Assembly (NCBI RefSeq): GCF_000829035.1
Contig: NZ_AP012541.1
Span: forward strand, 1,612,001-1,676,000
DNA from: Lacticaseibacillus paracasei subsp. paracasei
GTDB taxonomy: Bacteria > Bacillota > Bacilli > Lactobacillales > Lactobacillaceae
Direction of reading: 5' to 3'
Length of the DNA stretch: 64,000 nt
This document shows positions 1-64,000 of the stretch, one piece after another. Position 1 is the stretch's first letter. Every line of letters begins with the position of its first letter. Made by a program: the position numbers and the translations under genes. Below the pieces are notes generated by a model. That model was not told where the DNA came from. It saw only the letters and a program-made list of their open reading frames with translations, and ran no database searches.

Positions 1-83
1 AGGCCCTCATCATATTTATTTTCTTCAGGCGTTTCCGGTTCATCACCGGTAAACGCCTTTTTGATCGCATCAAAAAGTCCCAT
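1..83 (-). CDS. ftsY: Signal recognition particle receptor FtsY, N-terminal end only
   Basis: Only the first 27 codons are in the window; the gene runs off the left edge. They begin MGLFDAIKKAF and continue into an acidic stretch (GDEPETPEEN), as in the acidic, membrane-associating N-terminal region of Bacillota FtsY. FtsY is the membrane-bound GTPase that docks SRP-ribosome complexes at the translocon, but the GTPase domain is outside the window. The start codon shares bases with the smc stop (TAATG), so translation is probably coupled. The rnc-smc-ftsY order is the usual one in Bacillota and supports the call. Confidence 0.85.
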   Translation of the reverse strand, partial: MGLFDAIKKAFTGDEPETPEENKYDEG

Positions 84-3000
84 TAATTGATCGCTTCTTT
101 CTGTGATTGATCCAGACTAACAGCCATAATTCGGCTAACACCTGATTCTTGCATCGTGACACCATACAATACATTCGCCGCAACCATCGTGCCATGCCGG
201 TGAGTGATGACAATAAATTGTGTGGCGCTAGCATAATGCCGTAAGAATTCACCAAATCGATTGACATTAACATCATCTAACGAAGCTTCAACTTCATCGA
301 GGATGGAGAATGGTACCGGACGCACTTTTAAAATTGCAAATAACAGAACAATCGCCGTTAGCGCCCGTTCGCCACCGGATAGAAGGGAAAGCCGAGTCAG
401 TTTTTTGCCAGGCGGCTGAGCGGAAATCTCGATCCCTGTTGCGAGCAAATCATCCGGATTCGTAAGGCTCAAATGTGCATGACCGCCACCAAACATTTGC
501 GGGAAAATTGCTTCAAAAGCACTATTGGTCTGATCAAACATATCCTTAAATCTTGTTTTGACCGTTTCATCCAATTCGTGCATCGTTTCTTCTAACTGCT
601 GCTTAGCCTCTAGAAGATCATCTTGCTGCTTGGTGAGAAATTCGTAGCGTTCATTGACTTCCTTAAACTGATCAATTGCGTTGAGGTTCACCGGTCCCAA
701 CTCATCAATGCCACGCTTTAAAAGCTTGAGTTTACTTTTCAATTCAGGAATTGGCGCGTGATCGGCTGTCACTGCTTCCTTAGCGGCCTCGTAAGTCAAC
801 TGATAATCCTCGGCTAAAGTATTCAACCGAGCATCCAAACCTAGTTTAACTCGATTCAAAGCAACCGCTTGCTGCTCAGAAGTTGCCATAGCTTGGTGTT
901 GCTGCTCATAAGTGGTCGTAATACGCGCCGATATTTGACTCAGCTTACCACGATTTTCCGCCTTTTGTTGTGTTAATTTGGTTTGATCCGCCTTGAGCTG
1001 CTTTAATTCAGTTTGCAAATTCGCGATCGTAGCGGTACGACTGGCCTTTTTTGCAGCAGTTTCTTCGGCCGTCGCAGTAATGTGCTCAATTCGTTGTTGC
1101 AAATCGGTCGCTTGGGCTTGCGCATCGCGTGCTTGCGTCTGCCATTGCCGTTGCTGGTCATTCAAGGTCTGCAAATCATTGGTTGTGACTGCTAGCTTGG
1201 TCTTCAACGCATTAACCGTTGCTGCATGCTGGGTGCTGGATGCCGTTGCCGCCGCAACAGCCGCCTTAGCATTTTCAATAGTTGCTTGTGCTTCAGCAAT
1301 ATCTTGAACCAATTTTTTACCTTGGTGCTGCAACTCAGTTAATTTGGCACTAAGATCTGCTTGCGCCGTATCTGCTTGTTGCGCCGCTGCCAGCTGACGT
1401 TGCGCCTGACGCAAGGTTTCCGCTTGGGCTGTGTGCTGACTCGTAATTGTTGTCAACTTTGCGGTTAATGCCTGTGCCTGTTGGGAAGCCGTTTGCCAAG
1501 CTGCCTGGGCCACGTTTTCTTTTTTCGTCAAAGCAGTCAGATCAGCTTGCTTTGCCTTTAATGTTTCAACAAGCGTTTGCAGTTGGACCTTTAAATGCCG
1601 GGCCTCTTGACTGCGAGCAAGCGGCGATGCTTGGCGTCCCTGCTTGACTTGGCCCCCAGTCAACGAACCCCCCGGATTTAAAATGTCGCCAGCTGTTGTG
1701 ACAATTCGATAACGATGGTGGGTGGTATTGGCAATCGCGATGGCATGTGGCAAGGTATCCACCATCAAAACGCTGCCGAGTAAGTTCGCCATGACGTGTG
1801 CCAAATCTGCAGGATATTGGGCTAATTGCAACCCAGTGCCTAAAAAGCCTTCAGCACCTTCAACCAACTGTAGAACCGCACTGGGCAGCTCTCTTGGCCG
1901 CATAACGGCAGCCGGCAGGAAAGTCGCCCTACCTGCTCGTTGTTGCTTGAGCAGGCTAATGGCGCGTTGTGCAGCCGCTTCGTCACGGGTCACAATGGCC
2001 TGTAAGTTGCTACCCAAGGCTAAGTCAAACGCCTGTTGATAGGCAGTTGGAACCTCAAGTAATTCTGCGACCGCACCAATCACTCCGGGAAGTTGATCCT
2101 TATGCTTTAAAACCACCCGAACCCCATTGTAAAAGCCAGCATAATCATCATTCAATTCGGATAACGTTTCATATCGCGCCCGACTGCGCTGATAGGTGGC
2201 CAGTTCGTCTTGATAAGCTTGCTGTTGGGCCGCCCGTTGTTGCTGCAATAGATCACGATCAGTTTTGGCCTGCTCAACGGCTGTTTGCTGTTCATCAACC
2301 TCTGCTTGCAACTGTTGCTGCTGCGTCAATAATGCAGTGACCTTGGCTTCCTGATCCTGTGCATGTTTACTCAGTTCGTAAATCCGACGATCATGCGCAG
2401 CATTTTGGCTGGCGGCTAACTGTTGATCTTTTTGTAAAGCAGCCTGAGCATTTTTGTTATCGGCCTGTGATTTTAACAGATCAATATAATGATTCTGGGC
2501 TACTTCCACTTGTTGATTCAGTTTGGCTGGATCCTGGTTTGCCTGTTTCTGCTGAGCCAATTCTTGCTTAATTGCTTGCTCTTTTTCGGCGGCAGCAGTT
2601 GTTTTTGTCTTAAGTTCCTTCAATCGCTGATTTGCTTCTGTTAACGCTTGTTGAGCACGCGCCAGTCGTTCCTTTAAATCGGCCAACGTGGTTTCAGCAT
2701 TAGCAGAACGTTCACTAGATAGGTTGGCTTCTCCGCTAAGATTCTCAAGCTTCATCGACCGGCTCAAGACCTGGTCATTCAACTGATTAAGCTGGTTCTC
2801 AAACTGTCGATCTACGGCACTTAACCGCTCCGACTGATCTTCCAAATCTTTAACCTTCGCCGTCAAAGCGGCGATGGTTTCCTTGGTGACCTTAGCCTCA
2901 CCTTGGGTTTTCTCCTGTTCAGTCGCTAGTTGTTCGATCTCTAAGGCTAATAAGGTTTGATGAATCTGATGATACTCGCCGGATTGTTGTTGATAGTCCT

Positions 3001-3637
3001 TAGCCAACGAAGCCTGCTCACGTAATGGTTCCACCTGATGCTTCAATTCCACGATAATATCGTTGATCCGCGCCAGATTATCATCGTTATTGGCGAGTTC
3101 TCGTTCTGCCTTGGTTTTCTGTTGTTTATATTTATAAACGCCAGCGGCTTCTTCAATAATGCCCCGGCGTTCTTCTGGTTTACTATTAAATATGGCTTCA
3201 ACCCGCCCTTGGGAAATGAACGAAAAGCTTTCACGCCCTAAGCCGGAATCCATGAACAAATCCACGATATCTTTCAGCCGAACATCTTGACCATTTAATA
3301 AAAATTCAGATGTCCCATCTCGATAAAGTCGCCGAGTGACAGAAACTTCATCAGGTTGATTTTTCAGATAACCATCATGATTATCAAAAGTCATCGTGAC
3401 AGATGCACGATTAAGCGCTGGTCGCGTATCAGTGCCTGCAAAAATCACATCGCCCATCCGTTCGCCGCGCAAGCTTTTAGCACTTTGTTCGCCTAAGGCC
3501 CAGCGGATGGCCTCAGTGATATTACTTTTGCCACTGCCATTAGGTCCGACAATCCCAGTTAAACCCGACACAAAATCAATCTCAGTTTTGTCTGCAAATG
3601 ATTTGAAGCCATTAATGATTAAACGCTTTAATTGCAT
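83..3637 (-). CDS. smc: Chromosome segregation ATPase SMC
   Basis: A protein of 1184 residues, the normal length for bacterial SMC. It forms the core of the SMC-ScpAB condensin that compacts and segregates the chromosome. The Walker A motif GPNGSGKSN lies at residues 31-39. Two long Gln/Ala/Lys-rich coiled coils flank a hinge domain near residues 510-680. The C-terminal head carries the ABC signature LSGGE and the Walker B segment ILDEVEASLDD. The start follows rnc by 17 bases and the end overlaps the ftsY start. Several plus-strand open frames across it are shadows of the repetitive coiled-coil codons. Confidence 0.97.
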   Translation of the reverse strand: MQLKRLIINGFKSFADKTEIDFVSGLTGIVGPNGSGKSNITEAIRWALGEQSAKSLRGERMGDVIFAGTDTRPALNRASVTMTFDNHDGYLKNQPDEVSVTRRLYRDGTSEFLLNGQDVRLKDIVDLFMDSGLGRESFSFISQGRVEAIFNSKPEERRGIIEEAAGVYKYKQQKTKAERELANNDDNLARINDIIVELKHQVEPLREQASLAKDYQQQSGEYHQIHQTLLALEIEQLATEQEKTQGEAKVTKETIAALTAKVKDLEDQSERLSAVDRQFENQLNQLNDQVLSRSMKLENLSGEANLSSERSANAETTLADLKERLARAQQALTEANQRLKELKTKTTAAAEKEQAIKQELAQQKQANQDPAKLNQQVEVAQNHYIDLLKSQADNKNAQAALQKDQQLAASQNAAHDRRIYELSKHAQDQEAKVTALLTQQQQLQAEVDEQQTAVEQAKTDRDLLQQQRAAQQQAYQDELATYQRSRARYETLSELNDDYAGFYNGVRVVLKHKDQLPGVIGAVAELLEVPTAYQQAFDLALGSNLQAIVTRDEAAAQRAISLLKQQRAGRATFLPAAVMRPRELPSAVLQLVEGAEGFLGTGLQLAQYPADLAHVMANLLGSVLMVDTLPHAIAIANTTHHRYRIVTTAGDILNPGGSLTGGQVKQGRQASPLARSQEARHLKVQLQTLVETLKAKQADLTALTKKENVAQAAWQTASQQAQALTAKLTTITSQHTAQAETLRQAQRQLAAAQQADTAQADLSAKLTELQHQGKKLVQDIAEAQATIENAKAAVAAATASSTQHAATVNALKTKLAVTTNDLQTLNDQQRQWQTQARDAQAQATDLQQRIEHITATAEETAAKKASRTATIANLQTELKQLKADQTKLTQQKAENRGKLSQISARITTTYEQQHQAMATSEQQAVALNRVKLGLDARLNTLAEDYQLTYEAAKEAVTADHAPIPELKSKLKLLKRGIDELGPVNLNAIDQFKEVNERYEFLTKQQDDLLEAKQQLEETMHELDETVKTRFKDMFDQTNSAFEAIFPQMFGGGHAHLSLTNPDDLLATGIEISAQPPGKKLTRLSLLSGGERALTAIVLLFAILKVRPVPFSILDEVEASLDDVNVNRFGEFLRHYASATQFIVITHRHGTMVAANVLYGVTMQESGVSRIMAVSLDQSQKEAIN

Positions 3638-3654
3638 GATGACCCCAATTCTAC

Positions 3655-4350
3655 TTACCGCTTCAAGCTGGCTAATGCAGCTTTTGCAGCAGCTTGCTCA
3701 GCCGCTTTCTTATTCTTGCCAAAACCGGTACCCAAAACCCGGCCATCGACTTCGACATCAACGTGGAACTGCCGCTCATGGGCTGGTCCCTGCTCATCTA
3801 ATAAGTGATAAACAATCGCCACATCACCATTTTGCTGCAAAACTTCCTGTAAAGCCGTTTTGTGGTCTTGATCGGCTGAAAACTCACCCGCGTCAATTTT
3901 CGGGAAAATAATCTGCTGAGCAAACCGAATGTTGGCATCGCGTCCTTGATCAAGGTATAAGGCGCCATTGAAGGCCTCAAATAAATCTTCTAGCAACGTT
4001 AAGCGTTTCCGCGCCCCAGCTTTTTCCTCACCTTTGCCAAGTTTAATATACCGGTCAAAGTGCGCTTCTTTTGAAAAAGCCGAGAAGGCCGCTGTCTGAA
4101 CAGCCGCTGCCCGAATTCGGGTGAGATCGCCTTCGGGTTTGTCGGGAAACTTGCGATACAAATAATCTGAAACTGTCAATTCCAAGACAGCATCGCCTAA
4201 AAATTCCAATCGTTCATTGTCTTTTAAACCTAATTCTTTATGTTCATTCACATATGAGGAATGCGTAAACGCCTCATCCAATAGACTGAGGTCATGAAAT
4301 TCGATCCCATAACGTTGACGCAATTCACTCACAAACTCTGAGGCAACCAT
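3655..4350 (-). CDS. rnc: Ribonuclease III
   Basis: A protein of 231 residues. It cleaves double-stranded RNA, including rRNA precursors. The RNase III signature [14 protein letters not shown] begins at residue 45 and contains the catalytic acidic residues; a double-stranded-RNA-binding domain occupies about the last 70 residues and ends in the typical basic, Ala-rich helix ([15 protein letters not shown]). An upstream in-frame ATG would add eight residues, but a strong GAGGAGG sits six bases before the ATG at 4350, which fixes the start there. It is followed closely by smc, with which it is probably cotranscribed. Confidence 0.95.
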
Positions 4351-4378
4351 TAAAAATCCTCCTCGAAAATGCACGCAT

Positions 4379-4486
4379 GAGCTCGTGAACGGCTTGGGTC
4401 ATAAGTTTAGAAGTACCTATCAGAGGCTGGCTATCACTTCTAAGCAGCTGACACGCCATTGCTAAACCGGACGCATTCACGCGCTC
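4379..4486. repeat. Diverged member of the dispersed long-hairpin family
   Basis: An imperfect palindrome between rnc and the oppA terminator. The outer arms are GAGCTCGTGAA and TTCACGCGCTC, and an inner pair is TTTAGAAGT with ACTTCTAA. The outer CGTGAA/TTCACG arms and the TTTAGAA word resemble the full copies at 16594, 17263, 39213 and 51476, but the inner sequence is different and the fit is poor in places. On the plus strand it is followed by a run of seven T. Membership in the family is an inference. A TATAAT at 4505-4510 on the minus strand could be the rnc -10 box, but no good -35 was found. Confidence 0.5.
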
Positions 4487-4521
4487 TTTTTTTATTACCT
4501 TCTAATTATACAAGAGCGCAC

Positions 4522-4550
4522 AAAAAAAGACACCTGCGATTGCAGGTGCC
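4522..4550 (-). terminator. Rho-independent terminator of oppA
   Basis: On the minus strand GCACCTGC and GCAGGTGTC pair around the loop AATC and are followed by a run of seven T. It lies 17 bases after the oppA stop codon. Confidence 0.9.
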
Positions 4551-4566
4551 CTGTAAGATCTAACTT

Positions 4567-6361
4567 TTACTTAGAAGCACGGCTGCTGCTTGTAACAGTC
4601 ATCTTAGCCCAATTCAAGTTAGCGGTTGATGCATAGTCAACACTCGCGTTCTTGACGCGCTTGTTAACCGGATAGATTTCTTGACGGTACAGAGTCGGGA
4701 TGACAAATGCTTCGTCATTCGCATACTTCTGCCAATCTTTCAAAGCCTTGGCACGATAGCTAGCACTTAATGCCTTCTGGCCATCAATGTCGTTCAACAA
4801 TTCGGTGTTCTTTGCGGAAACAAACCGACTGTAGTTGAATGGTGCTTTTTGAGAGTACAGATCCATTGGTGAAGGATCCGAAGAAAGACTCCAAGCCGCT
4901 GCGTAAACATCAACGTCCTTGTCATCCTTTTGAACTTTGTCGTAGAAAGAGTTAAATTCGATCGGACGACCTGTTGTCAACTTGACGCGCAGACCAATCT
5001 TCTTCCATTGCTGGATGTAGTTTTGTGCCATTGGTTGAGCGGTTGAGCCACCAGCCATAGTTGCAAAGTTGATTGTCAACTTCTTGCCATCAGGATCGGT
5101 TCGATAACCATCCTTGCCCTTCTTATAACCTGCCTTATCAAGCAAACTGTTGGCCTTCTTGATATTCAAGTTATAACCATCAATATCGGCATGAACATCT
5201 TTACCAAAGACTGGCGGAATCAAGGTTGTTGCGCGAGAACGCGTGCCGTTATAGAACTTAGCAGCCACTTGATCGTTGTTCATTGCGTAACCCATTGCCT
5301 GACGCAAACTCTTGTTAGCCATCTTAGCCTTAGGATTATAGATGTTTTCGCTCTTGCTATGGTCCCATTTACCTAACTTAAAGCCAATATAGTTATAGGC
5401 CAAGCTCTGTCGTCCAAGATTGTCATAACCGCCGATACTCTTCCAATCATTGTAGCTATCAGCTGGCATGTTATAAACAACATCGTACTTATGATTCTTC
5501 AATGCTGATGTAATAGAGGCAGTTGAAACATTTTCAAAAGTGATCTTGTCCAATGTTGGCTTGCCTTTCCAATAGTACTGGTTAGGCGTATATTCAATAC
5601 TTTGACCGGCAACAATCTTGCTCATCTTATAAGGACCAAAGAAGAGCGGCTGTTTACGAACTTTGTCGCTTGACTCTAGCTTGTCAAAAGCAACGTCATG
5701 TAGATAGTGATATGGAGCCGCGTTTTCAAGGAAATAGCCGTTCCCTGAAGTACCAAACGAAGGCTTCATCTGCTTGAAGTGAATGACCATTGTATCGCCA
5801 TTATCACCCTTGGGCATGGTCAATCCAGAAATTGAATCAGCTTTACCATCATGGTATTCGGTCAAGCCTTCGATGTTCTGAAGGGATTCAGTAATACCGT
5901 TGGCTCTTAGTAGCTTTGTTAGCCATGATTTCATACGCATAAACCAAATCACGGGCAACGACTGGTTGACCATCAGACCATTTAACATTTGGTTTCACAG
6001 TCACGGTAATCGTCTTGGCACTATTGTCCTGCTTCAAGGTCGCAGCTCCGGTGTTGTTGAACTTAAATTTGCTGTTGTAAGCAAATAAAGACTCTGCTGC
6101 CGGGCTCATATATTGATTGTCATAATTGTCGGTGTACAGCTCTTCGTTAAAGACCCCCTTAAATGGTGAATCATTAACCACCGCCACATTGACATTACCG
6201 CCTTTGATCGCCTTTGCGGAGTTGTTGTAAGAAACCGGGAACTTCACAGCTTTATTAGCTGTACTTGAGCTGGAGTTCGAGCTCTTACTGCCACAGGCTA
6301 CCAAGGTGATCGATAAAGCGGTAGCGAGCGTGATCATTCCGAACACAGAACGCTTCTTCAT
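4567..6361 (-). pseudogene. oppA: Oligopeptide-binding lipoprotein OppA, frameshifted
   Basis: Two overlapping reading frames together encode one extracellular peptide-binding lipoprotein (SBP family 5). The first part (5888-6361) starts MKKRSVFG, has a lipoprotein signal peptide with lipobox LVAC and acylatable Cys23, and stops after QRYY. The rest (from about 5908 to 4567) is in the next frame and continues as TESLQNIEGLTEYH without loss of sequence. The span is 1795 bases, one more than a multiple of three. Removing one T from the TATT around 5893-5897 (minus strand CGG TAT TAC TGA) restores a frame of 597 codons. No slippery sequence or internal Shine-Dalgarno site suggests programmed shifting. 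It is therefore a recent inactivating insertion or a sequencing error. Confidence 0.85.
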
Positions 6362-6425
6362 ACTTTTTCCCCCTTCCGCGTCGTCATCGCAATATGTAAA
6401 CGAAGCAACGCTTCATGTGAGTTAA

Positions 6426-6455
6426 ATGATAGCATAATTAGAACAGAAAAACCAA
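6426..6455 (-). promoter_or_regulatory. Probable promoter of oppA
   Basis: TTGGTT (6450-6455) and TATCAT (6426-6431) are 18 bases apart, and the -10 is extended by an upstream TGC. It lies between the terminator after oppC and the oppA start, so it would let oppA be expressed separately from the rest of the operon. Confidence 0.55.
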
Positions 6456-6486
6456 CTTTTGGGCACATTTTTTACTTTTTTTCTTC

Positions 6487-6526
6487 AAAAAAGGAGAGAC
6501 ACTTCGATTTCTCTAAGTGTCTCTCC
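6487..6526 (-). terminator. Terminator between oppC and oppA
   Basis: A perfect 12-bp stem (GGAGAGACACTT with AAGTGTCTCTCC) with a ten-base loop is followed by six T on the minus strand. It lies just after the oppC stop. It would limit read-through from oppDFBC into oppA, an arrangement often seen where the binding protein needs a different expression level from the permease. Confidence 0.9.
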
Positions 6527-6554
6527 AGTGATTTTCAGAAAATGAAAGTCAACC

Positions 6555-7463
6555 TCATCCGCGACGCTGGCGTGAATCCGCTGCACGACGCAGTGCTTGA
6601 CCCACAAAGTTGATCGACAGGGATAGTGTCAGCAAGACCAACACGGCTGGGAACCAAACCCACCAACGATCAAAGATCAGGTCGGGGTTGGAGGCATAGC
6701 CGATCAGCGTCCCTAAACTAGGCGTCTCCATTGGCAACCCAAAGCCTAAGAATGACAGAGCGGTTTCAATCCCAATGGAACTGGCGATGGTTAAGGTCAA
6801 ATCAGTGATGATTAAGGAACTGATGTTAGGCAAGACGCCGGTGAACATGATCTTGAAATTAGAGGTTCCCGACGTTTTCGACGCCATGACATACTCACTG
6901 CGCGCTTCAGAGAGCACCAGCGAGCGCATCAGTCGAGTGGTCGTCATCCAATAGAACGCCGCCATAATTAAGATAATGGTGATGACGTTGTACTGCGGAA
7001 TAATCGTGACCAAGACAATGATCACCAGCAATGATGGAATGATCATCCAGAAATCGACCAGTCGCATGATCACGGCATCAATCAAGCCGCCGAAGTAGCC
7101 TGAGATTGTACCCAGTACGACACCTACAAATTCAATGATCAACGCAACGGAAATCCCAATGGTAATCGAATTTCGGGCTGCAAAAAACAGATACTTGAAC
7201 ATGTCACGGCCACCCTCATCTGTACCAAGGATATAGCCGCCGGTTCCGGGCGCCATATAGCGATCCAAAATATTAACTTGCGTCGCACCGCCGACATTGA
7301 ACATCAGTGAACCGATGAACGCAGCGAGGATAATGAACACAGCCAAGAATAAGGACACAACAGCAACTTTATCTTTGCGAAATTCATTCAAAATCACCTT
7401 GAAGTTAGAAGGTGATTGTTCAACTTTGGTGGTTGCCGCCACCTCATTTGCATTATTTTGCAT
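6555..7463 (-). CDS. oppC: Oligopeptide ABC transporter permease OppC
   Basis: A protein of 302 residues forming one half of the membrane channel of an Opp-type peptide importer. An Asn/Gln/Thr-rich cytoplasmic N-terminus is followed by a first membrane segment near residues 34-55 and a cluster of membrane segments from about residue 95 to the end. The BPD_transp_1 loop that contacts the ATPase reads SEARSEYVMASKTSG, matching the EAA motif. The start has GGTGGGG upstream, and the gene follows oppB by 16 bases. It forms a heterodimer with OppB and is powered by OppD and OppF. Confidence 0.93.
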   Translation of the reverse strand: MQNNANEVAATTKVEQSPSNFKVILNEFRKDKVAVVSLFLAVFIILAAFIGSLMFNVGGATQVNILDRYMAPGTGGYILGTDEGGRDMFKYLFFAARNSITIGISVALIIEFVGVVLGTISGYFGGLIDAVIMRLVDFWMIIPSLLVIIVLVTIIPQYNVITIILIMAAFYWMTTTRLMRSLVLSEARSEYVMASKTSGTSNFKIMFTGVLPNISSLIITDLTLTIASSIGIETALSFLGFGLPMETPSLGTLIGYASNPDLIFDRWWVWFPAVLVLLTLSLSINFVGQALRRAADSRQRRG

Positions 7464-7479
7464 AAGTTTTCCCCACCTT

Positions 7480-8442
7480 CTACTCGATCCGGATCCGCGG
7501 ATCCACGATACTCATGATGATATCTGACAGCAAATTCCCTAACAACGTCAAGAAACCAAATAGCAACACCAGCGAGATGACAACTGGATAGTCACGACTG
7601 GTCATAGAAGAAACAAACAGTTGGCCCATTCCGGGATAACTGAACACTGTTTCCAGAATAACCGATCCACCCAGTAACATGGTAATTTGGTTCCCCATAA
7701 ACGCCGCAATCGGCAATAAGGAATTACGCAAAATATGTTTGTTGAAGATGACGCGATCCGGCACCCCTTTTGAACGGGCAGTCCGGACAAAATCTTGTCT
7801 CGTATTATCAATAACGCCAGTTCGCAAATACTGAATCGTGCTTGGTGTGGTGATAATCCCAGCAACCAAGGCTGGCAGAATCATGTGATAAATACGGTCC
7901 CAGACATACCCTAACGTGCCCGGATTATAAGTGGATGACACACTACCACCGGTTGGGAACCACTGCAGAAAGAACCCGAAGAAAATTAAACCCAATAGAT
8001 AAAAGACGAATGGCGGTACCGCCATCAAAATGAAAGAGCCAACAGAGATAGCTGAATCCCGCTTGGTGCCTTCGTAACGGCCGGCAATAACACCGGCTGG
8101 AATAGCGATAACGTACAGAATAACCGTTGACATCAAGGCCAACCAGAAGGTGTTCACGGCGCGTTCGCCAATCAGACCGGTAACAGAACGTTTATAAACG
8201 AAGCTTTGTCCTAAATCACCGTGGAACATATTGCCAACCCATTTGAAGTACTGAATATACCAAGGATCATTCAAACCATATTGCTGGCGTAATGCTGCCA
8301 TCTGCGCAGCACTTTGACCTTGCGAGAAATTACCAGTCAATGGATCCCCGGGCATCATCTTTGATAGCATGAAAACCAGGACGCTTAACAAGATCAATTG
8401 CGGGATCATGATTAAGACCCGTCGCAGAATTGTTTTCCACAT
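7480..8442 (-). CDS. oppB: Oligopeptide ABC transporter permease OppB
   Basis: A protein of 320 residues with six predicted membrane segments. The N-terminal helix (LIMIPQLILLSVLVFMLSK) and the following MMPGDP are typical of the DppB/OppB permeases, and the coupling loop reads VRTARSKGVPDRVIFNKHILRN. The ATG overlaps the oppF stop (TAATG), indicating translational coupling. It is the partner of OppC in the same operon. Confidence 0.93.
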   Translation of the reverse strand: MWKTILRRVLIMIPQLILLSVLVFMLSKMMPGDPLTGNFSQGQSAAQMAALRQQYGLNDPWYIQYFKWVGNMFHGDLGQSFVYKRSVTGLIGERAVNTFWLALMSTVILYVIAIPAGVIAGRYEGTKRDSAISVGSFILMAVPPFVFYLLGLIFFGFFLQWFPTGGSVSSTYNPGTLGYVWDRIYHMILPALVAGIITTPSTIQYLRTGVIDNTRQDFVRTARSKGVPDRVIFNKHILRNSLLPIAAFMGNQITMLLGGSVILETVFSYPGMGQLFVSSMTSRDYPVVISLVLLFGFLTLLGNLLSDIIMSIVDPRIRIE

Positions 8443-9395
8443 TAATCATGCACTCCCTTCATCGTTGAATCTGGCAGCGCAACAAAATGTGTGTCGGAAA
8501 TCTTCTGGAGATCCAAAACGCGGCCTTCTTTAGAATAATATTTTGATTCTTCTTCTTTAAAAACACGTTCGACTTCACGACGATGCTCTTTATTCTTCTT
8601 CCGATCATCAGGGTTGATGTCAGGAATCGCAGAAAGCAGTCGTTGCGTGTAGATGTGCTGTGGATGGTTGTAGATATCTTCACGCGAGCCGATTTCAACA
8701 AAGCGGCCGCGATGCATGATCGCCATGTTCTTACACATGTGCTTCACAACACCTAAGTCATGGGAAATAAACAGATAAGAAATATTGTATTCCTCTTGAA
8801 TCCGCTTCATGAAGTTCAGCACCTGCGCCTGAACTGACAAGTCCAACGCAGAGACCGGTTCGTCAGCGATAATGAGCTTCGGGTTCGTTGCCATAGCACG
8901 GGCAACCCCAATTCGCTGACGCTGGCCGCCGGAAAACTCATGCGGATACTTGTACAAAGCATCGCTTGGCATACCAACAATATCGAGCAATTCTTGGACG
9001 CGCCGACGTTCTTCATCCCCAGTAAGATTCTGAAAATTGCGAATTGGTTCAGCAATAATATCCTCAATTCGCTTTCGTGGATTCAAACTAGATAAAGAGT
9101 CCTGAAAAATCATTTGAACGTCTTTGTTGTACTGCATATGTTTCCGAACGCTGCGTTTGGTAATATCCTGCCCTTGATACATAATCGAGCCGGACGTGAC
9201 CGGTTCCAAACCCACGATTGCTTTGCCTGCGGTGGATTTTCCTGAACCGGATTCGCCAATTAACCCATATGTTTCGCCTTGTTCAATATCAAAGTCGATC
9301 CCATCGACTGCCAAAACATGATCCGTCACCCGATTAAAAAACCCCGAGCGAATCGGATAATGAATTTTTAGATTTCTAACCTCAATCATTGCCAT
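8442..9395 (-). CDS. oppF: Oligopeptide ABC transporter ATP-binding protein OppF
   Basis: A protein of 317 residues, one of the two ATPases of the Opp importer. Walker A GESGSGKST lies at residues 47-55, followed by the signature LSGGQ-type motif (FSGGQRQRIGVARAM), Walker B LIIADEPVSALD and the switch histidine in FISHDLG. The C-terminal part carries the oligopeptide-transporter extension seen in this subfamily (after HPQHIYTQRLLSAIPD). The start was chosen at MAMIEV, which has AAAGGTGAG at good spacing; oppD ends four bases before it. Confidence 0.93.
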   Translation of the reverse strand: MAMIEVRNLKIHYPIRSGFFNRVTDHVLAVDGIDFDIEQGETYGLIGESGSGKSTAGKAIVGLEPVTSGSIMYQGQDITKRSVRKHMQYNKDVQMIFQDSLSSLNPRKRIEDIIAEPIRNFQNLTGDEERRRVQELLDIVGMPSDALYKYPHEFSGGQRQRIGVARAMATNPKLIIADEPVSALDLSVQAQVLNFMKRIQEEYNISYLFISHDLGVVKHMCKNMAIMHRGRFVEIGSREDIYNHPQHIYTQRLLSAIPDINPDDRKKNKEHRREVERVFKEEESKYYSKEGRVLDLQKISDTHFVALPDSTMKGVHD

Positions 9396-9398
9396 AAT

Positions 9399-10421
9399 TT
9401 ACTCACCTTTTTCAGCTGCTTGTTCGTCATCCGGGAAATAGAAGTCCTTGTAGCAGGTACACTGAACAAAGTGATCAGGGCCAACTTCGTGCATGATCGG
9501 ATGCTCTTCATGGGCTGATGCAGGAATCCAAGGAATCCGAGCCGCAAACCGACAACCTTCTATCTGCATATTCTTCAATGATGGCACAACGCCTTGAATG
9601 ACATGTAATTCGTCGTCATCTGAATCTGTCTGTGGCATGGAGCGAAGTAAACTGCGCGTGTATGGGTGCGTTGGATGCTTGAAAACATCCATTACCGAAC
9701 CACTTTCAACAATTTGGCCCGCATACATAACTGCCACACGATCGGCCGTTTCAGCAACAACACCAAGATCATGCGTAATTAAAATAATGCCAGAATGCAT
9801 TTCCCGTTGGATGTCTTCCAACAGATCCAGGATTTGGGCCTGAATCGTCACATCCAAAGCAGTTGTTGGTTCGTCAGCGATGATAATCGGTGGTTTGCAG
9901 GCAATCGCAATGGCAATCACAATCCGCTGCCGCATACCGCCTGACAATTCGTGCGGATATGAACGTGCCGTTCGCTCAGGGTTGGGAATACCAACTTGGT
10001 TCAGTAATTCCAAGACGCGACTTTCACGCTCTTCTTTGTTCATCTTAGTGTGATAGACCAGTGTTTCTTCAATCTGCTCACCAATCCGCATCAATGGGTT
10101 CAAAGCAGCCAATGGATCTTGAAAGATCATGCCAATATCTTTGCCACGAATTCGGTCAAAAAGGGCCTCATTCAAGCCAACAAGATTAAGATTGTTGTAC
10201 AAAATATCGCCAGTGACCTTCGTATTGCGCGGATCATGAAGGCCGATAATACTGGTTGCCAAAGTACTTTTACCAGAACCCGATTCGCCAACAATAGCTA
10301 AGATCTCATCTTTTCGTAACGTGATGCTGACATCATCGACCGCATCATAATAGTCGTCTCCGAGTCTGAATCCCGTGTGCAGATGTTGCACATCCAGCAG
10401 CAAATCTTCAGGTTTATCCAA
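9399..10421 (-). CDS. oppD: Oligopeptide ABC transporter ATP-binding protein OppD
   Basis: A protein of 340 residues and the first gene of the opp operon. Walker A GESGSGKST lies at residues 45-53; then come the signature LSGGMRQR and Walker B IIIADEPTTALD. The C-terminal domain follows HPTHPYTRSLLRSMP. The frame is open to a TTG at 10451, but AAAGGAGGA sits seven bases before a second TTG at 10421 (TTG GAT AAA CCT), which is the likely start. OppD pairs with OppF to drive peptide uptake, important for auxotrophic lactobacilli that live on casein peptides. Confidence 0.9.
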   Translation of the reverse strand: MDKPEDLLLDVQHLHTGFRLGDDYYDAVDDVSITLRKDEILAIVGESGSGKSTLATSIIGLHDPRNTKVTGDILYNNLNLVGLNEALFDRIRGKDIGMIFQDPLAALNPLMRIGEQIEETLVYHTKMNKEERESRVLELLNQVGIPNPERTARSYPHELSGGMRQRIVIAIAIACKPPIIIADEPTTALDVTIQAQILDLLEDIQREMHSGIILITHDLGVVAETADRVAVMYAGQIVESGSVMDVFKHPTHPYTRSLLRSMPQTDSDDDELHVIQGVVPSLKNMQIEGCRFAARIPWIPASAHEEHPIMHEVGPDHFVQCTCYKDFYFPDDEQAAEKGE

Positions 10422-10837
10422 GCGAACTCCTCCTTTGCGTCCTCGACGCAAGATTAAAACAAGATGAGATTTTTGAAATAATTGTCTCTAAGTATAAAGA
10501 AATTATAGCGGTTATGCAAGCGAAAAATGCGTTCTAAAGCTGTTTTGCCATGTCAAAAGCGAAAATTTGATGGCATCATTTTGGGCCCTGGTCGCCGAAA
10601 TTTAGCGAACTGTGGGCGCTCAATGAGTTCGTAGCAGCGAATATTTCGAAAAGAATAATCTTTTGATGTGTCGAACGTTGCAACTTCTTATCTGTGGCCA
10701 ACATCTTCGGTTCGCTGAAAGACAAACGCCATCCCCAAGGCCTTATCCGTCAGCGTCTCAGGGACAGTGCCCAAGTGCGCTCATCACGCTCCAGATCAAG
10801 GTCTATTACACGATGGTTTCTAGCCAAGCAAACTCTT
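10422..10837. other. Intergenic region upstream of the opp operon
   Basis: No credible gene was found in these 416 bases. On the minus strand a TATAAT at 10502-10507 could be the opp -10 box, but no convincing -35 lies 16-18 bases upstream. A partial arm of the long-hairpin repeat family lies at 10796-10825. The plus-strand open frame from 10694 has no ribosome-binding site and runs through the acpP terminator, so it is not taken as a gene. Confidence 0.5.
10796..10825. repeat. Solitary right arm of the long-hairpin repeat family
   Basis: The 30 bases from 10796 (TCAAGGTCTATTACACGATG, then GTTTCTAGCC) match the right arm of the full copy at 16594-16705 (CCAAGGTCCTTACACGTAGG, then TTTCTGGGCC) nearly base for base. 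The matching left arm is not present upstream, so this looks like a decayed or truncated element. Confidence 0.55.
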
Positions 10838-10870
10838 AAAAAAAGCCGTCCATCTCTGGTCGGCTTTTTG
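10838..10870 (-). terminator. Rho-independent terminator of acpP
   Basis: On the minus strand AAAAAGCCG and CGGCTTTTTTT form a stem with a T-run. It begins one base after the acpP stop codon and ends the recG-plsX-acpP transcript. Confidence 0.85.
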
Positions 10871-11113
10871 TCACTTCTGATGGGCGTTGATGTAATCAAC
10901 GGCATCTTGAACTGTTTTGATGTTTTCGGCGTCGTCATCGGGGATTTCTGCTCCGAAGGCATCTTCTAACTCTAAAACAAATTCAACGATGTCAATTGAA
11001 TCCGCATCAAGATCCTTTTGAAAGTTAAGTGTCGGGCTGATTTTATCGGGACTCAGTTGAAAATGGTCCTGAATTAGGCCGGCAATTTTTTGATAAATTT
11101 CGTCTTCACTCAT
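10871..11113 (-). CDS. acpP: Acyl carrier protein
   Basis: An acidic protein of 80 residues. The phosphopantetheine attachment site is Ser39 in LDADSIDIVEF; DSI replaces the commoner DSL and is tolerated in the family. The frame stays open 15 codons further upstream, but GGAGGAG six bases before the ATG at 11113 sets the start. It follows plsX by 53 bases. PlsX transfers acyl groups from ACP to phosphate, so the two act in the same phospholipid-synthesis step. Lactobacilli often have a second ACP gene in the fab cluster, so this may be the housekeeping or a secondary copy. Confidence 0.93.
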   Translation of the reverse strand: MSEDEIYQKIAGLIQDHFQLSPDKISPTLNFQKDLDADSIDIVEFVLELEDAFGAEIPDDDAENIKTVQDAVDYINAHQK

Positions 11114-11166
11114 GTTGCTCCTCCATTCATCTGCCAATTTAGTGTACTTGTTTGCCACTGGAATGT

Positions 11167-12192
11167 CTACGCTTTCTCAGCGGTTTTCGCTTCGGCAACT
11201 TCTGGATGGGCATCAAAATAATCGGCAACTTTCGTAACGGTGCCATTTTGAACCATTTTGGCGGTTTGCAGCAAAGTATAATAAACGGTCTCTGCATCTG
11301 CCGCACCATGAGCCTTGATTAAAGGTGCTTTGAGCCCCAGCAAGACCGCGCCGCCGTATGACGAAATATCAAAGGTTGAGGCCATCGACTTGAGATTACC
11401 CTTCAGGAACAAACCGCCTAATTTGCCGGAAAGGCCCCCTTCATAGATGGCTCCCTTCAGCATGTGCATGACCGTACGCACAGTGCCTTCAATTGCCTTG
11501 AGCGTTGCGTTACCGGTGAAACCGTCCGTCACCACAACATCGGCAGGACCGTTTAGGATATCACTAGACTCAACGTTACCAACAAAATTAATCCCCGGAG
11601 CCGCGGCTAATAAATCATGAGCCTCTTGATGCATTTTGTCGCCTTTGTTGGCTTCAGTGCCATTGTTCAGCAAACCAACTCGTGGATTTTCAACGTTGCG
11701 AACATCTTTAGCATAGTAACTGCCCATGATGGCATATTGTAACAGATGATACGGACGATTTTCAGCGTTGGCACCGACGTCCAGCATCACAAAGCCTTTG
11801 CCGTCAACTGTCGGCAAGGTTGGTAACAAACCGGGGCGTTCAATGGCACGAATGCGGCCGATAATAAACAAGCCTGCCGCCAACAAAGCTCCAGTTGAGC
11901 CGAGTGAAACCATCGCGTCTGCCTCGCCTTGTTTAACGGCTTGAGCGGCTAAGACCATGGAAGCCTGTTTTTTGCGGCGGATAGCACGAACGGGTTCATC
12001 GTCGCTGTTAATTTTTTCCGGAGTATGAATGATTGTTAACCGTTCATCATGATGAATAAGCGGTTTAATTTTTGCTTCATCCCCGTACAAAAGAAATGTC
12101 AATTCTTTGTTGGCATCTCTAGCTTTTTCGACCCCGGCAATGACAACTTCTGGGGCGTTGTCGCCACCCATGGCATCAATCGCAATTTTCAT
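11167..12192 (-). CDS. plsX: Phosphate acyltransferase PlsX
   Basis: A protein of 341 residues, the usual length. It makes acyl-phosphate from acyl-ACP, the donor for the first glycerol-3-phosphate acylation by PlsY. The N-terminus [20 protein letters not shown] is diagnostic, and the segment [16 protein letters not shown] is the family core. The ATG is preceded by GAAAGGAACG and lies 21 bases after recG. It sits between recG and acpP as in many Bacillota. Confidence 0.95.
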
Positions 12193-12213
12193 TCAATTCG
12201 TTCCTTTCAAGTT

Positions 12214-14253
12214 TTAATCCAAACTACCGAGCATCTGCCGGCTTTCCGCCAAGTAAGCGGCAAGCGGCTGATGGTCAGACTGCAGCAAATGTGGATCGGT
12301 TTTAAAAATCTGGGCCACAATCTTTTGCGCAGCTTCTAGGGTTGGAAAATCGCCCACTGGATCAGCGACTTTGAACTCTGGTAAACCAGATTGCTTATCT
12401 CCAAAAATATCACCTGAACCCCGCATTTCCAAATCTTTTTGGGCAAGTAAGAACCCGTCGTTGGTCTTGGTCATAATTTCCATGCGGGCAATTCCTTGCT
12501 CATTTTTGGGATCAGCGATAAGCAGACACTGTGCTGCCTTTTGCCCACGTCCGACACGCCCGCGCAACTGATGCAATTGAGAAAGTCCAAAGCGATCAGC
12601 ATCAAAAATTGCCATGACAGTGGCATTAGGTATGTCCACTCCAACTTCAACGACGGTGGTCGAAACCAGAACCGCGATCTTCCCATCGCTAAAAGCACGC
12701 ATAATCTGATCCTTCTCGTCCGGCTTCATCTGTCCATGCAATAACGCAACAGGGCCAAGATTGCCGACCGCTTTTTGCATATCAACAAAAAGCTGCTCGG
12801 CATTTTGCAAATCAATTTTTTCGGATTCGGCAATCAAAGGGGTGATCGCAAACACCTGACTGCCTGACTGCACCTGCTCACGAATGATTCGATAAACTTG
12901 GTCAATCTGATTTTTGCGCAGCCACATGGTCGCGATCGGCTTGCGGCCCGCAGGTAATTCATCAATCGTGGAGACATCCATTTCCCCATAGGCTGTAATG
13001 GCCAGTGTTCGGGGAATAGGCGTCGCTGTCATTGACAACAAATCCGGCTTTTGTCCTTTTTCTTGAAGGATCTTGCGCTGATTAACCCCAAATCGATGCT
13101 GTTCATCAATAACAACCAGACCGAGCGCATGAAAGTCGACCCCTTTTTGAATCAACGCGTGCGTGCCGATGATGAGATTCAGGCGGCCATCACGCAACTC
13201 ACTTAGGAGCTCGCGACGCTTTTTGGTTGACGTCGAGCCAGTCAACAACCCTAATTTGACTGGAAAATCTTTGAATAACTTTGTCAATTTGGCAAAATGT
13301 TGCTCAGCTAACACTTCAGTCGGCACCATTAAAGCCGCCTGAAAACCAGCGGTCACCGCCGCATACAGAACAATGGCGGCAACAACCGTTTTACCGCTCC
13401 CAACATCGCCTTGTAGCAGTCGATTCATATGATTTGGCCGCCGCATATCGGCACAAATTTCGTTTACCACGCGTTTTTGAGCATTCGTGAGCGCAAACGG
13501 CAATGTCGCTATTAGCGCGCGCAAGGCCTGATTGTCATAAGGAATCGCCAACCCGTTGCTGCTGTTGGCATTCAGTTGTTTTAACGCCTGAATTTGCAAT
13601 TGGAAAAGGAAAAACTCCCGGAAAACCCCAGTACGGCGAGCCGCCTTTGCTTCTGCTGGCGTATCAGGAAAATGCATGCCATGAACCAACTGAGCATCAC
13701 TCATTAAGCGATAATGCTCGCGAATGCTGGCAGGTACCAAATCGTTGATATTTTGCTGATCGCGTTCCCAGGCAGCTTTGATCAAGTCGAGTAATGTCCC
13801 CATGCGGACATTTTTGTTGACGGTGTAAATCGCCGCCATCGACGGTTGATCCTGCGACTGTGTCGCGAGAATTTTCATGCCGGTCAGACTACGACGCTTG
13901 GCATCCCATTTTCCAAAGATTGCTGCTTCATCACCCATCTGAAAACGATCTTTTAACCATGGTTGATTAAAAAACGTCACCAGAATCACGCTACGTTCAA
14001 TTTGGAGCTTCACGTTAACGCGACTACGATGCGGCCCAAATCGACTAATAACCGGATCGGTCACAACGATCCCCTTGACCGTCAATTTTTCCTGATCGGC
14101 TGCCTCGGCAAGATCCTTCACTTTCAAATCATCGTAGCGGTAAGGAAAATAAAATAGGAGATCTCTAATGGTGTGAATACCAAGGCTTGCCAGCCCAGCT
14201 TCACGTTTCGGACCAACACCAGGTAGAACAGTAACGGGATCAGTCAAAGCCAT
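12214..14253 (-). CDS. recG: ATP-dependent DNA helicase RecG
   Basis: A protein of 679 residues. It remodels stalled replication forks and branched DNA. The N-terminal wedge (OB-fold) domain starts at VLPGVGPKREAGL; the helicase core has Walker A GDVGSGKT, the DEAH-type box VIDEQH and motif III (SMTATPIPRT); the C-terminal TRG region follows GRGQKAAQCLLI. The frame is open for 42 codons upstream, but AAAGGAGGTG before the ATG at 14253 and homology of MALTDPVTVLPGVG fix this start. Confidence 0.95.
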   Translation of the reverse strand: MALTDPVTVLPGVGPKREAGLASLGIHTIRDLLFYFPYRYDDLKVKDLAEAADQEKLTVKGIVVTDPVISRFGPHRSRVNVKLQIERSVILVTFFNQPWLKDRFQMGDEAAIFGKWDAKRRSLTGMKILATQSQDQPSMAAIYTVNKNVRMGTLLDLIKAAWERDQQNINDLVPASIREHYRLMSDAQLVHGMHFPDTPAEAKAARRTGVFREFFLFQLQIQALKQLNANSSNGLAIPYDNQALRALIATLPFALTNAQKRVVNEICADMRRPNHMNRLLQGDVGSGKTVVAAIVLYAAVTAGFQAALMVPTEVLAEQHFAKLTKLFKDFPVKLGLLTGSTSTKKRRELLSELRDGRLNLIIGTHALIQKGVDFHALGLVVIDEQHRFGVNQRKILQEKGQKPDLLSMTATPIPRTLAITAYGEMDVSTIDELPAGRKPIATMWLRKNQIDQVYRIIREQVQSGSQVFAITPLIAESEKIDLQNAEQLFVDMQKAVGNLGPVALLHGQMKPDEKDQIMRAFSDGKIAVLVSTTVVEVGVDIPNATVMAIFDADRFGLSQLHQLRGRVGRGQKAAQCLLIADPKNEQGIARMEIMTKTNDGFLLAQKDLEMRGSGDIFGDKQSGLPEFKVADPVGDFPTLEAAQKIVAQIFKTDPHLLQSDHQPLAAYLAESRQMLGSLD

Positions 14254-14353
14254 CAAGGCACCTCCTTTTTCAAAATATAGCAAACCACTAATGAGTGTGT
14301 TACTGACCATCTGGCCTAATGACGCCAATCGCACGCTTTTATATAAATTTCGC

Positions 14354-14381
14354 AAAAAGGTGCCCCGCATGCGGGACACCT
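14354..14381 (-). terminator. Rho-independent terminator after fakA
   Basis: On the minus strand AGGTGTCCCGC and GCGGGGCACCT pair closely and are followed by five T. It lies between fakA and recG, so some of the yloU-fakA transcript ends here and recG may depend partly on read-through. Confidence 0.8.
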
Positions 14382-14402
14382 GTACGCGATAGCTGTTTAA
14401 GC

Positions 14403-16079
14403 CTACTCAACTGAGACGAAATAAGGATAAACCGGTTGATCACCTTGATGGATTTCAAATTCCAAATCCGGATATTGCTTACCGACAGCATCGGCAATCG
14501 CCTTTGCTTCCGTTTGATTAGCATCCGCACCCACGATGATGGTCACAATTTCACTATCGTCATTGATCATTTTATCAATCATCGCAATCCCTGCTGCTTC
14601 GCGATCCTTATCAGTCACTGTGATCGTACCGTCGATAATCCCCATCCAGTCGTGATCTCTGATCGCCAATCCGTTGATCGTCGTATCACGGATGGCTCGG
14701 GTGATTGACCCGCTGATCACATTCGGTAGTTGGGCAGTCATTTCACTTTGATTAGTGGCTAGATCTGCATCAGGACTGTACCCTAGCATCGCGGTCATTC
14801 CTTGGTTGATCGTCTTACTTTTGACCACTGCAACTTCAACGTCAGTCGCCGCTTTTGCCGCTGCTTCCGCGGCCATGAAGATATTGCCATTGTTAGGCAA
14901 GACGATCACGTGCTTGGCATGCGCTGCTTTAACCGCATCCAAAATATCGTTTGTGCTTGGATTCATGGTCTGACCGCCATTGAGCACATGCGTCACGCCA
15001 AGGCTCTTGAAGAGTTCTCCGAGTCCTTGACCAGCCGCAATCGCAACGACACCCATTTCAGCTAACGGCTTTTGGGCCACTTGTTGATCCAATGCGCCTT
15101 CACGTTCAATAATGCTCTCCTGTTGCAAGCGCATGTTATCAACTTTGATTTTCATCAATGAACCAAATTGCTGACCATAACGGAAAACAGTCCCCGGATG
15201 CTCAGTATGAACGTGCACCTTGACCACTTCTTCATCAGAAATAACCAAGGTCGAGTCACCGAGTGTATTCAAATAGTTACGGAACGGTTCGTAGTCAAAA
15301 TGTTTGAGGTTTTGGCCATCACCAAGTTCGACCATCATTTCGGTACAGTAGCCGTATACGATATCGGCTGGATCAAGCTGTACTTGCGCACTTTGATGAT
15401 GCACAGCATTAATCATTTCGTTCATTTCTTCGTCAGTGACGTCATGAACATCTGAACTAATTTTACCGGACAAGCCTTCTTGGAAACCCTCGTAAATAAA
15501 AACAAGTCCTTGTCCACCAGAATCAACCACGCCGACTTCTTTCAAGACGGCCAAAAGATCAGGCGTTTTGGCTAAGGCACGTTTAGCACCTTTCACAACT
15601 GCCTGCATAACAACTAAAGCATCATCAGAGCCATTAGCCGCTTTTAAGCCAGCTTTAGCCGCTTCACGGGCGACTGTCAGGATCGTGCCTTCAACCGGCT
15701 TCATGACGGCTTTATAGGCCGTCTCGACGCCATGTGCAAACGCATCGGCTAGGTCCTGAGCCGTCAGACTTTTCTTATGCGCCACGCTTTTTGCAAAGCC
15801 ACGGAAAAGTTGCGAGCTAATGACGCCAGAATTGCCTCGCGCGCCCATCAGCAAACCTTTGCCAAGATGCTTGGCTAAGTCACCAACTGACTCATCATTA
15901 GACTCCAACACCGCTTTTGCGCCAGTTTGAAAAGTCAGGTTCATATTAGTGCCAGTATCACCATCCGGAACTGGAAAAACGTTTAATGAATTCACAAAAT
16001 CAGCATTTTTATTGATGCGATGTGCGGCTACCCGGATCATATCCTGGAATTTAGTCGCGGTAATTTCGGTTACTGCCAC
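14403..16079 (-). CDS. fakA: Fatty acid kinase catalytic subunit FakA (DAK2/DegV-associated family)
   Basis: A protein of 558 residues (YloV family). It phosphorylates exogenous fatty acids held by a FakB (DegV-like) partner, and the acyl-phosphate enters phospholipid synthesis next to the PlsX product. The N-terminal DAK2 domain carries the nucleotide/Mg site NVFPVPDGDTGTNM and the GARGNSGVI loop; a middle domain and a C-terminal DegV-like region follow. The start is GTG with GAGGAGG upstream. The neighbours yloU (Asp23-like), recG and plsX match the Bacillus order. No fakB is in the window. Confidence 0.92.
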   Translation of the reverse strand: MAVTEITATKFQDMIRVAAHRINKNADFVNSLNVFPVPDGDTGTNMNLTFQTGAKAVLESNDESVGDLAKHLGKGLLMGARGNSGVISSQLFRGFAKSVAHKKSLTAQDLADAFAHGVETAYKAVMKPVEGTILTVAREAAKAGLKAANGSDDALVVMQAVVKGAKRALAKTPDLLAVLKEVGVVDSGGQGLVFIYEGFQEGLSGKISSDVHDVTDEEMNEMINAVHHQSAQVQLDPADIVYGYCTEMMVELGDGQNLKHFDYEPFRNYLNTLGDSTLVISDEEVVKVHVHTEHPGTVFRYGQQFGSLMKIKVDNMRLQQESIIEREGALDQQVAQKPLAEMGVVAIAAGQGLGELFKSLGVTHVLNGGQTMNPSTNDILDAVKAAHAKHVIVLPNNGNIFMAAEAAAKAATDVEVAVVKSKTINQGMTAMLGYSPDADLATNQSEMTAQLPNVISGSITRAIRDTTINGLAIRDHDWMGIIDGTITVTDKDREAAGIAMIDKMINDDSEIVTIIVGADANQTEAKAIADAVGKQYPDLEFEIHQGDQPVYPYFVSVE

Positions 16080-16138
16080 GGAACATCCTCCTCGAAGAAC
16101 TTCAATATGTCACACCGTTAACAACCGGTGCGTGTACG

Positions 16139-16501
16139 TCAGTCGCCTAATACCTTGACGCCTTGGACGATGACGGTCACTTCATCAGTCGTGACCCCCA
16201 ACATCGTTTCGAGGTTGTATTTTACTTTGTCTTGGACATTTCGGCAAACTTCTGAAATTTTAGTGCCATAACTGACGATAATGTTGACTTCGATTTTCAC
16301 GCCATTATCTGTCTGACGAACGACAACACCGCGCGAATAATTTTCGCGTTTCAAAATGTCATTGAGATTATCGCGAATCTGATTACGGCTAGCCATGCCG
16401 ACGATACCATAGATGGACGTCGCCGCACCGCCAACCACCGTCGCAATGACACTGTTGGAAATGTCGATGATTCCGTATTTGGTTTTGATTTTGACCGCCA
16501 T
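16139..16501 (-). CDS. yloU: Asp23/Gls24 family envelope stress protein (YloU-like)
   Basis: A protein of 120 residues with the Asp23 fold: an N-terminal strand-helix (TKYGIIDISNSVIATVVGGAA) and the typical core EVNIIVSYGTKISEVCRNVQDKVK. Members of the family act at the cell envelope, though the biochemical role is not settled. The start at 16501 has TAGGAGG upstream; an ATG 12 codons earlier lacks one. It lies 59 bases upstream of fakA, as in other Bacillota. A second, distinct member of the family is at 38096-38557. Confidence 0.88.
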   Translation of the reverse strand: MAVKIKTKYGIIDISNSVIATVVGGAATSIYGIVGMASRNQIRDNLNDILKRENYSRGVVVRQTDNGVKIEVNIIVSYGTKISEVCRNVQDKVKYNLETMLGVTTDEVTVIVQGVKVLGD

Positions 16502-17004
16502 GCTGTTTCCTCCTAAGCCATTCGCGATGATTTTCACATCGCGTACAATTCTACCAGCTAGTTTAGCATAGCTAAGCGATGACTGCGAGCAGAGCGTGAA
16601 TCAGCCCGATTAGAAACCGAAGTGTAAGCGGCCTTGGTTGTGATGGCCGGTTTTTGGCCATTGCATCCAAGGTCCTTACACGTAGGTTTCTGGGCCTGTT
16701 CACGCGTTTCCGAACCTCCAAGCTCACAAATACCTAAATTTTGATCACTTAAACCTGAGGTGCCTATGTGTCAGTTTCTGGTCTTGTCGCTACCTTTATG
16801 AGACAATCGTTAACAGTAACATTTTTCAAAGAATATCGGACTATTTGTACTTACCCACCCAATTTTCTTAGAGTCTGATCACGCGTTTATTTTGACCTGT
16901 CAAGTAATTTTACTTTGCAAAAATTCTTGCATTAACCGCGGGCCTATGATAAGTTAGTTGAGTGAAAAATTCGAGGGTGACCTTGAAAAAAAGGAGGTCA
17001 TATT
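16502..17004. other. Intergenic region between yloU and rpmB
   Basis: It holds a small inverted repeat just upstream of yloU (GCGATG with CATCGC), the long hairpin at 16594-16705, and the rpmB promoter region. For rpmB a TATGAT lies at about 16946-16951, but no good -35 is placed at the right distance. No gene of its own is seen. Confidence 0.5.
16594..16705. repeat. Long imperfect hairpin, full copy A
   Basis: A 112-base self-complementary element. From outside in, the paired arms are GCGTGAATCAG with CTGTTCACGC, AGAAACC with GGTTTCT, GTGTAAG with CTTACAC, CCTTGG with CCAAGG, and ATGGCC with GGCCAT around a short loop. It shares TTAGAAACCG...TAAGCGGCC and CTTA...GGTTTCTG with the copies at 17263, 39213 and 51476. 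Confidence 0.85.
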
Positions 17005-17190
17005 GTGGCTAAAGATATTATTACTGGTCGTCATACCACGTTTGGCAACAAGCGTTCTCACGCTTTGAATTCAAGCCGGCGCCAATGGAAAGCCAACCTG
17101 CACAAGGTTCGTATCCTTGTCGATGGTAAACCAAAGCGGGTATGGGTTTCTGCACGTGCCCTTAAATCAGGTAAACTGACCCGGGTTTGA
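17005..17190 (+). CDS. rpmB: Large ribosomal subunit protein bL28
   Basis: A basic protein of 61 residues, beginning [21 protein letters not shown], the standard bL28 N-terminus. It has no zinc-binding cysteines, so it is the C-minus form. The start is GTG preceded by AAAAGGAGG. It is transcribed alone on the plus strand, opposite to its neighbours, and ends at a strong terminator. Copies of the long-hairpin repeat lie on both sides of it. Confidence 0.97.
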
Positions 17191-17203
17191 TCCCATAACA
17201 TTT

Positions 17204-17255
17204 AAAAAGGTCCTGACAATGAATGTGATGCATCCTTCATTGTCAGGACCTTTTT
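17204..17255 (+). terminator. Rho-independent terminator of rpmB
   Basis: A perfect 15-bp stem (GGTCCTGACAATGAA with TTCATTGTCAGGACC) is followed by seven T and preceded by five A, so it could work in both directions. It begins 13 bases after the rpmB stop. Confidence 0.93.
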
Positions 17256-17262
17256 TTGTTGA

Positions 17263-17374
17263 GCGCGAGCAGGAGCGATTAGAAACCGGAGCGTAAGTGG
17301 CCTTGGGTGTGGTGACCGACTTTTGGCCATTACGCCCAAGGTCCTTACGAGTAAGTTTCTGCGACTGCGAGCGC
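17263..17374. repeat. Long imperfect hairpin, full copy B
   Basis: It starts eight bases after the rpmB terminator. Paired arms include GCGC/GCGC, GCAG/CTGC, AGAAAC/GTTTCT, CGTAAG/CTTACG and CCTTGGG/CCCAAGG. The left half reads GCAGGAGCGATTAGAAACCG, then GAGCGTAAG, close to the copy at 39213. Confidence 0.85.
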
Positions 17375-17384
17375 GTTATGACAA

Positions 17385-17424
17385 AACGCGAGCAGGAGTG
17401 CCTAGAAACCGGAACGTACGCGGA
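17385..17424. repeat. Solitary left arm of the long-hairpin family (B')
   Basis: ACGCGAGCAGGAGTGCCTAG followed by AAACCGGAACGTACGCGG repeats the left arm of copy B eleven bases after that copy ends, without a right arm. The next 208 bases up to thiN contain nothing recognisable. Confidence 0.6.
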
Positions 17425-17632
17425 TTTTAAGCGGTTGGCCTAATATCCCTCATACAATCGGTGATTCGTTGGACGCCAACTAATTTGGGAAAACCTTGGG
17501 CTAAAATTTCCTTGCCATGCCAAACGCCGCAATCTCCGGCCAGTTGGGACTGGTACGCACTTTTTCAGGATCTTGATATGCTGACTTCTCAGATCGGTAG
17601 TTCATTAAAGCAAATCAGGAAGAAAACAATGC

Positions 17633-18301
17633 CTAATTATCCAATTTTTGCCCGCGCCGATCACGACTATAAATAATTGCCACCTGACCAGTCGTCCAAC
17701 TCACGGTGAAGGGCTGCTTGCCAAGAAACTCATTGGAAGCCCACACATAAGGATAGCCCGCTCGCCATGGTTTTAATGGATATTTCGCTCCGACAATGGT
17801 CAAATCGGCAACTGGGGTGAGATTGACAACTGCAACGTACCGATAACCTGGCAGCGGTTTAATTTCATGCTCACCGGGGCTGTAATAATCAACCCAATTT
17901 TGCACATCAAATAAATGAAGGCGTTCAACATCTGCTAAAAAGCGCGGTTGAAGCGGTAAGAAAAGATTAGACAAAAAATGATCTAGTCGTCCACCAGTCC
18001 CGCCAACCAAGGTGACATCGCCGGATGAAGATGCCTGAAGTGCCGCTTTAACAGCCAACTCTGTATCCGTGTCATCTTTTTCAGAAGGCACCTGTTGTAG
18101 CTTCTGGACATGCCCACGAACTAGCCGCAATTCTTCAAGCGTTAAGGAATCAAAGTCGCCCACTGCCAGTTCAGGATGAATCCCTGCACGTACGAGTCGC
18201 AATGTGCCGCGATCAACGCCGATCCATACACCGGGCAATTGTTCCCAAGCGGCTGGCAAGCATGCCTGTGGACCACCTGCCATGATGTTGACGTGCGTCA
18301 T
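17633..18301 (-). CDS. thiN: Thiamine diphosphokinase
   Basis: A protein of 222 residues. It converts thiamine to thiamine diphosphate. The N-terminal catalytic part has GVDRGTLRLV, the metal/ATP-site motif AVGDFDSLT, and PSEKDDTDTELA; then GGTGGRLDHFLSN, the family signature; the C-terminal half is the thiamine-binding beta domain. Its ATG overlaps the rpe stop (ATGA). It closes the long gmk-to-thiN gene run. Confidence 0.94.
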   Translation of the reverse strand: MTHVNIMAGGPQACLPAAWEQLPGVWIGVDRGTLRLVRAGIHPELAVGDFDSLTLEELRLVRGHVQKLQQVPSEKDDTDTELAVKAALQASSSGDVTLVGGTGGRLDHFLSNLFLPLQPRFLADVERLHLFDVQNWVDYYSPGEHEIKPLPGYRYVAVVNLTPVADLTIVGAKYPLKPWRAGYPYVWASNEFLGKQPFTVSWTTGQVAIIYSRDRRGQKLDN

Positions 18302-18948
18302 TTAACAGCCTCACGCAAGCTATTCATCGCGTCACCGACATTTTTGGACCCAAAAACATACGAACCTGCAACAAAAATATCTGTCCCGGCATCAGCTGCC
18401 GCCTTCACGGTTTGATTGTTGATACCGCCATCGACTTCAATGTCAAAATGCAGTTTCCGAGCTTTACGCAGCTGATATAATCGATCAACCTTGTCCACCA
18501 TCGGCGTCAAAAATTTTTGACCACCAAAACCGGGATTAACCGTCATAACCAGCACTTGATCAACCAACGGGAGAACTTCTTCAAGACTGCTCAATGGTGT
18601 GCCCGGATTGATCACAACCCCAGCGCGAACGCCTTTCTCGATCACATGCTGCAAAACGCCATAAAGATGATCCGTGGCTTCTTCGTGAACCAAAATCGTA
18701 TCCGCCCCAGCTTCAGCAAAATCTGCCACCCAAGCCGCTGGGTCACTGACCATCAAGTGAACCTCCAATGGCAGACTGGTAACCGGACGTAATGCTTGGA
18801 CGACCAGCGGACCGAAAGTCAGATTTGATACAAAATGACCGTCCATAACATCAACATGCAGTAAATCAGCACCGGCTTTTTCAACTTTTTCGACATCCCG
18901 CGCAAGATGAGCAAAATCAGCACTTAAAATCGATGGGGCAATTTTCAT
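18298..18948 (-). CDS. rpe: Ribulose-phosphate 3-epimerase
   Basis: A TIM-barrel protein of 216 residues of the pentose phosphate pathway. Visible signatures are APSILSADF at the start, LHVDVMDGHFVSN (metal-binding His and Asp), VMTVNPGFGGQ (phosphate loop) and DIEVDGGIN (catalytic Asp). An ATG five codons upstream forms part of the ribosome-binding site (GGAGGAG), so the start is the ATG at 18948. It lies between rsgA and thiN. Confidence 0.95.
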   Translation of the reverse strand: MKIAPSILSADFAHLARDVEKVEKAGADLLHVDVMDGHFVSNLTFGPLVVQALRPVTSLPLEVHLMVSDPAAWVADFAEAGADTILVHEEATDHLYGVLQHVIEKGVRAGVVINPGTPLSSLEEVLPLVDQVLVMTVNPGFGGQKFLTPMVDKVDRLYQLRKARKLHFDIEVDGGINNQTVKAAADAGTDIFVAGSYVFGSKNVGDAMNSLREAVK

Positions 18949-19020
18949 AACGATCTCCTCCATATATTGCGTTCATCCGGCCATTAATCAGCTTGACGTC
19001 CGCATTTTGTCTAATCTAAG

Positions 19021-19926
19021 TTACTTCTTCTTGTAAACTGGGCGCTTGCCGCTTAACTCTTCACGAAACTGTAAGTAGTTATCATAACGGCTTTGCATGA
19101 TATCGCCAGCCGCCAGTGCCGCCTTAACGGCACAATGTGGCTCGCTAACGTGCTGACAGCCGCGGAATTTGCAATTGGGTGCTAACGCCGCAAACTCAGG
19201 AAAACGGTCACGCAAATCATCTAAGGTGACGTCCAGTAAACCAAGCGATGAAAAACCAGGTGTATCAGCAACTAAGCCACCGTGAATCGGATAAAGATCA
19301 GTGGTGCGGGTCGTGTGCCGGCCACGATTTAACGCATGACTAATGGCCGCTGTTGCCAAGTCCAATCCTGGCACAAGATGATTCAACAAAGTAGACTTAC
19401 CAGCACCGGTTTGTCCAGTGAAAATGGTCAATTTATCGGCAAAGCTCGCTTGTACTTGCGCGAGGATTGTCGGATCAAAGGGCTTGTCAGGTGCAAAAAC
19501 CGGATAGCCTATTTTTGTATAGCCGGCTAAATCTTGACGAATCTTCGTTAATCGCTGAGGCTTTGTTAAGTCGGTCTTGGTCAGATAAATCTCCGCGTGA
19601 ATATCGTGGCCCTCAAGATAAACCAGAAAACGATCCAATAGGTTCTTAGAAAAGTCCGGCTCCACGGCGGAAGTGATCAAAACGGCTTGATCAACGTTGG
19701 CAACCGGTGGGCGCACCAACGCATTATGACGCGGTAATACCTTCAGCAAATAGCCTTCATCATCCCCTTCTCCCGGTTGAAAAGCAGCAATGTCGCCCAC
19801 CAGCGGCGTAATTTTGTCGTTGCGCAAACTGCCGCGCCCGCGAGTTCGGTAAGTTGTCCCATTCACAGCGATGTCGTAATACCCGCTGATCTGTTTAATA
19901 ATTCTTCCAGTTAAGTCTTCACTCAT
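19021..19926 (-). CDS. rsgA: Ribosome small subunit-dependent GTPase RsgA
   Basis: A circularly permuted GTPase of 301 residues that helps mature the 30S subunit. An N-terminal OB-fold is followed by G4 (TKTDL), then G1 ([12 protein letters not shown]) and G3 (DTPGFSS) in permuted order, and a C-terminal zinc motif [14 protein letters not shown]. The start overlaps the pknB stop (ATGA), a coupling conserved with stp-pknB in Bacillota. Confidence 0.96.
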
Positions 19927-21923
19927 TGAGTAATGTTATCCTCCTGCGCAATCACGGTACCGTCCCGGACAATCCGATAGCTGCCTGGGTATTTCGTGCT
20001 AACTTGCAACGTGATGGTGATTTGATCATCAGCCGTGATGTTAAAGGACCGATTAATGGTACTAATGTTATGTGTCTTATCTGCGAAGAAGACCTGAATA
20101 CCGTTGGGTGCGGGCGCAGCACTACTACTGCTACTAGTGCTGCCACTGCTATTGCTGGCACTTGCGGTACTCGAACTGGCCGGTGCTTGATAGGGAATTG
20201 AAATTGTTTTCGACCAAGTTTTGGTCTCTTCAGGATCTGGGCCTTGAGAGACCGAAACATTGACTGTGTCGCCTGGTTTAACCTGTGTCCCAGCAGCTGG
20301 CGTTTGACTGATTACCATGCCTGTATCGACGGTATCAGAGTGCGCTTGAGAAATCACAATCTTAAGTCCGACTTCATTGGCGTAATCTCGCAAACTTTTT
20401 TCGGTATAACCCGTCAAATCACGAAGCGCAAAAGTATTTGGCTTGATTGCAACGGAAACACCAAATGTGATCGTCGTTTTGTCCGCAATGACCTTTTTGC
20501 CTGCTTTAATGCTTTGTGACACGATCTTGCCTGACGGTTCGTCATTGGCGCTGACCTGTTTTTCTTTGACGGTTACGCCGCGTTTTTGCAAGTCTGACTT
20601 CACGTCTGTGTAATCTTGCCCAACATAATTCTCTAGCGTAAATTGCGGCTGACCGCGGCTTAAAATCAGCTTGACCGTCGAGCCTTCCTTAACACTCACC
20701 TGCCGTTTTGGATCTGAATCGATCACCAAATCCTTGCTAACTTTCGTGGAATAAGTGTACTTGTATGACCCAACTTTTAAGCCTGCGCTGGTCAAGGCAG
20801 TTTTTGCCTGGGTTGTGGTCATGCCCCGTAGATCGGGGACGTCCACATCCCTTTTCTGATTGGCAAAAACTGCGCCGATACCAATCATCAGCAGCATGGC
20901 GACAAGTATCCCGATGCCAATAATCCACCAACGGCGACTTTTTTTCTTAGGTCGTGCTTTCGGACTTGGCTGACTCGCTGGACTGTCAGCATCTCCTCCT
21001 TCGTCATGCGGCGGTTTGGGACCGTTGGGGATGACTGGCATGATTCGTGTCTCATCCAGATCATCTTTAGGAACCACATACTTTGCTTCATGTGCTCGTG
21101 CCGGACTCAGCGCTGTCTTGAGGTCGCTAGCCATGGCATCCGCACTGGTATAGCGATTAGCCGGATTTTTGGCTGTAGCCTTAAAAACAACATTCTCCAG
21201 TGCCTGCGGGATATGCGGATCAAACGCGCGCACCGACGGAATTTCTTCTTGAAAATGCTTTAACGCAATCGTAACTGCCGAATCACCTTCGAATGGTACA
21301 GAACCAGTCAGCATTTCAAAAAGAATAATGCCTAACGCATAAATATCACTTTGACGGGTTGGCATACTGCCGCGCGCCTGTTCCGGTGATAGATAGTGCA
21401 CCGACCCCAATAATGAGTTGGTCATCGTCATCGAATTCTCCGATAACGCGACTGCAATCCCAAAATCGGTGATCTTAGCATTGCCATCCGGATCAATCAA
21501 AATATTCTGCGGTTTCAAATCACGGTGAATGATATTGTGATCATGCGCCGTCTGAACGGCAGAAAGGATCTGTTCCATCATGTCGACCACGCGCTGATAT
21601 GGAATGGGGAAATGCTCGACAATGTAGTGCTTTAAATCAGAGCCTTTGACATACTCCATGACCAGAAATTGCTGACCTTGACTTTCACCAACGTCATAAA
21701 TCGACACAATATTTGGATGAACCAGCTCACTGGTCGCCATGGCTTCTCGTTGAAAGCGGCGAACTGTATCGGGGTCATTTTGCAAATCAAGCCGGAGAAC
21801 CTTAACCGCCACATCGCGATCAAGAATCAGGTCGCGTGCCAAATAGACGTTGGCCATACCGCCTTCGCCTAATGTTTTGATAAGCTTGTAGCGCTCATTT
21901 AAAATCGTCCCCGGCTCAATCAT
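19923..21923 (-). CDS. pknB: Serine/threonine protein kinase with PASTA domains (PknB/PrkC)
   Basis: A membrane kinase of 666 residues that senses peptidoglycan or lipid II and controls growth and cell wall synthesis. The kinase domain covers about residues 10-270, with the glycine loop [17 protein letters not shown] (catalytic Asp135), DFG at 153-155 and the activation loop [19 protein letters not shown] basic, Pro-rich linker leads to one membrane segment near 332-354, then three PASTA repeats outside. A Ser/Ala/Thr-rich linker and a C-terminal beta segment follow. It overlaps stp and rsgA by four bases each. Confidence 0.96.
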
Positions 21924-22663
21924 TGCGGCTCCCTCCGATCCTGATGAATGATCAAGGCACTGATGTTGTCAGGTCCGCCAGCAGCATTTGCTTTGAGGAT
22001 CAATTCTTGAGCCTTGCTGCCAATCGGCATGTCCTGACGCAACACTGCCGCGATATCTTCATTGTCAACCATGTTGGTGAGGCCATCAGAACACAACAAC
22101 AAATAGTCGTCATATTCCATATCGTAAATCGTCACATCAGCATCAACATCACTGCTGACACCAAGCGAGCGCGTGATCACGTTACGCTGCGGAAAGCGTT
22201 TGGCTTCCTCAGGGGTTAGTTCCCCATGTTTGACCAACTCATTGACCAAACTATGATCCTCAGTAATTTGAACTAAATGGCCATTGCGATAGAGGTAGCC
22301 ACGTGAATCACCAATATTTGCCACCACGAATCGTGTACCGCTGATAATCACAGCCACAACCGTTGTGCCCATCCCAGAAAGATCTGTATATTGTTTCGCT
22401 TTTTGCAAAATCACATCATTTTCCTGCTGCAACTCAAAAATGAGCCAACGGACGATGGACTCGATCTCGGCAGTATCTGTTTTCTCAAAAGCATAACCTA
22501 AATGCGATACTGCCATTTCACTAGCAACATCACCACCACGATGGCCGCCCATGCCATCCGCCACCAAGGCCAACGTCGCTTCGGATTGATTTTTAAAAAT
22601 ACCGACATAGTCTTGATTATTTGGTCGCCGACGACCAATATCAGTGCGATAAGCGAACTCCAT
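21920..22663 (-). CDS. stp: PP2C-type serine/threonine phosphatase (PrpC/Stp)
   Basis: A protein of 247 residues that removes phosphate from the kinase next to it and from its targets. Metal-binding signatures are visible: RPNNQDYVG near the start, [20 protein letters not shown] and [10 protein letters not shown]. Its stop overlaps the pknB start (ATGA), so kinase and phosphatase are made together. Confidence 0.95.
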
Positions 22664-22672
22664 ACATACCCC

Positions 22673-24013
22673 TCATTTGCGACGAATCAAACTGGCAATG
22701 AAAAATCCGTCTGTATCATAATCATCTGGAAACAGTTGCAGCGCTGGTGCGTTATGCGCCTTGTGCAATGGCTTCAAGGTTGGTACTGAAACTTGCTCGA
22801 ACTCAGGATGAGCCGCCAAAAATTGTGCAACCACATCTTGATTCTCTTCTTTCACCATTGTACATGTACTATACGTCAGGCGACCACCGATTTTTAAGGT
22901 TGGTGCCACACTATTTAAGATTGCTAGCTGAATTTGTTGTAAATGCGCCGGATCTTCAGGCGTTTTTGTGTACTTGATTTCCGGTTTACGTCGAATTAAA
23001 CCTAATCCGGAACAAGGGGCATCCACCAAAATTTTGTCAAAAGAATTGGCAGGAAATGTTGTCGCAACCTTACGTGCATCCAGCACCTGTGCATGAATGC
23101 GGTCCGTCAAGCCCAAGCGTTTAGCGTTTTTATTGATCAAACGCACTTTGTTGGCGTGCAGATCAAGCGCCGTCACTTGTCCGCCTTGTTTTGGATCAAG
23201 ATACTGAGCAATGTGGGTGGTTTTACCGCCAGGAGCGGCACAAGCATCCAAAACAACATCCCCAGGCTGGATGTCTAGACTTGGGGCCACCAGCATCGAA
23301 CTTTCATCTTGCATCGTATACTCACCTTTGACAAATGCGGATGTCCCTGCTAAGTGGCCACTAGGTGCAATGAGGCCAATTGGGGTCAAAGGACTTTCCT
23401 TCAAATCGGGGAATTCCGGCTTTAAAGAAGCAAGCAAGGCAGCTGGGGTGATTTTCGTCGTGTTGACGCGCAGTGAAGCATGCGCTGGGACATTGATGAC
23501 ATTCAAAATGGCACGGGTTTTCGGTTCACCCAGTTGTGCCGTCAATTTTTCAACAAGCCACACCGGCGTACTGCTTTCGATTGACAATCGCTTCACAGGA
23601 TCAGCGATTGCGGCTGGGTCAGGAAAACCAGTTCGCTGAGCATTTCGCAAAACCCCAGTCACAAATTTGGCGATTCCTTGATGTCCAAGTTTCTTGGCAA
23701 TTTCTGTACTATCAAAAAAAACCGCGCGTGCTGGTACTTTATCAAGATACTGCAGTTGATAAACGGCTGTATCAAGCAAACACCGAATCCAATTGTCGAG
23801 TTTCCGGCCTTTGATGAAAGGTGCCAGATAAAAATCCAACGTCAGCTGATGCTGGATCACACCATAAACGATGTTTGTCAGCAAGCCAGCATCACGCGGC
23901 GTCAACTTGTGACTATTAATCACGTGATCCAATGTCAGATTTGAATAGCCACCTTGCCCAGTGACTCGCGACAGGGTTTCAACAGCTAATAAACGCGGAT
24001 TATTCGGGGTCAT
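22673..24013 (-). CDS. rsmB: 16S rRNA (cytosine(967)-C(5))-methyltransferase RsmB
   Basis: A protein of 446 residues. The N-terminal NusB-like RNA-binding domain (about 1-140) precedes the Rossmann methyltransferase domain, with the SAM motif LDACAAPGGKTTHI, the Cys motif DAPCSGLGLIRRKPEI and the catalytic-Cys segment YSTCTM. It overlaps the fmt stop by 14 bases and lies nine bases before stp. Confidence 0.95.
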   Translation of the reverse strand: MTPNNPRLLAVETLSRVTGQGGYSNLTLDHVINSHKLTPRDAGLLTNIVYGVIQHQLTLDFYLAPFIKGRKLDNWIRCLLDTAVYQLQYLDKVPARAVFFDSTEIAKKLGHQGIAKFVTGVLRNAQRTGFPDPAAIADPVKRLSIESSTPVWLVEKLTAQLGEPKTRAILNVINVPAHASLRVNTTKITPAALLASLKPEFPDLKESPLTPIGLIAPSGHLAGTSAFVKGEYTMQDESSMLVAPSLDIQPGDVVLDACAAPGGKTTHIAQYLDPKQGGQVTALDLHANKVRLINKNAKRLGLTDRIHAQVLDARKVATTFPANSFDKILVDAPCSGLGLIRRKPEIKYTKTPEDPAHLQQIQLAILNSVAPTLKIGGRLTYSTCTMVKEENQDVVAQFLAAHPEFEQVSVPTLKPLHKAHNAPALQLFPDDYDTDGFFIASLIRRK

Positions 24014-24956
24014 CAGTAATCACCTGCTGTCCTGAGACCAATTGTTGGCCCGGTCCATTCAAAAAGTCGGCAATTGATTGTTTAGCCTTGCCAGCCGGTT
24101 GTAGTTCATCCACTTGGAAAGTGGTTTGTTGGCCGGCAACCATCACCAAACGATGCTTATCCCGTTCAACAATACTGCCAGCAGGAAGCGTTGATCCTGC
24201 TGATAGCGGCGTAATCGCCCACAACTTCGTCCGTTGACCATTTAAATAAACATACCCGCCGACATCGGGACGCAACGCCCGAATCCATTGATCAAGGGCC
24301 TTGGCTGGCAGATGAATATTAAGATGCTCTTGCTCTTTGGTAATAGTCGGCGAAAAGGTCACTTTATCTGGATCTTGAGGGGTCCGGGTAGCCGTGCCAG
24401 CAATGATCTTCGGCAACGTTTCTAGTAACAAATCGCGACCGAGCAATGACAATTTGGCAAAAACGGTTCCCGTATCATCAGCACGCGTCAATGGCAGTTT
24501 TGCCTGCGCAAACATATCACCAGCATCCATTTTCTTCACCATTTCGATAATCGTGACGCCAGTTTCTGAATCGCCATTCATAATGCTGTACTGAATCGGT
24601 GCGCCACCGCGATATTTTGGCAACAGCGAACCGTGCACATTCACAGCGATAATTTTGGCTGCTTCTAAAAATTTTGTTGGTAAAAATTGGCCATATGCCG
24701 CCGTGACAATCAAGTCTGGTGCCATGGCGATGGCTTGCGCCAGCTCTGGGCTGCCACTCAATTTTTCCGGTTGCAAAACCGGGATATCATGTTTCTGCGC
24801 CGCCTGTTTAACTGGGCTAGCCGCCAGCCGCTGCTTGCGGCCAACTTTACGATCGGGTTGCGTCATCACGGCAAGAATGTCGTAATGCTGGGCAATCAGT
24901 CCTTCAAGAATCGGGACAGCAAATTCGGGTGTACCTAAAAAAATTACTGAAGTCAT
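24000..24956 (-). CDS. fmt: Methionyl-tRNA formyltransferase
   Basis: A protein of 318 residues. It formylates initiator Met-tRNA. Signatures: FLGTPEFAVPILEGL at the start, NVHGSLLPKYRGGAPIQ (catalytic Asn and His), and MDAGDMFAQ. The frame extends 32 codons upstream, but GGAGG before the ATG at 24956 and family alignment set the start. It lies between priA and rsmB in the standard order. Confidence 0.96.
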   Translation of the reverse strand: MTSVIFLGTPEFAVPILEGLIAQHYDILAVMTQPDRKVGRKQRLAASPVKQAAQKHDIPVLQPEKLSGSPELAQAIAMAPDLIVTAAYGQFLPTKFLEAAKIIAVNVHGSLLPKYRGGAPIQYSIMNGDSETGVTIIEMVKKMDAGDMFAQAKLPLTRADDTGTVFAKLSLLGRDLLLETLPKIIAGTATRTPQDPDKVTFSPTITKEQEHLNIHLPAKALDQWIRALRPDVGGYVYLNGQRTKLWAITPLSAGSTLPAGSIVERDKHRLVMVAGQQTTFQVDELQPAGKAKQSIADFLNGPGQQLVSGQQVITDDPE

Positions 24957-25023
24957 TTTTTCCTCCAAACGATGAGTTGCTGGTAGGTTGGTGCCTATTT
25001 TGCCATGGAACAGGTTAAGACGT

Positions 25024-27441
25024 TTAAACAAATGCCAACGGTTCTGGATCAATCGCGACTAAAAAGCCGTGACGACTGCTTTGCTGGGTCTCTTCCAAAA
25101 TATGCTGCAGGGTTGCCGCTAACGCCGGCTCGTGTTTATATTTTAGAACGATTTGGTAAATATAGCGATTTTTCAAACGAGCAATCGGTCCTGGTGTCGG
25201 GCCAAGCATGATGACCTGATCGGATAGATGCTCACGTAATTCTTTTGCCAAAGAAAAGATAGCCTTAGCCGCCTGTGTTTCATCAACATGGCTCACAGCG
25301 ATTTTCGTTGAATAAAAATATGGTGGATAATTGCCGCGATGCCGAATGGCCATCTCTTGCCGGAAAAAGCCTTCGTAGTCCTGCCGTTTGGCGTATTGAA
25401 TGGCATAATGATCTGGATTGAAGGTCTGAACGAAGACTTCACCGGGTTTGTCCGCCCGACCAGCCCGGCCACTCACCTGTGTGAGCAACTGAAAGGTCTT
25501 CTCACTCGCCCGAAAATCCGGCAGGCCGAGCGCTGTGTCCGCATTAATGACACCAACTAAAGTCACATCGGGAAAATCCAGTCCCTTTGCGATCATTTGC
25601 GTACCCAGTAAGATATCGGCCTGATGGTCACCAAACGCATCTAAGATCCGCGCATGGCCACCTTTGCGCCGAGTGGTATCAACATCCATTCGCAAGATTC
25701 GGGCATCTGGCAGCAACTGCTGCAACTTCGCCTCGACCTTTTGGGTGCCAGTACCGTAATAGCGAATTTTATCAGAACCGCAGTTTGGGCAACGATGTGG
25801 AATCGGTTCCTCATGGCCGCAATAATGACATTTCAAGGTGTGTGTGTCCATGTGCAGCGTCAGACTAATGTCACAGTTCGGACATTTTGCCACATAGCCG
25901 CAATCGCGACACATCACAAAACTTGAATAACCGCGCCGATTCAAGAGCAACACACTTTGTTCCTGTCGCTGTAGTCGAATTCTCAAGGCGTCAAGCAGCG
26001 GGCCCGAAAAGTCCTCTTGCGCGCCGTGCGCAAAGGCTTCCCGCATATCAACAATATGCACTGGCGGTAATGGTTGATCGTTAATCCGATGCGGCAGCCG
26101 CAGCAGTGTATAAACGCCCTTTTCCGCTCGAGCGCGCGACTCCAATGAAGGTGTTGCTGAGCCCAACACAACCGGTGCATGGTGAATCTGTGCCCGTTTT
26201 AACAAAACGTCACGGGCGTGATAGCGTGGCGCCGAATCTTGTTTGTAGCTGGTCTCGTGCTCTTCATCCATGATGAAAACGCCGATGTTTTTTAACGGCG
26301 CAAATGCTGCCGATCGTGCGCCGACAACGACCTGAGCCTCGCCGCGCGCAATTCGGCGCCATTCATCATACTTTTCGCCATCAGACAAGCCAGAGTGCAT
26401 CACGGCAACATGCGTCCCAAAACGGCCTTTTACGCGATTGACCATTTGCGGCGTCAACGCAATTTCCGGCACAAGCATCAAAGCTGTCTGTCCCGCGGCT
26501 AAAACTCGTGCAATCACCTGCAAATAGATTTCTGTTTTGCCAGAGCCGGTGACCCCTTCTAACAAAAATGTTTTAGGATCCCTTTCGGCAACGGCAGCGT
26601 TAATTTGCGTCACAATCGTCTGTTGTTCTGGCGTGAGCGGCAACGGCTTCGTCAACGGTTGATGCTGCAGTTCCGGATAAGGATCGCGGTAAGTCTCGTG
26701 GCCTTCAAGCTTCAGCCAGCCTTTTTCGACTGCCTGATTAATCACCGGCTTTGTCAGGCCATATTGATGTTCAACGGTCATCAAAGCAGGATGCTGATTG
26801 TTAGCAGCCCATTCACCAATTAAAGTTAACAGTTTAAGTTGCTTGGCGGCGTTTTTACGCACGTGTTCACGCTCGGCAGCCGCTTGCTCCAGTGATAATT
26901 GCGGGATCAAGTAAAAGATTTTTTTAACCCGAGCACGATCCTTTTTTAAATATGAAATAGCAACTTTACCTGCTTGCGCCAATTTCATCACTGCAACTTG
27001 CTGTTCAGCGTTCAAGCTACCGATCGCCAGACTGTCAGCCGTTCCAAAATATTTTTGTTGTTCATCAGCCGTCAGCTTAACCGGTTCAGCAACTTTTACC
27101 GCATCGATTTTCAACATAGTTGGCAACATTGTCTGCATGCACGCAATCCAAAAAGAATACGTTGTTTGCGCCAACCACTTCGATAGCTTTAATAATTCGT
27201 GATCCAAAACCGGGGCCGGATCAAGGACATCTAACAATGGTTTCAATTGACCGTCATAGTCGCTTTGGTCGGAGACTGACACGACCATGCCGCTCACTTT
27301 TCGCGCACCTTTGCCAAACTGGACCCAGACCCGCATTCCCGCCTGCAAAGCGTCTTCTAAGCGCGCAGGTACAAGATAATCAAACGGTCGATCTGTTTGC
27401 ATCGTGGGCACATCCACGATCACCTTGGCAACAATTGCCAA
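25024..27441 (-). CDS. priA: Primosomal protein N', replication restart helicase PriA
   Basis: A protein of 805 residues. It reloads the replisome at collapsed forks. The N-terminal DNA-binding domain is followed by a helicase core with Walker A GVTGSGKTEI and the DEEH box. A zinc-binding insert carries paired cysteines (CRDCGYVAKCPNCD, CHYCGHEEPIPHRCPNCG), and motif V-VI (GTQMIAKGLDFPDV) follows. The start is four bases after coaBC. Confidence 0.96.
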   Translation of the reverse strand: MAIVAKVIVDVPTMQTDRPFDYLVPARLEDALQAGMRVWVQFGKGARKVSGMVVSVSDQSDYDGQLKPLLDVLDPAPVLDHELLKLSKWLAQTTYSFWIACMQTMLPTMLKIDAVKVAEPVKLTADEQQKYFGTADSLAIGSLNAEQQVAVMKLAQAGKVAISYLKKDRARVKKIFYLIPQLSLEQAAAEREHVRKNAAKQLKLLTLIGEWAANNQHPALMTVEHQYGLTKPVINQAVEKGWLKLEGHETYRDPYPELQHQPLTKPLPLTPEQQTIVTQINAAVAERDPKTFLLEGVTGSGKTEIYLQVIARVLAAGQTALMLVPEIALTPQMVNRVKGRFGTHVAVMHSGLSDGEKYDEWRRIARGEAQVVVGARSAAFAPLKNIGVFIMDEEHETSYKQDSAPRYHARDVLLKRAQIHHAPVVLGSATPSLESRARAEKGVYTLLRLPHRINDQPLPPVHIVDMREAFAHGAQEDFSGPLLDALRIRLQRQEQSVLLLNRRGYSSFVMCRDCGYVAKCPNCDISLTLHMDTHTLKCHYCGHEEPIPHRCPNCGSDKIRYYGTGTQKVEAKLQQLLPDARILRMDVDTTRRKGGHARILDAFGDHQADILLGTQMIAKGLDFPDVTLVGVINADTALGLPDFRASEKTFQLLTQVSGRAGRADKPGEVFVQTFNPDHYAIQYAKRQDYEGFFRQEMAIRHRGNYPPYFYSTKIAVSHVDETQAAKAIFSLAKELREHLSDQVIMLGPTPGPIARLKNRYIYQIVLKYKHEPALAATLQHILEETQQSSRHGFLVAIDPEPLAFV

Positions 27442-27445
27442 GCGC

Positions 27446-28645
27446 TCACCCCTTTTGTTTTGCTAACATCGTTGCAAGTTGCTCAATCAAAGCAGCAGCG
27501 ACTTTTGGCTTGGGCATTTCCGGCAAGGTCACTGGTGCCTGTTCTGGCCGCAATAACGTCACAGCATTCGTATCAGTGTTGAATCCGTGAGTCGCATCAA
27601 CGTGATTGGCCACAATCATATCAGCATTTTTCTTAGTTAATTTAAGTTGCGCATTTTTCAAAAGATCATTGGTCTCAGCCGCAAACCCAATCAATATCTG
27701 ATGCGTTTTTTTACGGCCAAGTGATGCCAAAATGTCCGGATTCTGAACCAAATTCAGCGTCAGTCCAGAAGTCGCATCAGTCTTCTTTAACTTGTGATCA
27801 CTGACGGTTGGCAACCGATAATCAGCAACTGCCGCTGCCATGATAACCGCGTCTGCTTCGGTAAATTCGGCATCAATTGTGTCTGCCATGGATTGGGCAC
27901 TTTCGACTTGTTTGACTGTCACACCGGGAACAACTGGTAACTGTCGCGTTGTGACCAGCGTCACTTCGGCACCAGCTCCGGCCGCGGCATTGGCAATCGC
28001 CGTGCCCATCTTACCTGAAGAGTCGTTTGTAAGGTAGCGGACAGGATCAAGTCGTTCTTTGGTTCCGCCGGCAGAAACGATGATACGGCGACCACGTAAC
28101 CGCGGGTCATCTAAACTTTCGATGAATAAGGCAATCCGTTCTGGCTCAGGCATTCTCCCGATACCGGCATAGCCTTCCGCTAACAAGCCAGTTTCAGGTG
28201 GAAGCACGAGATAATTTTGTTCAGTCATCAAACTAGCAATATTCTTTTGCGTCTGCGGATTTTGCCACATCTGGTCGTTCATGGCCGGGACCAACAACTT
28301 TGGTGCCTGCATTGCCAGCAGTGTCGTCGTCACAACATTATCAGCAAGGCCGTTCGCCAGTTTAGCCAACGTATTGGCCGTTGCCGGTACCACAACACCA
28401 AGATCCGCCCAATGTGCCAATGCCACATGGGCAACATGTTCAGGATGATCAAATTCATGCCCGTCTGTCAATACAGCCGCCTTGCTGACGATAGCCAACG
28501 TCTCCGGCGTGACAAATCGTTCCGCACTTTTGGTCATCTCAACCCGTACATCATGGCCTGCTTTGATTAAGGCTCGGACCAGTAATGGCACTTTATAAGC
28601 GGCAATCCCGCCAGTGACAAACAAGGCAATATGTTGCTTCTTCAT
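27446..28645 (-). CDS. coaBC: Bifunctional phosphopantothenoylcysteine decarboxylase / phosphopantothenate-cysteine ligase
   Basis: A protein of 399 residues covering two steps of coenzyme A synthesis. The FMN-dependent CoaC half has VTGGIAAYK at the start, then MNDQMWQNPQTQ; the CoaB half begins near GRRIIVSAGGTKERLDPVR and contains AAAVADYR and KLKK. The start is preceded by GAAAGGAG. It lies between rpoZ and priA. Confidence 0.96.
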   Translation of the reverse strand: MKKQHIALFVTGGIAAYKVPLLVRALIKAGHDVRVEMTKSAERFVTPETLAIVSKAAVLTDGHEFDHPEHVAHVALAHWADLGVVVPATANTLAKLANGLADNVVTTTLLAMQAPKLLVPAMNDQMWQNPQTQKNIASLMTEQNYLVLPPETGLLAEGYAGIGRMPEPERIALFIESLDDPRLRGRRIIVSAGGTKERLDPVRYLTNDSSGKMGTAIANAAAGAGAEVTLVTTRQLPVVPGVTVKQVESAQSMADTIDAEFTEADAVIMAAAVADYRLPTVSDHKLKKTDATSGLTLNLVQNPDILASLGRKKTHQILIGFAAETNDLLKNAQLKLTKKNADMIVANHVDATHGFNTDTNAVTLLRPEQAPVTLPEMPKPKVAAALIEQLATMLAKQKG

Positions 28646-28695
28646 GTCGACTCCTTTCGCACTTCAAGCTAGGACCATTATACCAAACGCACACT

Positions 28696-28733
28696 AAAAA
28701 GAGGCAGGAGCACTTTTAAGCGCCACTGCCTCC
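28696..28733 (-). terminator. Terminator between rpoZ and coaBC
   Basis: On the minus strand AGGCAG-type arms (GAGGCAG with CTGCCTC plus inner pairs) are followed by five T. It would end part of the gmk-rpoZ transcript before coaBC. Confidence 0.7.
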
Positions 28734-28791
28734 TGTATTGCCAGCCGTCTTTAAACGCCATTGTCATCAGACAGCCAGAACGATCGATCGC

Positions 28792-29040
28792 TTATTCCTG
28801 ATCCTTGCGATCCAATTTTTCTGCATCACGCTCAAGCATTTTAGACTTAGGATCAATGATGACATCGCCAGCCGCAATTTCTTCAAGCGCTTTGCCAACA
28901 CTTTTATCAGACTTATAATCTGACAACATCTTCAAATCACCAGATTCTAATTCATGGGCACGTTTTGCCGCCAATACGGCTAGCGAATAACGGGACGGCA
29001 CCTTTTCCAATAGTTTATCAATCGAAGGATAAATAATCAT
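28792..29040 (-). CDS. rpoZ: DNA-directed RNA polymerase omega subunit
   Basis: A protein of 82 residues. It is a small subunit that stabilises the RNA polymerase beta-prime chain. The core [27 protein letters not shown] is the omega signature, and [15 protein letters not shown] matches the second conserved helix. The start has AAAAAGGAG upstream. It follows gmk, as in most Bacillota. Confidence 0.95.
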
Positions 29041-29106
29041 GAGATGAAACTCCTTTTTCTAATAGATGGGCATGAACCCCGCGCTATGCGAGCCAGCCAC
29101 AGACAA

Positions 29107-29733
29107 CTATCTTGCCAAATCTGCACTTGCTAACATGCCCTTGTAACGATCAATGACGCGTGGCACCCGCAAGTGCTCGCTTTCAATAATACGTTCGATG
29201 CGCTTAACTGCTAAATCAACTTTATCATTCACCACGGCATAATCATAATTTTCCATCATGGTGATTTCCGAAGCTGCTTTGCGAATCCGTTTATCAATGG
29301 TCACATCATCATCCGTGCCGCGTCCTTTCAACCGGTGGCGCAACTCGCTAAGATCTGGTGGTGTCAAGAAGATGAAGACACCGTTTGGACATTTTTTGCG
29401 AACCTGCATGGCACCGTTAACCTCGATCTCCAGTAGAACATCGCGGCCGGCATCCAAAGTTTCGTTCACATATTTTAACGGTGTGCCGTAGTAATTCTCA
29501 ACATATTTCGCATACTCCAGCATACCACCTGTCGCAATTTCGTGCTCAAACTGGGCTTTCGTCCTAAAGTAATAATCGACACCATCAACCTCACCAGGCC
29601 GCATTTGCCGTGTCGTCATTGAAATTGAATATTGAAAATCTCGATAATTACCATCCAGCATTGCTTGCCGAACCGTTCCCTTACCGACACCACTGGGCCC
29701 GGACAAAACAATTAGCATTCCCCGCTCGTGCAT
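29107..29733 (-). CDS. gmk: Guanylate kinase
   Basis: A protein of 208 residues. It phosphorylates GMP to GDP. The N-terminus [20 protein letters not shown] contains the P-loop; the GMP-binding region is [21 protein letters not shown], and the lid is RLKGRGTDD. The ATG at 29733 has AAAGAGG upstream. It leads the rpoZ-coaBC-priA run. Confidence 0.96.
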
Positions 29734-29799
29734 GTGTGAACCTCTTTCGTTAAGTATTACTGAACATTTTGCACTTTTTCGAGGCTGATTTCAACTGCA

Positions 29800-30486
29800 T
29801 CACCGGTGAAATGGTGAAAAGTGCGCCCGTTTGAGGGCAATCTGAGCATCACGGCGCCCCAAAGCAATCATATTAGCGATGGCTTCAGGCCGAAAATTAA
29901 ACAGTCCAGGCAGCCGCTCACTGGGTTTAAGATAGAGATCGCCATGATCAGAGCCAATGCGGCCAATTCCTTCGCCGCTAATCGCGATGACATAATCAGC
30001 ACCAATTTGCCGCGCAATGTCAACAGGCAAGTCATTAACAACCCCGCCATCAACATAACTCACCCCGGCCCGCTCAACTGGCGAAAAAACGCCTGGCATG
30101 GCGCTTGAAGCAAGCAACCACTCCCGCGCCTCAGGTGCAGTCAACACATCCAGTCGGGTCACATGTGCTTGAAAATCCGGGACACTGGTTGTCACTGCTA
30201 ACACCGCCCGCGAATCGAGTTTGGGGGCTTGCAGCATTCGATCTAATACTGGCACAAAATGACGCCGCAAAAAGATCGGTCCATTCACTTTTGCTTCGGA
30301 AAAATGCTGCCACCATTGTGGTACTTGCTCGGGCAGCATACGGGCGGTTCCGGCAGCATTGATGGCGCCAATTGACGACCCAATCACAAATGTCGGACGT
30401 AATCGCGGCCCCAATACGGCCCACACACCGGCTTGGTATGCGCCGTGGGCAGCACCGCCGCCAAAAACAACTGCTATTGTTGCCAT
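29800..30486 (-). CDS. Patatin-like phospholipase family protein
   Basis: A protein of 228 residues. The three patatin signatures are present: the oxyanion glycine loop FGGGAAHGAYQAG at residues 8-20, the nucleophile elbow GSSIG with Ser38, and the DGG motif (SYVDGGVVNDLP). This supports a Ser-Asp acyl hydrolase acting on lipids; the substrate cannot be told. The frame extends 30 codons further, but GGGGGGAA before the ATG at 30486 sets the start. It has no signal peptide. It lies 66 bases upstream of gmk and could be cotranscribed. Confidence 0.88.
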   Translation of the reverse strand: MATIAVVFGGGAAHGAYQAGVWAVLGPRLRPTFVIGSSIGAINAAGTARMLPEQVPQWWQHFSEAKVNGPIFLRRHFVPVLDRMLQAPKLDSRAVLAVTTSVPDFQAHVTRLDVLTAPEAREWLLASSAMPGVFSPVERAGVSYVDGGVVNDLPVDIARQIGADYVIAISGEGIGRIGSDHGDLYLKPSERLPGLFNFRPEAIANMIALGRRDAQIALKRAHFSPFHR

Positions 30487-30533
30487 CGCTTGTTCCCCCC
30501 AAACGGCGTGATCCACTGATTTAAAAAAACTAG

Positions 30534-30562
30534 TTGCAACTTTGAACGCTTGTTCGTATAAT
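30534..30562 (+). promoter_or_regulatory. Promoter of the 100-residue plus-strand gene
   Basis: TTGCAA (30534-30539) and TATAAT (30557-30562) are separated by exactly 17 bases, a near-consensus housekeeping promoter. It lies 33 bases upstream of the start codon. Confidence 0.85.
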
Positions 30563-30594
30563 GAAATTACAAACAAATGTTCGGAGGCTTGATC

Positions 30595-30897
30595 ATGGAA
30601 AACAAATCATCTGCACTGCAAACCGTTACCCGTCATCTCGTCGCATCTTATCGTGAATTCTTCGATTTGGCGGCACCAAATGCAAAAATGCCTTCCCATC
30701 AGCTTGATCTTTTCCTTGATCAGGCCATGCATCGCCAGTATCAAGTGGCGCTGTTCTTTGATCAAGATCGGCCGCCATTTATCGGTCGCATTACTCGGCC
30801 ATTGGGTGAGAAACGGTATCTGGTCAAAGCATACCATAGTAACGTCTATCGGATCATCACCGAAGCGGAGGTATCCTACATTAAACGATTTAAATGA
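30595..30897 (+). CDS. Conserved-looking hypothetical protein, 100 residues
   Basis: I do not recognise this protein. It starts MENKSSALQTVTRHLVASYR, has no signal peptide or membrane segment, and ends YRIITEAEVSYIKRFK. The middle (QYQVALFFDQDRPPFIGRIT) alternates hydrophobic residues like a small beta fold. An upstream in-frame ATG overlaps the ribosome-binding site CGGAGG, so the start is at 30595. A strong promoter and a downstream terminator at 31068 mark it as a real single-gene transcript, opposite to the genes on either side. Confidence 0.75.
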   Translation: MENKSSALQTVTRHLVASYREFFDLAAPNAKMPSHQLDLFLDQAMHRQYQVALFFDQDRPPFIGRITRPLGEKRYLVKAYHSNVYRIITEAEVSYIKRFK

Positions 30898-30936
30898 TCG
30901 GTGTTGGCCGGTTGCGCAGTGTCGCGCGCTACCATC

Positions 30937-30998
30937 ATGCCATTCATCGCAGGCTGCTGATCATCGAATCCGAATTTTTGGGCTTGCATGAATGGCAT
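30937..30998. repeat. Inverted repeat downstream of the 100-residue gene
   Basis: ATGCCATTCAT (30937-30947) and its exact complement ATGAATGGCAT (30988-30998) are 40 bases apart. They lie between the gene stop and its terminator. The rest of the 304 bases from 30898 to 31201 shows no gene. Confidence 0.5.
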
Positions 30999-31067
30999 TT
31001 AATTCAGATGGGATTCATCACCACCAACTAAAACGACACTAGGGTTTCTTTCTAGCTGCTATATAAA

Positions 31068-31107
31068 GACGCCTGATTTTCCTAAATATGGAAAATCAGG
31101 CGTCTTT
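31068..31107. terminator. Bidirectional terminator between the 100-residue gene and recN
   Basis: A perfect 15-bp stem (GACGCCTGATTTTCC with GGAAAATCAGGCGTC) has a seven-base loop, AAA before and TTT after. It can serve the plus-strand gene and recN, which converge here. Confidence 0.85.
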
Positions 31108-31201
31108 CGTTTGGCATAGATCACTTATTGGAAACTAAAACTGATACCGGCAAAGCAAAGAAATCATTGACCAGATGTACTGTCGTAGACAATTCAGTCA
31201 C

Positions 31202-32902
31202 TTAACTCATGCGTCCATGTTTGAATTCGTCTGCCATTTTCAACAATTCTTCCGCATGTTCAACTGTCAGCTTAGTGATTTTCTCCCCAGCTAGCATTCG
31301 CGCAATCTCATCAACGCGGGCCTGATCGGTTAATTTCAGAACTTGCGTCGTAGTGCGGCCATTATGAACCGCCTTACTGATGACATATTCATGATCAGCC
31401 ATCGCCGCCACCTGAGGCAAATGGGTGATGCACAACACCTGCGAAGACTTAGCAATCAAGCTAATCTTATTGGCAATCGCCTGCGCAACTCGACCGGAAA
31501 CGCCGGTATCGACCTCATCAAAAATGATAGCCGTCACACCTTCTGTTTTCGCAAAAATCGTCTTCATCGCTAACATCAACCGCGACAATTCACCGCCAGA
31601 GGCAATTTTAGCTAACGGTTTAGCTGACTCACCAGGATTTGTTTGAATATAAAATTCAACCTCATCCAGTCCATCAGCCCGAAAATCCTTTGCCTTAGCA
31701 AAATGCACCGAAAAAACTGTTTTTTCCATATACAATGATGCTAACTGCTCGTGAATCGCTTTCGTCAATTGCTTAGCGGCGGCATGGCGGCGTTTTGACA
31801 AAGCCGTTCCCAGCTTCTGCAACTGATTCTGGGATGCCTTCAATGTCGTATCAAGATCTTCAACCGAAGTTTCTGCTTGTTCCATTTGGTTCAATTCAGT
31901 CGCGGCCCGCTTGCCATAGGCGATCACTTCATCAAGCGATTCCCCATATTTGCGCTTTAACTGATTAAATAGATCAAGCCGCTTTTCGACTTCATCCAGC
32001 CGACCTTCGTCAAATTCCTGATCATCCAATTCCTTCGACAAGTCATTTTGGACATCTTGCAAGCTGTAATAGGCGCTTTGCAAATTGTCAGCAATGGCAG
32101 CAAAATTCGTATCAAGATCAGCAATACTTTGCATACTCGACATGGCCTGACCGATTTGATCAAGCGCATTCACTTCTTCATCACTCAATAAAGCATAGCT
32201 CTCCTGCAATGCTGAATTAATCTTTTGAAAATTGGCAAGCCTTTCACGTTCTGCAGTAAGATCCGTATCTTCATGCGGCTGCAGATTGGCACTTTGAATC
32301 TCACCCACCTGAAATTTCAACATATCCAAGCGTTGTGCCCATTCTTGCTCATTTGCCTGTTTTTGCTTCACGGCACGCAAGGTCCGTTGATAATCGTGAT
32401 AAACATCAGCGTATTGTTGCCGCAATTTCAGCAAGTCATCGCCGGCAAACGAATCCAATAACCCTAGATGCGTTTCTGGATGCATGAGCTGTTGGTGTTC
32501 ATTTTGCCCGTGAATATCAACCAGCGTTTCGCCGATCGCCTTCAAGGTCGTTGTATTGACCAGATGCCCGTTCACACGACAAACATTACGGCCAGTGCGA
32601 AAAATCTCGCGCTGCAACAGTACGGTGTCATTTTGATCTGGATCCATGACCCCATATGCTTGCAGCTTAGCCTCTGTTGCCGGATTTTCTTGCGCATCAA
32701 AGAGACCTTCTAAACTGGCCTTAGTGGTGCCGGTACGAATAAAATCGACTGAGCCGCGGCCACCTGCCAACAAGCCAACTGCATCGATAATGATCGACTT
32801 ACCGGCACCTGTTTCCCCTGTCAAAGCGGTCATACCGGGCTGAAAACTCAGCGCCAGATGATCAATGATGGCGAAATCATGAATCGCTAACTCTTGTAAC
32901 AT
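31202..32902 (-). CDS. recN: DNA repair ATPase RecN
   Basis: An SMC-like protein of 566 residues acting early in double-strand break repair. Walker A GETGAGKSIIID is near residue 30, a long coiled-coil region spans the middle, and the C-terminal head has the signature ASGGELSRLMLA and Walker B IIFDEVDTGVSG. The ATG at 32902 begins MLQELAIHDFAIIDHL, the family start. It is four bases from the argR stop and shares its transcript. Confidence 0.96.
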   Translation of the reverse strand: MLQELAIHDFAIIDHLALSFQPGMTALTGETGAGKSIIIDAVGLLAGGRGSVDFIRTGTTKASLEGLFDAQENPATEAKLQAYGVMDPDQNDTVLLQREIFRTGRNVCRVNGHLVNTTTLKAIGETLVDIHGQNEHQQLMHPETHLGLLDSFAGDDLLKLRQQYADVYHDYQRTLRAVKQKQANEQEWAQRLDMLKFQVGEIQSANLQPHEDTDLTAERERLANFQKINSALQESYALLSDEEVNALDQIGQAMSSMQSIADLDTNFAAIADNLQSAYYSLQDVQNDLSKELDDQEFDEGRLDEVEKRLDLFNQLKRKYGESLDEVIAYGKRAATELNQMEQAETSVEDLDTTLKASQNQLQKLGTALSKRRHAAAKQLTKAIHEQLASLYMEKTVFSVHFAKAKDFRADGLDEVEFYIQTNPGESAKPLAKIASGGELSRLMLAMKTIFAKTEGVTAIIFDEVDTGVSGRVAQAIANKISLIAKSSQVLCITHLPQVAAMADHEYVISKAVHNGRTTTQVLKLTDQARVDEIARMLAGEKITKLTVEHAEELLKMADEFKHGRMS

Positions 32903-32906
32903 CGCT

Positions 32907-33359
32907 TCACCCCACCATTGCTTCAAGTTCAGCCAACACTGCCGTTGCATATTTTGCAGACCGGCAGATGATCAAAATAGACGCATCCCCGCTGATGGTC
33001 GCAAAAATACGCTGATCATCCAGTTGTTCAATTAAAGTCTCAACTGCTGCCGCTGTCCCAGGCAATAAGGCCAAATGAATAAAATTATCCATGGCCTCAC
33101 CCCACTTCATCGCGGTGATGAGCGTTCGCCGCAATTTATCAGTGGCTGGCAATTGTTTTTCTGCCGGCATACTGTAACGATAATGGCCTTCACCAGCAGG
33201 CACTTTGATCAACTGCATGTCCTTAATATCACGCGAAATGGTTGCTTGCGTGACCGGAATATGCAGCTCATTCAATCGCGCAACCAAGTCTTCCTGACGT
33301 TCGATTGGTTCATCTTGAATCAATCGTTGAATGGTTGCCTGTCGTTCGCGCTTGCGCAT
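32907..33359 (-). CDS. argR: Arginine repressor ArgR/AhrC
   Basis: A protein of 150 residues. It is a hexameric arginine-responsive repressor. The N-terminal winged helix has the recognition segment TQATISRDIKDMQLIK; the C-terminal arginine-binding domain has GTAAAVETLIEQL and TISGDASILIIC. It lies in the tlyA-argR-recN order typical of Bacillota. An ARG box next to its promoter suggests self-regulation. Confidence 0.95.
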   Translation of the reverse strand: MRKRERQATIQRLIQDEPIERQEDLVARLNELHIPVTQATISRDIKDMQLIKVPAGEGHYRYSMPAEKQLPATDKLRRTLITAMKWGEAMDNFIHLALLPGTAAAVETLIEQLDDQRIFATISGDASILIICRSAKYATAVLAELEAMVG

Positions 33360-33423
33360 GTGCTCACCTCTGTCATAGATGGCTTTGTTCGATCAAAACT
33401 AGTCAAACAAAAGCTTTACCAAT

Positions 33424-33453
33424 AGCATAGCGCACGAACTAGACAGATACCAA
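33424..33453 (-). promoter_or_regulatory. Probable promoter of argR-recN
   Basis: TTGGTA (33448-33453) and TATGCT (33424-33429) are 18 bases apart, 65 bases upstream of the argR start. Confidence 0.55.
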
Positions 33454-33456
33454 GTT

Positions 33457-33474
33457 TTTGCATAAATATTCATT
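33457..33474 (-). promoter_or_regulatory. ARG box upstream of argR
   Basis: On the minus strand AATGAATATTTATGCAAA closely fits the ArgR/AhrC operator half-site pattern (CATGAATAAAAATTCAAG in Bacillus). It sits three bases upstream of the -35 box and overlaps the tlyA stop codon. Only one good box was found. Confidence 0.6.
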
Positions 33475-34303
33475 ATGGCCGATGTAAATCACCATAAGCG
33501 GCAGTCAAAGTTTCTTCAATATCGACATCAGGCGCCATTTTTCCAGGCGTTTGCGCACTATTTTGCAGATGAATTAAAAATTCAATATTACCTTCGCCGC
33601 CTTTGATCGGACTGTAATCCAATCCCAAGACATCGTATCCAGCCTCAAGTGCGAAATCAACGATCATTTTCAGCACGTCTCGGTGGACCTGCGGATCGCG
33701 AACAATCCCGTGTTTGCCAACATTAGCAGGCCCCGCCTCAAATTGCGGCTTAATGAGGGCAACCGCATGACCACCGGGAATCAGAATTGCTTTTAACGGC
33801 GGCAAAATAAGCTTTAATGAAATAAAGCTGACATCCGTCATGGCAAACTCAACTGGACCATCAGTGAAGTCTTCCGGCTTACTATACCGAAAGTTAACCC
33901 GCTCCATTACTTTGACCCGAGGATCTTCACGCAGTTTCCACGCCAATTGATTATAGCCAACGTCTAATGCATAACTCATCTTGGCGCCGTTTTGTAAGGC
34001 AACGTCTGTGAAGCCGCCGGTCGAGGCCCCGATATCCAAAACGGTTTTGTCCTTCAAGTCAATATTGAAGACTTTCAAGGCTTTCGCTAACTTCAACCCA
34101 CCGCGACTGACATAAGGCATTTTTTTGCCTTTCACATGCAAAATAGCATCGCCAGCAATTTTTACGCCTGGTTTGTCGAGTCGCTGATTGTTCTGATCAT
34201 AGACTTCACCAGCCATCACTGATCGCTTTGCTTGCTCACGAGATTCAAATAAACCTTGTTCAACTAGCAAAACATCAACGCGTTCTTTTTTGATTTTTGT
34301 CAT
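33473..34303 (-). CDS. tlyA: TlyA family 16S/23S rRNA 2'-O-methyltransferase
   Basis: A protein of 276 residues. The N-terminal S4 RNA-binding domain (RVDVLLVEQGLFESREQAKR) is followed by an FtsJ-like methyltransferase domain with the SAM motif LDIGASTGGFTDVAL and the catalytic KDKE-type residues (Lys in KMSYALD, Asp in TDVSFIS, Lys in IKPQFE). In Bacillus the orthologue is YqxC. It overlaps ispA by four bases. Confidence 0.9.
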   Translation of the reverse strand: MTKIKKERVDVLLVEQGLFESREQAKRSVMAGEVYDQNNQRLDKPGVKIAGDAILHVKGKKMPYVSRGGLKLAKALKVFNIDLKDKTVLDIGASTGGFTDVALQNGAKMSYALDVGYNQLAWKLREDPRVKVMERVNFRYSKPEDFTDGPVEFAMTDVSFISLKLILPPLKAILIPGGHAVALIKPQFEAGPANVGKHGIVRDPQVHRDVLKMIVDFALEAGYDVLGLDYSPIKGGEGNIEFLIHLQNSAQTPGKMAPDVDIEETLTAAYGDLHRP

Positions 34304-35151
34304 GCTTTCAACACCGCCAAAATCTCAGCCAATGGCGCCGCGTCAACTGTCAATTCGTTTAACGCCGTCTCTGCTTTTGCAATTTCTACCTGCAAAGCTT
34401 GGATAGCACCGTCCAACCCCAATAACTCGGGAAAAGTGTTCTTATGCTCAATGACATCTTTGTCAGCCGTTTTTCCGAGTTCAGCCGTTGTTTTGGTCAC
34501 ATCGTTAATATCATCTTTAATTTGAAATCCTAAGCCAAAAGCGGCCGAAAAATCAGCCAGTGCTGTTTGGTCAGTCTCCGGAATGGTCACAAACAGCCCG
34601 CCCATCGCGATTGCGGCTTGGATCAAGGCCCCAGTCTTAGCTTCATGCATGCGTTTCAAAGTTTCGAGATGGTACTGCTCGTTTTCACCGTCCATATCGA
34701 GCACTTGGCCACCAACCATACCGTTGCTGCCAGCGGCTTCGGCCAGAATCTGCACACATGCGGCGCCTTTTTCAGGATACTCGCGGCTCAAGATGGCAAA
34801 CGCATCGGTCAATAAGGCGTCCCCAGCCAAAATCGCTAAGGCTTCGCCAAACTGCTTATGATTGGTCGGCTTCCCGCGGCGCAGATCATCGTCGTCCATT
34901 GCCGGCAGATCATCGTGAATCAATGAATAAGTATGCACATATTCCAAAGCAGCAGCAGCCGGCAATGCATCAGCAATCACACCGTCATACATCGCCACGA
35001 CACTCAACAACAACAATGGTCGCAGGCGCTTGCCACCTGCCTCCACGGAATAAACCATTGCCGCTCGCAAATGCGGGTTAGCAACAGCAGCTAATTGCTC
35101 GTCCAACGTCTGTTCAACGGCTGTGCGCCATCCTGCTAACATAGGGCTCAT
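34300..35151 (-). CDS. ispA: Farnesyl/geranyl diphosphate synthase, polyprenyl synthetase family
   Basis: A protein of 283 residues. It makes the C15 precursor for undecaprenyl and other isoprenoids. The first Asp-rich motif is in LIHDDLPAMDDDDLRRGKPTNH, and the second is FQIKDDINDV. The start overlaps the xseB stop (ATGA). The xseA-xseB-ispA order is conserved in Bacillota. Confidence 0.94.
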   Translation of the reverse strand: MSPMLAGWRTAVEQTLDEQLAAVANPHLRAAMVYSVEAGGKRLRPLLLLSVVAMYDGVIADALPAAAALEYVHTYSLIHDDLPAMDDDDLRRGKPTNHKQFGEALAILAGDALLTDAFAILSREYPEKGAACVQILAEAAGSNGMVGGQVLDMDGENEQYHLETLKRMHEAKTGALIQAAIAMGGLFVTIPETDQTALADFSAAFGLGFQIKDDINDVTKTTAELGKTADKDVIEHKNTFPELLGLDGAIQALQVEIAKAETALNELTVDAAPLAEILAVLKA

Positions 35152-35375
35152 TGCTGATCATCCTTTGGCGAAAATGGTTGCGTCGTCCCATCGTCACTGA
35201 CCATTTCGGTAACGGTTTTTTCTGCAGTTTTTAATGTTTTCTCAAGGTCCTGACTCAATTTAACACCGGCTTTAAATTGATCTAATGCCTTTTCCAGCGG
35301 TACATCGCCCTGCTCAAGCTGATTCACGATGTTTTCCAATTGTGCAAGTTTCTCTTCAAAAGTAGGTTCAGCCAT
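35148..35375 (-). CDS. xseB: Exodeoxyribonuclease VII small subunit
   Basis: An acidic helical protein of 75 residues; several of these bind one XseA. The core FEEKLAQLENIVNQLEQGDVPLE is the family signature. An ATG 14 codons upstream is possible, but AAAGGAG precedes the ATG at 35375. It overlaps xseA by eight bases. Confidence 0.94.
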   Translation of the reverse strand: MAEPTFEEKLAQLENIVNQLEQGDVPLEKALDQFKAGVKLSQDLEKTLKTAEKTVTEMVSDDGTTQPFSPKDDQQ

Positions 35376-36717
35376 GTGTTTTCTCCTTTGTGGTGACGTG
35401 TGCGCCGACTTGTCCATCAGCCACGTGAATATGAATATCTTGATCTAGCTCGTAGTCACTTAGACTTTTCAGCATCTGACCTTGTTTATCGGTCACGTAA
35501 GCAAATCCGCGGCCCAAGATTTTTAACGGACTTAGGTGATCAAGGCCACTCACGGCACTAGCAAATGCCTGACGCTTAGTTTTCACCAAACCGCGCATCG
35601 CTTGATCCAAGCGATGACGATCCCCAGTCACTTGCCGCTGCAAATTGACCAATCGGATAAACAGTTGCCGGCCATCCAATTGGGAAGTTGCCATTGCCAA
35701 ACGATGATCAGCATCGCGCAGGCGATTATGCATACTCTGTTGTAGCCGTTGTTGAAATTGATCGACTCGCTGAACGTATTGATCATAAAGTCGATCCGGT
35801 TGCGTCAACACAACACTTTGTGCAGAACGCTGCACTCGAATCGCGGCATTTTTGAGCCGATTATGCATGGCATTGACCAGTCGCACCCGATCTTCAGAAA
35901 TTCGATTAAGCGCATCAATCAATGTCACGGGCGTTACAATTTCCGCCGCAGCAGTTGGCGTTGCCGCCCGTCGATCGGCAATAAAATCGGTAATGGTTGT
36001 ATCGGTTTCATGCCCCACTGAGCTGACAACCGGCATCGGCATGTCGACCAATGCGCGCGCAACTTTTTCCTCGTTAAAAGGCCAAAGATCTTCAATTGAA
36101 CCACCACCGCGGCCAATGATCACAGCATCGAATCCACCTATTGTTTTAATCTGGTTTAATCGTTTCACCAGTGAATCGGCGGCTTGATCGCCTTGGACAA
36201 CTGCCGGGAACAGCGTTAATTGCAAAATCGGATAGCGGCGTGCGACCGTCGTCATGATATCTTGAATGACGGCACCACTTGGGCTGGTCACAACTGCCAC
36301 CCGTTTGGGAAAGAGTGGCAGTGGTCGTTGGTTGCGGTCAAATAGCCCTTCAGCCGCCAACTTTTTCTTCAGTTGCTCAAAAGCTTGATAAAGCGCACCC
36401 ACACCATCTGGTTCGAGATGTTCGACAATTAAACGATATTCGCCGCTGGGTTCATATAAACTGACTCGCCCAACAACTAGGACTTTCATACCTTCCTCAA
36501 GGTCAAATTGAACCTTGCTGAAGGCATTACGAAACATCAGCGCACCGATTTTAGCGTGATCGTCTTTGAGTGAGAAATACTGATTACCTACACGTTTGCG
36601 ATAATTGGAAATTTCACCCGTCAGATAGACTTTGGCAAGGTAAGGGTCCGCATCAAATTTGCGTTTGAGATATTGAGTGAGTGCCGTGACGCTTAAATAT
36701 TGACTGGCATCAACCAT
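35368..36717 (-). CDS. xseA: Exodeoxyribonuclease VII large subunit
   Basis: A protein of 449 residues. An N-terminal OB-fold (YLTGEISNYRKRVGNQYFSLKD) precedes the catalytic region with GRGGGSIEDLWPFNEE and VGHETDTTITDFIADRRAATPT, followed by a long helical domain. The enzyme degrades single-stranded DNA from both ends. It overlaps folD by eight bases. Confidence 0.96.
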   Translation of the reverse strand: MVDASQYLSVTALTQYLKRKFDADPYLAKVYLTGEISNYRKRVGNQYFSLKDDHAKIGALMFRNAFSKVQFDLEEGMKVLVVGRVSLYEPSGEYRLIVEHLEPDGVGALYQAFEQLKKKLAAEGLFDRNQRPLPLFPKRVAVVTSPSGAVIQDIMTTVARRYPILQLTLFPAVVQGDQAADSLVKRLNQIKTIGGFDAVIIGRGGGSIEDLWPFNEEKVARALVDMPMPVVSSVGHETDTTITDFIADRRAATPTAAAEIVTPVTLIDALNRISEDRVRLVNAMHNRLKNAAIRVQRSAQSVVLTQPDRLYDQYVQRVDQFQQRLQQSMHNRLRDADHRLAMATSQLDGRQLFIRLVNLQRQVTGDRHRLDQAMRGLVKTKRQAFASAVSGLDHLSPLKILGRGFAYVTDKQGQMLKSLSDYELDQDIHIHVADGQVGAHVTTKEKTHG

Positions 36718-37570
36718 TTGCTCGCCTCTTAGCCAAGGTCACTGTCTGGGCCATGAGCGAAGCAATTGTCATTGGCCCCACACCACCTGGTACTGGCGTG
36801 ATGGCGCTGGCAATCGGCGCCACCGCGGCTTCGTCAACATCCCCAAGTACCTTACCGTCAGCTCCACGCGAAATACCAACGTCAATGACCACTGCCCCTG
36901 GTTTCACCGCATCGGCACCAATAAAATGCGGCACCCCAACAGCAACCACCAAAATATCAGCTTCTTTTGCCAGCTGTTTAAGATCACGGGTTTTACTATG
37001 CGCAATTGTGACGGTGGCATCGTGATTGACCATTAAACCAGCCAGCGGCCGACCGACAATGTTTGAACGGCCAATGATCACAACCCGTTTGCCCGCAACA
37101 TCAATATCATAAGCATCCAACAACGCCATGATGCCATAAGGCGTGGACGCCACAACAGTTGGTTCATTGGCCCATAACCGCCCTACACTAACCGGACTAA
37201 ACCCGTCAACATCTTTATCAGGATCGATAGCATCAATCACCGCCTGTTCATCAAGTCCTGCTGGTAACGGCAACTGAACCAAAATAGCATCAATATCCGG
37301 ATCATGATTCAACTCGGCAACCTTCGCCAGCAAGTCCGCCTGCGTTGTCGCTTCAGGCATTCGAAACATTAAAGAACGAACGCCAATATCTTCTGCACGG
37401 CGCTGTTTATTACGTACATAAACCTCACTGGCCGGATTTGATCCCACCAAAACAACTGCCAATGTCGGCGTCACATCGTGTTGTGCCAATTGAGCAATGG
37501 TTTGCTTAAGGTCTGCCAGTATTTTCTTTGAAACTGCTCTGCCATCTAGTCGGGTTGCCAAGAGCTTCAC
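36710..37570 (-). CDS. folD: Methylenetetrahydrofolate dehydrogenase / cyclohydrolase FolD
   Basis: A protein of 286 residues. It interconverts one-carbon tetrahydrofolate forms. The substrate-site Tyr51 and catalytic Lys55 are in YVRNKQ; QLPLP and the Rossmann loop IIGRSNIVGRPL follow, and the C-terminal PGGVGPMT is diagnostic. It lies between nusB and xseA. Confidence 0.96.
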   Translation of the reverse strand: MKLLATRLDGRAVSKKILADLKQTIAQLAQHDVTPTLAVVLVGSNPASEVYVRNKQRRAEDIGVRSLMFRMPEATTQADLLAKVAELNHDPDIDAILVQLPLPAGLDEQAVIDAIDPDKDVDGFSPVSVGRLWANEPTVVASTPYGIMALLDAYDIDVAGKRVVIIGRSNIVGRPLAGLMVNHDATVTIAHSKTRDLKQLAKEADILVVAVGVPHFIGADAVKPGAVVIDVGISRGADGKVLGDVDEAAVAPIASAITPVPGGVGPMTIASLMAQTVTLAKRRANG

Positions 37571-37650
37571 TCCTCATTTTATCGGCGCTTGTTGCGCGCA
37601 ATCGTCACTTATCAATATGCGAACATAGTACGACCAAAGCAAGATAAATC

Positions 37651-37683
37651 AAAACCGGTCAAAGCAAATGCCTTTGACCGGTT
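37651..37683 (-). terminator. Terminator between nusB and folD
   Basis: On the minus strand AACCGGTCAAAG pairs with CTTTGACCGGTT across seven bases, followed by TTTGATTT. The T-run is short, so it may be partial. Confidence 0.7.
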
Positions 37684-37686
37684 GAC

Positions 37687-38094
37687 TTATGCTTGCGGCG
37701 TTGCTTGGATGAAGTTCGCCAAAATGCCATTCACAAACTTGGCTGATTGATCATCGCTGTAACGCTTTGCCAAATTGATGGCCTCATTAATCGCCGCAGC
37801 TTCCGGCATCGCTTCTTCATAACGAATTTCGTATAGACCTAATCGCAGGATGATTAAATCCGGCTTCGTCAAGCGACTGAGGGTCCAGCCTTTTTTTAAT
37901 TGCGGCGTCAAGGCAGCATCCAAATCAGCCTGTTTACTCAAAACACCCTCAACCAGCGTGGTTAAATAAGCCGGTACCTCGGTATCTTGAGGTAAAACTT
38001 CGGCATACACCGCATCTTTATCAGCTTCCGGATTGGTTGCCAAGGCAAACAGCGCCTGAAAAGCAGCCTCACGGATCGCATGTCGTGATTCCAT
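37687..38094 (-). CDS. nusB: Transcription antitermination protein NusB
   Basis: A protein of 135 residues, starting MESRHAIREAAFQALFAL and ending with FVNGILANFI, both typical of NusB. It works with NusE in the rRNA antitermination complex. The ATG lies one base beyond the stop of the upstream Asp23-like gene, so translation is probably coupled; the ribosome-binding site (AAGGATGA) is inside that gene. Confidence 0.95.
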   Translation of the reverse strand: MESRHAIREAAFQALFALATNPEADKDAVYAEVLPQDTEVPAYLTTLVEGVLSKQADLDAALTPQLKKGWTLSRLTKPDLIILRLGLYEIRYEEAMPEAAAINEAINLAKRYSDDQSAKFVNGILANFIQATPQA

Positions 38095-38095
38095 C

Positions 38096-38557
38096 TTATT
38101 CGTCATCCTTGCCGCTAGCGCTTTCTGCATCGTCAGTGTCGGTATCATCGTCGTTGAACAGATTATCAGGGTCAACTTTTTCAGCTTTTTCTGGAATGAT
38201 GCCAACAACGTGGACATTAACCTCGCTGAGCGTCAAATCTGTCATGAACAAAAGCTGTTCCCGTAACCGTTCCTGCATCGTCAGTGCCACTTTAGGAACC
38301 GAGACGCCATAGTCTAGATACACATAAACGTCAGCGGCAATCTGATCATCCGTCACCGTCACACTGACGCCTTTGCCATGATTAGCCCGGCCGAACCAGG
38401 CGTTAATTGAAGCACCCAGTGAGCCGCGCATTTGATACACACCATCTACTTGACTAGCCGCGATGCCCAAGATGACTTCCAAAACTTCAGGAACAATCTC
38501 AATAGTCCCCTGTGCATCGGTGCGATTCGCTAATATGATATTTGTTTCTTCAGCCAT
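38096..38557 (-). CDS. yqhY: Asp23/Gls24 family protein (YqhY-like)
   Basis: A protein of 153 residues. The Asp23 core runs from GTIEIVPEVLEVILGIAASQVDG to LTLSEVNVHVVGI, with a strongly acidic tail rich in Asp and Glu. The position before nusB-folD matches Bacillus yqhY, whose loss disturbs lipid synthesis there. It differs from the family member at 16139 by its GTIEI start and the acidic tail. The start has AGGAGG upstream. Confidence 0.9.
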   Translation of the reverse strand: MAEETNIILANRTDAQGTIEIVPEVLEVILGIAASQVDGVYQMRGSLGASINAWFGRANHGKGVSVTVTDDQIAADVYVYLDYGVSVPKVALTMQERLREQLLFMTDLTLSEVNVHVVGIIPEKAEKVDPDNLFNDDDTDTDDAESASGKDDE

Positions 38558-38576
38558 CGTGAGAACCTCCTAAGCC

Positions 38577-39140
38577 CTAGTTGTTGGCGCGTGAAATGTA
38601 GGTGCCATCATCAGTATTGATCGTTAAAACATCGTCAACATTGATGAAAAACGGTACCTGCACGACCAACCCTGTTTCCATCGTTGCTGGTTTAGAACCA
38701 CCGCTACTTGTGTTGCCACGAATGCCAGGTTCTGTTTCTTTAACCACTAAATCAACAGTCTTTGGCAACTCAATTCCAAGCGTTTCATTACCATGCATGA
38801 TAATTTTGACATTCATATTTTCTTTCAAATAATTCAATTGATCGCGGATCTCGTCGCCGGGAAGCGTCAATTGGTCATAAGTATCGGTATCCATGAAGAC
38901 ATAATTGTCCCCATCGGCATACAAGTATTGCATGTTCTTGCTGTCAATTTGCGCCTTTTCAACTTTTTCAGTTGAGCGGAACGTTTTTTCTTGAACAGCA
39001 CCTGTACGCAGGTTCTTAAGGGTTGAACGCACGAAAGCTGAACCCTTACCTGGCTTAACATGCTGAAACTCGACAATTCGCCAAAGGTCACCGTCGACCT
39101 CAATCGTCAAACCATTTTTAAAATCATTAACAGATATCAT
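38577..39140 (-). CDS. efp: Translation elongation factor P
   Basis: A three-domain protein of 187 residues that rescues ribosomes stalled at proline runs. The tip loop is VKPGKGSAF with Lys32, the residue modified in many Bacillota. The C-terminal domain contains [16 protein letters not shown]. The start has GGAGGAAG upstream. It has its own promoter at 39177. Confidence 0.96.
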
Positions 39141-39176
39141 GAACTTCCTCCATACATTCAGTCGTAAACTAAACCT

Positions 39177-39205
39177 ATTCTAGCAAGCACTGCGAATGCT
39201 TGCAA
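39177..39205 (-). promoter_or_regulatory. Promoter of efp (and yqhY-nusB)
   Basis: TTGCAA (39200-39205) and TAGAAT (39177-39182) are 17 bases apart, 37 bases upstream of efp. The long hairpin C begins eight bases further upstream. Confidence 0.8.
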
Positions 39206-39212
39206 CAGCAGA

Positions 39213-39326
39213 GCGTGAGCAGGCGCGGTTAGAAACCGGAGCATAAGCGGCCTCAAGCCTAATTGGCTGGGCTTTGGTCAATTAGGCTTGGGGCCCTTAT
39301 GTGCAGGTTTCTGCACCTGCGAACGC
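39213..39326. repeat. Long imperfect hairpin, full copy C
   Basis: The best-paired copy. Arms from outside in: GCG/CGC, GCAGG/CCTGC, AGAAACC/GGTTTCT, GCATAAG/CTTATG, and a perfect inner stem CCTCAAGCCTAATTG/CAATTAGGCTTGGGG around a loop of about 13 bases. It lies between pepQ and the efp promoter. Confidence 0.9.
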
Positions 39327-39388
39327 GTTTTAGCCAAAAATCAATAAGCTAACCGATTTGACTCACAAGTCAGCTTCTGGCACGTAAC

Positions 39389-40456
39389 TTACAGCACCAA
39401 CAACTCACTAGGTGCTGGTTGACTCAAGCTTTGACTACCCGCAGCAGTCACTAATAAATCGTCCTCAATCCGAACGCCGCCAAGATCCGGTACATAAATA
39501 CCAGGCTCATCCGTGACAACATTGCCCTTAGCAGCCGGCACGTCTAGATACGGTCCCCAAGCGCCGGGCCCTTCATGAATTGATAAACCGATGCCATGGC
39601 CTGTTCCGTGGCCAAAGTACTTCCCATAACCAGCATCATTGATTGTGTTGTGAGCTAAGTCATTGATGACTCGGCCAAGAACACCTGGTTTTAAAGCTTT
39701 TTGCACTTTTTGATTCGTTTGATAGACAATTTGATAAATGGTCTTCAGCCTAGGATCTGGTTCGCCCACCGCAAACGTGCGGGTTAAATCAGACATGTAT
39801 CCGTGGTAGATACACCCCCAGTCAAGCGTGACAATATCGCCTTTTTCAATTTTCTTCTCTGTTGCCGCACCATGGGGCATCGCTGAGCGCGTCCCGGAAG
39901 CGACAATCGTTTCAAAAGAAACATTGCTGGCGCCAAGTCCGCGCATGAAGAAATCTAAGTCATTGGCGACATCAATTTCACGCATGCCTGGTTTGATCGT
40001 AGCAATGACATGTTGATAGCCCTTTTCGGCAATAGCGATAGCTTGTGTGATTGACGCCAATTCATTGGCATCCTTGATCTCGCGTTGCGTTTCGACAAAG
40101 TCACGGGTTGGTACTAAAGTTCCTTGTGTGAGCAAATCAAATGCTTCATAATCGGCATAATTTAAGTGAACTGCTTCAAAACCGATTCTAGTCAATTGTA
40201 AGCGATTGGCCAGCTTGCCAACGGCCTTAAACATGCTGTCCTGATGCAAAATCATTTCAGCATTATGTACTTGCTGCTTAAACTGTTCGGTAAATCGCGA
40301 ATCAGTCACAAAATAAGCCTTTTGCGGGGTTACAAGCAAGGTGCTTTCTTCACCTGTAAAGCCGGTCAAATAAGTCACGTTCTTCGTATCGGTAACAAAA
40401 AAGCCATCCAGTTTTTTATCCTGAATTCGCGCCTGCAATGCTGTCATTCGATCCAT
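39389..40456 (-). CDS. M24 family Xaa-Pro peptidase (PepQ/PepP-like)
   Basis: A protein of 355 residues. The creatinase-like N-terminal domain (about 1-125) precedes the pita-bread domain with its metal ligands: TLDWGC and YMSDLTRTFA (two Asp), HGTGHGIGLSIHE (His), VTDEPGIY (Glu) and GVRIEDD (Glu). It removes or splits peptides next to proline. Its position beside efp is like Bacillus YqhT, so it could be an aminopeptidase P or a prolidase; sequence alone does not decide. The start has AAAGGAG upstream. Confidence 0.88.
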   Translation of the reverse strand: MDRMTALQARIQDKKLDGFFVTDTKNVTYLTGFTGEESTLLVTPQKAYFVTDSRFTEQFKQQVHNAEMILHQDSMFKAVGKLANRLQLTRIGFEAVHLNYADYEAFDLLTQGTLVPTRDFVETQREIKDANELASITQAIAIAEKGYQHVIATIKPGMREIDVANDLDFFMRGLGASNVSFETIVASGTRSAMPHGAATEKKIEKGDIVTLDWGCIYHGYMSDLTRTFAVGEPDPRLKTIYQIVYQTNQKVQKALKPGVLGRVINDLAHNTINDAGYGKYFGHGTGHGIGLSIHEGPGAWGPYLDVPAAKGNVVTDEPGIYVPDLGGVRIEDDLLVTAAGSQSLSQPAPSELLVL

Positions 40457-40496
40457 CCAAATCGCTCCTTTACTGACTCATGCTTTGTTTTCTCTG

Positions 40497-40525
40497 AAAA
40501 AAAGACGCCCCGTTACCGGGACGTC
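40497..40525 (-). terminator. Terminator of the rplU-prp-rpmA operon
   Basis: On the minus strand GACGTCCCGGTAACGGGGCG forms a tight hairpin with the following TC and is followed by seven T, seven bases after the rpmA stop. Confidence 0.92.
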
Positions 40526-40531
40526 TAGTCT

Positions 40532-40822
40532 TTATTCAGCAGCTGCTGCCGGATAAACTGAAACCTTCTTCTTGTCACGGCCGAAGCGTTCAAATTTTAC
40601 AACGCCGTCAGCAGTCGCGAACAAGGTATCATCGCCGCCGCGACCAACGTTTTCGCCAGGGTGAATCTTGGTACCGCGCTGACGATACAAGATATTGCCT
40701 GCCTTAACGAATTGGCCATCGGCACGCTTGCTGCCCAAACGCCGGCCAGCAGAATTACGACCGTTGGATGTTGAGCCGCCACCTTTATGGTGAGAGAAGA
40801 ATTGCAGATTCATCTTTAACAT
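40532..40822 (-). CDS. rpmA: Large ribosomal subunit protein bL27
   Basis: A protein of 96 residues. The N-terminus MLKMNLQFF is the extension found in Bacillota bL27, removed after Phe9 by the protease Prp to expose the functional end near the peptidyl-transferase centre. The basic bL27 core [20 protein letters not shown] follows. The start at 40822 has CGGAGGTG upstream; an ATG three codons earlier overlaps the spacing and is unlikely. Confidence 0.96.
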
Positions 40823-40840
40823 AACGTACACCTCCGAGGA

Positions 40841-41191
40841 TTAATTTTGTTCAAGTTGTTTAGTAGTAATCGTCAAACGATCAGGATATTGGTCTTGGAT
40901 GCTCTGTAATTCGAGCAATAAATTTTCCAACAGAATCTGACTGATGTGTAGCTGTTCGCCGGTAATGGCGGTTTTAATTGCCATCTGGAGATGCCCACCA
41001 TGGACTTCATCCGCAATGACATCAGGTTCAAACCCTGCTAAGCCTTCAATGCCGTTAACGGCACCAATGCTCACCGCAGAAACAGCGGCACATACAATAT
41101 CCTTACCGGTTTTACCGGCATCGGCATGACCCGTCAACGAGAAGCTGACGATATCACCATGTTCATCTCGATGAAAAATTGCCTTGATCAT
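40841..41191 (-). CDS. prp: Ribosomal-processing cysteine protease Prp
   Basis: A protein of 116 residues (YsxB family). The catalytic dyad is visible as His22 in LTGHAD and Cys34 in DIVCAAVSA. It cleaves the N-terminal extension of bL27, encoded just downstream. The rplU-prp-rpmA order is constant in Bacillota. Confidence 0.94.
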   Translation of the reverse strand: MIKAIFHRDEHGDIVSFSLTGHADAGKTGKDIVCAAVSAVSIGAVNGIEGLAGFEPDVIADEVHGGHLQMAIKTAITGEQLHISQILLENLLLELQSIQDQYPDRLTITTKQLEQN

Positions 41192-41206
41192 AACTATGCT
41201 GACCTC

Positions 41207-41518
41207 TTAAGCGTTGATCGCGTCAATAACGACCTTCGTGTATGGTTGACGGTGACCCTTCTTTTGATGAGAGTGCTTCTTAGGCTTGTACTTGTAAGTA
41301 ACAACCTTTTTCTCGCGCCCTTGTTTTTCGACCTTGCCAGTTACGGTCGCGCCTTTGACGGTTGGTGTGCCAATCTTGGCGTCACCTTCGCCTGCAACCA
41401 TGATGACTTCATCAAAAGTAACTTGTTTGCCTTCGTCAGCGTCGAGTTTTTCGACATAGATGGCTTCGCCAACCTCTGCCTTGTATTGCTTGCCGCCGGT
41501 TTTGATAATTGCGTACAC
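41207..41518 (-). CDS. rplU: Large ribosomal subunit protein bL21
   Basis: A protein of 103 residues. It starts at a GTG (read as Met: [20 protein letters not shown]) with CAGGAGGTG upstream; the frame stays open through part of the leader but has no ribosome-binding site there. It ends with [19 protein letters not shown], typical of bL21. Confidence 0.95.
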
Positions 41519-41633
41519 TGTGTGCACCTCCTGTTTTGCCTTTCGGCTTTTCCCCTGAAGACTCGCCAAGTTGGGTGCTTACGCTTAAAAACCCAACATT
41601 GTGCGGTTGCATAGGAGGGGTGCCAAATACAAC
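41519..41633 (-). promoter_or_regulatory. bL21 leader, autoregulatory RNA structure
   Basis: The untranslated leader between the promoter and rplU contains a hairpin GTTGGGT (41570-41576) with ACCCAAC (41591-41597), a small GCC-TTTC-GGC hairpin and conserved purine-rich joins. Position and structure fit the L21 leader found before rplU in Bacillota, thought to let L21 control its own operon. The exact family match would need a covariance search. Confidence 0.65.
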
Positions 41634-41639
41634 GGACTA

Positions 41640-41668
41640 ATATTACCAGAGACGACGTCAAGTTGCAA
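41640..41668 (-). promoter_or_regulatory. Promoter of rplU-prp-rpmA
   Basis: TTGCAA (41663-41668) and TAATAT (41640-41645) are 17 bases apart; a TG lies just upstream of the -10. Confidence 0.75.
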
Positions 41669-41680
41669 GACAAACAACAA

Positions 41681-41787
41681 GCGCGTAGATTCGTGCGTTT
41701 AGAAACCGGTATGTCACAAACCGTGCTGCTTTTTAAACATGCCACCTTCAAGACTCTCATATGTGTGCTTCTGGGCTAGCGAACGCG
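41681..41787. repeat. Degenerate copy of the long-hairpin family (D)
   Basis: It keeps the family words GCGTTTAGAAACCGG on the left and CTTCTGGGC...GCGAACGCG on the right, but inner pairing is poor. It lies just upstream of the rplU promoter. Confidence 0.65.
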
Positions 41788-41850
41788 TTTCAATCAAAAG
41801 TTGAAAGCCACGGCACCGCCTTCAGTAATCACGTTTTAATCTAGAAACCA

Positions 41851-42084
41851 TCAACTGTGCCTTTTTCGAAAAAGCCAGACACCAGCAATGACTGCCAGCA
41901 TGTAAAGGATGTATATCATCGTAAAGATGGTCATCCAACCACCAAGTGCGGCATTAATTAACAGTAAACTAATGACTAGAATAGCATCCACAATCCAATT
42001 GACCGGTTGAGCCAATTGTGTGGTCACAACGATCAGCAAAGCACCGGTCACGAGAAGAATTAAAAGGTTAAGTAATATAATGAT
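41851..42084 (-). CDS. Small membrane protein, 77 residues, apparently with an ATC start
   Basis: I do not recognise this protein. It has two or three hydrophobic helices and ends with the basic LFRKRHS. The first standard start in frame is GTG at 42051, with no ribosome-binding site. A perfect AAGGAGGTGA at 42091-42100 lies six bases before ATC ATT ATA at 42084, in frame with no stop between. Starting there adds (M)IILLNLLILL and completes the first membrane helix. So either a rare ATC/ATT start is used or the original ATG has been lost. A near-consensus promoter precedes it. Confidence 0.6.
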   Translation of the reverse strand: MIILLNLLILLVTGALLIVVTTQLAQPVNWIVDAILVISLLLINAALGGWMTIFTMIYILYMLAVIAGVWLFRKRHS

Positions 42085-42105
42085 AAGCTGTCACCTCCTT
42101 GAAGA

Positions 42106-42134
42106 ATTATATACGAGCCATCTTCTTTCAACAA
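42106..42134 (-). promoter_or_regulatory. Promoter of the small membrane protein gene
   Basis: TTGTTG (42129-42134) and TATAAT (42106-42111) are 17 bases apart. The ribosome-binding site begins six bases after the -10, so the transcript would have a very short leader. Confidence 0.75.
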
Positions 42135-42159
42135 GAAATCGTTTAATTGAGCAGAACGG

Positions 42160-42193
42160 CAAAAGAAAAAGGCTCAGAAAAGATCTCCGAGCC
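42160..42193 (-). terminator. Terminator upstream of the small membrane protein gene
   Basis: On the minus strand GGCTC and GAGCC pair, with inner AGA/TCT, followed by TTTTTCTTTT. The nearest upstream promoter-like site is an extended -10 (TGGTATATT) at 42214-42222, so it may end a very short RNA or act as a barrier. Confidence 0.65.
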
Positions 42194-42384
42194 TGCCCCT
42201 GCCAAGGACCTTTAATATACCATAGATGCCCGCAATTATTTTACTGAATTTTTGAATTTTGGCGGCCGCATTGTAGCCAACAACCCCTTACGCTATCACT
42301 TAAAACACGATTGCTGAAAAGAAATGGTTTGTTGTAGGAAAAGCTTCCAAATATTTTGACTCGTAAGCCTTTGAAACGACGGCA
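42194..42384. other. Intergenic stretch between two small genes
   Basis: No open frame with a ribosome-binding site on either strand. The only signal is the extended -10 at 42214-42222 (minus strand), without a clear -35. Confidence 0.4.
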
Positions 42385-42422
42385 CAAAAAAAAGCCGCTG
42401 ATTGTTCAGTTCAGCAGCCTTT
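42385..42422 (-). terminator. Terminator of the 40-residue gene
   Basis: On the minus strand GCTGCTGA pairs with TCAGCGGC (one G-T pair) and is followed by eight or nine T, directly after the stop codon. Confidence 0.85.
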
Positions 42423-42424
42423 AG

Positions 42425-42547
42425 TTACTTCTTCAATTGTTGTAACGCTTTTTCGATCGTGTTGCCTTTTCCAATGTGTTTAGCATTGCTTGAGTCAATA
42501 GCGATAAATTCTTGCGTCTTCATGTTGAGTTGGATTCGATATGACAT
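42425..42547 (-). CDS. Small protein of 40 residues, unknown function
   Basis: The protein reads MSYRIQLNMKTQEFIAIDSS, then NAKHIGKGNTIEKALQQLKK; it is basic, soluble-looking and without cysteine. A GGAGGG site lies six bases before the ATG, a TTGACA-17-TAGTAT promoter lies 60 bases upstream, and a terminator follows at once. This full set of signals makes it a credible single-gene transcript of about 210 bases. I do not recognise the family; the pattern of strand then helix could suggest a small beta-alpha regulator or an antitoxin-like peptide, which is speculation. Confidence 0.75.
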   Translation of the reverse strand: MSYRIQLNMKTQEFIAIDSSNAKHIGKGNTIEKALQQLKK

Positions 42548-42606
42548 CGTAATCCCTCCATTCTTTAAAAAATAGTTTGAATGGTCTCAGGTAGCGATGA
42601 AGGCTA

Positions 42607-42635
42607 TACTACTCACTTTTTGTTAGTATGTCAAG
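42607..42635 (-). promoter_or_regulatory. Promoter of the 40-residue gene
   Basis: TTGACA (42630-42635), a perfect -35, and TAGTAT (42607-42612) are exactly 17 bases apart. Confidence 0.85.
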
Positions 42636-42710
42636 CATTAAAAAACACAACGATTGCTAACTGACTTGCTTTTGACGGGATAAATCAAGATAGCAACGCT
42701 CAAACCGGCT

Positions 42711-43031
42711 TTAACTAATCTGATTTAAAAGCAATTTAGCCTTGGTCATGGCCTCGTCGTACGTGCCATCGGTCTTGGCCGGTAACTTTCTGATTTGATC
42801 AAGCAATTCGCGGCCTTGAATGACTAACGCTTCAATATCAGCATTTGTATCACTCAAAAAAGAAACAATTAAGTAGATGTTTAAGACTTTGGTGGCATCC
42901 TGATCGCCTGCGATTACCTCTGCACCTAACTTTTTAATGGCCGTTTTCAAATTTCGGACTTTTCTCTGTTCTTTTTTACGCTTGTGATAATAAGGCAACA
43001 CAAACGGTAAGAAATTCAGATAAACCCGCAC
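42711..43031 (-). CDS. Hypothetical protein, up to 106 residues, possibly truncated
   Basis: I do not recognise it. A short hydrophobic N-terminus (VYLNFLPFVLPYY) is followed by a very basic stretch HKRKKEQRKVR and a helical rest ending AKLLLNQIS. The only start in frame is GTG at 43031 with no good ribosome-binding site, and the open frame continues upstream for only 11 more codons (WKWVQFQSG) before a stop. It may be a gene fragment that lost its N-terminal membrane part. No clear promoter was found. Confidence 0.4.
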   Translation of the reverse strand: MRVYLNFLPFVLPYYHKRKKEQRKVRNLKTAIKKLGAEVIAGDQDATKVLNIYLIVSFLSDTNADIEALVIQGRELLDQIRKLPAKTDGTYDEAMTKAKLLLNQIS

Positions 43032-43120
43032 CCCACTCTGAAACTGGACCCATTTCCATCAATAAACACCTTCATTGTCGTGACTCATGTCAACATTTCG
43101 AACTAACAACTCGTAGATAC

Positions 43121-43190
43121 AAAAAAAGCCTGATGCATTGTCCTCCTGCTTAGTCACGGATAGCCCGTCGTCACAGCAATGCTTCATGGC
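43121..43190 (-). terminator. Terminator of tRNA-Arg
   Basis: On the minus strand GCCATGAAGCATTG pairs with CAATGCATCAGGC (one mismatch, one bulge) around a long loop of about 35 bases, followed by seven T. Confidence 0.6.
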
Positions 43191-43204
43191 ATTTGTAAGT
43201 TTTA

Positions 43205-43278
43205 TGTACCAGCCGGGATTCGAACCCGGGACAAACGGTTTAGAAGACCGTTGCTCTATCCAACTGAGCTACTGGTAC
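43205..43278 (-). tRNA. tRNA-Arg (anticodon TCT)
   Basis: A complete cloverleaf of 74 bases: acceptor GTACCAG with CTGGTAC and discriminator A, D arm AGCTCAGTTGGATAGAGC, anticodon loop CTTCTAA reading AGA codons, and T arm CGGGTTCGAATCCCG. CCA is not encoded. Confidence 0.96.
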
Positions 43279-43367
43279 AAATCGTTATTAAGTATACGAG
43301 AAGCGCGACAGGCCGTCAACGGGTTCTATGAGGAAGATCATCCGATACGCAAGTTAGACGGATATAG

Positions 43368-43396
43368 TTGAAAGCAGTCAATGAGACCGCTACACT
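43368..43396 (+). promoter_or_regulatory. Promoter of pepX
   Basis: TTGAAA (43368-43373) and TACACT (43391-43396) are 17 bases apart, 40 bases before the likely start. Confidence 0.65.
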
Positions 43397-43435
43397 GAAT
43401 TTATCACAATTTTCTCATAAAGGAAGACAATGCTG

Positions 43436-45829
43436 ATGAAATTAAATCAATTTGCCCGTTTGACACCTGACTTCAAGGTGCAAGTAGCGGAGCTTAAGCA
43501 GATTGGCCTGCAAGCCGATCCTGATGACGCTTTTAGTCAAAGTGCGACCGACCTTTTCAATGCCTTTTTTCCAGAGGCTTATACTTTAGCCGCAAAGGAA
43601 GATAAGCTCGCCCAAGTAGCAGTCAACATGGACCAAACACTAGCAGCATGGTTGGCGAAAAAACCATCCAAAATGACGCGCCGTGACTTTTATAATGTGG
43701 CGCTACAACTACTTGGCTTCGAAGCTTTCACTGACTTTGACCTGAATGATCCCTTTAAAATGATGACTGCAACCAAGTTACCAAGCCTCGATCACGATCT
43801 AACGAGCACCGCTGATTTGCTCAAGGCTGTTTATCTATTGTTAAATACGCGAACCAAGCATCTGGTTAGTTATTTGGATGATCTAGCTAATCGCGGTTTT
43901 TTAAAGGACTTCCAGAAAAAACAGAAAAAACCGACCCACCTTCTTTTTAACGGCAAAGTCCAACAAGTTTTTGATGCGCGGCAGGCGGTTCGTGAAGTTG
44001 TTTGGATCGAATCGGATATGGATACCGATCACGATGGCCAACGCGACTTGCTCGAAGCGACTATTTACCGCCCGAAAGCCACAGATCAAGGGCTTAAAGT
44101 GCCCGTGTTATTTACTGCAAATCCGTATTTTCATGGAACCAACGATGTGACTGCAGTGACGCACGTGCCGGAAACGACCTTAGCTGTTAAAACACACGGA
44201 GCCTCGAAAGCTGAAGTTACGGCAAATCCTGAAGAGCCTGCCAACTTGCCTCATCATCCAGTTAATGGCGAGGCGACACAGGCCGAAGCTTATGCCGAAG
44301 AAAACAGTATGTATGCCTTTAACGATTATTTTCTCGCCCGTGGCTTTGCTGTGGTTTATTCGGCAGGTGTTGGCACTCGCTATTCCGACGGCTTCCGGAC
44401 AACCGGTGGCCCAGAAGAAACCGATGGTGCTGTTGCTGTCATCGAGTGGCTGACCGGTAAACGCCGCGCTTTTACGAACCGGACAGATGGTATTACCATC
44501 AAAGCTTGGTGGTCAACCGGTCTTGTCGCTATGACCGGCAAATCCTACCTGGCTACATTAGCCATGGCGGCGGCCACCACTGGGGTTGACGGTCTCAAGA
44601 CAATTGTAGCCGACGCTGGCATTTCCAGCTGGTATGACTACTACCGTGAAAATGGTCTCGTAGTGGCCCCTGGTGGTTTCCAGGGTGAAGATGCGGATGT
44701 TCTGGCTGTGGATACCTTCTCCCGGCAAAAGTCCGGCGGCGACCTGATCAACATCAAACAAGCTTGGGAAAAGCATCTTGCTACGATCACTCACGATCAG
44801 GATCGAACAACTGGCGCTTACAACACATGGTGGGATGCGCGCAACTACCGGAAAAACGCTAACAAGGTCAGGGCAGATGTGGTGTTGATCCATGGTCTTA
44901 ATGATTGGAACGTAAAACCTACAAACGCCATCAAGTTTTGGGAGGCCATCGCAGACCTGCCAATTCAAAAGAAACTGGTTTTGCATCAAGGCCAGCACGT
45001 TTACGTCCACAATGTTCGCTCATTAGATTTTCTAGATATGATGAATTTGTGGCTCACACATGAATTGCTTGGTGAGGCGAATGGCGCCGAAGATGTATTA
45101 CCAAATGTTGTTGTGCAAGATAATGTTGCTGTTCAGACTTGGTCGGCCTATCAGAATTTTGCCAGCCCAGCAGCAGAGCATGTGACCAACACTCGCAATC
45201 TAAAAACGGATTTCGAGGCGGCCACGGATCAATTTACCGATCACGCAACAGCAACTTTTAATGCCCAGCATGATACCAGTGCCAGTTTCGAGACTGCCAT
45301 CATCACCCCTAACAGTGCTTATGCCAATAGCCGCTTGTGGCTCACGCAGCCGCCACTTGAGCGCGACCAAACACTGGAAGGCATTCCGCACTTAGAGCTG
45401 ACGCTGGCCATTGATGCCCCAACAGGTATTCTCAGTGTTCGCCTCATTGATTTAGGAATGGCCAAGCGATTCGGTGAAACCGCGGCAACGGTGGCCTTAA
45501 ACGGTCTTCAACTTGGTTTTGATTATAAAACAACAGACATTCTCGAATTCAAACCAACGGCTAAACCGACACCAAGCAAGTTGATCTCGCTTGGCCATAT
45601 CAACCTGCAAAATCCAAAAAATGCTTACGAAGTGCAAAGGATTACGCCCGGCCAACCGTTCCATATCAGTTTGGATCTCCAACCCACCCACTATCATCTG
45701 CCAGCTGGTCGTCAACTCGCTTTGGTCATTCATGGGGCAGATATGGCCCAAACCATTCGCCCGATCAAAACAACTCATTATCAAATTGATTTGGCTAATA
45801 GCAGCATCACGCTCCCTTACCGCATTTAA
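43436..45829 (+). CDS. pepX: X-prolyl dipeptidyl aminopeptidase PepX
   Basis: A protein of 797 residues, an S15 serine peptidase that removes X-Pro dipeptides from casein-derived peptides in the cytoplasm. An N-terminal helical domain precedes the alpha/beta-hydrolase domain. The nucleophile region is TGKSYLATLAMAAA (Ser in GKSYLA), the catalytic Asp is in HGLNDWNV and the His in LHQGQHVY; a C-terminal jelly-roll domain follows. ATG codons occur at 43430 and 43436; the second has AAAGGAAG at better spacing and gives the length known for L. rhamnosus. It converges with glnA. Confidence 0.95.
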   Translation: MKLNQFARLTPDFKVQVAELKQIGLQADPDDAFSQSATDLFNAFFPEAYTLAAKEDKLAQVAVNMDQTLAAWLAKKPSKMTRRDFYNVALQLLGFEAFTDFDLNDPFKMMTATKLPSLDHDLTSTADLLKAVYLLLNTRTKHLVSYLDDLANRGFLKDFQKKQKKPTHLLFNGKVQQVFDARQAVREVVWIESDMDTDHDGQRDLLEATIYRPKATDQGLKVPVLFTANPYFHGTNDVTAVTHVPETTLAVKTHGASKAEVTANPEEPANLPHHPVNGEATQAEAYAEENSMYAFNDYFLARGFAVVYSAGVGTRYSDGFRTTGGPEETDGAVAVIEWLTGKRRAFTNRTDGITIKAWWSTGLVAMTGKSYLATLAMAAATTGVDGLKTIVADAGISSWYDYYRENGLVVAPGGFQGEDADVLAVDTFSRQKSGGDLINIKQAWEKHLATITHDQDRTTGAYNTWWDARNYRKNANKVRADVVLIHGLNDWNVKPTNAIKFWEAIADLPIQKKLVLHQGQHVYVHNVRSLDFLDMMNLWLTHELLGEANGAEDVLPNVVVQDNVAVQTWSAYQNFASPAAEHVTNTRNLKTDFEAATDQFTDHATATFNAQHDTSASFETAIITPNSAYANSRLWLTQPPLERDQTLEGIPHLELTLAIDAPTGILSVRLIDLGMAKRFGETAATVALNGLQLGFDYKTTDILEFKPTAKPTPSKLISLGHINLQNPKNAYEVQRITPGQPFHISLDLQPTHYHLPAGRQLALVIHGADMAQTIRPIKTTHYQIDLANSSITLPYRI

Positions 45830-45870
45830 CTTAATAGGATGCTCACCAGTTTTTTCATGCATGATGCATC

Positions 45871-45917
45871 AAAAAAGGAGATATCAAGCGCCGAGTCGGC
45901 CTGACATCTCCTTTTTT
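45871..45917. terminator. Bidirectional terminator between pepX and glnA
   Basis: GGAGATATCA (45877-45886) pairs with TGACATCTCC (45902-45911), with six A before and six T after, so it serves both converging genes. Confidence 0.88.
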
Positions 45918-45980
45918 CTTACTTAACTGTTCAATCAACTTGCTTCAACGGTGACAGCAACAGCTTTTGGGTTGTCTGGT

Positions 45981-47321
45981 TTAGTAAAGCTCCAGATATT
46001 GTTGCCGTTCCCATTCAGAAACCTGCTGACGATAAGCGGACCATTCGAGGTTCTTTGAGTCCATGAAACTTTGATACAAATGTTTACCCAGGGCAGCCTT
46101 GACCACATCATCAGCCGCTAATGCCTTCAAAGCATTGTGCAAAGTTGATGGGAGGTCTTGAATATGATTTGCTTTCCGTTCATCGTCTTGCATCCGATAA
46201 ATGTTGCGATCAACGGCTTCTTCCGGCTTCAATTTCTTAGTCACACCATCTAAACCGGCTTGGAGAATCCCGGCGATGGCTAAGTATGGATTAGCGGTTG
46301 GATCAACTGACCGCAGTTCCAGTCGCGTGGACAATCCACGAGATTGTGGCACACGAATCAACGGTGACCGGTTCTTGCCTGACCAAGCAACATAAACTGG
46401 CGCTTCAAAACCAGGAACCAAACGCTTGTAGGAGTTCACAGTTGGGTTATTAATAGCGGTTAAAGCATAAGCGTGACGCAGAACCCCGGCGAGAAAATGC
46501 ATGGCAGTTTCGCTCAACTGGTCATCCGTATTGGCATCGAAGAAAGCATTGCCCTTGTCATGGAAAAGACTCATGTTGATATGCATCCCACTACCGTTAA
46601 TACCGTGGAGTGGTTTTGGCATGAAGGTTGCATAAAGCCCATGCTTGCGGGCAATCGTTTTAACCACAAGTTTAAAGGTTTGAATGTTGTCAGCAGCTTC
46701 TAAGGCATCAGCATACTTGAAGTCAATTTCATGCTGGCCTGGCGCAACTTCATGGTGAGAAGCTTCGACTTCAAAGCCCATTTTTTCGAGTTCAAGGACG
46801 ATATCACGCCGACAGTTTTCGCCTAAATCTAATGGTGCAAAATCAAAGTAGGAGCCCTTGTCGTTCAACTGAGTCGTCGGATTGCCATTTTCATCCATCT
46901 TAAACAGGAAGAATTCTGGTTCTGGTCCAATATTAAATGAAGTAAAACCAGCCTCCTTCATTTCGTTCACGACCCGAATCAAGTTATTCCGTGGATCACC
47001 AGCAAAAGGACTGCCATCAGGACGATGAACGGAGCAGATCAAACGCGCAATCTTACCGTGATCGTTTTCCCAAGGGAACAATAACCATGTGTCGAGATCC
47101 GGAAACAGTAGCATATCACTTTCTTCGATCCGGACAAAGCCATCAATCGAGGAGCCATCAAAGGTGATCTTGTTATTGAGGACCTTCTCCAATTGAGAAA
47201 TTGGGACCTCAACGTTCTTAACGATTCCGTTAATGTCAGTGAACATCAGGCGCAGGAACAAAACATTTTCATCCTTAACAGTCTGACGAATCTCATCAGC
47301 GGTAATTGTTTTTCTTGCCAT
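45981..47321 (-). CDS. glnA: Glutamine synthetase type I
   Basis: A protein of 446 residues, the length of Bacillota GSI-alpha, which lacks the adenylylation insert. It makes glutamine from glutamate and ammonia. Signatures: FDGSSIDGF near residue 60, the metal ligands in [40 protein letters not shown] (ATP/His region) and NRSPLIRVP. It follows glnR by 18 bases in the GlnR-controlled operon. Confidence 0.96.
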
Positions 47322-47339
47322 ATACGTGAACTCCTATCT

Positions 47340-47702
47340 TTAGTGTGATTGGCGGAAACCTATGGCTGGACCGGGATCGGGACTCTGGTTCAGTCGACTC
47401 TGGTTTAACAACTCGTCTCGCAGTACTTGCCGCACTTCGGCATCGCTGTCTTCATGATGTCGGGGATGCTTGAGTCGCTTTACGTCGGCAAGCGTGAAAC
47501 CGTCTGCCATTTGACTGCGAATCTCAAGCAATTCATTAACATTATTCAGCGAGTATGTCCGATGATTACCAGCGTTTCGTGCAGGTTGAACCAACCCTTG
47601 CGCTTCATAATAACGAATCTGGCGCGCGGTTAAATCAGTCAATAACATGACTGTACCAATCGGCAGAACCGATCGCGTTCTCAGATCAGCGATCTCAGCC
47701 AT
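47340..47702 (-). CDS. glnR: MerR-family transcriptional repressor GlnR
   Basis: A protein of 120 residues. The winged-helix DNA-binding domain reads VMLLTDLTARQIRYYEAQGLVQPARN, the MerR/GlnR pattern, and the C-terminal tail (about 25 residues) would be the region through which feedback-inhibited glutamine synthetase activates GlnR. The first ATG in frame lies inside the ribosome-binding site AAAGGAGG, so the start is at 47702. Its own operator lies at 47764. Confidence 0.95.
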   Translation of the reverse strand: MAEIADLRTRSVLPIGTVMLLTDLTARQIRYYEAQGLVQPARNAGNHRTYSLNNVNELLEIRSQMADGFTLADVKRLKHPRHHEDSDAEVRQVLRDELLNQSRLNQSPDPGPAIGFRQSH

Positions 47703-47727
47703 AGGCATCCTCCTTTACAACAATGTC

Positions 47728-47756
47728 AGGTTATCAAACCATATAAGGCGTGTCAA
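47728..47756 (-). promoter_or_regulatory. Promoter of glnRA
   Basis: TTGACA (47751-47756) and TAACCT (47728-47733) are 17 bases apart; transcription would begin about 20-25 bases before glnR, as reported for L. rhamnosus. Confidence 0.75.
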
Positions 47757-47763
47757 CGGCAGA

Positions 47764-47780
47764 TGTAAGCTTTTCTGACA
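47764..47780 (-). promoter_or_regulatory. GlnR operator
   Basis: TGTCAGAAAAGCTTACA is an exact match to the GlnR/TnrA consensus TGTNA-N7-TNACA. It lies seven bases upstream of the -35. A second, imperfect half-site (TGACA) overlaps the -10. Confidence 0.85.
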
Positions 47781-48000
47781 TTCAAATAAAAAGATACCCT
47801 TTTTTTGTTTTCAAAATGAAGATGCCATAGACCAATAAATAAAAAGACGGTCATCATCTCTGGTAAAGCGCAACCGTTTCCAACCGCTATGTCGCTATCA
47901 TCCCACCACCAATCACATCATCACACTGCCGGCTCAGACTGTTGGCACGAATAGAAGGCATCGAAGACACAGTCTTTGAAGTCACTCTAAAAATTTTCCG

Positions 48001-48017
48001 TTTAACATTATGTTAAA
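48001..48017. promoter_or_regulatory. Perfect palindrome upstream of the ornithine decarboxylase-family gene
   Basis: TTTAACATTATGTTAAA is an 8-1-8 perfect palindrome, 35 bases before the start codon and probably overlapping the promoter (TAAAAT follows). It looks like an operator for an unidentified regulator. Between it and the GlnR operator lie 220 bases with no gene. Confidence 0.5.
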
Positions 48018-48052
48018 ATCAACTGAATCTATTTTGAAAGGAACTCGCAGGC

Positions 48053-50143
48053 ATGCACTTATATATCGGCTACTCAGAAAAAGTAGCAGCAAGGATACTG
48101 CCCACCAATTGGCGTTGTTTAACTGCGGCACCGTTAGCTGCCTTTGGCGCAGCAATCATCGATGCTTCTGACACTGCAACGCTCACTCAGCTTGTGGCCA
48201 GCCAATTACCCTTACCAACTTTTATCATCGGCCAGATACCAATCAGTCACACTGGTCAGCTGACAGTCACCAACATCGATACACTTAATACCGCAACAAT
48301 GGCTCAGATTACTGCTGCTGCACAAGCTTATGAGCAAACCATGGTACCAGCATTCATTCGCGACTTACTGGACTATGCGAAGGCGGACCCAACCAGCTTT
48401 GCGACTCCTGGCCACCACAGCGGTCACTACGACGACTTAGCACCAGCAGGTTACTTACTTCATCAGGCTTACGGCCCAACTTTCTTCGCTAGCGATACCA
48501 GCGATGTCGTCACTTCTTTGGGCGATATGTTAACACATGGGGGCACCCCGCTAGCTGCCGAAGAAGCGACCGCGCAGTTATATCATGCCGATGAAACTTA
48601 TTTTGTGACCAACGGCACGACTGGATCGAATAACATTGTGGCCAGTGCATTGCTCACGCCAGGCGATTTGGTTTTATTCGATCGGAATAACCACAAATCT
48701 TTTTATAACGCGGCACTTGTCCAAAATGATGCCCGCCCGGTTTATTTGGATACACTTCGAACGAAACGTGGGTTGATTGGTCCGATCGATTTACAGAATC
48801 TAACCCATGAAAGTTTGCGACAAATGGCGGTAGCGGTGGCTCCCGAAAAGGCACATCAATCGCGGCCATTTCGACTGACAATTCTTGAACTAGAAACCTT
48901 TGATGGCATTGTGCCAAATGTCCGTCAGTTAATCGATCTTTTTGGGCCTTTAACCGACTACATTGCTTTCGATGCTGCTTGGGGTGGTTATGAGCCGTTT
49001 ATTCCAGCAATGACGCCCATGGATCCCCTGCAGGTACCGCTTGCGCCGACTGACCCTGGTATCATCGTCACCCAAAGTGTCCACAAACAGCAATCCGGGT
49101 TTGGCCAGGCATCACAGATTCATAAAAAAGATGCCCATATTAAGGGACAAGCGCGATATGTCGGTCACGAACAGTTCAACCACGCGTACTTAAAACATGT
49201 TACGACCAGCTACAATTATCCGCTTTACGCGTCATTAGTCGCCAACACTGCCATTAATCAAGGTGCTCGCGGACAAAAAATCTGGCAAGATGCCATTCGA
49301 GCAGCACTCGGCTTTCGCCGCTCGCTCAACGATTCGCGACTCTTTTCTGCTTACGAACCGCCTGAGTTGACAACTTTGCCTGCTGATCAGGCCATTCAGA
49401 CTGCTGAGGCTTGGTCCATGACGCCACAAGCTGCATGGCATCAACTCGCAGGCCTTCAACCTGATCAAGCATTTCTTGATCCAGGTAAAGTGACCGTGCT
49501 ATTACCTGACACAGCCGCATTTGGCATCAGCGGTTGGTTAGTAGATCGTTATTTACTTGACCACGGCATTATTCCGGAAAAAGCCGACCTAAATAGCCTG
49601 CTTTTTTTAGTGACGCCGGGAACCGCTCGAACAGACTGGCAACGATTGCGCCAAGTGTTAGCCCAGTTTGAAACCGATTATTTTGTAAATAAAACCGTTG
49701 CTGAAAGTTTGCCAAAATTAGTCGCTGAAACTGGCGAGGCGTATGCACATCAAACATTACGCGAACTAAGTCAGACCATGTCGGACTTTTTCCGAGAAGC
49801 GCACCTAACTGAGCAACAACGTGACTTGTTTACCAACACCAACGCCATCCCCACTGCCATGACCCCGCAAGCCGCCGATCGTTATTTTGTTCGCGGTCAA
49901 ATTGACACCATCCCTCTGGAGCAAGCCACGGGCCGTATCGCAGTCGACGGCGCGCTGCCCTATCCGCCCGGAATCTTTGTGGTTGTCCCTGGCGAACGCT
50001 GGCGACCGGAAGCGATCAGTTACTTTCAAACACTTTTTGAAGGTATACGGCACTTCCCCGGCTTTACCCCAGAAATCCAAGGCGTTATCGCTCGTGCAGG
50101 TGGTCAGCCATATGTTCATGTTGTGCATGAACAACTTTCATAG
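48053..50143 (+). CDS. Orn/Lys/Arg decarboxylase family protein, ornithine decarboxylase-like
   Basis: A fold-type I PLP enzyme of 696 residues. An N-terminal wing domain precedes the PLP domain: TPGHHSGH, FVTNGTTGSN, His214 stacking on PLP in DRNNHKS, Asp307 in FDAAWGGYEPF, and the Schiff-base Lys345 in SVHKQQSGFGQASQIHKKD, very like the biosynthetic/inducible ornithine decarboxylase of Lactobacillus 30a. A C-terminal domain follows. The substrate is inferred from that resemblance. No amino acid/amine antiporter is adjacent, unlike many acid-stress decarboxylases. The ATG has GAAAGGAACTCG upstream. Confidence 0.88.
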   Translation: MHLYIGYSEKVAARILPTNWRCLTAAPLAAFGAAIIDASDTATLTQLVASQLPLPTFIIGQIPISHTGQLTVTNIDTLNTATMAQITAAAQAYEQTMVPAFIRDLLDYAKADPTSFATPGHHSGHYDDLAPAGYLLHQAYGPTFFASDTSDVVTSLGDMLTHGGTPLAAEEATAQLYHADETYFVTNGTTGSNNIVASALLTPGDLVLFDRNNHKSFYNAALVQNDARPVYLDTLRTKRGLIGPIDLQNLTHESLRQMAVAVAPEKAHQSRPFRLTILELETFDGIVPNVRQLIDLFGPLTDYIAFDAAWGGYEPFIPAMTPMDPLQVPLAPTDPGIIVTQSVHKQQSGFGQASQIHKKDAHIKGQARYVGHEQFNHAYLKHVTTSYNYPLYASLVANTAINQGARGQKIWQDAIRAALGFRRSLNDSRLFSAYEPPELTTLPADQAIQTAEAWSMTPQAAWHQLAGLQPDQAFLDPGKVTVLLPDTAAFGISGWLVDRYLLDHGIIPEKADLNSLLFLVTPGTARTDWQRLRQVLAQFETDYFVNKTVAESLPKLVAETGEAYAHQTLRELSQTMSDFFREAHLTEQQRDLFTNTNAIPTAMTPQAADRYFVRGQIDTIPLEQATGRIAVDGALPYPPGIFVVVPGERWRPEAISYFQTLFEGIRHFPGFTPEIQGVIARAGGQPYVHVVHEQLS

Positions 50144-50151
50144 CCGTCAAA

Positions 50152-50183
50152 AAACGCGATCAATTAGCTTGATCGCGTTTTTT
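50152..50183. terminator. Bidirectional terminator between the decarboxylase gene and ynbB
   Basis: AAACGCGATCAA and TTGATCGCGTTT pair perfectly across five bases, followed by more T on the plus strand. The two genes converge here. Confidence 0.9.
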
Positions 50184-50196
50184 TGCTTAGCCTATT

Positions 50197-51453
50197 CTAG
50201 TTATCAAAGAAAGTGGACTGCGCGGCTCCCATGGTCGCCAATTTAATATGCGCATAGGTTAGCCCGCCTTGCAGGTATAACGTATATGGCGGGCGCAACG
50301 GGCCATCACCGGAAAATTCAATCGTTGAGCCAGCAACGAATGTGCCGCCTGCCATAATGACTTGATCCTCATAACCGGCCATTTTTTCCGGAATCGGCGT
50401 CACAAAGCTGTCAACTGGCGAGTTTGCTTGAACAGCCTTAGCAAATTTCACCATGTCATCGGCATTGCCGAAGTTGACTGTTTGAATCAAATCGGTTCGC
50501 GGTGCATCCCAAGCAGGTGAGACGTCCAGCCCCAGTTTAGCAAATAAGGCTGCTTCGAAAATGGCGCCTTTAATGGCATTCCCTGTGGTTTGCGGCGAAA
50601 TGAAGAAGCCTTGATACATGTCAGCCAACGCACCGACTGTGGCCCCTTCAGCCCCGCCAAGACCCGGTACCGTGAACCGATAACTGATGCGGTCAATCAG
50701 ATCCTTTTTACCGACAATATAACCGCCAGTTTTGGCCATGCCACCGCCTGCGTTTTTAAACAACGAGCCGGCCATGACATCAGCACCGACTTCCAATGGT
50801 TCCTTGGTTTCCGAGAACTCGCCATAGGCATTATCGACAAAGATCCAGACATTCGGCAAAACACTGCGAACAACCTTGATCATCGCAGCGATCTGATCGA
50901 CGGTGAAAGAATCGCGGGTTGCATAACCGCGAGATCGCTGAATGGCAACCACTTTGGTCTTATCGTTCAACCGCGCTTTGACAGCATCATCGTCTACCGC
51001 CCCGTTTGGCAGCAGGTCAACATAATCAACACCAATGCCATATTCTTGCGGCGCGCCAATCCCGTTGCCAGCTAAGCCTAGTACTTCCTGCAGGGTATCG
51101 TACGGCTTACCGGTGATGTACACAATATCGTCACCTGGCCGAACCAAGCCTAATAAGGCAACGCCAATTGCATGCGTACCAGAAACAAATTGCGGCCGCA
51201 CCAGTGCATCTTCGCCGCCCAAAACATCGGCGTAGATGGCCTCCAAGACATCGCGGCCTTCATCATTATGACCATAACCGGTTGATCCGGTTAGATAACT
51301 TTCTGCCACATGATGGTTTTGAAAACTTGTTAAAACCTTATTCTGATTCTCCAAGATGCGCGCATCAATTTTTGCCAGTTGTGGCGCGATCTGTGCGTCA
51401 ACTTCTTTAACCATTGTCTGTAATTTTGGATCAAACTTATCCATCCAACTCAT
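50197..51453 (-). CDS. ynbB: PLP-dependent YnbB/aluminium resistance family protein (cystathionine lyase-like)
   Basis: A protein of 418 residues of the Cys/Met-metabolism-like PLP family. Visible parts: STGYGHNDEGRDVLE, FVSGTHAIGVALLG (cofactor phosphate loop), FVDNAYGEFSE (Asp for the PLP ring) and SLFKNAGGGMAKTGGYIVG with the likely PLP Lys. The true reaction is not established. The ATG at 51453 has AAAGGAG upstream. The miaA-ynbB pairing upstream of glnRA is a Bacillota arrangement; here a decarboxylase gene separates it from glnR. Confidence 0.85.
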   Translation of the reverse strand: MSWMDKFDPKLQTMVKEVDAQIAPQLAKIDARILENQNKVLTSFQNHHVAESYLTGSTGYGHNDEGRDVLEAIYADVLGGEDALVRPQFVSGTHAIGVALLGLVRPGDDIVYITGKPYDTLQEVLGLAGNGIGAPQEYGIGVDYVDLLPNGAVDDDAVKARLNDKTKVVAIQRSRGYATRDSFTVDQIAAMIKVVRSVLPNVWIFVDNAYGEFSETKEPLEVGADVMAGSLFKNAGGGMAKTGGYIVGKKDLIDRISYRFTVPGLGGAEGATVGALADMYQGFFISPQTTGNAIKGAIFEAALFAKLGLDVSPAWDAPRTDLIQTVNFGNADDMVKFAKAVQANSPVDSFVTPIPEKMAGYEDQVIMAGGTFVAGSTIEFSGDGPLRPPYTLYLQGGLTYAHIKLATMGAAQSTFFDN

Positions 51454-51475
51454 GATACTTTTCTCCTTTAAGTGA

Positions 51476-51596
51476 GCGCGAACAGGCGCGTTTAGAAATC
51501 GGCGCATAGATGGGCGTCAACCAGATTTGCTCGAAACTGAACCTAGCCAATCTGGTTGACGGCCTTCATATCCAAATTGATACGACTGTATTCGCG
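51476..51596. repeat. Long imperfect hairpin, full copy E
   Basis: It starts GCGCGAACAGGCGCGTTTAG followed by AAATCGGCGCAT, as in the other copies, and has a perfect 13-bp inner stem CGTCAACCAGATT/AATCTGGTTGACG unlike theirs. The right outer arm (TTCGCG) is weaker. It ends exactly at the miaA stop and lies 22 bases before ynbB. Confidence 0.85.
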
Positions 51597-52526
51597 TTAA
51601 CGTTGTTTAAGCCACTGTTGCACCAACGTAACAATGGCATTTTTGTCTTCCGGATGCGCGACCAGATCAAACCAATGGGTCGGCATCTGATTGCGAAAAT
51701 AGGTCAGCTGCCGTTTAGCAAAATGCCGGGAATGTTGCTTAATCAGTGCAACACAATTCGCCAATTCAGCCTGACCGTGAAGATATGGCACTAGCTCTTT
51801 GTAGCCGATAGCCTGCATGGCCTGTGCATCTGCTGGCACGGTTTTTAATAGCTGCTCAACTTCAGCGAGTAACCCGGCCTGCATCATCGCATCCACCCGT
51901 GCATTAATTCGATCATACAAAACGGTTCGGTCCGTGGTTAAGCCAATGACCAAGGTCGAGAACAACGGCTCTGGTTGTGGCTGGTCAGAAAAGCGCCGTC
52001 CGGTTAATTCACCGACTTCTAAGGCACGAATCACCCGCCGCGTATTGGCCGGCGCAATTTGTTGCGCAGCATCTGGGTCGCGCTGTGCCAATTGCTGCCA
52101 CAACCATGATTGACCGTTTGTTGCTAGCGCCACCTGCCAGCGCTGCCGAATAGCTGTCGGCGGCGCCTTCCCGCCTAAAGGCAGATTTAAGCGCAAACTA
52201 TTAAGATAAAAACCGGTACCGCCTACCAGAATCGGTAATTGTTGCCGATCAGCCACCGTATCAATCATGGCCGTCGCTGCCTTTTTAAACTTGGCGACCG
52301 AGTATGCGACGGTAGGGTCAGCGATATCCAATAAATGGTGTGGCACCCCTTGCATCTCTTTTGGCGTGATTTTCGCCGTTCCAATGTCCATGTGGCGATA
52401 AATCTGATAGGCGTCGCCGTTAATCACTTCACCGTGTAGCTGCTGGGCTAAATAAACGCCGAGGTCACTTTTTCCAACAGCTGTCGGTCCGACAATCATG
52501 ACAATCCGTTTGGCTGGTTTATCCAT
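51597..52526 (-). CDS. miaA: tRNA dimethylallyltransferase MiaA
   Basis: A protein of 309 residues. It adds the isopentenyl group to A37 of tRNAs reading UNN codons. P-loop GPTAVGKSDLG, then NGDAYQIYRHMDIGTAK, LVGGTGFYLNSL, and the conserved GYKELVPYL and Q-rich KRQLTYFRNQ segment. Its short C-terminus lacks a zinc finger, as usual in bacteria. The start has GGAGC upstream; its promoter region overlaps that of the divergent small gene. Confidence 0.95.
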   Translation of the reverse strand: MDKPAKRIVMIVGPTAVGKSDLGVYLAQQLHGEVINGDAYQIYRHMDIGTAKITPKEMQGVPHHLLDIADPTVAYSVAKFKKAATAMIDTVADRQQLPILVGGTGFYLNSLRLNLPLGGKAPPTAIRQRWQVALATNGQSWLWQQLAQRDPDAAQQIAPANTRRVIRALEVGELTGRRFSDQPQPEPLFSTLVIGLTTDRTVLYDRINARVDAMMQAGLLAEVEQLLKTVPADAQAMQAIGYKELVPYLHGQAELANCVALIKQHSRHFAKRQLTYFRNQMPTHWFDLVAHPEDKNAIVTLVQQWLKQR

Positions 52527-52555
52527 TTCATTAAGCTCCGATAGTATAGTATAAT
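52527..52555 (+). promoter_or_regulatory. Possible promoter of the DUF3042 gene
   Basis: TATAAT (52550-52555) is clear; TTCATT at 17 bases distance is a poor -35. Confidence 0.4.
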
Positions 52556-52594
52556 AAAAACAGTATCATAGATCATTAATCAGGGGGGATTTTC

Positions 52595-52774
52595 ATGAAA
52601 CATAAATTTGCTCGTGGCTTTTTTGTTGGCACGCTAATGACCCTTGGCGCAATTGCCGGTAGCGTTTTTGCCTTTAAGAAAAACTATATCGAACCTGTGG
52701 AAACTAAGGTCGATGAAATTAACGATAACCGGCGTAAAGCTAACCGTAAGCGTTTCTCAGCTCATCAAGGTTAA
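52595..52774 (+). CDS. DUF3042 family small membrane protein, 59 residues
   Basis: It starts MKHKFARGFFVGTLMTLGAI, with one membrane helix (residues 8-27), then FKKNYIEPVETKVDEINDNR and a very basic tail. This matches the DUF3042 family common next to miaA in lactobacilli; function unknown. A GGGGGG site lies before the ATG and a terminator follows. Confidence 0.85.
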   Translation: MKHKFARGFFVGTLMTLGAIAGSVFAFKKNYIEPVETKVDEINDNRRKANRKRFSAHQG

Positions 52775-52826
52775 GCAACACCAGCTGTTAATAGCGGTAT
52801 GTTCATAATGAGCGCCGCTATCAGCA

Positions 52827-52859
52827 AAAAAGCAATCGACAAGTTCGATTGCTTTTTTC
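52827..52859. terminator. Bidirectional terminator after the DUF3042 gene
   Basis: AAAAAAGCAATCGA and TCGATTGCTTTTTT pair across a short loop. It can serve the DUF3042 gene and the converging rhodanese-like gene. Confidence 0.9.
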
Positions 52860-52876
52860 TTGCGCTTATGTAGCGG

Positions 52877-53284
52877 CTAATAGTTAGTCGGGCTCTTTTT
52901 TGTTTTGCCTGACCAGTTATCATAGCCGCCTTTTAGCCAACTGATTTTTTCGAAACCATTCTTGCGTAAACGCCGAGCAGCACGCAAGGAGAGCACGCCA
53001 GTTTTGTCATAGAGATAAACCGGCAGATCTTGACGCATTTCACCCATCCGTTCACGCAACTGCGTATAAGGAATATCGCGGGCACCGAGAATATGGCCCG
53101 CTTTGAATTCGTTACGCTCGCGTAAGTCAATAATCTGTGCTTTACGCATGGTATGTTCAAAGTCATCCGGCGTGATCTCGCCGCCGATAGCCTTAAACCG
53201 TGATTTTTGATAGTAACTCCACAACCAGTTGAAACCCCAATAAATCAGAAACAATCCAACAAAAATTAACAGATAAGTTAACAC
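52877..53284 (-). CDS. Membrane-anchored rhodanese-like protein lacking the catalytic cysteine
   Basis: A protein of 135 residues. An N-terminal membrane helix (residues 3-25) is followed by a rhodanese domain: IIDLRERNEFKAGHILGARDIPY and the closing WLKGGYDNW. The active-site loop should begin with Cys; here it is YLYDKTGVLSLRAA, with Asp93 in that place, and no other Cys is in the protein. It is therefore unlikely to transfer sulfur and may act in binding. It ends the gluP-yqgQ-glk operon. Confidence 0.88.
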   Translation of the reverse strand: MLTYLLIFVGLFLIYWGFNWLWSYYQKSRFKAIGGEITPDDFEHTMRKAQIIDLRERNEFKAGHILGARDIPYTQLRERMGEMRQDLPVYLYDKTGVLSLRAARRLRKNGFEKISWLKGGYDNWSGKTKKSPTNY

Positions 53285-53305
53285 GTGTATGACTCCTTCT
53301 TCCGC

Positions 53306-54268
53306 TTACTTAAGTGCAAGGCTGGCAGCTCCGATAACGCCAGCAGTGTTACCTAGCGTTGCCAGACGCAGACTTGTTGTTTCCCGAACATTCGGGAACG
53401 TATTTTCCTTGAAATACTTATCAACTCGCTTCAGCAAAAAGTCGCCTGCTGCTGAAACGCCGCCACCAATGACGATGAATTTCGGATTCAGCAGATTGCC
53501 GACATTTGCCAATGCCAAGCCAAGAAAGTAGCTAACCCGGTCAACAATCATCAACGCAAGTTTGTCGCCGGTTTTGGCAAGATCAAAAACAATTTTGCTA
53601 GAAATCTCATCGCCATCATCTAACGTCTGCTTCAATTTGGAGTCGCCAGCGAATTCTTCAGCCATATCCCGGGCCACCCGGACAACGCCAGTCGCACTGG
53701 CTACAGTTTCGAGACAACCGCGTTTGCCGCAAGTACAGAGATAACCATTCACCGGATCAACAGTCACGTGTCCGAGTTCGCCTGCTGAGCCTGCAACACC
53801 ATGCAATAAGTTACCATCGGCAATAATGCCGCCGCCAACGCCTGTGCCAAGCGTTACGAAAGTTACATTGGCGTCATTTTCGCCAGCGCCTTTCCAACGT
53901 TCGCCCAAGGCAGCCACATTGGCGTCGTTATCAATACTAAAGGGAATCCCAGTACCAGCCTCAATATCCTTCTTAGCCTGCTGCAAGGTTTTCCAATTCA
54001 AGTTGTAAGCGCCAATTACCGTGCCTGCTTCAATATCAACTGAACCAGGTGAGCCCATACCGATACCGACAAAATCATTCGGTGTCATGTTGTAGAGTTT
54101 GAGATGTTCGTTGATCGAATCAATGATATCCGGCAAGATGTGACTGCCTTCATCCAAAATATTAGTATCGATACTCCAGCGCTGTTGAATCTCACCATCA
54201 GTGGTTAAGATCGCGAATTTAACCGTTGTGCCGCCCAAATCGACACCAATTAATTTTTTGTCATTCAT
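53306..54268 (-). CDS. glk: Glucokinase, ROK family
   Basis: A protein of 320 residues. It phosphorylates glucose from sugars that enter without the PTS. ATP loop GVDLGGTTVKFAI at the start, catalytic Asp in SIDNDANVAALGE, GTGVGGGII, and the ROK zinc motif CTCGKRGCLE. Two ATG codons are close; GGAGG suits the second (54268, MNDKKLIG). It overlaps the yqgQ stop. Confidence 0.95.
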   Translation of the reverse strand: MNDKKLIGVDLGGTTVKFAILTTDGEIQQRWSIDTNILDEGSHILPDIIDSINEHLKLYNMTPNDFVGIGMGSPGSVDIEAGTVIGAYNLNWKTLQQAKKDIEAGTGIPFSIDNDANVAALGERWKGAGENDANVTFVTLGTGVGGGIIADGNLLHGVAGSAGELGHVTVDPVNGYLCTCGKRGCLETVASATGVVRVARDMAEEFAGDSKLKQTLDDGDEISSKIVFDLAKTGDKLALMIVDRVSYFLGLALANVGNLLNPKFIVIGGGVSAAGDFLLKRVDKYFKENTFPNVRETTSLRLATLGNTAGVIGAASLALK

Positions 54269-54515
54269 TTTTGTCATTCCTCCGTTTTTCGGCGGGCAGT
54301 GGCAGCTCATGATTTAAAGGATGTGCCTCTTCTTGCGCGTGTGCATGCCGCAGCACGACTTTTGCATTCAGGTAAACCTTGTCATCAATGAGCTGCGCTT
54401 TGTGCAGCCGATCTAATTCAAGTGCAGCCAGTTCGATATCCCACTCACGCTTGCCAACATGAATGAACGTACCAAACCCCTTTAATAATTGCAGAACATC
54501 ATAGTAAGTTTTCAT
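54261..54515 (-). CDS. yqgQ: YqgQ family protein (DUF910)
   Basis: A protein of 84 residues. The core MKTYYDVLQLLKGFGTFIHV and the helical YNAKVVLRHAH-like region are the YqgQ pattern; the family binds single-stranded nucleic acid in vitro as far as is known, with unclear role. The tail is longer than usual. It lies between gluP and glk, as in Bacillus (yqgP-yqgQ-glcK). Confidence 0.88.
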   Translation of the reverse strand: MKTYYDVLQLLKGFGTFIHVGKREWDIELAALELDRLHKAQLIDDKVYLNAKVVLRHAHAQEEAHPLNHELPLPAEKRRNDKNE

Positions 54516-54516
54516 A

Positions 54517-55200
54517 CTAGCCTGCGTTAAATCCTAAGAAAAGCAACGCGCCCAGTCCGAAGAGCAAGGTGACAGCTGAAGCAATCCGCCGCGGTGTCCC
54601 CATGCGACCAAGTGCCGGAGCACCCAACATGCCTGCTGCAAGAAAGCCACCAAGCAAACCGCCAATGTGACCAAAAATATCAATGCCGCTGGAAAACAGA
54701 TTAAACAGTAAGTTCAAGCCAACCAACAGTAAGAATTGGCGCGCCAACTGACGAATCACTGGATTTTCTTTGAAGCTGTCGCCGAGCATCAAGCAAGCAC
54801 CGAGCAAACCGAAAATTGCTGTGCTGGCACCTGCCGCAAGTGTGTTGGGACTAAAGGCAAAACTCGCGACATTACCGGCAAAACCCGAAATAAAGTACAA
54901 CAGAAAGAATCGCCAATGGCCAAATAGTTGTTCCGTCATTTGTCCCAAATAATACAATGAGAAACCGTTAACCAGAATGTGCATTAAGCCGATGTGGACA
55001 AATACTGGTGTCATCAATCGCCACCACTGACCATACAAAATCAAAGGATTCAGCCGCGCGCCGTAGAAAACCAACACGCTATTATTGGTACTGCCACCAG
55101 AGAAAGTCTCCAAAAGGAAGACCAAAATGGTAACCGCTAAAATAGCATTGGTCACATAAGCTGAATTTTGCAGCCGAGAGCGCCAGTTTGAATAATTCAT
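54517..55200 (-). CDS. gluP: Rhomboid family intramembrane serine protease (GluP-like)
   Basis: A protein of 227 residues with six or seven membrane helices. The catalytic Ser126 is in GASTAIFG and His178 in DIFGHIGG; the HIGLMHILVNGFSLYYLG helix is also diagnostic. It has only a short N-terminal cytoplasmic part, unlike Bacillus GluP with TPR repeats. The frame extends 58 codons upstream, but GAAAGGAAA before the ATG at 55200 gives the start. Confidence 0.93.
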   Translation of the reverse strand: MNYSNWRSRLQNSAYVTNAILAVTILVFLLETFSGGSTNNSVLVFYGARLNPLILYGQWWRLMTPVFVHIGLMHILVNGFSLYYLGQMTEQLFGHWRFFLLYFISGFAGNVASFAFSPNTLAAGASTAIFGLLGACLMLGDSFKENPVIRQLARQFLLLVGLNLLFNLFSSGIDIFGHIGGLLGGFLAAGMLGAPALGRMGTPRRIASAVTLLFGLGALLFLGFNAG

Positions 55201-55277
55201 AGTTTCCTTTCTAACCCATCTGCCAAGCAGACAGGAACTGCTTGCCGTATGCCGAGCCTGCCGCACCAATCCGCTAA

Positions 55278-55305
55278 AAAAACAACAGGTCCGCCTGTTG
55301 TTTTT
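55278..55305 (-). terminator. Terminator of the PBP2b gene
   Basis: On the minus strand AAAAACAACAGG pairs with CCTGTTGTTTTT across four bases, with two further T. It may leave read-through into gluP, for which no promoter is evident. Confidence 0.88.
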
Positions 55306-55389
55306 CGCACCGTCAGAAGCGTTGGCCAAACACTTGGCGGCCATGTTCTTGTAGTAGTTTAGCATTTTTTGCACACGCTGCCAACACGA

Positions 55390-57516
55390 TCAGCCGTTAA
55401 CTGTCTTCTGATGAATCGAATAATCCTTATCTTCTTTGATGTTGTTCATCTGATAGAAGTCAGTAAACATTTCTTTGGCAATCTGCAGTTGATAAGGCGT
55501 GGTGGTTTCAGCCTTCAGATTCGGGATAATCACTGCAATCGCAATCTTTGGATCCTTCGCTGGTGCATACCCAACGAAACTTTCCGTGATGGTTTCAGTG
55601 AGCGCTGAATCTTTGGACTCACGAGCAAACCCTTGAGCAGTCCCGGTTTTCCCGGCAACGCCCGGATTCAAGGTATTCAGCGAAGTCGCTGTAGTCCAAC
55701 CGTTTGTGCCATGCACAACCTGCCACATTCCTTGCTTAACTAGGTTAATCTGATCTTGCGTATTGTCGATTTTTGAAGTAACGGAAGGCTGAGTTGAGGT
55801 TAACACCGGACCGCTACTGCCATCGCTCAGTGTTTGGCTAATACTGTTCACTAAGAATGGTTTCATCCGATAACCGTTGTTGGCAATGGCGCTGATATAC
55901 TGCAGCATCTGAATAAGTGTGTAGTTATCATAGTTCCCGTAAGACAAATCCAACGCCGAACCGACAAGCAAATTGCCTGATGAATCATGCGTATTGCCTT
56001 CTAACCCTGCAATCTCACCGGGCAAGTCAATCCCGGTTTTGAGACCTAATCCGAATTGGTTAAAGTAGCCGCGCATTTTGCTAAAAATATCCGAATTCAA
56101 TTTCAGATAATTATTTGGCGAGTATGCATAGTGGCCTTCTTTCATGGCCAGCCACATCATGTAAATGTTACTGGAAACTTCCAGCGCAGAGGCTGCATCC
56201 AATGAACTGAAGGTACCGACCGGGTAAACAGATTTCTTGACTGGTGTACCAGGCAAGTAAATCGGTGTATCAGCTTGAGTATTAGAATTGACGGTAATCA
56301 CGCCGTCTTGCAAGGCGCCTAGCACCGTGGCACCCTTAACCGCTGACCCAACAACAAATGCGCGGTTGATAACGCCAAGTGCATCATCTTCAACCTTATG
56401 TGTCTGAACATCCTGATGCTGACCCGCCATGGCGAGGATACGACCCGTATTTGGATCCATCGCAACCGCGTAAGCACCGTCTGACAAGCTGCCCGCACCA
56501 GCAGATCGAATCGAACTGAAGGTGTCACTCAAAGACTTTTCGACTTTCTTCTGATAATCCGAATCGATCGTCAGATTCAAATTGGCGCCTTGTTGCCCCT
56601 TGAACTTGGAAACAGATTGAATAATCTGGTTGTTATTCCCGATTTCAACCTGCGTTTGACTCTTGGAACCCTTCAGAACATTTTCATATGCCTTTTCAAG
56701 GTAACTGGTGCCGACCCGGTCATTCCGAGCATAGCCATTTGCCAAATATGCCTGTAGTTGGTCAGCTGGCAACCCTGACTTTTCGTTGGAAACTTGTCCA
56801 ATGATTGACGTCATAGAGTCACCGTTCGGATAAGATCGCTCCCAGTCAGTCCCAAGGTTCACCCCAGGCATCTGCGTCAAGCGCTCACCGACAACCGCGA
56901 CTTCATGTGCCGTCACGTCCTGATTCTTAAGGTAGACAGTCGATAGCTGAGTGGCGCCATTCATAATTTTGTAAAGGCCGGCTGCTTCTTTTTGAGTCGC
57001 CGTAAAGGTTGGCATGTGTTGACGCACGTAAGCGACCTCATACTTGTACAATTCGTCAGCTTTGTCTGTCGGCAGATCTTGAATTTTCTTTGGCAGTTTG
57101 GAAACAATCTGTTTTGAAACTTTCGTTGGTGCCAAATAGTAGTCAATATAATCGCGCTTGGTAAGATTGTCTTCAGGCTTGTCAATAAGCTTGGCAAGCT
57201 GATTAGCAATGTCATACATCTGCTGCGATTTAGCCCCAACACTCTTAGTGTAAGTGATGGCATTATTCGCCTTATTCGTCACTAGAGCACGGCCCTTGCT
57301 ATCAAAAATAAGCCCACGAGGCACATTGCCGGTGACCACTGTTTTGTTGGTGCGATCGACTTCAGCAGCCAACCGCGGGCCATTTAAAATCTGCAAATAA
57401 GCCAGCTGTGCAACTAAGGCTGCCAGCAGGAGAAACGCAATAAAAAATAATAAATTTAAGCGAAACGGAATTTGACTCTTGTTCCGTTTGGGTTGCGGTG
57501 TACGAATGTACTTCAC
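55390..57516 (-). CDS. pbp2b: Penicillin-binding protein 2B, class B transpeptidase
   Basis: A protein of 708 residues. It cross-links peptidoglycan; by type it is the monofunctional PBP2b/PenA used in elongation or division. One membrane helix at about residues 22-44, a dimerisation domain with VPRGLIFDSKGRALV, then the transpeptidase domain with SXXK in VGSAVKGATV, SXN in EVSSNIYM and KTG in VAGKTGTAQG. There are no PASTA domains, which separates it from PBP2x. It is transcribed alone, from a good promoter. Confidence 0.93.
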   Translation of the reverse strand: MKYIRTPQPKRNKSQIPFRLNLLFFIAFLLLAALVAQLAYLQILNGPRLAAEVDRTNKTVVTGNVPRGLIFDSKGRALVTNKANNAITYTKSVGAKSQQMYDIANQLAKLIDKPEDNLTKRDYIDYYLAPTKVSKQIVSKLPKKIQDLPTDKADELYKYEVAYVRQHMPTFTATQKEAAGLYKIMNGATQLSTVYLKNQDVTAHEVAVVGERLTQMPGVNLGTDWERSYPNGDSMTSIIGQVSNEKSGLPADQLQAYLANGYARNDRVGTSYLEKAYENVLKGSKSQTQVEIGNNNQIIQSVSKFKGQQGANLNLTIDSDYQKKVEKSLSDTFSSIRSAGAGSLSDGAYAVAMDPNTGRILAMAGQHQDVQTHKVEDDALGVINRAFVVGSAVKGATVLGALQDGVITVNSNTQADTPIYLPGTPVKKSVYPVGTFSSLDAASALEVSSNIYMMWLAMKEGHYAYSPNNYLKLNSDIFSKMRGYFNQFGLGLKTGIDLPGEIAGLEGNTHDSSGNLLVGSALDLSYGNYDNYTLIQMLQYISAIANNGYRMKPFLVNSISQTLSDGSSGPVLTSTQPSVTSKIDNTQDQINLVKQGMWQVVHGTNGWTTATSLNTLNPGVAGKTGTAQGFARESKDSALTETITESFVGYAPAKDPKIAIAVIIPNLKAETTTPYQLQIAKEMFTDFYQMNNIKEDKDYSIHQKTVNG

Positions 57517-57543
57517 CTAAAATTGCTCCTTCAGAATTTCTAT

Positions 57544-57572
57544 CTTATAAAGTGTAGCAAAGAACCAGTCAA
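57544..57572 (-). promoter_or_regulatory. Promoter of the PBP2b gene
   Basis: TTGACT (57567-57572) and TATAAG (57544-57549) are 17 bases apart, 28 bases upstream of the start codon. Confidence 0.8.
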
Positions 57573-57601
57573 AACGCCATGACACGTGTCTTATGATATG
57601 C

Positions 57602-57629
57602 TTGAGATACGGAAGACGACACCTAAAAT
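57602..57629 (+). promoter_or_regulatory. Possible promoter of the YfhO-type gene
   Basis: TTGAGA (57602-57607) and TAAAAT (57624-57629) are 16 bases apart. The -10 also lies in a small inverted repeat, CTAAAAT with ATTTTAG. Confidence 0.5.
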
Positions 57630-57667
57630 GCCGGAATTAATCTTATTTTAGAAGTTGGTGGACACTT

Positions 57668-60274
57668 GTGCGACAACGTTGGTTGAAAAATTATCCGCTG
57701 ATCCTCAGTTTTCTTTTACCGGGACTGCTCGTCGGCCTTTATTTTGCAATCCGTGGCACCTTTCCATTTGGATCAAGCAGTGTGTTGACAGTGGATTTGG
57801 GACAGCAATATATCGATTTCTTCGCTTACTTGCGGCAAACCTTGCTCGGCCATCCTGGCCAACTTTTTTATGCCTTCAATAAAGCACTTGGCGGTGACAT
57901 GTACGGGGTCTTTGCCTACTATTTGCTTAGCCCATTCAACTGGCTAGTTGTGTTGTTTCCAGCAGATATGCTGGATGTCGCTGCCTTCTTAATCACGGTG
58001 TTGAAAATCAGCACCATCGGCTTCACCATGGGTTGGTACGCTAAACGTCACGCCATCCACGGCATGATGATTCCGGCGTTTGGGTTAGCCTATGCTTTGA
58101 GTGGCTGGCTGTTGGCCAACAGCTTTAATTTGATGTGGCTGGATGCTGCAATGCTACTGCCGCTCATTATTGACAGTGTTGAAATACTATTCAAAGGCGG
58201 CCGCGTTATGGCCTATATTGGCTGGCTCGCCGCGGCTCTCATCATTAATTTTTATACCGGCTATATGATTGCCTTGTTTTTAATCCTGTATGCCATTTAC
58301 TGGCTCATTGCCCATACCTCAACATGGCAGCATTTTTGGCGATCTGGACTGCGGTTTATCGGCGCCAGCGGGTTAGCTGGGATGATCAGTGCGGTTGTGC
58401 TATTGCCCACCTGGTTTCAACTGTCCCAGTCAAAAGGCACATACACCGTGGCGACGATACGTTGGCGCTTTGAATATGCGCCAACAAGGTTTTTGAGTAA
58501 AATGCTGCCAGGCAGTTTTAACTTTGACCAAATGCCATCCGGTTATCCCAACTATTACATTGGTGCTTTAGGATTTGTACTGGTTGTCCTCTTTTTCCTA
58601 TCCAAAAGTCATCCTTGGCGCCAAAAATTGGCAGCGGCTGGCGTGACAATTGTGTTAATCCTATCGTGCATGCTAGAACCGCTTGACTTACTGTGGCACG
58701 GCTTTCAGTTTCCGGTTTGGTATCCATACCGGTTTACATTTGTATTGTGCTTCTGGTTTTTGATTCTGGGTATCGCTGTCCTGCCGCATTTACAAATTGG
58801 CATTCCTTTGCAATGGTTAGGCGTTCTGCTGCTTGTGTTCGGCGCTATTTACATTGATGTCGCTGCCAACCTCAAACACTTCAGCTTTCTGACCGTGGGC
58901 CACTTGCTTTTTGGCGCAGGCTGTCTGCTGCTGACTTTTGTCTGGTTTAGTTTGGACAATCGCCGGCCAGTCTGGTTCGGTTTTGCGATCGTGTTAATTG
59001 ACTTAAGTGGCAGTTTAATCCTGACGCTTAATCAACTAGCCTATTTGAATCACAGTGATTACCACGATTATACCGCCGCCTTGATTCGCGGGACACAGAC
59101 CATCCAGCAACATGATCCCGGCTTGTTTCGAGTTGGAAAAACCACCATTCGTACCCGTAATGACCCCATGACGGCCAATTATCTCGGCGCAGACCAATTT
59201 AACTCCATGTTAGAGCCGGCTGTCCCCAAATTCTTCGGTCAGTTAGGACAACCTGAAGACGATGGTTCGGTGGCCTACACAAATGGCACTTTAATTACGG
59301 ACAGTCTACTAGGTATGAAATATTATCTGACGCCAACCAAACGTGCGGCAAAAAAACTGCCAGATGCCGGTCAACGACCAGATCTAAAGTGGTATCGGCC
59401 AATCAAAACGACGCCTACTTGGCAAATCCTGCGATCACCTTTTGCCCAAAGTCTGGGCTTTGTAGCCGATACTGATTTGCTCAAACAACCACTCTATAGT
59501 GAAACCCCGCTTGCCAATCAGTCCTTAATCCTGCAATCAGCCCTCGGCAAGTCGGGCAATCCTTATTTTACGCCAACAGCATTAGAGGCACCGCAACTCA
59601 CCGGTGTGCGCCGAGTCTCAACTGGCAGCGCACCCACTTATGCTAAGGTTGGTCACGGTCCCCACGATGTCACTTATCGATTTAAGCCAATACCAGGTAA
59701 AATCTATGTGTTAACCCTCGGCAGCCAGTTCGCTGACCATTTAGTGACACTCAATCAAAATGGGCAAACTGTCACCTTGCCAGATAGTTTTAACGATACC
59801 ATTACGGTCAATGTCACCCCCCGTAATCCTAAAGCTGAACAAGTTTTGCGGTTTCGCCTGAATAAAAAAGACGCCTGGTTTGAAAATTTTGACTTATATC
59901 AAGCTGACGCCAAGCAAGTTATCCACGATCTTAAAAAACTGCAAACAGGATCTTGGCATGTGATACAACACACGGCTACCACCGTTGAAGCGACGATCAA
60001 CGTTTTGCACGACCACCAAATGCTGCAAACCACGATCCCGACCGCCCCTGGTTGGCACGTGAAAATTGACAATCGACCTGTCACCGTCAAAAAAAGTTTA
60101 GGCATTTTCATGGCCGTGCCGCTAAAACCTGGGCAACACGTGATTACCATGCGTTACGTCCCGCCATTATTAGGGTGGGGTGCTGTGATAACGGTGACTG
60201 GCCTATGCTTAACGGCTTGTTGGTATGTCGTTGATAAGCGGCGCTTCTCGCGACACCTTGTTTCGCGACGGTGA
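57668..60274 (+). CDS. YfhO family multispan membrane protein
   Basis: A protein of 868 residues. About 12 membrane helices fill the first 470 residues, starting LILSFLLPGLLVGLYFAIRG; an extracellular beta-rich domain of about 370 residues follows, then a last membrane helix and a basic tail. The motif VDLGQQYIDFFAY and FAYYLLSPFNWLVVLFP are typical of YfhO proteins, which act in glycosylation of lipoteichoic acid or wall polymers as GT-C-like transferases. The start is GTG with GGTGG upstream. The exact sugar or acceptor is unknown. Confidence 0.88.
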   Translation: MRQRWLKNYPLILSFLLPGLLVGLYFAIRGTFPFGSSSVLTVDLGQQYIDFFAYLRQTLLGHPGQLFYAFNKALGGDMYGVFAYYLLSPFNWLVVLFPADMLDVAAFLITVLKISTIGFTMGWYAKRHAIHGMMIPAFGLAYALSGWLLANSFNLMWLDAAMLLPLIIDSVEILFKGGRVMAYIGWLAAALIINFYTGYMIALFLILYAIYWLIAHTSTWQHFWRSGLRFIGASGLAGMISAVVLLPTWFQLSQSKGTYTVATIRWRFEYAPTRFLSKMLPGSFNFDQMPSGYPNYYIGALGFVLVVLFFLSKSHPWRQKLAAAGVTIVLILSCMLEPLDLLWHGFQFPVWYPYRFTFVLCFWFLILGIAVLPHLQIGIPLQWLGVLLLVFGAIYIDVAANLKHFSFLTVGHLLFGAGCLLLTFVWFSLDNRRPVWFGFAIVLIDLSGSLILTLNQLAYLNHSDYHDYTAALIRGTQTIQQHDPGLFRVGKTTIRTRNDPMTANYLGADQFNSMLEPAVPKFFGQLGQPEDDGSVAYTNGTLITDSLLGMKYYLTPTKRAAKKLPDAGQRPDLKWYRPIKTTPTWQILRSPFAQSLGFVADTDLLKQPLYSETPLANQSLILQSALGKSGNPYFTPTALEAPQLTGVRRVSTGSAPTYAKVGHGPHDVTYRFKPIPGKIYVLTLGSQFADHLVTLNQNGQTVTLPDSFNDTITVNVTPRNPKAEQVLRFRLNKKDAWFENFDLYQADAKQVIHDLKKLQTGSWHVIQHTATTVEATINVLHDHQMLQTTIPTAPGWHVKIDNRPVTVKKSLGIFMAVPLKPGQHVITMRYVPPLLGWGAVITVTGLCLTACWYVVDKRRFSRHLVSRR

Positions 60275-60309
60275 GATATCCGAAGTTATTTGACCGACCA
60301 TTGCAACCC

Positions 60310-60388
60310 AAAAGCCAGTATCCGCACGTCTTTGATCGTAGCCAATTGATTGGCCGTTACAATCAAAAACGCAGGTATACTGGCTTTT
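60310..60388. terminator. Unusually long bidirectional hairpin between the YfhO-type gene and yneR
   Basis: AAAAGCCAGTAT pairs with ATACTGGCTTTT (the T on the left being matched after a small offset), then TTTGAT/ATCAAA and CCAAT/ATTGG carry the stem inward to a tiny loop: about 78 bases in all. The genes converge here. It does not contain the TTAGAAACC word of the repeat family. Confidence 0.7.
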
Positions 60389-60496
60389 TAAATGCGCTAA
60401 TTCATGCTTGCCTACAACACTTTCTCAGCATGCCTAATGCCACTATAGCCGAGCCATAAAAGACGCGCTGGGCATTAAAGCTTGCCGAAAGCACGC

Positions 60497-60796
60497 TTAT
60501 TCTTCTTTAAATTCATACTTCGGCTCATCTAAGTGCGCATCATAGTCGACTGTCATGGCAAGATTTTCAAAGAACCATGCATCGGTTGGATCAACAAAAT
60601 AAGTGACGCCGTCTTTTTCTACTGCCATGATTGGCTGGTCAGGATGATCATCACGTGTCATGCCAACACTAAAGCCATCATGAACCTGAGTCTTACCATA
60701 TGCCTTCCCAAAAAAACGGATACCAGCACCCTTGTCTGGCAAACTTAATTCACGGTGAAACCAACGACTTGCTTCATCAGTGATCGCGAGTTGCAA
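60497..60796 (-). CDS. yneR: HesB/YneR family protein (A-type iron-sulfur carrier-like, without cysteines)
   Basis: A protein of 99 residues. It reads LQLAITDEASRWFHRELSL, matching the HesB-like fold, but the three Cys of true A-type carriers are absent, as in Bacillota YneR. Role unknown. AAGGAG precedes two ATG codons by too short a distance and a TTG at 60796 by nine bases; homologues start at the TTG position, so TTG is preferred. It begins inside the end of the response regulator gene (overlap of 20 bases). Confidence 0.8.
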   Translation of the reverse strand: MQLAITDEASRWFHRELSLPDKGAGIRFFGKAYGKTQVHDGFSVGMTRDDHPDQPIMAVEKDGVTYFVDPTDAWFFENLAMTVDYDAHLDEPKYEFKEE

Positions 60797-61442
60797 CCCC
60801 ATCATCTCCTTGATCATTTTTTACGAGTCCATGTTTAAGTGCATAAATAGCTGCCTGCGTTCGGTCCTCCACATCCAGTTTCGCCAAAATGTTGGACACA
60901 TGCGTCTTAACGGTTTTTAGCGTGATAAAAAGTTCTGTCGCAATTTCTTGATTCGACTTACCTTGCGCGATCAATTGCAATACCTCACGTTCACGATTCG
61001 TTAACTCATCATACTGTGGTTGCGGATGATTCATGCGATTCATCATTTTAGTCGTGACTTGCGGCTCCAAAACTCGCTCACCTTTAGCTGTTTGCCGAAT
61101 CGCCTTGGCAATTTCCTCGGCTGTGGCTGTCTTGAGAATGTAACTGGCCGCCCCCGCCTCCATGGCTGGATACACCTTGGCATCATCAATAAAACTCGTC
61201 AAAATAATAATTCGTGCTTGCGGCCATGCCTTCAGAATCTCCTTGGTTGCCGTGATCCCGTCTTTCACCGGCATCACGAGATCCATCAAAATAATATCAG
61301 GCCGATCTTTAAGTGCCATATCGACACCCTCTTGACCGTTTTCGGCCTGATCAACCACTTCCAAATCAGGTTGGACCCCTATGTAAGTTGCCAACCCCAA
61401 CCGAACCATTTCGTGATCATCAACAATCAATACTTTAATCAT
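60777..61442 (-). CDS. liaR: LuxR-type response regulator LiaR/VraR
   Basis: A protein of 221 residues. The receiver domain has the acidic pair DD (8-9), the phosphorylated Asp54 in ILMDLVMPVKDG and a conserved Lys; the C-terminal LuxR helix-turn-helix reads LTNREREVLQLIAQGKSNQEIA...KTVKTHVSNILAKL. It acts with the kinase upstream in the cell-envelope stress response. Its ATG overlaps the kinase stop. Confidence 0.92.
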   Translation of the reverse strand: MIKVLIVDDHEMVRLGLATYIGVQPDLEVVDQAENGQEGVDMALKDRPDIILMDLVMPVKDGITATKEILKAWPQARIIILTSFIDDAKVYPAMEAGAASYILKTATAEEIAKAIRQTAKGERVLEPQVTTKMMNRMNHPQPQYDELTNREREVLQLIAQGKSNQEIATELFITLKTVKTHVSNILAKLDVEDRTQAAIYALKHGLVKNDQGDDGVATRDH

Positions 61443-62499
61443 GCGCAACATCCTTTGATAATGGCACCCTGACTTCAACACTGGTTCCCTGTCCGACCAC
61501 GCTCACCACTTTCGCAGTTCCGCCCATGGCCGCGGCACGTTCCTTGATATTTGCAAGCCCATAATTACCATTACTGCTGGCTTGTTTCGCATCAAATCCG
61601 ACACCGTCATCGACCATCCGCAACACCACCATATCCTGCAGCTGTTTCAGATAAACTTCAAGGCTCGATGCCTTGGCGTGTCGTAACGTGTTACTTAAAA
61701 GTTCTTGAACAATTCTAAAAAGATTATCTTCGGCCGCTGGATTCAATTTAATATCATCCAACTGCCACGTGATTTCGATTGTAATCTTGGTTTGCAATTC
61801 TTTCAACAATTGAATAATCCCTTGTTTCAAAGATTTGCCTTCAAGATTAGTCGGCCGCAAATGCAGCAGCAATGCGCGCATTTCCGCCTGTGCCTCATTG
61901 ATCACCTTTTGGATCGTATCCAGTTGTTTGCTCAGTTCAGCCTGCGCAGGGTCACGATCAGCCACACTACGCAGTGCAGATAACATCATCATCGCAGCAA
62001 ACAACTGTTGTGAGACAGAGTCGTGCAGTTCACGAGCAAGCCGATGCCGTTCACCGGTTAAAATGGCTTCTTTTGTTTCACCGGAAAATCGAACCGGCGT
62101 GTTGCTATACCGTTCAATCTCACGTTGTAAGCGTATCATTTTTTGCCGCAACTCTTCAAGCAAGGCTGCCGGTTGCTTACCCAAAGCGCCGACTGCCTGC
62201 TGCGAGCGACTAAAAATAGGTGCCTGATATTGTCCAGCATTTAATTGTGCCAATCGGCTGTCCAACTGACTGTGCATGACTCGCTGCCGCCACATGACAA
62301 TAACCGTCGCACCGGTACTGATCAACAAAGCGCCGATTACCAGATAAACCAAAACTGGTGCGGACAGGACGGTGGTCAATAACACCTGCAAAAAATCATG
62401 TTCGGTTACTTTAGCTAGCATGAAAACCAAACAGGCCTCGACCAAAAGCGCCCAGACCAGTAATGCCATAAAAAAGCCAACCAGCATCCGTCTTCTCAT
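61435..62499 (-). CDS. liaS: Sensor histidine kinase LiaS/VraS
   Basis: A protein of 354 residues. Two membrane helices (about 6-30 and 44-69) enclose a very short outer loop, the intramembrane-sensing type. The HisKA_3 site is His159 in RLARELHDSVSQQLF; the ATPase part has the N box (VQELLSNTLRHAKA) and DDGVGFD. It responds to lipid II-cycle antibiotics in relatives and is held off by LiaF. Its ATG overlaps the liaF stop. Confidence 0.93.
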   Translation of the reverse strand: MRRRMLVGFFMALLVWALLVEACLVFMLAKVTEHDFLQVLLTTVLSAPVLVYLVIGALLISTGATVIVMWRQRVMHSQLDSRLAQLNAGQYQAPIFSRSQQAVGALGKQPAALLEELRQKMIRLQREIERYSNTPVRFSGETKEAILTGERHRLARELHDSVSQQLFAAMMMLSALRSVADRDPAQAELSKQLDTIQKVINEAQAEMRALLLHLRPTNLEGKSLKQGIIQLLKELQTKITIEITWQLDDIKLNPAAEDNLFRIVQELLSNTLRHAKASSLEVYLKQLQDMVVLRMVDDGVGFDAKQASSNGNYGLANIKERAAAMGGTAKVVSVVGQGTSVEVRVPLSKDVAHD

Positions 62500-63200
62500 A
62501 CAGCCAGCACCTCCAAATCGCCGACACCCACACTCGTAATGATGTGAATGCGGCGCGGTGCATCATCATAGTCCTTTGAATATGCCGTGACACTTTGGCT
62601 ATGCAGCATCGAATCTTTATTTTCAAAATGCAAGGTACCATAAAAGGCAGCGTGTTCAACCGCAACACCAACGCCAATCGGCACCAGAATTCGCGTTTTG
62701 CCAAAACCTTTGCGAATCATGATCACACTATCGCCTTTAGGTAGAAACGTATCCCCTAAATCAATAATGGTATCGCCAGCTGGCACAACCATATTAATGT
62801 CATCCCAATCATAGGTTGGCGAAATCGTATGCCGATCAGTCCACGAGTTAATCGTGCGCTTACCGGCTTTTTCACTGGGCTCCTGAGTCACTGGCGCTAC
62901 ATACTGTTTGCGATCCCAAGCCGAAAACCCCATACCTGGTTTCGTAACGACCATGATTATGAACACACCCGCGATCATTAGAATGAGCCAAATGGCCGGA
63001 TTGATAAAAATTCCCAAGACTAACAAAATCCCACCAAAAGCCACATTGAACGAGCGCAACCGATGCCATCGCGCACCGAGGAAAAGAAAAAACACGCCCA
63101 CTAGGATCGTTGTCAGTGCCATAGGATTCGTGATGATCTGGAAAAACAGCCACAGGGTTAAAGCTAACTCGATGCCTAAAAATAATTGCCAGCGGCGCAC
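62496..63200 (-). CDS. liaF: LiaF-like membrane inhibitor of LiaS
   Basis: A protein of 234 residues. Four membrane helices fill the first 100 residues; the C-terminal domain (NMVVPAGDTIIDLGDTFLPKGDSV...VEHAAFYGTLHFENK) is the cell wall-active antibiotics response domain of LiaF. An ATG 12 codons upstream lacks a ribosome-binding site, while AAGGAGG sits seven bases before the GTG at 63200. It leads the liaFSR operon. A TATAAT near 63267 on the minus strand may be its -10, but the -35 is unclear. Confidence 0.9.
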   Translation of the reverse strand: MRRWQLFLGIELALTLWLFFQIITNPMALTTILVGVFFLFLGARWHRLRSFNVAFGGILLVLGIFINPAIWLILMIAGVFIIMVVTKPGMGFSAWDRKQYVAPVTQEPSEKAGKRTINSWTDRHTISPTYDWDDINMVVPAGDTIIDLGDTFLPKGDSVIMIRKGFGKTRILVPIGVGVAVEHAAFYGTLHFENKDSMLHSQSVTAYSKDYDDAPRRIHIITSVGVGDLEVLAV

Positions 63201-63356
63201 GACGATCCCTCCTTGTCTACTTTTTAGCGTATACATTGACTCGATGTCGATTCATTTCAATTAATTATAACGAATTTCGTTGCCTTTGACTTAGGGCGTA
63301 AGGCTGAATTTGCAACCCAAGATGTGGCTCAATCGCCTTTTCACTTTTTTAAAGCC

Positions 63357-63409
63357 ACAAAAAACGACAAACGTCTTCTCCTTGATGACCGGAAAAGACA
63401 TTTGCCGTT
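63357..63409 (-). terminator. Terminator of greA
   Basis: On the minus strand AACGGCAAATGTCTTTTCC pairs with GGAGAAGACGTTTGTCGTT (few mismatches) and is followed by TTTT. Confidence 0.85.
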
Positions 63410-63449
63410 GATTGCTTTTGGCGCAAGTTGACAAAGCGTTATGTGCTGA

Positions 63450-63920
63450 TCAGCCTTCAACTTTGGTGATCTTGATCTTCATCTCACCACCAGGGGTACT
63501 GATCGTGACCTTATCGCCCACTTTACGGCCAATCAGACCTTGAGCGATCGGGCTTTCGTTGCTAATTTTACCGTTGAAGGCGTCTGCCTCAGCAGCGCCG
63601 ACGATTTCATATGTTTCTTCATCACCGTCTTCTTCAAATGTGACTTTCTTACCAAGTGATACTTCGTTCTTAGCAACCGCTTTTGAATCAATAATTTCAG
63701 CGTAACGAAGCATTGTTTGAATGGTCACGATCCGATTTTCCAAGGTGGATTGTTCATCCTTAGCTGCTTCATATTCAGAGTTCTCTGAAAGATCACCAAA
63801 ACCGCGAGCAACCTTGATCCGGTCGATAACTTCTGGACGCTTCTTTGTCTTCAGTTCCTCCAACTCGTCTTCGAGTTTCTTTTTGCCTTCCGCTGTCATT
63901 GGATAGCTTTTGTCTGCCAT
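63450..63920 (-). CDS. greA: Transcription elongation factor GreA
   Basis: A protein of 156 residues. The N-terminal coiled coil ([20 protein letters not shown], with the acidic tip region [16 protein letters not shown]) enters the RNA polymerase channel and helps cleave backtracked RNA; the C-terminal domain ends [18 protein letters not shown]. The start has GAAGTGAGG upstream. It is transcribed alone. Confidence 0.96.
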
Positions 63921-63954
63921 AAAATTCTTACCTCACTTCTTATTTTCCTTAGTC

Positions 63955-63983
63955 ACTGTATTAAGACCAGCCGCATTTGTCAA
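63955..63983 (-). promoter_or_regulatory. Promoter of greA
   Basis: TTGACA (63978-63983) and TACAGT (63955-63960) are 17 bases apart, 35 bases upstream of greA. Confidence 0.75.
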
Positions 63984-64000
63984 TGATTACTCTTGCAAAC

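Follow-up and report, generated by a model that had tools for sequence, protein, structure and literature searches.

A dispersed family of 116-nt palindromic repeats in Lacticaseibacillus paracasei, with a fold conserved above its sequence

REP elements spread as folded single strands. Together with BIMEs, they are intergenic palindromes of high copy number that are often clustered, as described in the accessible parts of PMC3733652 and PMC2817692. Closest in kind to the repeat presented herein, as compared by description only, is MRSC-65-2, a single long stem with strong covariation that often occurs in dozens of copies per genome in diverse phyla and has been called a mobile or repeat sequence candidate of which the DNA form may matter (PMC11109978, accessible part). 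By reading, however, the UYCCGG of MRSC-65-2 is absent from the consensus of 33 copies of the present repeat, and neither Lactobacillus nor Lacticaseibacillus is mentioned in the accessible text of that paper. MITEs and the pneumococcal RUP, BOX and SPRITE elements are, like the repeat, short non-coding sequences of low-GC Gram-positive bacteria with no gene of their own (accessible part of PMC3049150, otherwise general knowledge), whereas the shape of the repeat is constant and its sequence free across genera, and no clear target duplication was seen at the junctions read. Several differences also separate the repeat from REP and BIME sequences. REPs of the GTAG/CGTC type are 20-40 nt long, whereas the repeat is 116 nt long and has no GTAG/CGTC foot; REPs go with a RAYT, whereas the cognate Y1 enzyme is absent from the genome studied; and BIMEs alternate in orientation, whereas the units of the repeat arrays all run head to tail. 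In other words, the repeat behaves like REP/BIME and MITE sequences, yet fails the tested definitions of REP and BIME. As far as general knowledge goes, the attC sites of integrons share with the repeat a folded strand, conserved bulges and variable paired arms, but no core boxes were noticed at the ends of the repeat and its tandem units carry no cassettes. Intrinsic terminators are likewise GC-rich intergenic hairpins, whereas no T-run follows the hairpin of the repeat as a rule, and T-runs precede many copies of one class (the T-class, see below). An extended stem-loop with similarity to other database entries, probably this family, was reportedly noted in a study of L. rhamnosus pepX. That study was not found in our literature search, and the open-access papers searched contained no description of the family, of which an earlier description is possible. 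In the accessible parts of PMC2267715, PMC3733652, PMC8040213 and PMC11109978, the sole lactobacillus is L. johnsonii, in one table.

The window analysed in the present study is the whole stretch of 64,000 nt at positions 1612001-1676000 of the 3.02-Mb genome. A sequence-only reading had recognised therein four good copies of a palindrome family, two diverged copies and two solitary arms. All four good copies were recovered by the covariance model on the forward strand (Table 1), with fold energies, including 15 nt of flank, of -73.6, -68.4, -77.5 and -51.5 kcal/mol in order of position. The arm at 17385-17424 was likewise recovered, as a left-arm fragment, whereas the arm at 10796-10825 was absent from the profile matches up to E 1e-3. 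Neither of the two supposed diverged copies was matched by the covariance model up to E 0.1 in the window, yet an exact word is retained in one and the other is extra sequence, with 0-13 nt at the corresponding place in four of four relatives; at best, both are decayed relatives of the repeat. The neighbours of the copy at 39211-39328 are genes for elongation factor P and an M24 peptidase, both on the reverse strand, and those of the copy at 51474-51597 are genes for an IPP-transferase and a PLP enzyme (Pfam). The view that all copies are intergenic was too strong, as 23 of 136 sites in the genome were flagged for an overlap of more than 40 nt with a crude ORF. With Rfam 15, a tRNA and an L21 leader alone were above threshold over the window, nothing was found around 39211-39328 up to E 1, and loci L237 and L253 gave no match. 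As a separate observation, a 370-nt segment between two repeat copies (16887-17259) is inverted relative to four relatives and is 94-96% identical to them, compared with 66-84% for other aligned blocks. This segment, for which the Rfam matches were sub-threshold only, may be an undescribed non-coding RNA that was flipped by recombination between the palindromes.

Table 1. Coordinates of the repeat copies, of parts of the copy at 39211-39328 and of the rRNA-spacer copies (window positions unless a locus is named)
Feature	Position	Strand	Remark
Full-length copy	16592-16707	+	Covariance model, 116.2 bits
Full-length copy directly after a T-run	17261-17376	+	Covariance model, 109.7 bits
Solitary left arm trailing the copy 17261-17376	17387-17441	+	Profile match, E 1.8e-5
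Full-length copy	39211-39328	+	Covariance model, 117.4 bits, model positions 1-116
Foot stem, 5' side	39213-39216	+	Pairs with 39323-39326 (consensus structure)
Unpaired GA after the foot stem	39217-39218	+	Consensus structure
Unpaired 4-nt bulge G-N-T-T, 5' side	39227-39230	+	Conserved across 44 loci
Stem 3, AGAAACC pairing with GGTTTCT	39231-39237	+	Conserved in own genome; varied yet paired in other genera
Apical hairpin (copy-specific inner arms)	39249-39295	+	Tips swapped as blocks in related genomes
Full-length copy, clearly decayed	51474-51597	+	Covariance model, 48 bits
Possible decayed copy	4379-4486	+	Extra sequence compared with four relatives
Possible decayed copy	41681-41787	+	Exact word TTAGAAACCGG at 41699
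rRNA-spacer copies	L019:1483-1598, L031:1483-1598, L182:1601-1716		23S-5S spacer of three rRNA operons

The window copies belong to a large family. The query copy (39213-39326) gave at least 61 BLAST matches in its own genome (40 of 168 candidates scored). A covariance model was built from an alignment of 33 copies, and the search with such a model, which the sequence-only reading had suggested, returned many copies: all 150 scored candidates (of 1486) matched the whole model, the lowest at 67.3 bits, so that at least 150 full-length copies are present. Across the genome stretches that were fetched, 136 sites account for 176 non-overlapping model matches, which include fragments. This repeat family is not chance. 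Arrays of 2 or 3 units were observed at 27 of 119 sites; all 31 adjacent pairs run head to tail in the same direction, at 116-127 nt (mostly 121-127 nt) from start to start. Left-arm fragments lie 3' of copies at 20 of 132 sites, compared with 4 of 132 on the 5' side. Some copies are decayed: of the 174 in which more than 30 pairs were scored, 91 have over 95% of them paired and 3 have less than 80%. The tip of one further copy (L026:1485-2651) is interrupted by a segment of approximately 1 kb with a transposase gene of the integrase-core type (rve in Pfam), which we take to be IS30-like.

Within the genus, the repeat was found in 26 of 30 genomes including its own, with at least 123 copies in five genomes and none in four. 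With the covariance model, it was detected in 80 of 301 genomes and 22 of 40 genera of the family and, at E 1e-6, in 27 of 395 genomes and 9 of 80 genera of the order, the own genome being included in both, and a phylum sample of 397 genomes gave no match outside the own genome at E 1e-6; as 9-12 candidates were scored per genome in these scans, the counts are floors and the absences are weak. A pattern scan with 24 specified bases over named genomes matched at least 120 stretches, and among the 80 matches listed were Lacticaseibacillus, Secundilactobacillus, Levilactobacillus, Lactobacillus sp., Trichococcus and Sedimentibacter sp. SX930. The same fold architecture was observed in these stretches, and the Trichococcus copies stand in tandem at 122-124 nt. 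The repeat is also carried by plasmids of Lactiplantibacillus, Lacticaseibacillus, Lactococcus, Pediococcus and Limosilactobacillus (21 records). Carriage by phages was considered as well, and no match was found among phage records.

The unit is a long hairpin of 116 nt with fixed geometry, represented in the model by 116 positions and 45 pairs. Reading from 5' to 3', GA is followed by a foot stem of 4 bp (GCGT/ACGC), an unpaired GA on both sides, a stem of 8 bp, the bulge GNTT (4 nt, present on the 5' side only), a stem of 7 bp (AGAAACC/GGTTTCT in the own genome), a 3x3 loop of GGA against GCA, a stem with TAAG/CTTA at its end, a 1-nt bulge and the long tip, and GT closes the unit. Among the 1482 cells of the 33-copy alignment, 96.0% hold standard pairs, compared with 86.7% after shuffling, and 177 cells have changed on both sides, compared with 61.4, with 0 of 500 shuffles as high; slid structures on the same alignment gave 12-19 two-sided cells. 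Because the 33 copies of one genome are related, the test between genera is stronger. The cross-genus set comprised the best rows of 44 of the 51 searched loci, one per locus, after four casei-group rows and three near-duplicates had been dropped. The stems of these loci are mostly unrelated, and 94.8% of pair cells are paired, compared with 56.8% in 500 shuffles (maximum 60.2%), in an alignment that was fitted to the model, which favours pairing. Model-free folds of single sequences gave the same architecture in the loci shown. Two-sided change was observed in 42 of 45 pairs, with 148 further pair types, and the shuffles reach 42 and 149, so the paired percentage is the telling measure. These results agree with the sequence-only reading that the fold is conserved above the sequence, and neither a lack of inner-arm covariation among orthologous copies nor an absence of copies elsewhere in the genome, the two outcomes named there as contrary to a structured family, was found. 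The inner arms had also been described as unrelated from copy to copy, which is true of the stems between genera, whereas within the genome many copies share few tip types: a crude sorting of 166 copies gave 97 of type B, 28 of type A and 41 unsorted.

The unpaired parts of the hairpin are conserved as well. The GA/GA loop, the GNTT bulge and the 3x3 loop are unpaired in most of the 44 loci, and thus neither arm is simply templated by the other. In the GA loop, G and A are kept in 42 and 32 of the 44 loci on the 5' side and in 37 and 39 on the 3' side; the two T of the bulge are kept in 39 and 36, and the G that opens the bulge, the C-G pair preceding it and one foot pair are present in all 44. 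Wobble cells are biased in one direction, with 102 G-U against 14 A-C in the 44 loci and 676 against 169 in the 176 own copies (230 against 159 without five wobble-rich pairs), ratios that may be inflated because the rows were oriented by the model; pair 28 alone is G-U in 149 of the 173 copies with letters at this place. The excess of G-U over A-C cells indicates that the fold of one strand is kept, and this bias fits RNA and single-stranded DNA alike. A copy has a direction, since scores of 77-134 bits are typical of full copies, compared with approximately 25-68 bits for the opposite strand of the same places where listed. Of 176 copies, 37 are preceded by T (T-class), 127 by A (A-class) and 12 by another base. 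The second base after the unit is A in 25 of 25 T-class copies that are last in an array and T in 97% of the 77 A-class copies in that position, and TTTT lies within 12 nt upstream of 20 of 30 first-in-array T-class copies, compared with 19 of 96 in the A-class. The 5' flanks end in GT (90% of the T-class) or A before GAGCG, and the 3' flank logos begin with TTA or TT and are then purine-rich.

Dynamic changes among the copies were observed when regions syntenic with the window were compared in four relatives (G005, G006, G019 and G028). The site of the 51474 copy is a gap of 3-4 nt in all four, and the site of the 39211 copy is 17 nt long in three of them, whereas G019 has 203 nt there that the model does not match; elsewhere, shared copies, solo left arms or deletions were observed. 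At one orthologous site, the number of units is 2 versus 3. Several apparent empty sites are deletions or retain a solo arm, while others look clean and may reflect either gain or loss; no clear target-site duplication was seen at the junctions read, which may or may not be virgin sites. Over 200 kb and the window region, G005 and G028, with flanks approximately 95% identical, provided 17 copy comparisons. Identity was 95-100% in eight of them, 69-85% in seven and 90.7% in another, and the last involved a truncated copy. At least 5 of the 17 are exchanges with another family member: the whole unit was exchanged in two, the tip in one (near-identical flanks and outer arms, with a tip of another type) and a single arm in two (once together with the tip), leaving mismatched arms. 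Exchange alone can therefore produce inner arms that are copy-specific but still paired. Such paired change had suggested selection of the fold in the sequence-only reading; the conserved shape speaks for it, whereas the origin of the change at each site has become less clear through these exchanges. Similarly, two L. paracasei plasmid records and one Pediococcus record carry two different members of the family at the same place with near-identical flanks, and an L. plantarum plasmid record shows a deletion between the ends. In several plasmids of lactic-acid bacteria (L315, L317, L318 and L319), the repeat occupies a common position immediately upstream of a gene for a multicopper oxidase, which is annotated as such in L315 and L317, and other plasmids are without a repeat there.

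Herein, we propose that the repeat is a dispersed, mobile-type palindromic family whose folded single strand propagates, a proposal to which we give roughly an even chance. It is based on the fold, the strand bias, the copy number, the arrays, the turnover, the plasmid carriage and some decayed copies. First, the folded single strand, either RNA or single-stranded DNA, would be recognised upon copying by an enzyme, which would be encoded outside the repeat. Lineages would keep the shape because badly folded copies would leave few descendants. After insertion, units might be gained or lost by recombination between left arms, and copies might be converted by other copies or decay, while some pairing constraint in place may remain; the effects on neighbouring genes would be secondary. 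Among possible partner enzymes, the Y1 (RAYT-type) transposase PF01797 gave 0 matches in the own genome, with a positive E. coli control. Both PF01797 and the reverse transcriptase PF00078 are absent from the own genome (G000), G005 and G019 and present in G006 and G028, each of these five genomes having at least 123 copies. Neither enzyme is therefore needed for a high copy number, and both were rejected as the partner. Copies differ in position between species and are exchanged between sites, but their movement is putative, as neither a clear virgin target nor a clear target duplication was found; this result, the absences of PF01797 and PF00078, the pair-keeping changes described below and the non-random placement of the copies argue against the mobile-repeat proposal. 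The further suggestion of a new kind of selfish element, of shape only, appears doubtful: a fold of approximately 116 nt, of which the geometry and unpaired nucleotides, above the sequence, would be read by an enzyme encoded elsewhere, would copy itself in the form of folded RNA or single-stranded DNA, form head-to-tail arrays and swap tips, and would have spread through Lactobacillaceae and sporadically to Trichococcus and Sedimentibacter.

Alternatively, the hairpin might be transcribed and act in place in an mRNA or an rRNA precursor, as a site for RNase III or another nuclease, as an mRNA stabiliser or as a barrier separating the translation of neighbouring genes. We consider this a real possibility, if a somewhat unlikely one. 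The conserved fold of one strand, with its wobbles, would be expected of such an RNA, and the near-identical orthologous copies point in the same direction. In the eight comparisons at 95-100% identity, one-sided changes keep the pair in 8 of 9 cases and break it in 1, with 1 gap and 0 two-sided changes, whereas random placement of the same substitutions would keep 4.76 of 9 (P 0.018); when the 90.7% comparison, which is a partial one-arm exchange, is counted too, 11 are kept and 5 broken. These few data weakly favour some pairing constraint after insertion, and the pair-keeping changes lower our confidence in the mobile-repeat proposal and raise it in a role in place. Stop codons are present in all three frames of the first 46 nt (e.g. 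39211-39256) in 87 of 166 copies, approximately nine times more than the 9.9 expected by single-base shuffling, which favours a role in the transcript. A coding frame in the left arm was dropped as a candidate; by reading of the 44-locus alignment, codons seem not to hold across genera. With respect to gene context, copies avoid convergent spacers according to two of three counts, the divergent to convergent ratio being 24:4 with copies and 26:28 without for crude ORFs (p 0.0009), 21:4 and 17:20 for longer ORFs (p 0.003), and 14:6 and 19:21 for closed ORFs only (p 0.17). At 74 co-directional sites, copies are sense in 47 cases and antisense in 27, a preference that favours a transcribed function, although the 27 antisense copies are difficult to reconcile with it. 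Moreover, no clear closeness to gene starts was observed, as 45 of 98 copies lie within 35 nt of a start compared with 39.3 expected under uniform placement. Targeting of Shine-Dalgarno sequences or gene starts was rejected for the same reason: although a ribosome-binding site is often in contact with the flanks, nearly as many contacts are predicted by uniform placement in the short spacers. The absence of a counterpart of the 39211 and 51474 copies in the four relatives and the two exchanges that leave mismatched arms also argue against a function in place.

The 23S-5S rRNA spacer is the best place to look for a role at the RNA level. Three identical copies lie in such spacers, 4 nt past the end of the 23S model, and a copy is found at the same place in L. 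zeae (L227) and in G005. Between the three copies and that of L. zeae, six pairs differ and none is broken: four are changed on both sides and remain paired, including a foot pair far from the tip, one mismatch is restored and one wobble has become a Watson-Crick pair. This pattern supports a function in place. In G005, however, a copy with nearly the same tip is located just after the T-run of the operon, approximately 350 nt downstream, and the tip changes may thus be due to exchange; in G019, a short hairpin remnant is all that is left of the rRNA-spacer copy.

Two further explanations fit the data less well than the mobile-repeat proposal. A role in DNA architecture, in which gyrase, a nucleoid protein or a recombination protein binds the cruciform or hairpin (a role proposed for BIMEs), would accommodate many copies dispersed on both strands, with no replichore bias seen among those of the own genome, and a protein could recognise the conserved bulge and loops. 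It is nevertheless very improbable, since the wobble bias of one strand is unexpected for a double-stranded site or a symmetric cruciform, and the repeat is dispensable, given that some species of the genus have no copies and others have 123 or more. Similarly improbable is the absence of any selection, with one arm copying the other through gene conversion or through template switching during replication. Long palindromes readily undergo arm copying and tips are exchanged between copies, but such copying would erase the GA/GA loop, the 3x3 loop and the asymmetric bulge GNTT, which stay unpaired in most of the 44 loci with unrelated stems, and would not favour G-U over A-C.

Thus, a single genome contains at least 150 copies of a structured repeat without an Rfam family. 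If it is the shape that spreads, the repeat would offer a natural system in which to study the multiplication of non-coding palindromes that lack their own transposase. Moreover, strong hairpins lie next to many genes and within rRNA operons, which matters for the reading of RNA-seq data and for strain engineering.
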